Of a stretch of DNA of 64,000 bases, positions 1 to 64,000 are shown in pieces. Location of the stretch: positions 6,911 through 70,910 of the forward strand of contig MPNW01000077.1 of NCBI GenBank assembly GCA_011800805.1, given 5' to 3'. The translations under genes were made by a program, and so were the position numbers. The first letter of the stretch is position 1. Each line of letters starts with the position of its first letter. This DNA comes from Hirudo medicinalis. Lineage: Eukaryota > Annelida > Clitellata > Hirudinida > Hirudinidae. The notes under the pieces were generated by a model. The model did no database searches. It was given only the letters and a program-made list of their open reading frames with translations, and was not told the DNA's origin.

Positions 1-69
1 TTACATAATTAAAGGTGTAGTCGTATTTATTATTATTTATTATTATTATTATTGTTATTATTATTGTTA

Positions 70-119
<50 letters not shown>

Positions 120-1669
120 TCGACCTTATGAATTAGATCATAAAATCTTTATGATAAATAATAAGTTTATTGTAGATGTTTTAGAGAAATCCCTTTCCAA
201 AGAATCTCTGCGATAGCATTTTCAATTCATTCATCTCAATGCATCGAAACACCACTCGCTTGTCGAGGCATCATGAGGCTGGAGAAAGGCCGAGGAGAGG
301 AAAATAAATGAAAGACAAAAATAATAAAATGAGGCAGGTGCCCATCAAGTGCCCTGACAACCCAGGTTGGTCGATGTGTAGGTGCACTCCGAACTGATCA
401 CTTCCCATTAGCTTTTCCATCGCTCTTCCAGAGAAAGGATTACTGACCTCTCAAAATTTGAACGACCTGCGCTTATTTTCTGAAACCTCATTGGCCGTTT
501 TCGACGATGTTTTGATCCCTAAAACCGCTAGTAATGAATCCTCTGACCCTAACCTGACCTAATTGATGACCTTCTGTTGTTCCATTTATTGCTCTCTTAA
601 GCATCCCGTCAACATCTTCCGTGGTCTTTGGGGGTATCTTAAGTATCCATGTTTGTGAGTCATCATGTGCTCTTAAGTATCCATGTTTGTGAGTCTTCAT
701 GTGCTCTTAAGTATCCATGTTTGTGAGTCTTCATGTGCTCTTAAGTATCCATGTTTTAGTGACCATTTGAAAATCAGGTCAGTCGTAATCACGACCATAG
801 AGCCCTTTCCAATCTCTTGACCAGTAGTAGGTGCTCATTTGGACCAATTGATGATCAATTTTTGCGACCAATTTTTTTTTATAACCGATAAACGTTTCTA
901 CGGATTTTCGTTACTCTATATATTCTGATAAAAATGACCTAATTCTGTAGTTTGTCCAATGACAGTGAAATATCCACTTTAAACCGACCTATTTCGAGAT
1001 CTACCCGCTTCTCATTGGTCAGGCCTTCCATCGGTCCTTCCTTCTCAGTCCTTCAAAAGTGCATATAACGTGACTCTAATCCTATTTGCACCGAGCTTGG
1101 AAGCCATGCTGCGAAACTTTTACGGTTTTTTTGAATTCGCCACTTGAGGAAAAATGGAAGAATTAGCAGAAGACAATGGTTCATTCTTGGCTTCACTGGG
1201 ATGACCCACGTGAAGACAAATTGCATGCAGTCCATTTATTCTTCTGTCGCTTTTGTGATGTAATCAATGATTTTCACTTTTACTGATGATGCATGAGACG
1301 CCTTAGACGTTATTTCCATAAATATGAGAATATTGTTATTTTTATCATCATCATCATCGTCATCATCATAAACCATCGTCGTCGTCATCGTCGTCATCGC
1401 CATCATCATCATTATTATTATTATAATTTCGAACAACAGCAACAACAGCAACGACAACACGCATCTAGAAGTCGTTGGACCCTTCAGTCAAAATTAGAGA
1501 AATGATCCGGAAATAAATTGTGCCTCTCGTACAGCGATGATGCATTGTCCCAGGGATTGTTATGAATTGGTCGGGACAAAAAGCCATTTTTTTTGTTTAA
1601 GCGTAAATTCTCAACTCATAACTTCTCCGTTCGGTGAAAAGGGAAAATGTTTGAAAATTTATCTTCCAG
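1..1669. other. Non-coding stretch upstream of the RGK exons, probably intronic
   Basis: No coding exon could be supported here. The stretch holds a (TTA)n microsatellite at about 28-119, a 34-bp tandem repeat at 637-767 and (CAT)n/(CGT)n tracts at about 1345-1425. The exon at 1670 starts inside the GTPase fold, so this sequence is most likely intron of that gene, with the 5' exons outside the window. The low-complexity open frames around 1236-1505 are products of the microsatellite. Confidence 0.5.
637..767. repeat. 34-bp tandem repeat, about 3.7 copies
   Basis: The unit begins CTTAAGTATCCATGTTTGTG and recurs every 34 bases with almost no divergence. The last copy breaks off after CCATGTTTTAGTG. 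The low divergence points to recent amplification. Confidence 0.85.
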
Positions 1670-2471
1670 GGAGCCAAGAGGAAGGATGCCCTGATGCAAG
1701 CAGACGCCAACCTGGTCGTTTATTCGGTCACTGACCGTAACTCTTACGCTTTCGCACAGACTTGCCTCCAGGATCTCAGACCTGCCAAAAGGCACAACGT
1801 CGTCATCCTCGTTGCCAACAAGCAGGACTTGGTCAGGAACAGAATCATCTCAGAAGAGGGTTAAGTTTGTTTGCTTTCCATTTCAAAATTATCCTCTTCC
1901 TGTTTTAACTGCAGTTTTACCGCTCACTTGTTAGCGTTTATTTCTGCAGAATCGGTCTCCTAGTTGGATGCCTTGTTTTTCATTTCGAGGAAGCAACAGC
2001 AGCAGTTTTTTTAAGTAAACATTAATTACGCCGAAAGTCAAACAACACGGCATACAAATATTCGCGTGCCTCCAAATGTAAGCTCCCTTATTAAATGTAA
2101 ATTATTAAAAAGAAATCTTTTTATATTATATTTGTTTCGTTATTTTTTTTTTTCTTAAATTATTGAATTATTGAACAGACGGCAAAAGTTTGGCACACAA
2201 AAGGCACTGCAAGTTCATAGAGGTCTCTGCCCTCTTAAGCCACAAAGTGGACGACTTGTTGGTGGGCGTGACGAGGCAGATCAGGCTGAGGAAAGCTGTC
2301 AGCGGAGAGGGTGCTAAATCTGGCAGCCAATCGGATAACAAATCCAAAAATAACGACGCCGATGTCAGGGTTGGATGTCTGCAGAGAGCTGCCATGGAAA
2401 TTTTTAGAAGGATTACCCGCCGACGTCGATTGGTGGAATCGAGTTCCTGCGATGACCTGTTTAAGCCCTGA
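1670..2471 (+). CDS. RGK-family small GTPase (Rad/Gem/Rem-like), C-terminal part
   Basis: Two coding exons are visible: 1670-1859 and 2179-2471, joined in phase 1 (donor GTTAAG, acceptor ACAG). RGK proteins are Ras-like GTPases that inhibit voltage-gated calcium channels and influence the cytoskeleton at the plasma membrane. Seen here: the RGK-type stretch YSVTDRNSY, the G4 motif NKQDL, the G5-like FIEVSALL, the basic RQIRLRK segment, and a C-terminal tail ending SSSCDDLFKP that lines up with the family's conserved C7 tail (SKSCHDLSVL in vertebrates). There is no CAAX box, as expected for RGK proteins. The P-loop, G2 and G3 exons are not in the window, so the gene is truncated at its 5' side. 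Rad, Gem and Rem cannot be told apart from this fragment. Confidence 0.85.
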
Positions 2472-2872
2472 CGTCCAATGAGGCTAGATTCTTCGTCGAC
2501 CAGACCTGATTAACTTCGTTACGCTTGGGCTGTACCTTCTTGAAGTTATATTTGCATCTCTATTTTTGGTACCATTTTTCCAGAAATCGTTTTAAAATCG
2601 CTCGATCTGAAAAGTGAACTTTATGCGCATTTGTCGTTTTTTTATCCATCTCCAGTGGAGTTGCACGGATGACTTAACACGATGTCGCAACACTTTCCTT
2701 CAGTTTCGAATGCTTCGCGTGATCTTGCTTCGATCGACAACCAGGCTATGTTTGACTTATTTCACTCTTTTATTTTGCTCGTCTCATCGATCAAACTGTG
2801 CACTAAACCGAGATATTTATTCCATCTCCCGATATTATTATTATTATTATTATTATTGTTATTATTATTATT

Positions 2873-2905
<33 letters not shown>

Positions 2906-4850
2906 GCTGCTGCTGCTTCTGTTGTTGTTATTGCTATTTTAATTATCGAACGACTTATCAAGTCGTCAACTCTGGATCCATCGTGAGGATATTTCAACTG
3001 TCGNTTGTTGTTGTTGTTGTTGTTGTTGTTGTTGCTGCTGCTGCTTCTGTTGTTGTTATTGCTATTTTAATTATCGAACGACTTATCAAGTCGTCAACTC
3101 TGGATCCATCGTGAGGATATTTCAACTGTCGACAACATCTGACCTTCGAACTCGTGTGCGATGAAAATGTACCGCATGAATGCGTTGTTCTGCTGTTAAT
3201 GATGGTTTTCTCTTTCAATTAGCTAGAAATTTGTTTTCTGTCAAACGAACGATTGTATTCACACGATAAAGTTAATTAGTGTTATTATTTAATTTTTCTA
3301 TCATTTCTAACCCAACGATTAAGTTGCTGTCAATGTTTACATTGGGCAGGTTTTATTTTTACGCACTTGACCTGAAATATTACTGTAAATGTTATTCATT
3401 ATTTACGAAAAGAGTACTTCATCATCATAATTAATTTCAAACGACAGAGCAATTTGCATTAATCACTTCATCACCATAATTTATTTCAAACGACAGAGCA
3501 ATTTGTATTCATCACTTCATTATTTCCTCGCCGCACATTGCGTCACTCCATCAAAATTTTTGTCCGCGTCCTGAGCAATTTTCTGACAAAATTTAAATTT
3601 GAATAATGGGTGGGGCTTAAATGTCGCCCCGCAAATGACTCGAGTGCTCCAATGGGTGATTTGTGGCAACTCGAGTCCACGTCATGCATCAACCGGGTGA
3701 CGTGAAATCCCCGTCGAAGCCGCAACGTCATCGAGTTTAAAAACAGGGATGTGCCCGATGTTTATCATTTAAATATTTTTTCTGTTGTCCAAATACTTCA
3801 GCGGTGGATGGTTGGAATAAATTTACATATTTATTTGCATATTTTATATGATTTTTTAGTGTTCATCCGATTACTGTGTTTGATTTTAAATCGAGGTTCA
3901 TTCTGATGATTTTTTATCACGATAAATCATACGCAGGCGATTCTGTTTCTCGTGATGGGCATTCTGTCTAGACGCGGTTGAAGTGCTCTCACAGCGGGAG
4001 AGGATTATCCAGCGATCATTCAATTCTTATTGACGTGCCATTTACCTTCATCCATTCATATGCGAGGGATCAGTCTGGCTTTCCATTTGCAAAAAGCTTG
4101 CATTTCTTTAATTAGCATTTATTATTAATTTTATTATTATTATTATTATTATTATTACAAATGTTCATATAATTACGATAATTAATGTTAGTAGTAATTC
4201 TGCTGATCATAACGTTGCTCTAACGTATTAACCAACGGAGGACGTTTGGTTCACAGAAAGATTGTCAATGAGAAAGAAAGGTTAATTTTTAGGGTCAAAA
4301 GTTGAAAGTTCAAAGGTCAGAAGTCCTGACCCACCAAGTGTGCTATCGTTTCCTGTAGATTTGAATACAATTGTTTTACGTCGCTCGTGATTATTATGCT
4401 GATTAAAAAATAACATTGAATTCCCTGCATTTGGACTTTATAATCTTTTAAACTTTTGTTTCGTAAATGCTTGAAAATTAGTGGATGGTTTTGAGCTGGG
4501 AAATTGAAAACAATCATAGTTTGTCGTCGTCGTTGTTAACGTCCAATTCAACCCTACACATTTGTGACATCTTCTGCATGTTCCTGTGCTTAAAAGGACT
4601 CTCGTTAATAAACACAAACATAATGAGACAATTCTCTCAAGTTGATTTTTATTATGCTTTCTACACAAATCACAATCATCATCATCATCATCATCATGTT
4701 AATTTACACTCACACCAACAAACCAGGTAGCACCCTGCATAATTCATCCCTGGTACTATGCAACAATTGTCACCTCTCCATAAAGCCTTCCCTCCCTGCC
4801 ACATGACCTCCGACCTTTCCCAATTTGACCCGCACCTGGGTAAAATATGG
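2472..4850. other. Intergenic, microsatellite-rich, no gene seen
   Basis: This is the interval between the RGK stop and the claudin-like stop. It contains (TTA)n/(TTG)n tracts at about 2836-2935 and 4125-4156, and an exactly duplicated 127-bp segment around a single N at 3004. A GC-richer patch at 3540-3730 contains TGACGTG but no open frame of interest. The sequence just below 4850 is probably 3' UTR of the minus-strand claudin-like gene, with a TTTATT (AATAAA on the minus strand) near 4648. Confidence 0.5.
2877..3131. repeat. Exact 127-bp duplication around a one-base N gap
   Basis: Positions 2877-3003 and 3005-3131 are identical, including unique sequence beyond the (TTG)n tract, and are separated by a single N at 3004. 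This is the signature of two contig ends that overlap but were not merged, so the biological copy number is probably one. Confidence 0.85.
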
Positions 4851-6271
4851 TCAAATATCATCCCTGCTTTTGAGTACAGCGAACCAGACGAAGAGTCCAG
4901 TACTGAGGAAGGACAGCATGGAGGCCAAGAGTTGAAATGTCCACGAGAAGCTGAGACTGTTGGCGAATGGATCTTCACCTCCCAGCCAGAACTCCTTGCA
5001 CTGAAGTCGTGGTGCGTTGTCAGCGAATATGGACGCGGTCAGCAGCATAAAGACGCCTGCGTGCGATGATGCAATCAGTTTAGTAATAATCTGATAATAA
5101 TCATTTCTAATAATAGTTACGACGTCTTTTAACGATTGTTATAATTATTTAAAGGGAGAAATTTATTGTTCAATTCATGAGTATTCTTGAGCATCGCATC
5201 AACAATGTAAAAACTTCTCCTAAACCAAAAGCAATTAGATGAATAAATTATGTTAATCATCTTGTGAAAGCTATGAATAAGTACCATTACTTATTGGTTA
5301 TCCATCATTTGAAAGGGGATCAAGATGGCGCCGATGTTTTGCAAACGAATCAAGACAATAATCATAACTATAATTACCGCGGCGGACGTGTTTAGTAGTT
5401 TATTATTCTGTATTTAATATTAATTATCTATTTATTTATTTATTTATTTAAGAAAATTTTTAACTTTCTCAACTTATTAATATTTCCTAACATGAGATAA
5501 TATGAACATCTGGGTGGTAGATAGCAATGTATTTAAGTACAACAGCGCTATTAATAACATAAAAACATCATCAACATGGCATCATCGTCATCGCCATCAT
5601 CATCAGACACCTGTTATGGCGTGCATGATGGGTGTGGCACAAAGGAGGCAATTCTGGAGTTGTACGATGTTCCTCTTTGGGTACCTGGTGAGCCAGTGGA
5701 TGGCAGTCCACGAGAGGAGAAGTATGGACATCAACAGACCAATGAGCATCGTTATCAACGACATGATGGATAATGTCCGGCAGACCGACAACCAGGCTGT
5801 TTAAAAATGAACGAGAATTACAACGTTAATAATTATCTTTAATTCCATCAAGCGTGTTTGTTTCGACTACAACGACATTTATAAAAACTGGACTCAAAAA
5901 CTTAAAAGCATAAAAATAAACTTTAATAAACAAATTATTTAAGTTATGGTTAAATTTTCACTTTCAGTGTCTAAATGTGATTAATTTCGATGAAGGGTAA
6001 TCTACTCACGTGGTACGAGCCACTCGCTGAGGTTGCTAAGGTAATCTGAGTAGAGTCCATGACAACCAAAATAAAAGTTAGGTGGATTTTCGTGGGGATG
6101 GAAAAAGTTGTCGAAACACGCCCTCCATAAACCCAGGTTCAAGAATCCCCTTTGGTTGGACATACTCGATCTCAGCCAATAGGTGGTAACTAGGGCAACC
6201 AAGTGGCAAATCGTGGTCATCACGACCGAGAAGATGATGGCGGAAGAAAGAAAGGATCCTCCGCATTTCAT
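4851..6271 (-). CDS. Claudin/PMP22-like four-pass membrane protein
   Basis: Three exons, 6010-6271, 5611-5796 and 4851-5056, join in phase 1 with GT-AG introns to give 217 aa. The predicted protein has four hydrophobic segments (about residues 8-30, 93-120, 138-156 and 188-210). The first extracellular loop carries the family signature W32, G47-L-W49, C52 and C70, and an N-glycosylation site NLS. Claudin-superfamily proteins form septate or tight junction strands or act as channel accessory subunits. The GLW-C-C pattern places it in the superfamily but does not distinguish claudin, PMP22/EMP or channel gamma-subunit types. The ATG at 6271 is the first in frame and directly precedes the first membrane segment. 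Its 5' end lies 45 bp from a tentative plus-strand gene. Confidence 0.8.
5321..5332 (+). promoter_or_regulatory. YY1-like CAAGATGGCGCC motif
   Basis: The sequence CAAGATGGCGCC closely matches the YY1/initiator element (CAAGATGGCGGC) common at animal promoters. It lies in the second intron of the claudin-like gene. It could mark an internal or divergent start site, or it could be chance. Confidence 0.25.
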
Positions 6272-6316
6272 GGCTGCTAGCGGGTCATTCGATCTTTAAA
6301 TCGATTGAATTCAGAA

Positions 6317-7335
6317 ATGTCCAAGTCCTTTACTGTTTGTCAAATACGAGCACAATTATTTGTCCAATTTGTCTTAAACAATGAACTTCCAGGCAGTAAT
6401 ACTTAAGTAAATTTACGTAGCACGGTTAGATATTTTTTAACGATTATATAGTTTTCCTGAGCTTTTTGGGACTCGTGTTGAAATAAATTGCAAAGTTTTA
6501 TCACAAAAGGCCGACTATGTTAATTTTCTCTCGCAGAGCCCTAGAAGTTGCAGCAACTGCAAGGCTCCTGAAAACATTCCTCATTCTGTTAAGTCGGAAC
6601 AAGTTACAATAAATTTATTTTGAATGGGAACAAGGCAATATTAAAAATTTAATTAATTTCGGTTAAAATTTAAATAATTGTCGTTCATTAGTATTCTTTT
6701 CATTTTCAGGTCAATCCATCCAATCCAGTTTCAACCAATTCTCCAATTCAAAAGGTGACCATAGCAGAAAATAAGTGCTTTATTTTAATTCTGTATTTTT
6801 ATAAAACAAAGTAATGTGTTTATTAAAAATAAACAAAGCTATTCAAATCTCGCAGTTTGCTATACAGACGAATCTTTGGATAAGAGGCCCAGCCAATCAA
6901 GAAGTACATGAATATTAATGAGATAAAATAGTTCAAATATATAAATACTTCTCATATTTTAAGAAGCTGTCGAACAATTTTAAACAAGTTTGAATTTTTT
7001 AATTTTGTTCTTTGATTTTTATAATGCCGGTGACTTGCTGAAAGAAAATACTACGATCTTACACTTTCCTAAACAGTTGTAAACACAGCGCGATTATTCG
7101 CCATGAACATGGTTTTTGTTAAGTTCAGGTATATCGATTGTAACATTTGACGAGGTCACAAATTTACTTTTTCACAAATTTTAATTTTCAGTCATCAAGA
7201 AAGTCATCCACTTTCGGCTGTTTTCTCTTGCATCGCCTTTTTGATCAACAGGAGAAACAAAAAAACATCTCGATAAAACGTGGCTTGAAAGGAAGTCAAA
7301 TTTCTTCCAAAGCCCACCTTATTCAGCCTATTTAA
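6317..7335 (+). CDS. Tentative five-exon small gene of unknown function (106 aa)
   Basis: A chain of short GC-richer segments fits exons 6317-6334, 6537-6602, 6710-6754, 6856-6903 and 7192-7335. All junctions are phase 0 with GT donors and AG acceptors, giving 106 aa. The sequence is Ser/Asn/Lys-rich with no membrane segment and no recognised domain. Exon 2 contains a CSNCKAP stretch. The segments stand out from their AT-rich surroundings, and the gene would sit neatly between two minus-strand genes, 45 bp from one start codon and 210 bp from the next stop. In AT-rich DNA such chains can arise by chance, so this needs transcript support. No function is proposed. Confidence 0.35.
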
Positions 7336-7545
7336 AACTTAAACAGTCCAATAAATGAAAGCTGACAAGACACTTCAACTCAATCCAGGTTAAGCAGGCA
7401 ACATATACTTAACTTGAATTTAACAAAGGCATCCACATTTGAACAACTAATAATGATTCAATACATATTGACTCATACAGTATCTGGAATTTATTGTGAA
7501 TGGACGAAGAGATTTAGCCGGTGTTCATTAAGCGACAAGAATTTT

Positions 7546-10500
7546 TCAAAAGTCGTCTAATGTGTGATCATACGTTCCACTAATCTCAACAAAACTGTTT
7601 GCGGCAAAGTATATAGATTCTTGTGTGGCCTGTAAATTATAAATTATTTAAAAATGTTTGCGTTGTAATTAAGAATAATTAAGTGAGCAGCAGCAACAAA
7701 TTATAGGATGGATATTACTTATTGAATGCCTTTAAAACACTTACAATGTCAACGTCATATCCCTTGAGTAACTTTATTATATCTTGTTTCATGTGATGAA
7801 GATCGTCGGGTAAAATGAGGAAGAAACTTCACAAAATAAATTGGAAAATTAAAAGAATAAAAACATGAATTCATTAATTGAACAATTCATATTATCATGA
7901 AATAATAAGATGTCCTACCATTCGCGCATAATAACTTCACAATTCCACTTCCAAGTGCAACCGCAGCTTCCACCTTCGACTAAAACATTCGTGATAATTT
8001 TTTTATGTTGGCCAGTGCTTCTGAAAACCACGGCTTCATTAACCGTTTTATTCTGAAATAAAAAGATGTGATGTTCCAATAACTGCATAGAGTTAAATGT
8101 ATTTTTACTTTATTATTTATATTAATTTCATAAAATGACTAATATGAGTTCAGAAAATGTCCATTGGTTTTAACTGACTTTATAAATTGTTTCATGCATC
8201 GCCAAAGCAGTGCGCATTATTGACATGAGCTCCAAGCTTCTCATAAATTCATCGTAAAAGAAAAATTTCTCGATGGTATAATCTGGCATTATTTTATAAT
8301 CTATGTCCTCGACAACATCGTCTGAATCTTCGCCCTCCTCAATGGCAACACATTGATCATGTGGATCACTATTGGTGCCTTCTGACAAATATGGCTTGAT
8401 TTTATATTTCTGATATCTTTCTATGCCCTGCATATGCTCCTCGTTATCAAAATGACTCTAAAAAATTGTTTAACATAATTTAAGGTTATTACAAATTTGA
8501 ATCAACAAAAAAGTATCTTAAAAATACTCACATAGAACAAGTATCCGAGTCTACGATTAAACGCTTTTACAATTGAATACATTTTTGATTCAAAAAGTTT
8601 ACTCATGTCTTCTTCTTGATGGACCACATCATCTTTTTTAAAACTCTTTAAAATTAAACTATTTAAAAAACATTGCATAAATAAATCTGTCCCTAAGCCA
8701 TGTTGAGATTAATAAAATATTAGTGTATTTTCATTAAATTTACAATTTTAGCATTTCGCACTATTGGACCACTTACCATATATGTGCCTCTGAGGAAATC
8801 CTCCAAACGCTTAAGTTTTTCGTTTTCATCTTTTGCAGACATAAAGAATGAGTGAAGATGATCAAGATGAATAAACATGAAGTAATTTTCATGGTACATT
8901 GTCCTCAACAACAAGTTTATGTAATTTGCATCAAGATTTTCCTAATGTAAAAGAATTTTGAAATTAATAATGGTTAATTTATAATGCGCCATTTGCATAG
9001 CGTCAGAGGCGCCTGCATAGACTACTAATTAAAAACGTTTAGGTGTATAATAATGAATCTTCCGCACACGATTTCTTTTTAAACCTTATCAATCTAATAT
9101 TAGCTATTGTCAACAATGTTATCTTTAAAAGCTTTTAGATAAATTGTTCAAACCTCTTTCAATGAGTTATAAACATTGTAATATGTCCCCATATCGGAAT
9201 CAAATTGAATGGATTTCAAGTCAAACTTTGAAAATATCGCAGTGGCTGATAAAAATATTCATTTGTATAACATTCGCTATGTATCAGGTATTTAGATTAC
9301 AAATGTTATGTGTTGTGTAACACATATTAAATAATCATGTTTTATATTATTAGTTTTAAGCAGTTCATCTTACATTGGCGAGCAAACCAAGCTGTAAACC
9401 TCTTTTGCTGAGGGTCTTTAGCTTGAGGAATTTTTTGCAAATTCGATAACCATACGAATTTACCTGTGTCTAAAATGAATAACTCATAAATCTTTTGTTG
9501 CAAATTGAAATTATAGAATAAATATGAAGACTATACAATCACGCATCCAGTCATCACTGTTCAATCCGTCGAGTAAACTCCTGTCCTTATCAATAGCAAC
9601 CTTCATGAGTTTCAAACCAATGCCAATTTTTATTTTATATCTTGACTGTATATTGTCAAACAGAAACCTATTTGAATACAAATTAGATTAAGATTTAACG
9701 GTACAATTGACTTCCATTAAGAAGCCCGAAGGCTGTTTTGTAAAAAGTGAAGCTGTTCATCTAAATAGGAGACAATCCTTCAGGACCATCATAATAAGTT
9801 TAGTAAAATTATGACACTTACGCTGTAACGCTATACGTCAAGCTCTCTGATCTCAATGAATCTTCTGTTGTATTTTCCATTAGTTGAAGGTATGTGTTGT
9901 CCAAAATTTGAATATGTGGTCGCTTTCTTTTCATCTATCGTGCAAATCATTTAATGACGAATCTTGTGTACAACCAATTATTAAATTACATACCAGAAGA
10001 GTTGTGTACAAATTATGATATAATTGAAAACAACTCGTTGCTAATGCACCACCGTTCTTGATCAATTCTTTTTTACTTTCACCTATTGAAGGAAAGGAAC
10101 TTTAAATTTGAAACTTTATTCGAGTATTTCTCGCACGAACCAGATGAACTTGAAATCCGTATGTCTTCTTTTGGATACAAGATGTCGTCGACTTCACAGA
10201 TTGTTGTGTCAGACAGATTGGGTAAGCGAGAACTGACATGTAGATGAAATAATTTGACGAGTTAATGAAGATACTTTTGACAAAATTTAACATCAATGCG
10301 ACAATTATATGTTGGCTGAATGGGTTGCGTTCCTATATGCGGCTATAATTGTATTAGTATTATAATTGTATTAGCCCGCACCGCCAGAGAGCCCTCAGGT
10401 AGGGGCACAATATAAATAGTAGAGCGATTAAAAAGTTCCTTCACATCCTATTGGGATACATAAGATACTTGAAAGATCGGCTAAATATAAAATATTAAAT

Positions 10501-10899
10501 TATGATATTGTGCGGATAATGTAATTTACAAATTATATTATAGTTGAATTGTCTAAATACATTTTGGAATCAATTTAAAACCCAATAACCTTAGGCTGGC
10601 TGATAGTTTTAGGAATTTTTTAAAACTCTTTCCTGAAAGCTAAAGCGAATAAGGGGAATAAGGGAATATTTTTGCTAAAGTTTTGTCTGCCACTGAAAAT
10701 GTTATTAAATCGTGTTTGAATCTTACCGCCTCATCTTTGCATAAATCTTCATTAAGTTTTTTCAAATCTCTGACGAATAATCTGTTTGAATCTGAAAAGG
10801 GAAATAGAAAATTCTTTTCCTCATTGCCAGATGTAATTGAATAATATCAATAAACTTACTCGGTACAAAAACTTCTTTCTGTTCTTTCACCATTTTCAT
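7546..10899 (-). CDS. Unrecognised 538-aa protein, 15 exons
   Basis: Exons: 10860-10899, 10727-10791, 10275-10315, 10141-10232, 9994-10082, 9822-9934, 9537-9667, 9374-9469, 9154-9245, 8777-8941, 8532-8645, 8179-8457, 7919-8052, 7745-7826 and 7546-7629. Every junction keeps phase and uses GT-AG, and the sum is 539 codons including the stop, which argues strongly for a real gene. The start is ATGAAAATGG at 10899. I recognise no family. Visible features: a mainly helical, aromatic-rich middle (FMFIHLDHLH at about residues 278-287), an acidic run DDVVEDID in the exon at 8179-8457, a CGC-W-C cluster (GGSCGCTWKWNC) in the exon at 7919-8052, and no signal peptide or clear membrane segment. It is most likely a soluble cytoplasmic or nuclear protein. 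The least certain steps are the 42-bp intron between exons 3 and 4 and the acceptor AAAG at 8646. Confidence 0.75.
8985..9030 (+). repeat. SINE-like fragment in an intron
   Basis: The stretch ATGCGCCATTTGCATAGCGT followed by CAGAGGCGC matches, with two or three differences, the start of the repeat at 12085-12215. It is a short relic of the same dispersed family, inside an intron of the 15-exon gene. Confidence 0.6.
10320..10425. repeat. SINE-like relic in intron 2 of the orphan gene
   Basis: GGGTTGCGTTCC-ATGCGG followed by CGC..GCC..GGGGCACAATATAAAT resembles the copy at 59829-59945, which has GTTGCGTTCCTGAATGCGG, GTGCCCTCAC and TATATAAA. A short near-duplication of ATAATTGTATTAG is also present. 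Confidence 0.45.
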
Positions 10900-12084
10900 A
10901 AAATATCAGAAGCGCTAATAGCTAAATATTTGCTAATATTCCCGACTAAACGTAGATACAAATAACCTGGTAATTTATAAGTCGTAGTATATCAATGATT
11001 GTGAATTTCCTACTTTTCAATATAAGGTTATAAAATTTTATAACAACAAAGCAATCATATATTAATAAGTAATAATTTTTAATTTTAAAAATTATGTAAC
11101 ATTATTGTCTAATGAGCAATTGTCGAACCGGAATAGGGTCCAACAGATTATGCCCACAAGTCGTCGTCTGTATTTCCGAGCTAAACCGTCATAAAGTGAA
11201 ATGAACGAGGAATTTTTATCGCCATCGAATCTCAAGTAGGGAAAGGTGGGGCAAAATGGGAAATCGCTAAAAAAAAAACCATTCAGAGCATCAAATCATC
11301 CCATCAGTGATTGGCTTTGTTATATCATGTGAAAAGTAGACCTCATCACTAAAAATTATTTTCATCTGCAGTAGTGTTAATTCTATTAACTATAACTGTA
11401 ACTGAAAACTCTAATAACTGACGGAAACCAAATCAGTTAACCGTAACTATAACTATAACTGACCGCGCCCAAATAACTATAACTATAACTTTAACTTNNN
11501 NNNNNNNNNNNNNNNNNNNNNNNNNNNNNNNNNNNNNNNNNNNNNNNNNNNNNNNNNNNNNNNNNNNNNNNNNNNNNNNNNNNNNNNNNNNNNNNNNNNN
11601 NNNNNNNNNNNNNNNNNNNNNNNNNNNNNNNNNNNNNNNNNNNNNNNNNNNNNNNNNNNNNNNNNNNNNNNNNNNNNNNNNNNNNNNNNNNNNNNNNNNN
11701 NNNNNNNNNNNNNNNNNNNNNNNNNNNNNNNNNNNNNNNNNNNNNNNNNNNNNNNNNNNNNNNNNNNNNNNNNNNNNNNNNNNNNNNNNNNNNNNNNNNN
11801 NNNNNNNNNNNNNNNNNNNNNNNNNNNNNNNNNNNNNNNNNNNNNNNNNNNNNNNNNNNNNNNNNNNNNNTTTTTTTTTAAATGAACAAAATGTATGCCA
11901 GCACAGCAGCAAATAACTAATTGGTTTCATCACTGCCATGTTTTTGAAGTGTTATGAAGATTGTTTTGTTCAAATTTCTTGATTAAATGTTGTTGTTGTT
12001 TTTTTCTTTACTTCATTGTAACTATGTTATGACTTGTTCTTCTGCTACATTTTTAATATGTAAATGTAAATGTACTTCATTTAT

Positions 12085-12215
12085 AAAGCGCCATATGCAT
12101 AGCGTCAGAGGTGCTTCAACCATTTATACAGTGCTCCTTCCCAAGGGCGCTTGCGGCAGTGCAGGCTGGGTTTCGAACACGACACATTACGACTGTTGCC
12201 ATTACCGCCATTTAT
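12085..12215 (+). repeat. SINE-like repeat nested in the hAT element
   Basis: The segment begins near AAGCGCCATATGCATAGCGT and ends near CTGTTGCCATTACCGCC. It includes GGCTGGGTTTCGAACACGAC, which resembles a tRNA-type B box, and matches the inverted copy at 59829-59925. It is likely a tRNA-derived SINE body shared between loci. Confidence 0.6.
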
Positions 12216-12570
12216 TCCACTTTTTTGTTTCTATTCTTAGGTTTCGTTTGACTTTCATTTTATGTTTTAGAACAATAACACAACTCACCCGTTGTGGACT
12301 TTTTCTTATTGTAACAAAAATATAAAATAGACATATTATATTGATTTGCATTTGATAGTTCATTCATGGTTTAAGCTTACAGGCTTAAAATTTGTAGAAT
12401 TAATTTTAAATTTATTATTTTTAATTAGAATAAAAATGTTAGAATTTCTTGAAATCTTACGCATGTTATTCAGCTTCAATTTGCACACTGTGTAAATTGG
12501 ATTGCACGTTATAGTTAAGAAAATAACTACCTAAGTACACAATTGTAAAATGGTCACATTGAAAAGTTGT

Positions 12571-12809
12571 GTCAGTAACTGTAACTGTAACTGATAACTG
12601 GAAAGTTGTAACTGAAAACTGGAAAGATAGTGTAAAGTTAACTGTAACTTTAACTGTAACTGGAAAGTACTAACTGTAACTCAAACTCTNGTCAGTAACT
12701 GTAACTGTAACTGATAACTGGAAAGTTGTAACTGAAAACTGGAAAGATAGTGTAAAGTTAACTGTAACTTTAACTGTAACTGGAAAGTACTAACTGTAAC
12801 TCAAACTCT
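12571..12809. repeat. Exact 119-bp duplication around a one-base N gap
   Basis: Positions 12571-12689 and 12691-12809 are identical and separated by one N. This is a second case of apparently unmerged overlapping contig ends, so the TAACTG-rich end of the transposon is probably over-represented. Confidence 0.85.
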
Positions 12810-13602
12810 AACTGAAATAACACTGATCTGCAGCGGAGATATTTTTTAAAAGGAGTAAATATGTTTTGGGATCGACGTTGATCCTATTTTTGATCGTAAG
12901 ATATTTAGGACAGTGCCCTAACAATAAGTAGTATAAATTTTAAAAAATATCCCTTTGGTAAAGTATCTTATTGACTACAAGATATACTTGATTGTTTAGA
13001 TTTAGTTTAGATATTTTTTTGCTTGGACTTGTACCACTATCAAAGGGGCAAAATGGAATAAGCTTGGTCTGGCAAAATGAAGCGCTACCTTATGTTGCCC
13101 AGTTAAGTTATTGCGAGCATAATTTGTGTTATTTCTGATAAAATAATGTTCTGACAATATACTTTTATAGATTTGTATAGTTACCACTTTTAAATTAATA
13201 ATGGATTGGATGAAGCAGATGAATAGCCTACCTTTTATTGTTTGTGAAATTTGTATGGACTGAGACATTTATTTGTTTTTAATTTGTTAATTTAATGAAA
13301 AATTATTAATTTAATTTAGTTGCACATTGGATTAATGTTTTGTAATGTTTGCCACTTAAAAACGTTTGCTTTAAGAAATTTAGGACGTTTTTTAAACCAT
13401 AAAGTTATTTGAATTAAATTTTTATAATTTTTATCAAGTCATTTTGGTCTTCATATGACAAAGTGTTGCTTTCATGCAAATTTGTAATCGTTGTAAATGA
13501 AATTGTGAGTGTAGTAACGGATCTCCCTTAAGTATCCCGTTATACCCAACGTTCTCCTAGATAACGTATGCCTGTGCGCGAGCTGTTCGTAGGATTAATA
13601 AG

Positions 13603-13830
13603 TTATAAGTGAATTGTGATGATCAACAGTTTTATATAAGTCTGCAGCAATAGTATTTTATTAATGTCCTCAGCATAACTTGATGAATAGGACAAACCCG
13701 AGTAGGTCTTGTGTCTGCTTCTGATTATGCTCAAGAGTCGATGCTCGATAAGTTGGGAATGGAATTTTGGTCCTGCAACAGTTCCATTTCTTGCTGAACA
13801 ATCTGATAACCCCCAAAGGTTGATTCCCAA
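13603..13830 (-). repeat. Retroelement tail relic
   Basis: On the minus strand this carries an open 75-codon stretch. A block of about 50 bases (13647-13702), including ATGCTGAGGACATTAATAAA, recurs at 60136-60190 with few mismatches. It looks like the 3' part of a dispersed retroelement ending in an AATAAAAT tail. Confidence 0.5.
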
Positions 13831-14730
13831 ATTTCAGCCATAATCAATGGCATCGGTATGGGGCAGGGAAGGTCATTGCAGCTTTTTCCAAGGGGGCATA
13901 CGCTCGCACGACTTGATGATATGACGATAAAATTTAAAATTCAGTCCGTGGAGTGATTGTCCACCGCGCTCTTGTTTTATCTAAAATCGCGACCCCTCGT
14001 TACATTGATTCTGAATTAATCAATGTGCCTCAATAAAATCGCAATTTAGAAAGCAATTTATATAATTTATCAAGTTTACTGCTTAATGATTAGATCAATA
14101 AATAACTTAGATTGATATACAGATGAATTACATGTGTTAAGTAGCATTTAAAAATAAAGTCTCTGTTGTGATTATCGATCTTGTTTGATGTTGAATCGGA
14201 GAAATTAGAATTAATTTACTAATTTAGTAGATTTGATCGTACCTTATATTGTATCCTCAAACCACAAAAACGGTCGTACTCTCATAAAAACTGTATTCGT
14301 CCCTAGAACCTAAATCCGCCCCTGGCCATAACAGTAAGAATAATATTTCATTGGAAAACTAAGCAATTCGACTTGTTCTACGTTTACAGTTTATTCAAAA
14401 ACATTATGCAATAGTCATTAAAAATATAACTTTTTGATTGAGGCATCAACGCTTCAGGAGAGCGACTTTAGAGTGTTACAATATAAGTGAGATTTCTAAA
14501 TATAGATAGTTAAAAAAATTAATAATATTTAGATATATCATTTATTATAAAATATTGCATACATGTTTAATTTTTTCGGAAATGTTTAGTGGCGCGAAGT
14601 TATCGAATGTTCTTTGGAATCGAGTCATTTCTTGCAAGTGGAGGCTCGGGAGGCAAGTTGAGCCGAGGTCTGTTTCTTCTGGTGCTGTCTTGTCTTTGCC
14701 TTCGGTTTGCAGTGGAATTCTCTGGAAAAT

Positions 14731-15000
14731 ATGGCAGATGCGGGTCAAATTTATAAGTGTGGTTTGTGTAACTACGACAGTAATATCTTAGTGGAGTTTA
14801 AGGCTCACAAAGAGAGAGTCCACCACTGTCGTTTTTGTGGTGATTACTTTGCCAAGCTGAAAGGGCATCTATGCCCTCGCGCCAAGTGCCGCGGAAGGAG
14901 ACGCAGGAACAATGGGAGAAGACACATCAGGAGACATCGTCGCATAAGGAGAAGGAGGAGGAGAAACCGAAGGCGACGCCAAAGGAGGAGGAGAAGATGA
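14731..15000 (+). CDS. Small C2H2 zinc-finger protein with an arginine-rich tail
   Basis: An 89-codon open frame begins ATGGCAGATGCG. Residues C10-x2-C13-x12-H26-x4-H31 form a standard C2H2 finger. A second cluster C33-x2-C36 with H46, C48 or C53 could be an atypical finger. The last ~36 residues are about two thirds arginine, which would favour nucleic-acid binding. The same purine-rich DNA is also open in another frame (from 14871, Glu/Lys-rich, ending 15134), so a frameshift or sequencing error joining the finger to that frame is possible. An upstream exon is possible, because TTTGCAG at 14706-14712 is acceptor-like. The protein family beyond the fingers is not recognised. Confidence 0.5.
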   Translation: MADAGQIYKCGLCNYDSNILVEFKAHKERVHHCRFCGDYFAKLKGHLCPRAKCRGRRRRNNGRRHIRRHRRIRRRRRRNRRRRQRRRRR

Positions 15001-17535
15001 TTTCCTTCCTCCAGCCTGACCCTGCTCTCTCACATCGAAACTGGCTTCCACAAGAACTCTCGACTTTTGAAATTGCTACTGGACATTTTGAACATTCTGA
15101 GGTGAACGTTTTCTTAAACTCCTGTGGCCTTTAAGTTGAGATGGTTCTATTGCTTACTTTGTACATTTTTAGAGGTGCTTCTCTAAGTGCTTGCTCAGGT
15201 TTGAATAGTTGTTTGTGAGGAACAAAACCTCCCTCTTCCACAGTATTGTAAACTGAGCTTGGAAAGTTTATATTGATAATATGTGTGGCTTATAAAACTC
15301 CTTAGATCATGTCTGAATACTGTGTTGAATTTAAATGTTGAAATTGAGTATCGGCTGCTAACAAATTTTAGCCAAATTAGTCATTTGTTGTGGCATTGAT
15401 TTCACTTTGGTGGCTGTTCAGCTTTGACCCTCTTGTGAACTAAATTGACTTTAAAATGAAATTACATTGAAAGCATATCAAGCTACATGTTTGTTATTAT
15501 GGTTTTTGTCCTATAATCCAGTATAACATGGTATGCTGCTGTTTAGAAATGGCCACAGGGTACTTGAGTAGAAGATGTTACATTTATGATAACCTTTCTG
15601 CTCCAAACAATTGCCTCCTGACCTCCTGCACTGCTCAAAAGTTCAATAGAACTTAATTGAATTAAACTGCTGTAAATTCTTTAAATTTGAGAGCAAAACA
15701 TGTTCACCTCACCAATTTCTCATTGAACAATGATTTTCAGTTTAACACACTAAGGACATCTGTGTAGTATGAGTTGATTTAATTTGAGCTGTGTTTTCCC
15801 TTGAGACAGATTTATCAAGCAGATTGTAACACTAAGGTTTTGAAACTGTTGTACAAGTATTACAATGAATTTAAAATGTCCTTGTCTTCTGAAAGTATCT
15901 GTAAGAGTGTTTGCAAGCTTGGCTTGTTTGGTATGAACAGGAATAAAACACTGCTAAAAACAATCATGTCTTGTTTGTCTTTATTTGCAAGTAAATTAGT
16001 ATATTGAAGTTAATAACAGTGTTTGGCTGGGTGGTTAGCTGCTGATAAACTTGTTCTGGGAAGTTGCTGGTAGAAACTGAATTGTAATCAGGGCACTTTG
16101 CAGCAGTGTTTGTGGACCTTCTCACAATTGCACTTCTCCCCTACAAAAGTGTTTTGAGTTGCAAATAATTACTTATCAAATTAGGATTTGCAGGATCCCT
16201 GCTTCATGTGTTGATGCTTAAAATGCCACTGTCTTATGATCCAGAAACCCATCTTGGGTGACCTACTTATTTGAGATGGTATAAGCGTGAGCTGAGATCA
16301 TTAAATAGCAGAGATTTATTATGCAACAGTTAAACTTGGTCTCTAAAATCTTCCCTTGAATGATGGCTTTGTCTCTAACTGCATTCCATGTAGTCAAATG
16401 AAATAACAACAATTGAAACTTAAATATTAGGGTTAAGGGCTACGGTTCTAATCGGAACACTTGCAGATTTGAAAATAAATCCTTGAAACACGTCCATCCT
16501 AATATTTGAGATCCTATTCAGAATAGTTCCAACTGATGCAAACCTCAGTAAAAAAAAAACTGTGCATCTAACGAGTCAAACATGACCGAAAACTCACGTC
16601 CAAACGATGTTTTCAACATAGTGGTTATTGTGTGAACAAGTGTATAAACGTACTTCTGGTGCTAAATTGGATAACTAATACTCACTGAAATTTATCAATG
16701 GGCATCTATTGGGCAGCTTCTTAATAGAAAGAAGATGAACCGGTAACGGAGAACAACGCCAAACAGAAGTTAATTTCCGTCTGCATTGTCACGGTAACTT
16801 TCTTTGCTCAGACAATTTTTGCTACAATCTCCGAATAAGTTCGTCCCTTTTATGGAAGCCTATCGAGTGGGTTTGAGACTGCACATAACTCTTATCATAG
16901 CTTTCTATAACATTTAAGTTGTGATTGTAACATATCATCGTGTGAGTCTTGTTATGTTTCATCTCAGACGCTATTTGTTAGCGGGAGGTTCAGTCAGTGT
17001 CCAATGCCGAGATATGTCTTCAAGCTTTCTAAATATACCTCAAACTATTCATTTTCTCTATGAATTTCATTTAATATATCAAAAAACACTATTTTAGTCT
17101 CATAACTTGGTTTAATTACACAATTGCATACTTAATTTTGTATAACTAAAAAAAGTTAATTCAATGTAATGTAAGGATCTCCTCGCAGCGATGAATACAG
17201 GCGATGCTATTTCTTTGTTGTCAGAGGATCTTGTGTTTCGCACACAGAAAAACCCAACACAGATTTGTCGTAACTCAGTCGTCAATCGATATTGGAAATA
17301 AATTTTCCGGGGGCGAAAAAATTTCACTATCTTAATCGAAATTTAAGGTCCATATCTGGGGCACGTGCTCTGATTGTCGACGTATGCATAAATTAATATT
17401 AATCACTGACTAGTTATAAGAACCTACACGTACACAGATCCCTTCGTACACGTTGTAAGAGTTGGGAGACGGGTGCGTAAAGTTGTGAACGTAGTTAACT
17501 GTTACGTGGATTGTTATAATCTGCTGTAGTTTGTA
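15001..17535. other. Gene-free interval, probably including a long 3' UTR
   Basis: From 15001 to about 16500 the sequence is T/G-balanced with only short open frames and AATAAA-type signals near 15944 and 16475. This is compatible with a long 3' UTR of the zinc-finger transcript. The rest, up to 17535, is AT-rich and should contain the promoter of the next gene. No repeat or RNA gene was recognised. Confidence 0.4.
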
Positions 17536-18538
17536 ATGAAATTGCATGTTTTAAAGTTTCTTGGTTCAGGACTTTTATTGCTATTTCTGGTTTGATATCT
17601 TGTTTTATTTGTGACAGTTCTCGTACTGGCAGGTTGACCAGATTTGCTACCTGAAAAACTCTCAGCTGGACATCAATATGGTTGAAATTGGAAAGGGACC
17701 TTACAAGGAGGGCATCGACAACTCCGTATTCATAATTCCGGGCATCATCGTCGTCTCGTTGTTCAGTTAGTATCGTTGGTTAAAAGCAAGATAAGGCACC
17801 ACCAACACCTCTGGATGACCTAAGATAAGCATCTGATTATCTAAGCTTTTACAAAGTAATTTAAAGTTGTGAATAACATTCTTTGTGTAAAGGCAACATT
17901 TATTTAGGATTAATGTTATTTGTAACTTTTGAAAATTTATAAATTATTATGGTGTAATTGGTCTCATAATTAATTACTGTATTTATTAAGTTCAAACCAT
18001 AGATGGATAATTACTAGCATAGACAACGTGGATTACATTGAACATATGAAATGACTAGAATTAAGACTTTGATGAGGTCTTAAGTTATGGCTGCCTTCCT
18101 CTTAAATTGAGCATAATTAAAATATAATCAGCAAATATTCATTATATTCATTGTTAGTTATTGTTGTAATGAATTTAATGTTGATTAAGAGTGCATTTGT
18201 ACTGATGTACTTTCATGTAGGCTTGCAACTTAAGGTCATAGTAAAACTTGATTTTGTCAACTTATCAATTCAATGTAATTATGATGTGATAAGTGTCATG
18301 TGAAAATGTGATAAGTGTCATGTGTCATGAGAAACATAAGCAAATCACATGGTATAAGCAAATCCACCGTATGGTCCTTATAATCCGCCCATAAATTATC
18401 TCCTTAGTCTTCTTCGTCTACAAGCTGGTCAAGAACCTTCGAGACAAGAAGAGTGCTCAGGAGGAGAAGAAGAAGGCCAAACAGATCAAGAAAGAGAAGG
18501 AGGCTGCCAAGAAAAATCAACCGAAGAAAAAGTTATGA
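17536..18538 (+). CDS. Small type I membrane protein with a Lys/Glu-rich cytoplasmic tail (110 aa)
   Basis: Three exons, 17536-17589, 17618-17765 and 18408-18538, are phase-consistent with GT-AG introns of 28 and 642 bp. Residues 1-18 form a hydrophobic signal peptide. A short ectodomain of about 37 residues follows with one cysteine, then a membrane segment at about 56-72, then a 38-residue tail made mostly of Lys, Glu and Ala that should be helical or coiled. The predicted topology is signal, short lumenal or extracellular part, one pass, charged cytosolic tail. I do not recognise the family. The 28-bp first intron is unusually short. If it is not an intron, the frame stops just after the signal-like segment (TGA at 17592), so transcript evidence matters here. 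Confidence 0.6.
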
Positions 18539-20245
18539 ATGACTGACTCGACTTTTGTCGCCACCTTTTCAGAAAGTCTTTAACTGCACCGTCGTCGGCA
18601 GTCGTTATCACGAGGGATGCGGGCACGATGATCCTCTTTCGTGTCAGAATCGTAACGTCGATAATTATATTATTGATAATTTTCATTGTCGCCAATGTTT
18701 CTAGGATGAGTCGGTAGCTTACCGTGCATTGATGTCAAAGGGAGTGTAACATGCCTCGATTGGTCTGGTCGACGCCAGATTTCAGAAACAAAGTTAATGC
18801 TGTGATGGCTTCTGTTGGTGAAGTGGGCATTCACTAAAACTATGTTAATGTGTTTGTTTATGGATAATTTTTGCTAAGAGCATTTCTCTTGTCAATAATA
18901 TGGGGTGAAATGTGAAATATTCGATGTCTTTGGTGACGGCAAACCAACTCGAGTTTCCATCACTGAATTTTAGGTTAGACATTGAGTTTGTGGCTGAAAT
19001 TACACAGTTAAAGATCTCTGACCTTTTTTGCTGATGTTAATATTTTGCAATTGGTTGGCCATTCACACTTCCCCAGTTCAAACTCACAACTTATTTCTAC
19101 TTGTTTGTAGACCTTCCTGGACATGTTGAATGTTTTGCATTTAAGTCAGAGGTCATGCTTGTGGAAGATGTTGTGGGGATGTGTGATTTCACTACACATT
19201 GTGGACCACGTTCCCAAAAATTATCAGCTGGACTTAAATGTGTTTAGGTTTGCCATCAGTTGGACAAGCTCAGTCAATTTGGAATTGCTTTTGTGGGATT
19301 TCGGGGCAGAATGCATTTTGGCCCCTAAGGATGTTGTCTTTGTTTTCTCAATGTTTTGTTGTGATTTGTTTTTGTGGTGGGTCACTTTATTCCACCCTGT
19401 CTCTATAGGTCATTTGAACCAATGTGCATTGTTGGATTCAAAACCATCATGAGCTTAGATGGTGATAAACAAATTTTGGAAAACCAAATTGTGCTTTTTG
19501 AATCTTACTATCCCATTTAAAGGTAATTATCCACCTCAGTGCAAGTTTGTAATATCAAAAGGGCATCAGGTCTAGACTGTTGACTTGTTAGCTACCATTG
19601 CATTTGCTGTGCAATTTAAAGGCAATTCAAGTAACATTAGGATTTAACAGCAAGTCTTAAAGCTGGGGTAAATATTATTTCTGAGAAAGGAGCTGTGGCT
19701 AAACTCAGCCCAAATCATCACATTCAAAGTGTTTAGGTGAGTCTGTTGAAATAATTTCTAATGGCTGACAAAAGGTGGTCAAATTAAATACCACCACTGG
19801 TAGACATCGTTATCGTTAGTTTATTACACCTAATCTTAGTCACCTCTGAACTAGCATAATCTTTTTTGTCAAATTTGATAGATAACTAAAGCCAGTCATT
19901 TCAGATGCTTTGAGAAGTGAAAAACTTCACTCAACTCCCCCTAAAGCCTCTGTGCCAGTCCTGTCGCTCCCATGACGAGCAAAAGATCATGCATAGATCC
20001 GGGCCTGCTTAGTGTCTCAAACAAATTTTTTCGAACGTTTTGATACCATACTTTATCATTGCTTTCAAATGAGCATAACCGTTATCATAAGCTCCCTTTA
20101 TAAAGAAAATTTATCAATAAGTATGCCCATTCCGAGGAGGTTCGAATTTGTTTTCCTAGCCAAATATTGCTCTATTTTACGCTTATTCCAGTATCCTGAA
20201 ATGGAAAGCAAATTTGAACTTAATTCCTGTAACAGTAAAGACACC

Positions 20246-21082
20246 TAGACCTGGGAGCCGCCGAGCCTAGCCGCCAGCCGATTTGTAGTTAAGTCGAGCC
20301 AAGCTGGATAATATCGTAGCCGCCTCTGATTTTATAGCAAAGTCAAATCCGATTCAATTCATAACAGCGGTGACACGCAAGCCAGTTTTAGGCGCTTGAT
20401 TCATTAACATAAAATATGTGCCGGTTTCATCACGATCTTCCATATTTGTGAACATCGTGACACACTTTACTTGTTATCGGTCCGGTACCTAAAAATATTT
20501 TAAACAAACATTGTTTAACATTAAGTTTATTATTTTTTTTAATTTAAATGTTATATATTCAATTTTTCTATAATTCGTTATTGATTTTTTAAACCAAAAG
20601 CAATAATTAATGTGAATTATATAATCGACCAATGAGAACGTGAGTTTGCTAATGGAACCGGTAGCCATTAGATTAGATTGTTTCTAAAAATTTTATTAAT
20701 GTAACGCAAAGGCAAAACGAGTGCTTACGTAAGCAGTTCATCAATCGTACGATTTGGACACCATCAAAAGTTAGTACAGACGCGAGCGTCAGCGTCTGCT
20801 GACAACGGAACAGGATCGGTCGTGTGAAATTTTTCGGTCCACTGTGCGAACACGAAAGCAGGACGCCGTCATCATCAACTGCGACAATCACTACTACTGC
20901 CACGGCGTCGTCAGATTTATCTGCATTTATGATTATTGATGACAAAAACAACTAAAGCCATGCAAGCCAGCCGATTTTTGGTTAATAAGCCATAAGGTAT
21001 GTGAGCTGTCAAGCCGCGGCTAGACAGATAAAATTCCTTCAAGTCGAGCTGGTTTCTTAAAAGCCCTCGGCTCCCAGGTCTA
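20246..21082. mobile_element. TA-flanked inverted-repeat element (MITE-like)
   Basis: The left end reads TAGACCTGGGAGCCG and the right end is its exact reverse complement, CGGCTCCCAGGTCTA. This fits a 13-bp inverted repeat GACCTGGGAGCCG inside TA dinucleotides, as in Tc1/mariner-type insertions. Related subterminal pieces (GCCAGCCGATTT, and AAGTCGAGC at both sides) recur inside. No transposase frame is seen, so it is probably non-autonomous. An 8-bp target duplication is not supported (5 of 8 match). Confidence 0.6.
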
Positions 21083-21656
21083 CACACCCCATGCACTGTA
21101 ATAACTGGGAATATGCAGGAAAACAGCGCCACTTCGTGTTTAAACTCGTTAGCATGGAAATTCTATTGATTTTTAACCCAGAGACTTAACAAATTTTATA
21201 TGGAGAAAAATATTTTAATTTTTAAGTTATTCTCTTTCGACAATAGAATTAACAAAACGGAAAAAAGACTCAACGTCATTGTCATCCTTTATAAAAACCG
21301 CCTTGATTAATCCAATGGAAAGACCGATCAATTAAGACATGCATGAAAGAGGAGCATAGAAACACACTCGCTCTATCAATTAAGAACATTTTGAAGCTTA
21401 CCAACAGAAAATCTCAATCCGCTGGTGAACGCACATCCAAAAGCATTTCCCGCTGTCCTCGACGCTTTCAATAGCAAGGGCTTGCTCTATTGTTTAGCAA
21501 TTTTCAGTGTGAAAATTTTAATACATTTCTAAAACGTTTTCTGCACGCAATTTTTTTATGATTTAAGCTCTTTCTTACAGGCTTCCTTGGCAGATTACAG
21601 CAGAACTTAAGCTTCTCTAATTTGACGTTGGTGTCAGGCTAGGGTTGAGACTCATT

Positions 21657-21689
21657 CATTTAATTAAAAAGAGACATTATTTCAGTAAG
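21657..21689. repeat. Left copy of a 33-bp direct repeat flanking the homeobox gene
   Basis: The 33 bases beginning CATTTAATTAAAAAGAGA recur at 23147-23179 with two substitutions (31 of 33 identical). The two copies lie exactly 1,490 bp apart and bracket the complete homeobox gene. Confidence 0.7.
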
Positions 21690-21736
21690 TAGCATAGTTA
21701 CAGAGAAAACCTTTTTTAAATAGACTTTTTAAAAAG

Positions 21737-22685
21737 ATGTTTAACATAAGAAATATCCTCGGTTTACGATCCGAAAATTCTGAAAGAGGAATCAACGCCA
21801 AGGATGAGAGCGACATAGCAATTTCCAATTTGCCAATTGCTAATGTATCTTATACGTCCGTCATTAAATATAGGAGCAAACAAAATCAGAATAATTCGAG
21901 AACTTTTGAGACCTTTGCCAAATGTCGTTCAAGATATGAAGATTATCAGGAACTCCATTCATCATCAGGTTTTTAAATAAATTCTGCATATGACATTAGA
22001 TGACCCTGGTCATCAACCTAATTAGAAATTGAAGAATTGCTATTTAATTAATTTGTTTTTTATAAATGCCGCCATGAATTTAACAGACGACTCTTCGAGA
22101 CATGACGAAACTTGGGACATTCTCCACGAACTAGAACCTTGTAGAAAAAAATTGAGGACTTCCTTTTCTAAAAGTCAATTGGAAAAATTAGAGGCATCAT
22201 TCGGAAGGCGTAAATATCTCACCGTGAAAGATCGAGTATTTCTTTCGAACACACTCAAGCTGTCTGATGTCCAAATTAAGACTTGGTATCAAAACCGAAG
22301 GTCAGGTTTATTAAGTAATTATGTATCTGTTTTATAATACGTAGATTTGAAGCTAATAGAAAATTCAATATTTTACTGCAGGACGAAGTGGAAACGGGAA
22401 TCAAGTCGCAAAAGTGTGAACTCCAACTGGTTGCTGAAAAGATTCTCGGACAACGGCGATATGTTCAAAGCGCTAGATGAAATCCAAAGAAATATGTGGA
22501 CAGAAAGTTCACGATTACCGCCACGCTTTGTTCCCCAACACACGAACCATCACGACCCGAATCTATTTGAGGTGGAAGAAAGGTTTTTCCGATCAGTTAC
22601 CACACCAGAGAACTATGAAACGATCAGAAGATGGCACTTCAATGCCTTCATGTGCGCCTTTGCGAATCCTCAATTCGACTTTTGA
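21737..22685 (+). CDS. BarH/Barx-like homeobox transcription factor, divergent
   Basis: Exons 21737-21968, 22087-22300 and 22382-22685 encode 249 aa in one continuous phase. The homeodomain covers about residues 97-156, with LRTSF at its N-terminal arm, RRKYLTVKDR in the middle, and recognition-helix residues KTWYQNRRTKWKRE with Gln50 and Asn51. KTWYQNRRTKWKR is typical of the BarH/Barx branch of ANTP-class genes, which pattern sensory organs and neurons. The intron splits codon 53 of the homeodomain. The extreme N-terminus, FNIRNIL, looks like the FIL/eh1 Groucho-binding motif of BarH proteins. Outside the homeodomain there is little similarity, so this is a fast-evolving member. BarH versus Barx or another NK-like assignment is uncertain. 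Confidence 0.85.
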
Positions 22686-23146
22686 TGATGAAACCACTCG
22701 ATTTGAATTTTACCAAGTATCCTTTTACACACGGACTGCTTATTATGTAAGAAAAAAATTTTGACGTTAACTAATTAGCGCATTGTAGAAGACAATACCA
22801 TCTGGTTAATTAAGAATATTGAGGTAGTTTGCAGCTATTATTGACTCTCATGACAATCACACTAATTATTTAATAATAAAATCAAGCATAATACATTAAG
22901 TAACTGGTTTCAAGAAACTCTTCAAATGCCAGCATCAAATTCGCTAAAGTTGCCATAAGTAGCACTGGATCTGCAAATAAACATCAATTAAATTATATTG
23001 TTCCTAACTTAGAATCAAGTATCAATGATGAGAAATTTCATTTAAAAGAACTCTACTTCAACAGTATGCTGATACTGTAGCCAAAAGACCAGCAAAGCAT
23101 CAAGTATCGATGCAAAGCACAAACATCACCAATAGGCAAACTACAT

Positions 23147-23179
23147 CATTTAATTAAAAAGAGATATTATTTCACTAAG
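23147..23179. repeat. Right copy of the 33-bp direct repeat flanking the homeobox gene
   Basis: This partner of 21657-21689 has 31 of 33 bases identical in the same orientation. It lies just beyond the 3' end of DDX31. Confidence 0.7.
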
Positions 23180-23201
23180 CCAGACAGTCTAAGAAAAAAT
23201 T

Positions 23202-25634
23202 TTAAATGTGAACTAACTTCTTCTTAAGGGAGGTCTTGTCAAAGCCAAAGGGAATCTTTATTCTTTCTGTTCGATCACGAACAATCTTCTTCACTCCCAG
23301 AGTCGGTGCCGATGTTCTTTGGTATCCCTTGGGCGAGAAGAACTTCTTAGCAGCAGCTTTGCTATTCCTGTGATGAGTTCCCACAAGTTTTGAGACCCCA
23401 CTTGGTGTTTCTGCCAGAGCAAAACTGGTTGCTACATGTCCTAAATGAAGGTTTTTCACATGGAAGATGTGCTTGAGGGAGGCAGGGTAAGTGGTATAAG
23501 CCCTAATGAATGACTGATAGGCTTTTCTAGCTAATGTCCTCATATTCTTGTTTTGTGACAAGTTCTCTTCAAACTGGGCTTGCAAGAAAGCAGCTGCATC
23601 CTGCAGTGTGCTTGGAGCATGACCCTTGTGCACCAGGTTGAGCTTCCCCATTTGAGTTTGAATGAGAAGATTCTTCAAGATATTGTCCATTGGAATTTCA
23701 TTCATTGCTATCTTATGTTCTGTCATGACTTTGACATATTCTACCTCAGACGGTGCAAGAAATAGCAGGGCATTGCCTTTTGTACCAATCCTAGCAGTTC
23801 TGCCTGCTCTGTGAATGTAATCTGTGGGTGAGCCAGGAGTGTTGTACTGCACAATCCATTCTATGTGGGGCAGATCAAGGCCTCTTGAAGCCACATCTGT
23901 GCAGAGAAGAACTCCAGACTTAGCTGCCTTGAATTCCTTAAAAATCTTCATGCGATCTTTCTGTTCCATATCTCCATAAAGCTTGAAAAGCTCAAACTCC
24001 CTGACAGCTTCATCATTGTCTCCTGGTGAAAAGAAGGTTGATTGGAAGAGGCTGTGGTGAAACTCCACAGCACCCTGTGTAGAAAGAAACACAATCACCT
24101 TGCATGGGTTTGTGTTGAGTTGACACTTCCAGAGAAGGAACGAGGCCAAAGTGACCAATCGCAGTTTGCTGGGAACGACGACAAAGTGATGTCGGAGACT
24201 GGAGGGAGTGGCAAACTCTTCGACAGCTTCCACTCCGTCATCAAAAATCTTATTTGCCTGGGCCATATCAACCCTGACTGGTTCCTCCAAACTCATCCCT
24301 GCCAACTTCTCAACTCCAGGGCTAAGAGTCGCAGAGAGGAGAATGGTCTGAAACTTCTTGCATTTATTGTTCATCACCAAAATGATTCTAGATATGTCTC
24401 TCTCAAAACCCATGTCAAGCATCCTGTCGGCTTCATCAATGACGAGGTATCTGATTTTGCTCAGTTCAAGAGAACAAGTGTGATCAAGATGATCGACCAA
24501 TCTTCCTGGGGTCGAGACAATGATATTCATGCCCTTCCTTATCCTGGCTTTCTCTGATTTCCTCTTCTCTCCACCCATCAGTTGTCCAGGAACCACCCAC
24601 AAGAATGGATTGACCAACTTTATGAGGACTTCGTAGCTTTGTGCAACCAGTTCCCTTGTGGGTACGACCACAATGCAATAGGGACCGTCAGTCCTTTGAA
24701 TCTTTGGCTCCATAGATTGGAGCTCTTGAACTATAGGTATTGCATAGGACATCGTCTTCCCTGAGCCTGTCTGTGATTTGACAAGAATATCTTTACCTTG
24801 CATGATGATGGGGATGGCCTTTTTTTGGACGGCAGTCAATTTTGTTATGTCCATCTTTTCAAGATTTGAAACCATAAAAGGGTGAAGATTAAGAGATGCA
24901 AATGAAGTCTTTGAGAAAACATTCTCAGAAAGTGGGGTCACATCATCACAGTCAACCTTGGGTATTTTTGGATTGTTGGCAAACAACGCTGATGGTTTGA
25001 ATTTTTTAGATGGGGGCTGAGGAGCGTCATCATCCTTCTTAAATATTTCATCTTTCCCAAAGGAGACCCTTTTCCGTTTGTTCAACTCTTTTGTTGGTTT
25101 CTTTGCAGCCTTGAGAATGGGCTTAACATCACTTTTTTTGGAATCACTGTCTGTCTTAAACGATTTTATTGAAGTTGCAGATTTTGATAATTTCGCTTTA
25201 TTATTTAATATCTGATTTGTATTATGTTTAGCTGTCAAATCATTCTCTGAAGAATTTCCTCCTATTTCTGCTTTTTGTGTTGATCCAGTCTTCTTTTTAA
25301 CTGAAATAGACTTCAATGGCCTTGCAGCATTTGCTATTATTAAACCAGAAGTTGTGCTTTTTTTAACAAGTCCCGGGTTAGTTTTCCGAACGATTCCTTT
25401 TGATTTTTTCAAGGCAACACCCTGCGGCCTTTTATGCTGAGATATGATGCTGTCAAGAACATCCTGCAATCGATTTACATCATTAGAAATAAAAATACAA
25501 AAAACTGGTGCGGTACCCCAAAAATAGGGTAAGGCTAAAGAATAGAAATTTAAGAGACAAACCGATGAATTGTTTGCATTTTTACCAAAGCCAGAAGTAA
25601 CAATGTTTAACTGAATATTAAATTCGTCGCCCAT
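23202..25634 (-). CDS. DDX31: DEAD-box RNA helicase DDX31 (Dbp7-type)
   Basis: Exon 1 is 25563-25634 and exon 2 is 23202-25463. Removing the 99-bp intron gives 777 aa. DDX31/Dbp7 is a nucleolar ATP-dependent helicase needed for 60S ribosomal subunit assembly. Seen: a Lys/Ser-rich N-terminus with KRKR-type nuclear signals, a Q motif (LTAVQKKAIP), motif I QTGSGKT (about residue 258), PTREL, TPGRL, motif II DEAD (about 368), SAT (about 401), the family-specific MGGEKRKSEKARIRKG, motif V-type TDVASRGLDLP, motif VI HRAGRTAR (about 579), and the DDX31 C-terminal hallmark SFIRAYTTYP-LKHIFHVK-LHLGHVA. The intron is a multiple of three without stops, so it also reads through as an 810-codon frame. Its removal is preferred because it has good splice sites and encodes a hydrophobic stretch unlike the family. 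The gene diverges from DPCD. Confidence 0.95.
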   Translation of the reverse strand: MGDEFNIQLNIVTSGFGKNANNSSVCLLNFYSLALPYFWGTAPVFCIFISNDVNRLQDVLDSIISQHKRPQGVALKKSKGIVRKTNPGLVKKSTTSGLIIANAARPLKSISVKKKTGSTQKAEIGGNSSENDLTAKHNTNQILNNKAKLSKSATSIKSFKTDSDSKKSDVKPILKAAKKPTKELNKRKRVSFGKDEIFKKDDDAPQPPSKKFKPSALFANNPKIPKVDCDDVTPLSENVFSKTSFASLNLHPFMVSNLEKMDITKLTAVQKKAIPIIMQGKDILVKSQTGSGKTMSYAIPIVQELQSMEPKIQRTDGPYCIVVVPTRELVAQSYEVLIKLVNPFLWVVPGQLMGGEKRKSEKARIRKGMNIIVSTPGRLVDHLDHTCSLELSKIRYLVIDEADRMLDMGFERDISRIILVMNNKCKKFQTILLSATLSPGVEKLAGMSLEEPVRVDMAQANKIFDDGVEAVEEFATPSSLRHHFVVVPSKLRLVTLASFLLWKCQLNTNPCKVIVFLSTQGAVEFHHSLFQSTFFSPGDNDEAVREFELFKLYGDMEQKDRMKIFKEFKAAKSGVLLCTDVASRGLDLPHIEWIVQYNTPGSPTDYIHRAGRTARIGTKGNALLFLAPSEVEYVKVMTEHKIAMNEIPMDNILKNLLIQTQMGKLNLVHKGHAPSTLQDAAAFLQAQFEENLSQNKNMRTLARKAYQSFIRAYTTYPASLKHIFHVKNLHLGHVATSFALAETPSGVSKLVGTHHRNSKAAAKKFFSPKGYQRTSAPTLGVKKIVRDRTERIKIPFGFDKTSLKKKLVHI

Positions 25635-25896
25635 TTGCAGGATGAAATTAAATATCTCAGAAAGTAAATGTATCGATAAACAAAAACAATTCCACGAGGA
25701 ATGTTAACGATAATACAGCATTCATAAACTGAAGTAAAACAAAAAAATGATAAAAAATGTAAAACATTTTAACAATAGTTAAATTAACATTTATAATTAG
25801 GCAATTTATTTAATTTTATCTTGTTTTACATAGATATTAATAATTTGCAGTTGTCAAGGAACGTTTCTTGTATTAAGAAAGTATGTTTTCAAAGAG
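25635..25896. promoter_or_regulatory. Putative bidirectional promoter of DDX31 and DPCD
   Basis: Only 262 bp separate the start codons of two divergently transcribed conserved genes, so both core promoters and 5' UTRs must lie here. The sequence is AT-rich and has no obvious TATA box in a convincing position for either gene. This is inferred from gene arrangement. Confidence 0.6.
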
Positions 25897-27456
<1,560 letters not shown>

Positions 27457-28165
27457 TTGGCTGCACTCGATTAATTAATTAGATGTTTATTGTTATAATC
27501 TTATTCCTTTGTTCAATGAGTGTGATTTGGTCAGCAATAAAATAATTACACGGGATGCAGCATCATACACTCAGATTCCCGCTTCAAAATTTATGGAACG
27601 TCATTTCATTACGTTAATGAGGTCAGGAAGTCTAAAACTCATTAAAGTTGACAATTTAAATTAGTGGCGAGGTAAACAATTGTGAGGACCAAATAATTTA
27701 TGTTTCAATCCGCCTGATCCTTATCGCACAAGCGCTTGAAAGCAAGCACTTTGAAGTCCTGGTTGAATAATAAGTCATAAGTACTAGTAGAACCAAATCA
27801 CAGGTTTCAAATTCCGACCTGCAAGCTTTTGCCATTTTAAAAGAATCGACAAGTGCTTAAAATTAGGAGTCTAATTAATTTTACACTTTTTTTTTTTATT
27901 TGAATTTCGCCAAATTTTTAAACACGCTTGTTGAGGTTTACAATGAATGCGATTTAACATGGAGTTTGAACAACTGATACTTTTCCTCATAAATTTATTT
28001 CGAGATGACATTTTCAAATGTAATTTTTTTGTTTAATTTATTAGTTTTTTTTGTAACAATATCACATCATTTAAAAATGAAAAAAATCTTGACACATCGC
28101 TGGCTTTCACCTATGCGAGTGCCTGTGAGAAATACAGGTAACGAAACTCAATCATGGAATGAACG
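27457..28165. other. Intergenic, no gene seen
   Basis: This covers the 3' flank of DPCD (GCAATAAAATAATT near 27533 is a plausible poly(A) signal) and the 5' flank of the CASPR gene. AT-rich, with no repeat or open frame worth naming. Confidence 0.6.
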
Positions 28166-37150
<8,985 letters not shown>

Positions 37151-37661
37151 CTTTTTTAAATCTTTTATTTCGAATATGTGAATGTTTGAGTTTGAAGAAA
37201 TTATGATTTAAAATATTATGAGTGGTAAGTTCTCTAGAGCTCCCGAAAGAATGTTTCCCCATTTTTCTTAATTTATTAAGCGAGTTTTAAATGTAAATAA
37301 CAACCTGACTTGACAGCTAATAAATGAATATGCCGTCCATAATAATTTTAGCAATTGTTTTGCAGTTCATTGTGAGTATTGATAATCACAAGCCTAGAAA
37401 CTGCTCAAAAACATTATGCCAAATATGATGATTGCCAAATATTTTGGCTGGGAAATCTTTTGAATTGATCTTATTGTTGACTTGAAGGAAATGACACGAG
37501 AGAAAAACATAACATAATAGAATACAATACAAAATAAAAAATAGAAAAAAAACTTTGTTGCATGTAACGGTGTTGCATACAAACGAAAGTAATTCCGTTA
37601 ATAAATTCAGTAGCGCTGCTAGTAGTAGCAGATGAAAGATAAACAAACTCGTCGACATCTT
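37151..37661. other. Intergenic between two converging genes
   Basis: Three-prime flanks of CASPR (+) and the DEG/ENaC channel (-). AT-rich, with AATAAA-like signals on both strands (AATAAATG near 37319). No gene or repeat is supported. Confidence 0.6.
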
Positions 37662-40600
37662 TCAACGTCTTCTAAGCCGACAACAACCGAGCGAAATTTG
37701 TCCAGCAATCAGTACAACAACAAAGTCAATGAACTCAAACAAAGTGAGGACGCTGGCCCCAAGTAGCAGCCCCAGGAGTCCCCCAATTTCGCTGAGGAGG
37801 GTCAACATTTGGAAGCTGACCTGCTGCTGGATGTGCTCGTAACTCAACTCCTTGTAAAATATCTCCACCTTTATGAAGTTTTCCCTGCAAAGATGGTACT
37901 ATCATTACAACTTTTCTGATAATCACTTCGTAATGGAATAAGCTAGTAAGCAATTCATGTAATCGTCGCAACATCAATTTAAAAAGCACCTGACGAAGTC
38001 CTCGTCCAACTTCCCAAGCTCCGAATAAGCTCTGAGATCGGCCTTCAACTCCAAATGGATGGAGTCGAAAGACTGGATGACATTAATCAGACGACCTTGA
38101 ACTTGTCTCATGACCTTGACATACTTCCCGTAGAAGACGTCGATGATGCCGATGATGGCTGAACGTTTTTCTGATTTCAAGACAGACAACCAATGATTGA
38201 CTTCATTGTACTCATCATCCGATGACACGTTTCTGGCAACATGGATGAGTTGTAACTGTTCTATGATATAATCACTGAGAGGTGGCAGAGCCAATTGGAA
38301 GGCGTAAGAATAAGCTTTGGCCACATTGCTATGTACGTCTGATATCTTGATTAGCAGCTGTTGGACATCTGACAAATAGGACTGCAACTGGAGTTGCTTG
38401 ACTGTCTCGGAGGTCATGACTTCTTCTGAGTGGAAGAGCTGGCAGAGATCCTTTTTAGTAGTGTTGCCATCTGACAGGAAAAAATCCTTAAGAGCATCTG
38501 AGGTGAGAGCGAAAGAATCATTCAAGATTTTTTTCACTTCTCCTGCTTGTCGGAGAAGAGAGTTTTCCAGGGATATCTGTCCTAAGAACGCCTGGTTGGC
38601 GTTGTTCATGTAGTTGAGGAAAGAGTTATAATCCTTGTTGAACCATATCGGTTTCATAAAAAATTGGCACGCGTCGAATCTTGATTGTACCACAGCATTA
38701 TCCGGCACTTTGTTGAGATTGTAGAAGCTCTCAAAATTTCTTGATATTTCGAGTTTTATTTTCCAACTGTTTGTTGTTAAGTACCTGCGGATTTGAATGT
38801 TCACTAGGTCTTCCAATTGAGGCAACCAGAAGGAGACTGTATCGTTGATGATTTTCAGGCATTCCAGATAGGTATCGTTGGAATGGTATTCGAAATCCGT
38901 GCCATGGAAGAGGTGGCAAAGAGTTTCCTCGTATTTTTCCTTCATCTCCCCAAGAACCAACAAAGATTCATTGGCAATGGACTCCCATTTTACGAGGATG
39001 TTTTTCCTGAAGAAAAGATACGTTCTGATAGACTCGTCTTCATCATCGCAGTCTTCAGGCAAAATTGGGGACCCGCCAGAGACTCTCTCGGCCTCGGCGC
39101 ATGATTCCAATATAGCAAGAAGTCCACTGAAAGTACCCTGGATGTCCAGGAAGGCGTTTATGCCTCTATATTCGTCCCAAACCATGGTCTGCCAGATGCT
39201 TACATCAGGTTGAAGTTTTGAGGCTAATGGCACTTTATCGTGAAAGCTCTTATTGGTCAGCACGAAGTCATTCGAGAGGGCACTATAGTTTTTCAGGTAT
39301 TCTGTCAACACCTGCTGATCGGTTTTTAAGTTGTCATCTCCGTGCTTGACAATCAAATGACTCTGAGTGACATTTTCCTGCAACTGATGAAAATTGTAAA
39401 AATATCTCTCCATCAGATGCTTGTTCCTCTCCATACTTGCTTGGTCGACCTTCTCAAATGTAGCCCTTGCCCTTTCGTAGCTGGATCGAAGTGGCAGCAC
39501 GGATTAAATATGGTAAATGATTTAGGATAATGCTACTATAATTACATGCCAACCATTTGGTTTTAATGAAACAATGTTAGACGTCGTCAAACCAACGACA
39601 ACGACATTGGAACTGCTCTTCTCACCTGTGAAGGACATGGTGGTAATCCACGTCCAGATCCACAAAGTCGACCCCAGACATGCGGGCATAAGAGAGCAGA
39701 GGGTCGTAAGTCTTCATCTTACAAGGATTCGGACATTCGCAAAGAGACTGCACGTTCCTATTCGATAGATCTTCAGGGATATTAACATAAATTAGCACAA
39801 ATTATTAAATTTGTTCCATGATAGTGAGATGATGACGAGGAATTATGAGAAGTCTTACCGCTGTTTTCCCTCACGCATAGGAAGGATTCCTTGAGAGAAC
39901 AAAGTTCTGCAGCAAAAAAATACAAAGATATTTTAATATTATAATACTGAGAATACTCAGTCATGACAGGACAATTTTCAGTTATTATAATTATTATTGT
40001 AGTACTTAAATTATATTATTAATTATTATTATTTCAAATTATTATTTATTACATTGAGCGCAAAGACTTCAACATCACAACATGACCAACGGTCTTTATA
40101 TTTCGATGGGGGTTTCATGTGTGGATCCCTGCAGCCACACCTCTCAACCACTTCATTTGACGTGCAGACGGCCAAACATTGTGATCTTGCAACTTCTCCA
40201 GAATGGCAAGTCCCATAGGGGGCCTGGAGATTTTCCAGGCACTGCCTCTTCACCCCGACCAAGACGTGCATGCCCGGAGAAACTGCAAAACCGAGGTCTC
40301 TCACCTGGGGGAACTCACGTGGGTCATGGAGAAGGATCTGTTTGTTGATGGTCGACGATGTTTTAAAGGAAAAGAAGTTATAATCATCTAGCTATAATAG
40401 TATCGTAAATATTGGGCAAGTGATAATCACAGTAATTATGGCTATTGTTATTAAAGTGGATATGCTTACTTTAATACCGGTCTCTTGGTCGGGACCAGCC
40501 ATGTACTCGTACTGCTCAACATTTAAGATGACTCCAAGAGCTGAACGAGAACCTGCGACATATATCGTCAGCATAATTTATTTACAAATTTGATGTGATA

Positions 40601-42485
40601 GACGATGTCCACATACCTGTATATAAATATTCAAATGAGCGTCTTAAGTAGTTAAACGGTGTACGATTTGCATATTAATAAGTCTTCTGAATGCAATTAC
40701 CTCGCAGCGTTAAACAACCCAAGTTGAATTCACCAACCTGCTTTTACAACTCGCAGTCTGTCATCGACGTCTCCGTTGAAAGTGTAGCAGAGACCAAAGT
40801 CGGTCATCCTCTGGGTGAAGTTTGCACTTCCGTTACACGGATGACCCTGCCAGGTGCATCTGGAAGTGATTAATAAAATTAAATAATGCAAAAATTTCGT
40901 ATAATTTTAGGCAACATAACATTTTTGAATATATTTAGAAGCAATGAAAATATAAATCTACGTATGATTGAATGTCATTTGTTGCTGTAACTTTTAACCA
41001 CGATCACCTCCATTCGGTTAATAATGTTAAACACATTCAATCATTCAACTGACCTGACAATGAAATCGTTCTGTTGATGTGACGTGTTGAGAATAAATTC
41101 TGTCATGTTCATGTCGAAGTCATCTCCTGCTATGTCATCAAAATAAAGCTCGAAACCGGGTCGATAGGCTTGGCTGATGAAGTCATACATATTCATGTCG
41201 ACCACTGCGGTCAATCTGGTAATAATGAATAGAAAAGTAAGCCTTGATTAATCCATAGCTTGCATTTTTGATAGCAAGTTTGAAGATGAGGATTTGACGT
41301 CGACGTCACCGAAGTCACCCTCACCTGTGCTTGTTATAATTGCAGATGGTGACAGCTGGAAATTCTATATTCCTCGTATAAACGACCTTCAGATTGACAT
41401 TGGATGGGTACTGGAGGTAAGTCACGAGTCTGTCCATGGCCTGGTAGACGAAGATCCCGACGCATGAGACGATGCAAACCAGCCAAATGATCCTACGCGA
41501 TCATCATAACAGGGATTACAAAGATATTTTTGAACAAGAGTAAGTAATGCAAATAAATAAATTATAAGGAAAAATGGTTTCTATGAGGGTTGAGCACTAT
41601 GAAACATTCAAATTTCATCATCACACCTCCTCAGTCTCACAGGACCGTCATCAAAAGCGTATTTTATTCCATGGAGAGTCGTCCTAGATATGAAGTTTTT
41701 CCATCTTTCCACGATGCAGGATGATTCATTTTCAAGTTTCTGTTCGTTTGAAGGAGTGGCACTTTCGGATAACCCTTCATCGCGTGGTTGGTCTTGGACT
41801 GAAAGGAAAATGGTATCTTCAGTTATTGAACTCAAGCGAACGTTTATCACATCTCTGATGGTGCAATTACTCCAGAATTCGATATTAAATGTTGACCCTT
41901 GAATAACCTTAACCCTAATCCTGGATATATTGACGATGAGATGATAAACTATTATCCGATGACTCACCGTATTTACCATCGTAGGATTCTTCGTGTTCGC
42001 CCAGATAATCTTTCGCCAAAAAGTTTGAAATTGCAAATGGGTATTGCCTAGGTTTCGTGGAGGGGGTATCATGCCGGACGAAATGCTTTACCTCAAAACC
42101 CTTTACACCGTCCTTCATGTCAAAAAGATCAAACTGATCTTGATTAAAAGAGCTTGTGGGTACGTGACTCGGTTCACCAGAACGTTTTGGAGTCAGATGG
42201 TGCGACTTGTGCTGTCGTTCGAAATATTCATATTTGAACATGTCACAATCTATGAGTATTCCACTGTCCCTGTGACTAGGAACATAGCAAAACCCATCGT
42301 CTGACGAAGTTCGAAACGTCTTGAAACTTTTGAAACTGCTTGCATTAGATTTGGTCCTGCTGAGACATCTGCTACCATTTGAGGCAATCCCTACGAAGTA
42401 AGTAAAATATAAATAATGTACGAGAGAGGTCAGCCTGATTTGCATTACCCCGATCGTGGTCGCTAATATCTTCGTAGTCATCCAT
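37662..42485 (-). CDS. DEG/ENaC/ASIC-family sodium channel with a giant extracellular insertion
   Basis: Twelve exons in continuous phase encode 1,106 aa: 42449-42485, 41968-42390, 41627-41798, 41325-41492, 41054-41215, 40738-40859, 40470-40552, 40091-40337, 39859-39906, 39626-39770, 37990-39480, 37662-37884. Family members are usually 500-700 aa, trimeric, amiloride-sensitive sodium channels gated by protons, peptides or force. Seen: a ~205-aa cytosolic N-terminus with the gating motif His196-Gly197, TM1 (about 212-229), PAVTICNYN after it, the finger and palm region with FGLCYTFNG, GFAVSPGMHV, the Cys-rich ERCGCRDPHM and CECPNPCK, then a single 1,491-nt exon (residues about 536-1032), then the pre-TM2 block FIKVEIFYKELSYE and TM2 with the GAS filter at 1075-1077. 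The exon insert has nine N-glycosylation sequons, consistent with an extracellular location. The donor at 40090 (GTTGGT) is the least certain junction. Confidence 0.92.
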
Positions 42486-43655
42486 TGTATGGGCTATGCT
42501 TAAACCCAGCAATTATATTGGCACCTAACCAAAAAAGGAGCCTCTCTTTCCTGAGATACCTATTTTTATAACGATATCATACCCAGCACCACGTCGCCAT
42601 TTCATTTCACGAGAGCCATTCATTAGTACATGAGTATCCTCCAGCCTTATTTATGGATGGAATTTCCACAAATGCACACGCAATCCGGCAGATGTAAACA
42701 TCTCATAAACTCATATCTGACTAAAACGTTCTCATCCTTGGGATATTGAAAATGCTAACTCATAACTCATTCTCCCGCTCAGGCCTTTGAAGCTTAGCAG
42801 ACTTCCACCACCCCGCCTCTAATCATTATTGTGACGCTTTTTAGTACTAAAACGGTCACCAAATCTACGTGCTTAATATGCGTTGTTAAATATCCAAGGA
42901 CGAGATTAAATATTTTCCACGGTTCCCAGGAGATTTTGGCAACGGCGCCGAAGAACTACCCCGAAGCACACCGGACTCCACAAGTACCGTGAGAAGAGAC
43001 AGATGCCAGACCAACATTCGAGAGGGCGGGGAGGGGGTTTCATGTGGACATCAGAGCAGATTAGAGATTAGCTTCGATTCGAGTCGGACAAATGAATGTA
43101 AGATAACATGAAATAAAGAACGAGTTGCAATCAACTTTTAGTAAGCAACATGTTTAACTATAATAATATTATTATTATCACTATTATTATTATTAGTAGT
43201 AGTATTAATTATACATTAATGATTAGAAGAAACTAGAAGATTTAATGAGACGCTGGAGCAAAGTTAATACCACTCAGGAGTATCACTTCATTATTCTTCC
43301 TTCTATTTCTTGTGAACCACCAGCTACAAACAAGCAGTAAATGGTTTGTCATTCAAAGGAATTTGAACTAAAAAAAAATGAACATTTAAGGTGCAATTGA
43401 AGATTGCTTTATGAACTGCAGAATTATCATTAATCCAAGAATTAATAGACAATAAGAAATGCTAAGTAAGTCTAACATATCATTAACATAAGGCATTAAG
43501 TGCATTCCTATGTGAAATGACTCAACACATTTTTAAATTGAATTCATATGAAATCCATGGCCTCAGAACATCATCGTTAGTGATGAAACAAGTAATTAAT
43601 ATTAATAATCAAGTAATTAATGTTAATATTTTTAATGTTAATAATCCGATCAACG
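42486..43655. other. Intergenic, no gene seen
   Basis: This holds the 5' flank of the DEG/ENaC gene and the 3' flank of the SH2 gene. A GC-richer patch at 42940-43040 with a G-run (GGGCGGGGAGGGGG) may be promoter-related. (ATT)n tracts lie near 43160. No open frame of interest. Confidence 0.55.
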
Positions 43656-46600
43656 TTAAATATAGGTAACTTCACCATAGGATAGCTTGGTGCTGATGGC
43701 TCGATGATCCTTGGGCGACTGCCTGCTTGTCTAATCTGTTAACATAAGTCAATGTCATTGTTGATTATTATTATCATTATTATTATTATTTTATTATTAT
43801 TACTGTAATTATTATTTTTATTATTGGAAGTTTAAGGGAAAAATGTCGTTTCAAATTCAATGCAAGCCCATCTGAAGAGTAATCTAAGAAATGTATGATG
43901 TTGAGAAAATATAATAAACTAATTTTCCTACAATGCGATGGTAGCAACTCCAATAGTTGTGCAACACTCACTTCCTGGATGTCTTTGTTGGTGAGCAGGA
44001 GATCGCTGTAGTCGCACTCACCATCATTCTGACAAAAGAAATTTAGATCATTAATATTATTATTTTATGTCAACAAAATGAAGGGTCATGAATGACCACT
44101 AACTTAAATTTGTAATGATATAGGCTGTAGATAGATATGGAGCGATGCAGACGAGTAAGAATTGAAATCATTTCATCTTAGGACGTTTGTTGGTTGATCA
44201 TTGGTTGAGAGGCAAGATACTATATCGAGTTAGGGCTGTGGTGCTGATGATTTTGGGGCAGAGAATTCCAGGGTTTGATTTGATTGTCAAAGAAATGTAG
44301 CCTATGAGTGTGGAGCACTTTTCTTGGCATAGACAGGGAAGGACCACCTTTGTTCAAGATGATATGAAACCAGGGATGTCTGGAGTGGTGAGGACTGTGA
44401 AATATTTTGTAGCAGAGGCATAAATCATGGACGATGCATTAATGTTCAAGAGTCCGAGTTGCTGAAGTCTGCTTCTGTAAGGCATTGTTCTCAATCCTGA
44501 GATGGTTCTTGTGAAATATTTTTGAATGCATTTGATCTTGGTGTTCGATCTTGATCTTGATCTTTATAAGCTGCCTGTTATGAGGGCTCCAGACTGGGGA
44601 GCAATGTTTGAGGATTGGGCAGACTTGGGTGTAATATGATCTGGTCAGAATTTTTGTCTCTTGAGTGAAAGCATTTGAAGGATTAGACTTATTCTGAAAG
44701 GCTTTGTGAATGATGTTGTTGACATGGGCTTTAAAAGTGAGTTCACTGTCAATGAGGACACCAAGGTCACAGATATGGTCTGTGGAGGATATAGTATGAG
44801 GAAAGTATGGGGAAAATATTAATATATCTTCATGGTTGGATGTGATTGGACATAAATGGTGAGGTCGCCATGGCAGTCGGTGAGAATCATGTCCAAATGC
44901 AATCTAAGGCATAATCCTAACCAACAGTTGTGAATTTTATGACATGCTGCAAGGTGCATCAAATGTTGTGTTGAATAAGCTTACAATTCATGCAACAACA
45001 ATGTCACATCGCAACCACATGACACGTTAGGAGAACGTCAATCTTAATCCAATTGTTTCCTGGCAACCTACCTGCATGCAAGGTGTTGTGAGGTAGCCAT
45101 TCCAGTTGCTGATTTTATGCTGGATTAATAAAGCATTACTTTTATTTCATTTTTTTTTCATTTTATTGCGTTTTATTCAGGGAAGAGTAAATACTCGAAT
45201 GAATGAATAAACTTAAAGTAGCAGGTAAATTTAGTTTCATCTGGAGTAAGTTGACAAACGATTAACATCACATTAATTGATTTTCATATGAGATGTGAGA
45301 AGCTAACAAAATCAAATTGATTATGCCGATCGTAACAAATCAAATTGATTATTATGCCGATCGTAACAAATCAAATTGATTATTATGCCGATCGTAACAA
45401 GTCAAATTGATTATTATGCCGATCGTAACAAGTCAAATTGATTATTATGCCAATCGTAACAAATCAAATTGATTATTATGCCAATCGTAACAAAATCAAA
45501 TTGATTATGCCGATCGTAACAAGTCAAATTGATTATTATGCCAATCACAACAAATCAAATTGATTATTATGCCGATCGTAACAAATCAAATTGATTATTA
45601 TGCCAATCGTAACAAGTCAATATCCCGATCGCCGAACGTCCTATTTGCATCCGAGCACTCACTTTCTTGTAAAACTCCACCAGAGCCAAAAGAGACGCAA
45701 AGTCGACCTTCTCTCCTACGATCCTGAAGTTCCCCCCTGAAATTTCGTCGATCATGTAGTGACGGCACTTCTTTGCGTCCTTGAACGAGAGAGAAAATCC
45801 GAGCCTGGACTCTGCCACTCTGATGAGAAAGAAGCCCTTCGGTTTGTCCCGCAGGAGTATTTCTGCACTTCTGACGAGCGACGACGATTTATTTAGCTTC
45901 GAGCGGAGGTCGGTGTTTGTGATTTATACTAATTAATTCCCTAAGGCCTAAGACCTGCCTAACCTATCTCAACCTAATTTAAGAAATATTTCAATCAATC
46001 AAAATGATATTTTTAGACGTGGTAGTACTTATAAACGTCGTTACTATCATTTAACCACCTTCTAGAAATTATGCCGTGGAACCAGTCTGCATAGAAACCA
46101 TTTTCCTGCAGAAGTTGTTTGGCTTGCGTCGTTTTAAACCACTTGACAGACGCTGTTCTTGCTCCAACTTCTCCATAGTTCTTCCCTTTCAAGATGTTGG
46201 ACCAAGTCTCAAAGTCGTTTTCTGAATCAGAATCTTCCTTTTGCAGATGCAGTCTGAGAGGTGTCACATATTGCAAGGGAGCAGATGGTTCCTTCAGATT
46301 GGTGGCAAAGAAATGATGTTGATTATTATGAAATTCGAATAAATTGAATTGTTTGCCATGCATCATTTCTTTGTAATGAAAATAACAAAATGTGAGAGAC
46401 ATTTTGTGCAAGTCCACGCCAATTCTCACAAACTCACAGGTGAGTCGAGCAGTGGATAAAGCCTGGACGACTTTGTACTTTTCTTAAGGCTCGTCATAGT
46501 GATTGGTTTTCCAGTCTGGCTTTTGACTACTGAACTTCCAATGGAAGGGTTCTTTGAACCGTGGGATGATTCGTCCCTCGAAACTTTATCATTGACCGGT

Positions 46601-46783
46601 CGAATTGGTTTCGAGTATACAACCTCAATGCTTTGCTTTTGGCCTCCTGAAATAGGATTCACTACCAGTTAAAGATTTGTCGCTAAGAATAAGATGATGA
46701 TAGTGGTGATAGTGATGATGATAACAATCAAATGCAAATCTAAAACCTTGTAAGCATGGAAATCCTGTATTCTTCGAATACAT
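43656..46783 (-). CDS. SH2-domain adaptor protein (HSH2D/SH2D2A/SH2D4-like)
   Basis: Exons 46747-46783, 46438-46646, 46059-46291, 45663-45870, 45072-45119, 43972-44028 and 43656-43730 give 288 aa with all phases matching. Residues about 152-245 form one SH2 domain: WFHGIISRR, then GFFLIRV with the phosphotyrosine-binding Arg177, then SLSFKDAKKCRHYMI and ALVEFYKK, ending NWNGYLTTPC. The single SH2 with this ending resembles the HSH2D/SH2D2A/SH2D4 adaptor group. SH2 adaptors link phosphorylated receptors to downstream signalling in the cytosol. The N-terminal ~80 residues are Ser/Lys-rich with no domain. The C-terminus has Y252 in DYSDL and an ITIM-like LSYGEV (Y282) followed by Y287. The first exon and the last acceptor (GATTAG at 43731) are the weakest calls. 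A decayed LINE and a minisatellite sit in its introns. Confidence 0.83.
44130..44905 (-). pseudogene. Decayed non-LTR retrotransposon, C-terminal reverse-transcriptase region
   Basis: On the minus strand, broken frames read LGVLIDSELTFKAHVNNI, SPVWSPH, GLRTMPYRSRLQQLGLL and WNSLPQN. These are in the order seen near the C-terminus of CR1/Jockey/RTE-type reverse transcriptases. The frame shifts within an AAGATC repeat just after the SPVWSP block and several stops follow, so the copy is dead. It lies in the SH2 gene intron between 44029 and 45071, in the same orientation as the host gene. Confidence 0.8.
45308..45625. repeat. 31-bp minisatellite, about ten copies, in an SH2-gene intron
   Basis: Units of the form CAAATTGATTATTATGCCGA followed by TCGTAACAA(A/G)T repeat about ten times with A/G variation (CCGATCG versus CCAATCG) and occasional 3-bp shortening. 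Copies are contiguous with no spacers. Confidence 0.9.
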
Positions 46784-47051
46784 GATGTTGTTCAGGTGAG
46801 CCACTTGTTGTTGCTTTAAAAAGATCTTTGATGTCCTTCAATCACCACTAAAATTCTTCATTCATTCCCAGTAGATTTAAATATTTATAACTAAAACATT
46901 TTAGAACCATTCATGAACTCTGTAAAAAAAAGAACATTTGTACCAACACAATCAAATGTGATTCATTATCATCATCACCACTACAATAATCAACTAATTA
47001 GCATAGTTTATCATTTCTTACCCCATTTTCCATCCATTGCCCGGCAAGTGA

Positions 47052-48713
47052 TTATTCAAGATTCCCAAGCACGTATCCCTGGGCGACAATGAAGAGGACG
47101 ATGACGACAAAGACGAGTACCTGAACAATGTGCGTATGTTCAACATTCATCAAAGGAACTGAGCATTAGCAACGTTGTCAAGACTTGAAACCATTCAAAC
47201 AAATGACATTCATTCGTGTAATATTGATCCAGGTTTACTTTTCAACAAAATCTTGAACCGTGATTATCATCTGGTGGATGATCTTAAAATTGTAGATGAC
47301 ATCCTTCAGACCCAGCCCTTCAAACTGCTCAAATTGATGTAAAATGAGATTGCATCAGTGAACAGAAGAAAATCATTTCAAGATGTCCTGGGTTGGTTTC
47401 AATACCAATTTCTTACGAACCTGCTTTTGAACAAACACAGGGTCGTATCTTGATGATGACGACGAGGATGAAGATGGCCTGATGCAGCAAATGTAAGAAG
47501 TTGTCGTGTCTATGAATCGCCTGAGAAAGTCGATGAGGGTGCTCTGCAAGTAAGCATCGGTCATTTGTCACAGTTATTGATAAACATTTCATCAATCACC
47601 TTGAAATGCGTTGTTGGAGAGGCACATCTCTCCTTTGGTAAGGGTTGATTGATCTGAGAAACAAATACATTTTCATAAACATTAGCAAATTGAAAGTTTA
47701 ACAAGTAAAAGGCTGACCAGCAAAAGGTTAACAACTAAAACATCCACCTACCTCTGGAGTAGGTGGAGGTCGTTGATATCCTTGATGATTGAATTTCGCT
47801 GGAAAAGAAAAATTAGTGACATGATGCAACATCCGTTACTGGGATTTGAACTCTGAATGTTGACCGTGCACGGTACGAATATTTTTAATCGAGGTAACGA
47901 TGGTTGTTGCGAATGGTCTAAATGAAAGAGTTATTACAATCTTAGTACATTGTCAATATTCAAAACAACTTTAATGGTTTAACCATAAAACCAGCCATTA
48001 TCAATTTAGAGGTGATTTTGGTATTTTGAAATTTAATGTCCAAACCCTTTATTAGAAGACTCAAAAGAGGGTTTTCAGAATTCTTTAACAGCATAATCAC
48101 ATTGCCTGGAAGTCTGCTTTTGTTCCTTTGAGACCATCCCCTGATGTCATATCTGATGTTCTGCCAATCGATAGCATTCAAAGTCTCTATTTGATCTATA
48201 GCCAGTAAATTAAAGAATATTAACCTCATTATCATAATGAGTAAATGTAAACATGTTTGGCATTTTCTTGTCTAAATGAAAATATTTCTTGTCCTGCCTA
48301 GATTGGTCGGAGCACAAAAGGTTTGCCGAAGTGGGAGGAGTTTTGTCCTGTTATGAATACATTAAAATTTTAGTAATTTCTTTTCCTCAATGAATGCGAG
48401 CATGTGTGTGCGTTCATCACTAACCTCTCTAAAACATTGGCAATTGTATCGAGGAATCCTCCGTGAAGGAGCAACATGTTCTGAAAATTACAGGTCGACC
48501 ATCGCATGATTACTTGTGCAATCTAGGATGCTCTCAAGTGTAACTCAGAAGTTTTAGATTTATAATCACAAGTGATTGTTGCAGTAATCATTAAACAAAA
48601 CGCATCCATGCCATTTTTATTATTATTATTATTATTATTATAATTATTATTATCATTATCATTGCCATTGCCATTACCATTACCATTACCATTATCATTA
48701 CCATTACCATTAC

Positions 48714-48746
<33 letters not shown>

Positions 48747-49640
48747 ACACTGATTGGTTTAATTAGATTGTCTTCTTACAATCAATCCTGAGTTTTCAGA
48801 CAGAGATATTGGCATCCACTCCAAGCCATCACTCAGGTAATCTTCCTCCTCTAAGGCAGAATAATTCTACAACGACATTTATCTCAGCCATGATGATTAT
48901 CAAAATTTATTAATAACATTTTAGCACCAAGGTCGTTAATAATTTCACGAGCACCTCGATGAAGCTGTGGTGAAGGACATCGTCCGAGATGTTGATCGAG
49001 AACTGCTCGAAGGAGTTTGTCCGGAAAACCTCCCTGCCAGGAAAGTCGACGACGTGAATGTGTCGAAGTTCTTTTGGCGAACTGCCCGACCCACCCTCTC
49101 CTGGGGAGAGTCTGTCGTTGATAGAGGTGACCGACCAGGAGAAGAGGCGGTTATAAATTGTCCACAGCAAGAAATCCATGAAATCTGATTGGATCAAGAA
49201 TATTGCCAGATGAGTTTAGCTTTTTAAGATTCCAAAAAGAACATTTTTTGTTGATCATAAAAATTATTTTATGCAATGGCATTGTGAAGAATTACATTAA
49301 CTTTCCAAAGTTTGCACAGGTTAGGGGTTAGGGTCTATATGGTAAACCACATAATATTATAATATCTTACATGTAATTGAATATGCAAGTAACGGTGACG
49401 AGCTAATGAATCACTGACAATAAATGTGTCTCCACCCACCCTCAGCTTCATCCCTGGTGTACCTCTTCACAACCTCCTCTCTTGAAATGCAGACTGTCTT
49501 GCAGCACAAACACTCACCTAACTCCTCCTCATCCAATCCCACGATGTCCTGTTGGAATACATTATGCTAATATTATGAAAATTAATGTAATAAATATTTA
49601 ATAATTTATAGTAAATAATAATATAATAATGATAATGATG

Positions 49641-49713
<73 letters not shown>

Positions 49714-52700
49714 CAACAACAATAACAACAACAACAACAATATAATAATAATAAAGTCCTACTGCAGAAGCCTTAAGGATATTTTTTGATTCTTCATCCA
49801 GTGTGGCATCGCCAAATTTTGACCTCTTGAAGGTCACATTACCCAACATCAAAATCATCATCAAGATGAGCATCGCATCTGACTGTTCCTGTCGAACGGA
49901 TCGATCGATGGATTAGCAGATGAAAGCATCAATCATTTAGAATTGGTCAATCGATTAAAATTTACCAATCAATCTTTTTGGACAATTTTTGGGGGTCCGC
50001 CCGGATTTTAAAGTATTAAAACTACAATCACGTTACCAAAAATAAACTCAATTAGATTCTGCACAAATCATAGAACGAACGGACAAACAAGAACAGCAAT
50101 CAGTACCTGGGCACTGAAGCCTAGCGCTTGCATGGCTTCCAACAATGCAAGCCGCTTCTCTCTGTACTGGTCGAGAACTTGCCCGCTCAAACCCGAGGAG
50201 TCCTTCAGCAGCCTAGAACACGACGATCGTCGATCCGATGATCACAAATAGGATGATTACTTCAATTACAAGTTGTTGTTGCGGTCGTGCATGCGAGCTT
50301 GCGTTTGCAGAGAGCCAATTATAAACGTGGGATTACATGTGAAAAGCAAAATACGAAATCATGGGAAGCAAGTTGAATGATTGAAAATAATAAATTGCAT
50401 TGTTAACAAATGTTGTGCTTTGCTGAAGCACATGAAGCTCAAGGAAGTCAAAATGGTCGTTGAAGTCTCTCCATCGTGACATATTATTTTGAGAGTTGTG
50501 GCAGCAATTACATAATTATAGACCGTCGTAATTGTTTTGTATCGGCAATGTCGTTCACATTGCATCGGCAAAGACAGACGCCTCGCTAGGAAGCAAGTCC
50601 GGCATTGTGGTCGACATCCTCGACAAACAAACGTTATTAAAATTACAATATCATTACACGATCATAAATCCATATAAATCATTTTTATAACTAAGATCCT
50701 ACAAATTATTCAATTTCGTTACAACTTCATTCCCATTCAAATATATAACATTTCACAACACCATGCCAGGTAAAAATCCTCAACTTCACCTGTACGAGGT
50801 CTTCACCTGCTTGTCCTGGTAACCTGCCATGGCATAGTAGAAGGCGTGGAAGTTCGAACCTTCGTCCGACTGCTCGACAATTCTCCAAGGATCGAGGAGA
50901 AGTTGAGAGACATTCAAACCCACCGCTTGTTAAATAACGAAACAACTCGATCACTCAGGAGCTCTCGCTTCAATATTTCTCCATTTACATCAATTAATGA
51001 TCAAATTGGAATGTCGTCTCATGAGAATTTTTATGAATTAATTAAACGTATTGATTGCAAATGAATAATGTGTTGCAATAAAGTATTATTTTTAAAACGT
51101 AAATACTTGGGAGAACTATGCACGTAATAAGTAGATTTTATGGAACGTTATTTTTGTCTAAATATTATTCGTTCAATTACTCGGATGAAATAAAGAAATG
51201 CTCATCGTTCGTGTCGGGCCGACCTCGATCGTGCTGAAAGTACATCGTGAATGTCGAGGTGAACCTCGAACTGTTCTCGTTACAAGATGTCCTCGAATTG
51301 CCAAAAGCTTCTAAAACCATGAAAACCTGGAATCGAAAGAGAAAGCCAACTATTAGGCGAAATATAATAATAACTAATTAATCGGACACTTGGCGACAAA
51401 TCTTTCTATCCGATTTCTGATCGTCGCTTGCTAAATTCACGACGACATTCATAAAAGTATTTTGTGTTTAGCCTATTCTAAAGAGTTAAATGATTCAATA
51501 TGCTGACATCATGACTGACAGTTACCAATATGTTGACATGCAGTTGGAACTTGTAAGTAAATATTCACCAATACATCATTAAGAACAAATAACAATTTAA
51601 TGAATTAAACAATGTAACTTGACAAGTACATTGTACTCAGTACAATTAATATTGGAATTCATACTTGATTGATTTTGTACTTCAGAAGCTGGTCTTGCGA
51701 TCCGAGCAGCGACCAGAAGTTCAGTAAATCCTTACATGTCTCAGTCTTACCAGATCCTGAAACACCTCTGTAAGCAATTAAAAATCATTGATTAAACTAG
51801 TAACATAATAACTAACCAAACCCATCGCCCCGTCGTCATGTAATGAACATGACATTAGCACAATTTCCACATTGTCTAAAGATGAGAAACAAGAGATATT
51901 CACAACAATCATCTTTTACCATACAACTTCCCAAAAGAACTCATTTTTGAAACATTAAAATGATTGCAAACCTTAGAACCACTGTTTGGTCACACAATTC
52001 TTCATCTGTTTCAGACAAGAGAGCATCATAAATTGCTTTTGCAAAGGAGTAAGTGTGGCAATTCTTAGCATCGTCTATTTTCAACACATCAAGTAGCTAT
52101 AACAATATTTTAAAAAATGATTTACCATTCAATGTGTGTGTGTATTAATATTTTCTTCAATAAAAATTGCCTTGGTCGATTATGGTGGATTAATAAAGAT
52201 CTAGCTTGCACATCACTATGAAATATTAAAAATAAAAATAATTTTCAGAAGCTGAAGTGCTGGTTCGTGGTTTAACATTTATTCACAAGGACTGATAAAA
52301 ATAAAATCAATTTCACCCACTTGGTCAGGAATTATGAACTTTTTGAAACCAACAGGTGGCCTCACTGCCACTAAAATGTCTGCTGCCCATGTCTATCAAG
52401 ACGTTTTGACAAATTAGTTTTCTGCTTAAGATTACTTTTATTATGCCATTATAGAGCACTTATGGGATCAAAATTAAAGTAAAGAAATGTGATTTCAAAC
52501 AAACGCAAATTACATCGCTTCAAAAATGTTATACCTGAAGCAAACACAATTCCGTACATACGCAACTATTTACAAAAACTCAACCGTTGGTATTTCAAAT
52601 TATTTAATCTATAAAATGTCTTTTCAATTTAATACTTGGGAATTATGCAACAACAAGATACTTACATAATAAATTCCTTTTTGATATCTCTCTTTTAATG

Positions 52701-52740
52701 CATTAAGCATTGCATTTTCTCCAGTAAGTCTAGTATCCAT
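47052..52740 (-). CDS. Compact divergent myosin motor with a C-terminal membrane segment
   Basis: Twenty exons: 52666-52740, 52321-52392, 51972-52096, 51665-51767, 51526-51549, 51224-51326, 50790-50925, 50107-50212, 49763-49888, 49440-49548, 48955-49184, 48780-48848, 48436-48480, 48225-48347, 48046-48184, 47752-47798, 47600-47653, 47421-47543, 47247-47324, 47052-47120. All phases agree, giving 651 aa. Myosin motifs in order: LVAVRPP, P-loop GVSGSGKT (92-99), LEAFGNS, switch I NENSSR (149-154), FHAFYYAMAG, MLGNVTF, switch II as DFPGRE instead of DIxGFE (373-378, with D, G and E kept), NSFEQF, THYDNE and YICCIRPS. There is no N-terminal SH3-like part, IQ motif or coiled-coil tail. After a short converter-like segment the last exon encodes a hydrophobic stretch (VLVFVVIVLFIVAQ) and stops. 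The class is unassigned. If the last intron is retained, the protein ends earlier at 47235 without the membrane segment. Confidence 0.85.
48620..48746. repeat. Degenerate (CATTAC)n/(CATTAT)n tract
   Basis: Simple repeat of CATTAC, CATTGC and CATTAT hexamers merging into (TTA)n, in a myosin intron. Confidence 0.85.
49620..49757. repeat. (ATA)n/(ACA)n microsatellite
   Basis: Long trinucleotide tract in the myosin intron just downstream of the exon ending at 49763. The adjoining open frame is a product of the tract. Confidence 0.85.
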
Positions 52741-54581
52741 GGTCGTTCTTAAAAATCTAAAAATAAAAATCACTCTCTAGTGCACTTTATGTTACAAGCC
52801 TCAGCCTTCGATGTTATTATAAAGCAATGAAATTTCCCAAATATTCCGGTGAATTTCTGTAACTTGGGCTTTACATTGTAGAGCTGCCAAGTGAGTCTAG
52901 GCTACCAATGCAATAAAACCCATTATTTAAATGAAATAGAGCTTGATATTTAAAAACCAAGTATAAGAACCTCTCAGGCGTTGTGAGCACGACTCTGCAG
53001 CTGCTTATAAAACCAAATAAATATTTAAACATAATTTAATTATCAAATTTAAATATCTGTTTTATTTTTATACCTACTCTTGGCATGCTCTTGGTAATTC
53101 ATCCATTCAAAGTCACTTAAGGTTGCTGAAACTTAAATCTCCATCGACTGCTCACAGAGAAACTTCTCATCATATCTTATAATGTATAATCGCAAACTTC
53201 CAGAAATTTAACGAAAGTCGTTTTAATAAAACTGCTTCAACGTAACATTTTAAAGTATGCGAAGCAGTTATTAGCATCACTTATATGATTCGATTAAAAT
53301 GGTTAGATTGTGGCATTACAATTCATAACCCATTAAATGAGTGTAACATTTGCTTTGTACAGTTACCAATTCTGGGATTACGATCTCAGACCAGGAACGT
53401 TTATATAAATATGCTTAGTTATAATTACGCATGTGTGGGCTCTAGTTGGAAACTATTGTTTCACTTTTATAATCAAAATAACCGCCATTTCTTTTCCACA
53501 TTGATGAATGCAAGAGAAACTGGTTAGCAGTTCTCCTCATTGTGAGTTTTTTTTTAAACGCATGCCTGAACTCTATTCTTAAACTATCGTAATGTTGATC
53601 AAGCAAACATTTTGAATAACCCACTTACTTTCATCACTTTGTTCTGACTCATTGAGGTGGCCCAATTAATTGGATTTATTTGTCGGACAAAATTTGTCTC
53701 ACCGGGTGGTCTTCTTTGAGAATTTTTTCACTTTGGGTTTATTTTTCGTTTTCGTTTTTTTGATTTTATTGAAAATGTTATAAGAAACCACAGAAATTGA
53801 CCACAGAGAATGTTTTGGTTTTGATTTTGAATTTAGGCTTTGAATGTCTCAGCTTCTATGTGCCTATAGTTCAAGTGTTTACTTTGAGTTGGTTATTTAT
53901 TTGGGCAAAGATATTTCAAAATTGCATTATTCAGTGAAGAAACATGAATCAGTTAATGCCAAAAATTTGGAGCATGACAGTCTAGTTAGGAGGACCACAA
54001 ACAATAACAACAACTAATGTTAGGGCTATAATTGCAATGATTCACCTTAGATAAATATAGGTGGAATACAAAGGGATTTTTTCAGACAGTTGACATTTGT
54101 TCCATTTCTAAACAAGAAGCCTTCAGTAGAAGTTGATGACTATAAGCATTTAAGCCATTCCTTAAACAAGAAATTGTTCATTTGTTTGAGTAATATTGTA
54201 GTCATTTGATTAATCTGCGGGAGAACAACATAGCTCAGAATCAGAGGCGCCATTTTGATTGTTTTCAAAAATTCGCTCAACGCCTTCACGAAATTTCTCT
54301 TCTAAGTAAGCTGACAGATACATAAGGAGGAGTTGAAGTCATGCTATAACATTGGAAATATCAGGGGGAATTTGCAAACGAACTCTGCTTTAAACGGATC
54401 CAAGTAGTTAACGCAATCCGACTCTTGGTCATGAAAACCACAAAAGACACTAGTTTTATTTTGAAGCTTCTAATTTTTAAATATATATTTATTTAAACAT
54501 TTTCTTGAGCATAATCTAATTTTCGAAGAAAATATCCTTAATGCGGTCATTGAAAAACATTTATTACTAAATTTCTTTCTT
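52741..54581. other. Intergenic, no gene seen
   Basis: Between the myosin start and the DDX23 stop. AT-rich with only short open frames (up to 80 codons at 53285-53527, no motif). It should include the myosin promoter and the DDX23 3' UTR. Confidence 0.5.
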
Positions 54582-57260
54582 TTACACGTTAAAGAGAACT
54601 TCATCTTTACGCTTCTTTTGGACGACAGTTCCTGGCTTGTGTTGGGCATCAGGGTGATTGGCCAACTCTGGGGGGCAAACTGATGTCGAGTTCTCCATGA
54701 GTACCTGCTTGAGATCGTAGTAGATGGCATTGTCTTCCTTGGTGACGAAGGAAATGGCTGTTCCATGTTTTCCCGCACGACCAGTTCTTCCGATACGATG
54801 AGTGTAATCTGCAAAATAATTATAGGAAAGTTTTAATAAAATGTCCAAGATAATTGAATAAATGTATTAATAAATAATTGAACTCTAAACCGACCTTCGA
54901 TATTCTTTGCCATGTCATAGTTGATGACCAGCGTAACGTCTTTGATGTCAATACCACGACCAGCCACGTCAGTGGCCACGAGAATGTCCTTATCACCCGA
55001 TTTGAGACTCGCCAAAGCAAACTCTCTCTGTTCCTGTCCTTTGCCTCCATGAAGAGTTGTAGCTTTCAACTGAAATTGGAAATAAATTGTTAGTTGAATT
55101 GTTCGTAAAAGCGACAAAGAAAGGTTCAATCGCAGATAAGAAAAATAAGTGATACGAAAAATTAATAAAAGAGACACATACCCCCATCTTTTCAAGTGAC
55201 TTTGCCAGTATATCTGCCCCCTTCTTTTGGTTGACGAAGATAATAATCGGAGGATCGATGTTGTCGTGCAATATGCTCATGAGTTTCTTCTTCTTTTCGT
55301 TCTCTGAAAGCATGTAGACGATCTGTTCCACTCTGTCAATAGGTTTGCCAACGGATCCGATGTAAACAGTGGCAGGTCTTCTAAGGTAATTTCTTGCCAG
55401 TCTTTCCAAAGCAGGCGGCATAGTTGCTGTGAACATGACGGTTTGTCTGTATTTATCCTTGGTGCAGAAATTGGCCTTCAATAGTTCTTCATCCTCTGCT
55501 TCATCTGTGTCTGGCTTCTGATTGGAAACAGGAAGATACTTCAATATGCTTTGAACGGCCTCTTCAAAACCCATGTTAATCATCTTGTCAGCCTCATCGA
55601 GAATGACGTATGTGCACCTATGAAGGACAAGGTAGCTGTTATCCAAGACATCGAGAAGACGACCGGGTGTTGCAATGACGATCTCACATCCCTGTCTCAA
55701 CTTGAAACCCTGTTCCTCCCTCGACAAGCCTCCAATAATGCCTACAGTCCTGACCCCAAGAGGTCCCCCAAATTTGTTTGTTTCTTCTTCAATCTGCTGA
55801 GCCAACTCTCGAGTTGGTGCCATAATTATGGCATAAGGACCATTATCAACATCTTCGTATCTCTCAATCTTTGGCAAAGTTTGAATCCATGATAGGAGAG
55901 GTATAAGGAAAGCTGCTGTTTTACCGCTGCCAGTCTCGGCCACGCCGATGATGTCCCGATTCTGAAGACCAATGGGAATGGCCTGTCTCTGAATTGGAGT
56001 TGGCTCAGTATATCCTACCTTCTTAATAATCCCTGTCAGTTCTTCAGATATTCCTGCTTCTTCCCAATATCTCAGCGCATTTGGAACTTTACCTCCTTTG
56101 GTTTGGATGTTGTAGTCTTCTTTAAAGATTCTCCAGTCTCTCTCCGTCATTTCGTGAAGACTCTTCTCAGTCCAATGCCTGTCATCCCACTTTTGCTTGG
56201 CTTCCTTGACTGCCACTCCCTGCAATCTAATGTCTTCCTGTTCCTTCTGAACAACTGTAGTTCTTTCATCCATCATATTGGAGTAGAATTTCGACTGTTC
56301 CTTCTTTTGCTGCTTGATGTCGATGCCAGCAAAGTGACCTCTTCCATAAAATTGCACGACGTGTTTATTCCTGTATAGAGGATTGTATTCCAAACTCGTA
56401 TCTTCGGAGGCCTTCCAATCGAATAAGAATTTTCTATCACTTCTACTCCTGGGTGCCTTTTTCTGTTCTGCTTTGCCAAGATATCTTTCCCTGATAGCTT
56501 CAAGTTCCCTGTCCCTTTCTTTCATCTCCACAAGCTTCTCTTTATCATCCTCTCCTTTAAGCGAGTCTCTCTCTCTTTCCAATCTCTCCCTTCTATCTCT
56601 TTCGTAGCTGTCCATCTTTGACGATTCCTTGGACATCTTCAAATAATCCATGTGTTTCTTTCTTTCTTCTTCCATTCGCTTCCTCTGTTGCTCCGCTTCT
56701 TCCTGTCTTACCCTAAGAGCTTCTGCTGCTCTCTCTTCCTTCGTTCGAAACTTTGGCTTACTTTCAGCCTCTTCACTAGCTTTCTTCTGAGCCAAAATCT
56801 CTTCAAGAGATTGAGGGACCCTTTTCTTAGGAACAACTTTTTCGGGTTGTGGGTCTTCTTCCATCTTAACATTTTGTGCGGTCTCGGGGGACTTCCTTCT
56901 TGGTGAATTTTCAGCGCTATCTCTCCTGTTTCGCCGTGCTATCTTTGAATCCCTGGATTTCTTATCATCGGGTGAGCTCGAACGTTTTCTTGTTGTTCTG
57001 TCTCGGCTGTCCTCTCTTCTGCCCCTTCTCTCCCCATCGTGATGTCTTCTGTAATCTGGAGTCCTCGATCTGTGCCTTTTAGGCGATCTTTCCCTGCTTA
57101 ATTCTCTACCTCTTTTCGAACTTCTGTGAATGTCTGTCTTGCGGTCGGATTTGTGCTGAGGAGATCTTGACTTTCGTCTCTTGTCATCGGAGAATGATTT
57201 CGAAGGGCTCTTCGGAGACATCGAAGTTTCTCGTTTGTTATCGCCAGAATAATGAGGCAT
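54582..57260 (-). CDS. DDX23: DEAD-box helicase DDX23 / PRP28 (U5 snRNP)
   Basis: Exons 55182-57260, 54895-55069 and 54582-54808 encode 826 aa (vertebrate protein about 820). PRP28/DDX23 is a U5 snRNP-associated ATPase that swaps U1 for U6 at the 5' splice site during spliceosome activation. Seen: an Arg/Ser-rich N-terminus (about residues 1-150) with many RS/RD/RE dipeptides, a charged coiled region, [31 protein letters not shown], the Q motif [11 protein letters not shown], motif I ETGSGKT (about 440), [21 protein letters not shown] (about 553), the insert [18 protein letters not shown] (about 610), [32 protein letters not shown] and the C-terminal [17 protein letters not shown]. All are hallmark DDX23 sequences. 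The start ATG at 57260 opens the RS domain directly. Confidence 0.97.
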
Positions 57261-57583
57261 TATTTTTATATAAAGTATACTAGAGTTCGATTAAAATTGT
57301 ATGATGTAAACTGTAGTATAAATAGTGTCGGTTGCTTATGTTCTAAATGTTGTTTTTGTCGAAGCCCGAACGAAAAATGAAGCAAAAGATTTAAAATAGT
57401 TTTGTTAAATAAAATTTTATTAATACGAAATTTAAAATTGTATTGGTCGCAAACATTATTAAAAAATCCGTTAATTCTCAGAATTTATCAATAAGATAAT
57501 AAAATAACAAGTAAAGTACATTTTTAGATTCAGAACAAATATTCCATTAACTTTGACACGTGTTTATCATGCTGCTATCAAGC
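57261..57583. promoter_or_regulatory. 5' flank of DDX23
   Basis: This 323-bp interval lies between the DDX23 start and the stop of a tentative gene on the same strand. It must contain the DDX23 promoter and 5' UTR. It is AT-rich with no motif I can single out. Confidence 0.4.
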
Positions 57584-59538
57584 TTATTTCGCCAGTTCTA
57601 AAATTGGCAAAAATATTTTCAAAGCTCCAGCAACGACGTCGTATTGCTTTTGATCGATACCTGAAATCATTTATTCATCGCAAGCCGAGAAAACTGGAAA
57701 CTATTTTTGTCTGAATTTATTCGGCATTTTTTTTTTATCTATAATTGTAAAAATATTTATAAAAATATAAAACCAAATTTATTAATTAACAAATATTTAC
57801 GAGAAATTAGTTTACAAACTATGAAACTAATTTTATTCTGAAGAAAAAATTATAGTTCTGGTTTAAATATAAATGAACGAAGTAAATATGCTTAACAACA
57901 TTAATAACTCAATACAAAAGTAATAATAAAATAGAGACCGCTGAAATAGTTATTTTGATGAGTCAAGGCAAATGTGCCTGCGTGCGTGCTTGCGTGCATG
58001 TGTATTAACCTCCGATGAACCGCAAGATTATTTTTAAAATAATTTCAAAGCGATTGTTTTGCGATACCGAGTCAGCTCGACGGAGTAGCCAGGACCATCC
58101 CTATTTCTACCCTTATTTCCAAGAAATTAATTTACCACTAATATCCTCCGCTGGATGATCTAGCAAAACTTGAAATCGTTCTAGGCTCATGAACTTTAGC
58201 TAATAACCAAAATAAAAGGCTATTATTTTTATTATTTTAAATGTTTTATTGCCGAAAAAGCAAAATATTTCAAACAATATCCGGGTGACTGTTTTGGTGG
58301 TTGTTAAATTGCTTTGTGGTCGATATTCGACAATTAATTAATCTGAGGCAAGCCTGGAGAAGCTCTTCGCAATTTTCGTTTGAATTTGTTTTTTTTTCCG
58401 CCAGACTGTGATGAATAATTTTTCACGCGGAATTATATTAATATAATTTATATGATATAAAACAAATCTATTAATTAAAAATAGTTGCATATTATTTTTA
58501 AAGTATAGAGCTCATTTTTAAACGATAGGGATTTGAGAGGGAGAAGTCAAAATAAAAATGAGAGCAACTATGAAAAATGACGTTTTGTTTGAGGTTATTT
58601 GTGAAATTTTTAAGTTTCGCTTCTTCGCCAATTTGGATTTTCCCGGATTTATATAATTCATTGTTTTCATTGTTTCCTTGGCTTCTATTGATTATCCCTG
58701 CGGTTATCCTTGGATACCAGCTACGTTAAATACTTTTTGCTTACATGAAATGCAGTGGAACGAGCTATAACGAAGATTAATGAAGGCATCGTTTTGTAGC
58801 GAGCGCCTCTCTTATCGCTGGGATTGAAATAATAGGCTGGATGAATGGGATTGATCAAATATGTTTTCACATATTATAGCACAAGCACAGATTCAAAATC
58901 AGTACAAAAGACTTCAGAAAGATTAGATAAGATTAGACCTAATAAATTATCTCTGAACCTTTCAGTTCTCTCAATGAGGTGTCGGTGGTTCCACAGAGCT
59001 GAGCAGTAATCTAGGAGTTGCCAAACATAAATCTAAAATGTTTTAGCAAGGTCAATGTATTTATTATAATTTTTATCATTGAAATTGTTATTAGAGGCAA
59101 AATTAAGACTAGAAATCGATAACATCAATTCATTTATAAACCTTAACTTCACAAGTAAAAGAGTTGAGCGCATAACCTTGTTCAACTTAATTCCTCACGA
59201 TTGGCATCTATCCAGATTGAACGAACCAAAAGGCCCATAAGTTTCAACTGCTGTCATAACAATGGCTCACTAATAATCATCGAATGCCCATCTACTCTTA
59301 TCTAGGTAGGCGCTTTTCTACCGGAAAAAGCTGGAATATGTAATTGAAGAATTATTTAGATGTAAATTATTTCCAATAATTTCCTCATTTATGTTTAATT
59401 CCTAGCGGAAAATTCCAAGCATCCTAGTGAATCATTCTTACCGTCTCCGCTACACTTTCTCTGGACATCTTCTGTTGCATCTCCAATTTTGAAGTGAGAA
59501 ATATTTGAGAATGTGAACTTGAATTTATTCACTGCCAT
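57584..59538 (-). CDS. Tentative four-exon small protein of unknown function (85 aa)
   Basis: Exons 59442-59538, 58745-58764, 58136-58199 and 57584-57660 join in phase (1, 0, 1) with GT-AG sites to give 85 aa. The first exon starts ATGGCAGTG and has a good donor (GTAAGA). The last exon follows a clear TGATTTCAG acceptor. The protein starts with a Phe/Lys-rich segment (KFKFTF), is acidic in the middle and ends in a hydrophobic helix-like stretch (ALKIFLPILELAK). No family is recognised. The 20-nt second exon is the weakest element. Without it the phases still allow exon 1 to join the last exon directly. Confidence 0.4.
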
Positions 59539-59828
59539 TTTAGAATATAATCAAGCTGATAAAACATGTTAGATGATAAAATGCTGATAGCAGGAAGTAA
59601 ACGGCTTGATGTAAAGAGGTTGAAGGTGTCCGACAAAATTATTGCTATAGTCATATGCTATTAATTTGTTATTATTATTGAACAGCAATAATATTTATGA
59701 AAATTGTTATATCTTATGCTTATAAATCCGTGATGGTTATGTCAGATGTTGTGATGATTTGATTTGGAATGCCCCATGGAGACTTTATAAAATGTATCAA
59801 ACACAAAAACGAAAGGTGTGAAGCTTAG

Positions 59829-59945
59829 AGAGTTGCGTTCCTGAATGCGGTGGTAATGGCAATAGACGTAATGTGTCGTATTCGCAACCCAGCCTGAATC
59901 GCCATGGAGCGCTATATAAACGGTCGGACGATTGTGCCCTCACAT
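59829..59945 (-). repeat. SINE-like copy
   Basis: Read on the minus strand it matches the repeat at 12085-12215 over GGCTGGGTT-CGAA-ACGACACATTACG and TTGCCATTACC. It ends with GCGCTATATAAA on the plus strand, a tail motif also seen near 63727. Confidence 0.6.
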
Positions 59946-60312
59946 CAAGCCTGAGAAGAACAATAAGGGACAAAATAAATCCACTGGAGTTGAGTTCCAT
60001 GCTTAGCAATACTGCTAGTGTGGAGCTAATATACCAGTGGATTTATAAAAACCGCCGAAATCTGATCTGACCATCTATCACATTATGAACGTTGTTGTTG
60101 TCTTTGTTTGTTGCTTTTACCTTCTGTTGTCTTCGTTGTTGTCCTATTCATCACGTTATGCTGAGGACATTAATAAAATACTACTACTACCGTGCCCTCA
60201 CATCAGACTCAAAACAAATCTATCTGAGATGAGTTCCATGCTTAGCAATACAGCGAGTGTAGACCTCATTTTCAGATGGATTTGCAAAAGGCGGCATAAT
60301 TTGATCATTTAA
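59930..60312 (+). repeat. Two diverged tandem copies of a retroelement 3' region
   Basis: 59930-60070 and 60190-60312 are related: both have GTGCCCTCACATCA, then GAGTTCCATGCTTAGCAATA, then TGGATTT. Their plus-strand translations both read SSMLSNTASV-LI-WI and stop shortly after. Between them lies a block ending GAGGACATTAATAAAATA that is shared with 13647-13702. Protein-level conservation between the copies suggests derivation from the end of a retroelement ORF. Confidence 0.5.
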
Positions 60313-60845
60313 TTACCTTTCCCTAATATTATTATTACTATCATTATTTTTATAATTCAATCTTTACACCTACTATTACTCTCATATACCTCTCTTTTCA
60401 TTTCAATATTTAACACTAACCAACAAGTCCAAATCATCTTAGTTATGTAACGACTTTAATCAAATAAATATAAAATAAGTGCTCTCCAGGACCTATTCGG
60501 ATACAAAACGCACTCAAAATGTCGGCTAAATACAGTACAACACAAAAAAGACAAGATAGCAAGGCAATTGGCCCTTTTAAGACTTTCTCACTTTTATGAT
60601 CCGAATAACATGAAAGCGATAATTAACTTCCATTCGCAAGATCGCAGGTCTTTAAAAAAAGGTCATCAGGTGTCGTCCGTGGTTGAATAGGAAGATAGGT
60701 GGTAGCTAGGAAGATGCACCCTGGCTTAGTTACCACCCCCACTGACAAATTTCTCCATGGATCGCTGGAGCCTACCGTCCTAATCATCTAGTTATGAAAT
60801 GGACGTTAATTAACCACACGCTGGATCCATTTAAATGATTTTCCT

Positions 60846-61187
<342 letters not shown>

Positions 61188-63505
61188 TTCGCTCAATAGT
61201 TGCTCACCTGTATTGGGTTCTACAGGCGTATTATTGGATTATTTACAGCAACGTCGGTGCACTTATGAGAATGGTTTCATCTCTTCTTTATCCAAACAAT
61301 AGATCGACATTAAAGGGTGCTCTTCATTTTCCCATAATCGTTGAACGAAGATTATTTAGAAAATGGTTTCAGATATCCTAAAGTCATTATTAAGTATTGC
61401 TATTTTTGATATTGTTTTGTATTTTTTTTTTAATTATTCTTTTTTGTACTGTGGATCCAGTGATATTCCGGCTGGTACCTCGGTAGGTAAAAGATGAATA
61501 CTGGGCTAGAGGCACATCAAAACAGTGAAGGACCAAAATGGCGGAGCAAAAAAATTACAATTTTGAGGTTTAACTTTAATTACGACAAGCGTGAGAAAAA
61601 AACAAACACTACGAGTTCAGAATTTTAATTTATCAATTTTGGTCTCCTTTTTCTGCCAGGTTCTAAAATCATCCCAGGTTTCAAGCAAATTTCGACAAGG
61701 AGCTGAAGCGTTGTCCAACTAATCTTCAATTACGTAGTCATCATCACCGTCACCAACACCATCGCCCCCATCACATCGACGTCATCGACGTCATAGTCGT
61801 CATGGTCATTCATTTGTAATGCTTGGAGCAATCAAAAATGTTCGCATGCTGATTTCATTTTTCTGTTTGATTCGTTTTTATCCTAACAAAATGAAAGCAC
61901 ACAAATGATCACCAACACGAGTTTGTAGCGCCGATATAAACTGTAAGTAAGCGAAAAGAGTGATGCAGAGAACGACGAGAAATAATTGTAATCATTTAAT
62001 TAAAAGGTGTTTGCTAAGGACGGTGGAAGACATACGAAAAGTTGCTCTTAAATTACATAAGTCAACGTGATGTTGTGTTATTAGTATTCGTACATAATAT
62101 TACTGCTTACTATAATATAGTAATACATTTTATTATTATTAAAACATTACTTAAAATTATTAAAATTTCTCCAGAAAGAAGCAAGTGTTGCAACAATCAG
62201 AGGACGACATCATCATCATCATCCCGTGCCTTCGTGTGCACGTCAGCAGTTTTACTGCAACCAATTGCATGTGCACGTTTTTGAAAGTGAATGCCGATTG
62301 GTTCGTTTGCATTGTCACGTGATAAATGCAGTGACGAATAATAACGTACAGACAATCCATAAAATATCCATCCGCAGTATAAGGTGAACTGCGTGGTTTA
62401 TAACACTTGTATGTTCTTTATGGATTGTCTGTATTTTATTACAATCGAATAAAAAACATTACTCTTAATAATCAAAACTAATAAAGAAACAACAGGTAAT
62501 AAAAACTCTTCCATCTTGGCACACGACGTCCTTCTTCAAAAAGCCTTTCGGAAAATACAAATCAATCAATTAACTGAATTATTATAAATTAATCTTTTGA
62601 TTTGTTAAATGTTGCACTCGTTAAATATCAGCAATCAGAAATTTTAGCGAGTCATAAGCGAAGAAATTTACTTTGGATTTCGTAGGTTCTCTGTACGGAC
62701 GTCTTCTTTAAAAGGTTATCCAGAGTGACAGAGTTGCAACGACCTTGAAGACGATGATTCGTCCTAAGTTTGATTTATGTGGATTGTTATGTTAATTATT
62801 GAAAATAATATTAATAATAACTAATACATATAAATTATTTCTACATTTATTGAAAAGTGTTTGCCCTCCATTTTGTATTTGGTGAGTGATTGTTCGTTTA
62901 GTTGAATTTCATTTGTCATTTCGGTTGTTTTCAAAGAAAAAGAAAAACGTTTTAAAATCCTGTTGAAGTCAGCTGCAACTGTTTTAATGTTTGTTTCAAT
63001 GAGCCTCAAAAGATCTTTTACTCTCCATCATTGCACTAAATTGAATGCAATAAAGCATTTCAAGCTTTTATGTTGTCGAAATCGGAAGTGAAACCCTATT
63101 ATCTCCTGATTTCCTTGTCATGCCATACTAGTTTACAGCTAGTTGGGGTGTACCCTCGGCTCTTGGTTAACGACCCCCTCAGCAGATAAATTTCTGTACA
63201 AATGCCTTACGTTTATAAAACGTCTAAGAGATCTGCAGATAATTTGATGGCCACGTTTTTCAAAATGAATGATTTAATTCTCTCACCTTTGCCATTCACA
63301 TTATAAGCTGCATTTGTTTTTCTGTTGTCGTCAACGCCTACAATGAATATGGCGTAATCTGAATTAATAAGTTATCCATCTATTTCGAGAATTTAAATTC
63401 TAAAATGTCTCAAGCTATTCTTTTTTGACAAATTAATGTGATCAAGAGTCACAAAAAAAACCACGCTAACTTCATAAATTCTTAGTTATGGTATCATGAA
63501 TCGCA

Positions 63506-63977
63506 CTAACAGGTTAGGTTGTATCCATGGCTTCCATTGTGACAGTACTCCTGACGAAACAAGCAACGGTCATGAAACAGTGTTCCGTCTTTACACAGGT
63601 AACTGAAAAAAAAATCTCAATTTTTTAAGGCATGAAAATTATTTGGCTTGCAAGTTACCCCGGATTGTTGCCTTCCTTCACGCAGCGGTCGTAAGGTATC
63701 ATGTTATGCTACTCAATGATAATAGGCGCTATATAAATGGTTATCAACAACTTTTCTGGAATTATTCTTACTCTTATCGATATACACTCGACATAAACAT
63801 GGTTTTCCCGAATATTAATCACTTCGTATTAGCTTCCAAGATTCCATTCCTCAGAACAACTTTATTTGAAATGTTTTCGTGAGTGCAATGCCATTCTCCG
63901 GATGGACAGTTTTTGAGATCCGAAGCTGTCGCGATCAATGACCCAGTCCAAAGTATCAACAGCATAAAGTGAACCAT
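63506..63977 (-). CDS. Small secreted cysteine-rich peptide (83 aa)
   Basis: Two exons, 63823-63977 and 63506-63602, join in phase 2 (donor GTGATT, acceptor TTTTTTTTCAG) to give 83 aa. Residues 1-19 form a signal peptide (MVHFMLLILWTGSLIATAS). The mature part has six cysteines at 24, 31, 55, 65, 72 and 83, enough for three disulfides, with the last residue being cysteine. It has three N-glycosylation sequons (NIS, NGS and NLT). The pattern CPSGEWHC...C...C...C...C recalls small LDLa-like or chitin-binding-like folds but matches none exactly, so no function is proposed. It sits at the window edge, but the model is complete. Confidence 0.62.
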
Positions 63978-64000
63978 TTTGAGCAGGTTAATCCTTGGTC

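What the first reader, a model, noticed from the sequence alone, without database searches (positions are those of the whole stretch)
37990..39480. DEG/ENaC channel with a ~497-residue single-exon extracellular insertion
The channel is otherwise canonical (HG gating motif, Cys-rich domain, pre-TM2 block, GAS filter), but one 1,491-nt exon sits between the CECPNPCK thumb region and the FIKVEIFYKELSYE block, where ASICs have only a few dozen residues. It roughly doubles the ectodomain. Nine N-x-S/T sequons agree with an extracellular location. The insert looks helical, and two short blocks (LCHLFHG and LCQLFHS) hint at an internal duplication. I know of no DEG/ENaC member with this build. It might act as a ligand-binding, tethering or force-sensing module.
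Basis: partly seen in the sequence, partly recalled or inferred. Interest (0 to 1): 0.85.

Follow-up and report, generated by a model that had tools for sequence, protein, structure and literature searches.

The report
Sodium channel with giant helical knuckle
This worm gene makes a touch/acid-sensor type sodium channel carrying a huge extra piece on its outer side, probably a bundle of long helices, and the same build turns up in clams, octopus, a lamp shell, ribbon worms and other annelids, as a channel branch that I found no paper describing.

Summary
A 12-exon gene on the minus strand (42485-37662) gives an open 1,113-residue DEG/ENaC subunit; exon 11 (39480-37990, 1,491 nt) inserts ~480 residues between the thumb-side strand and the knuckle helix. 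It is no assembly join: a second gene in the same genome has a homologous insert at the same site, in seven exons.

The build is not unique. Of 68 database proteins aligned, 27 (named ones: annelids, molluscs, a brachiopod, nemerteans) have 450-562 residues there; 37 have 30-64. With insert columns removed, the 21 carriers used (window and paralog included) form one side of one branch (99/90), which points to one origin within Spiralia. Direct similarity of the window's insert is clear only to its paralog and Capitella.

A confident AlphaFold model of a clam member (pLDDT 88) keeps the ASIC fold around an all-helical module with helices of 83 and 62 residues. Inserts hold twice the N-glycan sites expected by chance. 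The internal duplication is not supported.

Best mechanism, inferred: a glycosylated helical spike at the knuckle passes force or binding from matrix or partner cells to the gate (~0.35). New variant of a known kind; function untested.

The parts
42449..42485 (-). exon 1, putative start codon, cytosolic N terminus
   Evidence: open model with GT donor; start not verified
41968..42390 (-). exon 2, cytosolic N-terminal region
   Evidence: open model; no Pfam match for the ORF that covers it
41627..41798 (-). exon 3, includes the HG motif (TTLHGIKY)
41325..41492 (-). exon 4, TM1 and start of ectodomain (FPAVTICN)
41054..41215 (-). exon 5, finger region
40738..40859 (-). exon 6, ectodomain; introns on both sides have the place and phase of the C1370 paralog
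40470..40552 (-). exon 7, NVEQYEYM palm block
40053..40337 (-). exon 8, palm and Cys-rich/thumb region
39859..39889 (-). exon 9, short thumb exon (31 nt)
   Evidence: acceptor that keeps the frame open; the one at 39906 does not
39626..39770 (-). exon 10, CECPNPC thumb end and thumb-to-knuckle strand (SYARMS)
37990..39480 (-). exon 11, 1,491 nt, phase 2-2: knuckle insertion plus the ordinary knuckle helix at its 3' end
   Evidence: homologous insert in 7 exons on contig C1370
37992..38048 (-). part of exon 11 that aligns with the canonical knuckle helix (residues ~1021-1039)
   Evidence: phmmer alignment to ASIC1 382-471 starts at residue 1021
37662..37884 (-). exon 12, pre-TM2 palm strand, TM2 with GAS filter, stop

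Best explanation
The gene encodes a DEG/ENaC subunit of a spiralian branch whose ancestor probably gained a ~450-550-residue helical module at the knuckle, between strand beta10 and helix alpha6. The channel core is kept. In a trimer, three copies of a long, N-glycosylated helical spike would stand at the outer corner where each knuckle meets the neighbour's finger. Inferred mechanism: the spike is an anchor and lever; force or binding from matrix, glycocalyx or a partner cell moves alpha6 and the neighbouring finger/thumb and so biases the gate. Shown: real exon, same site and similar length in relatives, one-branch distribution, helical fold in a clam relative, sequon enrichment (this structural part ~0.93). 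Inferred: spike geometry in the trimer and the tether role (~0.35).
Against: No functional, transcript or expression data. The window insert does not match the profile of 21 other inserts (hmmsearch E 1.3, inside the shuffle range); hhalign gives window plus paralog 0.066, paralog alone 0.14 (no better than reversed controls, 0.13-0.44), window alone 0.0022 over 35 columns. Its own single-sequence model is poor (pLDDT 36.5), so its fold is inferred from a relative. pTM 0.64 leaves the spike's orientation open, and I had no coordinates. Rows in the sequon test are related, and six of 26 show no clear excess. The knuckle is described as relatively static during FMRFamide gating, which weighs against a lever. 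The searches were seeded with carriers and filtered by length, so carrier counts are no census.
Confidence: 0.4

Rival explanations
1. Ligand-gated reading: the helical module binds a soluble ligand (peptide, protein, small molecule) and gates the channel from the finger/knuckle corner, as the FMRFamide pocket does in FaNaC.
For: FMRFamide binds at the finger corner beside alpha6 of the neighbour (PMC11026163 passages). Insert sequence diverges fast (11-16% identity of database inserts to the window copy), as ligand-facing parts can.
Against: A ~480-residue module with helices of 83 and 62 residues in the clam model is more than a pocket needs. No ligand-binding fold appeared in the fold search, but the insert was not searched alone.
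Confidence: 0.25
2. Assembly or regulation reading: the module selects partner subunits, shields the ectodomain, or holds the channel shut until cleaved, as protease-sensitive finger tracts do in ENaC, without sensing anything itself.
For: By topology it lies near the subunit interface; ENaC fingers hold cleavable inhibitory tracts (PMC9052164 passages). Capitella P0026 adds MAM, CUB and a kringle-like stretch between TM1 and palm as well, so ectodomain elaboration recurs.
Against: Kept site and similar length in four phyla with a two-fold sequon excess is more than a spacer needs; cleavage motifs were not looked for.
Confidence: 0.2
3. Convergence: annelid inserts and mollusc/brachiopod/nemertean inserts arose separately at a permissive site.
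For: Window insert not matched by the profile of the others; Ptychodera P0060/P0061 hold a 219-residue segment at the same place without detectable similarity.
Against: Core tree puts all carriers used on one branch; Capitella insert matches the profile at E 2.1e-4 against a best of 0.57 in 2000 shuffles, and the window insert matches Capitella's at blastp E 4e-8 in a one-to-one comparison.
Confidence: 0.12
4. The exon is an optional cassette or an annotation/assembly error.
For: Both ends are phase 2, so skipping keeps the frame.
Against: Skipping removes the part that aligns with the ordinary knuckle helix; the paralog and 27 of 68 database proteins have an insert there; no unknown bases in the gene.
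Confidence: 0.03

Closest known systems
Acid-sensing ion channels (ASIC1/ASIC2)
   Different: 36 residues between thumb and NF in lungfish ASIC1 against 530 here; proton gating untested
Spiralian 'uncharacterized' or 'hypothetical' proteins such as Lingula LOC106170158, Mercenaria LOC123544907, Capitella CAPTEDRAFT_201141, Octopus LOC106880211
   Same: Same build: 491-562 residues at the knuckle site, same core branch
   Different: Window insert is one exon and diverged; of these only Capitella's insert is clearly similar in sequence
FMRFamide-gated FaNaC (Malacoceros, Aplysia)
   Same: DEG/ENaC fold, spiralian, gating from the finger/knuckle corner
alphaENaC with N-glycan tethers
   Same: Glycans in the palm and knuckle proposed to couple the channel to matrix
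   Different: 39 residues at the site in a shark ENaC alpha; on another branch
Capitella P0026 (CUB/MAM/kringle-like DEG/ENaC)
   Same: 506 residues at the knuckle site, on the same branch
   Different: About 1,000 further residues with MAM, CUB and a sub-threshold kringle match between TM1 and palm

Membership tests
DEG/ENaC channels (PF00858) | ASC profile over the core | tested here: met
   E 2.6e-86, two stretches
DEG/ENaC channels (PF00858) | HG motif, thumb Cys motif, GxS filter before TM2 (motif roles recalled) | tested here: met
   LHGIKY, CECPNPC, GASVLT in the open model
DEG/ENaC channels (PF00858) | trimeric, amiloride-sensitive cation channel | not testable with these tools
   needs expression
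ASIC clade proper | groups with vertebrate ASICs in a tree | tested here: inconclusive
   insert branch lies in the same half as lungfish ASIC1, but next to a crinoid and a Ptychodera row through weak forks (90/86, 87/50)
ASIC clade proper | proton gating | not testable with these tools
   no electrophysiology
FaNaC/WaNaC peptide-gated channels | groups with FaNaC in a tree | not tested
   no FaNaC row was in the tree; solved FaNaCs score below ASICs
Spiralian knuckle-insert branch (defined here) | 485-584 residues between thumb Cys and the NF of the pre-TM2 strand | tested here: met
   530 in the window protein
Spiralian knuckle-insert branch (defined here) | core sequence on the common branch | tested here: met
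   99/90 with 21 carriers; 96/86 with 19
Spiralian knuckle-insert branch (defined here) | insert sequence similar to other members | tested here: inconclusive
   paralog and Capitella yes, profile of the others no
Spiralian knuckle-insert branch (defined here) | long-helix fold of the insert | tested here: inconclusive
   confident only for clam P0006; window exon alone pLDDT 36.5

The most novel reading that the evidence does not exclude
A spiralian lineage of DEG/ENaC channels carries an inherited, glycosylated helical spike perhaps 10 nm long on each knuckle (length from an 83-residue helix at 1.5 A per residue), working as a built-in extracellular tether: the force-transmitting part that nematode and vertebrate channels are thought to borrow from separate matrix proteins or glycans is here part of the channel polypeptide.
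Probability: 0.3. Interest if true: 0.88.

Novelty: new variant of a known kind. Interest (0 to 1): 0.72.

Why it matters
DEG/ENaC gating models rest on channels with a small knuckle. A branch found in annelids, molluscs, a brachiopod and nemerteans, with a large ordered module exactly there, gives a natural experiment on how the outer corner controls the gate, and a testable candidate for how touch, flow or attachment might be read by a channel with its own tether. It also shows that molluscs, in which one survey saw no ASICs (PMC9949801 passages), have large-ectodomain relatives that deserve recording.

Full report
Gene and exon. The minus strand from 42485 to 37662 gives a 12-exon open frame of 1,113 residues whose 11 introns all begin GT and end AG. 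Pfam ASC matches in two stretches (E 2.6e-86), and ASIC structures align from about residue 187 to 524 and again from about 1021 to 1109. Between these lies exon 11, 39480-37990, 1,491 nt, phase 2 at both ends. The alignment to ASIC1 begins again at residue 1021, so the last ~19 residues of the exon correspond to the ordinary knuckle helix; skipping the exon keeps the frame but deletes that helix. There are no unknown bases from 37600 to 42600, and third-position GC of the insert (0.546) is close to that of exons 1-10 (0.511).

Second copy in the same genome. The genome (133 Mb, 1,557 contigs) holds a second gene on contig C1370 whose insert, 553 residues in seven exons, matches the window insert (blastp E 7e-22, 26% over 400 columns; trimmed inserts match almost end to end, residues 6-471 with 10-525, E 1.3e-21). 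With the paralog's insert and TM2 as query, the whole genome gave 12 matches at E<=1: six on C1370, two in the window (insert exon E 2.2e-12), three to TM2 regions of other paralogs, and one weak match at E 0.68; the tool scores only its best candidates. The intron after the insert is at the same codon and phase in both genes; the paralog has six introns inside the insert, the window gene none. Matches to the TM1 region lie upstream of the paralog. Seven single-exon DEG/ENaC paralogs of the genome have 66-75 residues at this place (an eighth, L021, is cut short and its 48 is not firm), and paralog C108 has no insert (translation). Other multi-exon paralogs were not modelled.

A spiralian branch. 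With the two proteins as a profile, 45 of 4,722 candidates scored at E<=1; a second profile search gave 26 of 5,842 at E<=0.001; together 69 different proteins. Both searches were seeded with carriers and restricted in length, so they are no census. P0069 was left out of the alignment. Of the other 68, 27 have more than 400 residues between the last thumb cysteine and the NF of the pre-TM2 strand (485-562 in complete ones; P0025 and P0063 are fragments), 37 have 30-64 (P0032 and P0041 are doubtful there), one Mytilus model 323, two Ptychodera models 219, and one Branchiostoma model with a repeated part 179. For the tree I left out 23 of the 68 (near-copies, fragments and some short or divergent rows; eight of them carriers) and added eight paralogs of the genome: 55 rows. 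With insert columns removed, the 21 carriers (19 database proteins, window, paralog) are one side of one branch (bootstrap 99, SH-aLRT 90; 98% of 200 bootstrap trees). Nearest outside rows, with weak support, are Ptychodera P0060 (87/50) and a crinoid (90/86). Without seven long-branch or doubtful rows, two of them carriers, support is 96/86 with 19 carriers and 94% of bootstrap trees. Window, paralog and Capitella P0001 group at 99/88 and 98/99, so the window is most likely from an annelid.

How far insert homology is shown. Window to paralog is clear; window to Capitella is good (blastp E 4e-8 in a one-to-one comparison); Capitella to a profile of 21 other spiralian inserts is fair (E 2.1e-4; best of 2000 shuffles 0.57; P0026 0.016, P0052 0.022); but the window insert itself scores E 1.3, inside the shuffle range. 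hhalign gives the window insert alone E 0.0022 over 35 columns in register, window plus paralog 0.066, paralog alone 0.14; reversed controls 0.13-0.44. One origin therefore rests on the core tree, the same site, the similar length and this chain, not on direct similarity.

Outside the cell. Across 26 inserts there are 226 N-x-S/T sites where shuffles give 114 +/- 9.5, none of 1000 as high; the window has 9 against 4.0 (1.2% of shuffles). Six of the 26 rows are reached by 20% or more of their shuffles, and the rows are related, so the pooled figure overstates independence.

Mechanism. From passages read: beta10 leads into the knuckle, and knuckle changes alter ENaC sodium self-inhibition (PMC9052164); the finger and the neighbour's alpha6 frame the FMRFamide pocket, and this corner is a proposed matrix-tether site, though the knuckle itself moves little (PMC11026163); N-glycans in palm and knuckle of alphaENaC are proposed tethers for shear sensing (PMC9108448). 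A large, glycosylated helical module at that point fits best as an extracellular anchor and lever. This is inference (about 0.35). Ligand binding and assembly/regulation are the main rivals. In a leech study, two of about 65 deg/enac genes are reported as enriched in pressure and nociceptive cells (PMC7992859); whether either has this insert is unknown.

Novelty. The searches named in Tried and rejected listed no paper on the insert. The proteins stand in databases mostly as uncharacterized, hypothetical or ASIC-like. I rate it a new variant of a known kind.

Noticed in passing
P0026 (Capitella, 1931 aa): DEG/ENaC with the knuckle insert and, between TM1 and palm, MAM, CUB and a sub-threshold kringle match.
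   Followed up: partly
P0060, P0061 (Ptychodera flava): 219-residue segment at the same knuckle place, without detectable similarity to the spiralian insert profile; perhaps an independent insertion.
   Followed up: partly
L034 (G000 contig C459, 20763-22199): COX1-, COX2- and heme A synthase-like ORFs of bacterial type without stops: probably a bacterial contig inside the assembly (gene names partly from recall).
   Followed up: partly
L036 (G000 contig C456, about 12202-13068): Mitochondrial-code COX1 pieces with a repeated stretch inside other sequence, like a nuclear copy or a bad join.
   Followed up: no
window 44439-44903 (-): ORF that reads like the tail of a LINE reverse transcriptase by recalled motif; no Pfam match.
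   Followed up: no
L001-L006, L008: Single-exon DEG/ENaC genes that group together near a shark ENaC alpha and a nematode row; recalls the deg/enac expansion reported for leech.
   Followed up: no
P0003 (Owenia, 1458 aa): Carrier with a PF00722 match besides the channel domain, glycosyl hydrolase 16 by recall; may be two genes fused in annotation.
   Followed up: no
window 34727-37150 (+): Neighbouring coding exons on the plus strand with an EGF match and, by eye, a hydrophobic stretch near 36960-37010, close to the channel's 3' end.
   Followed up: no
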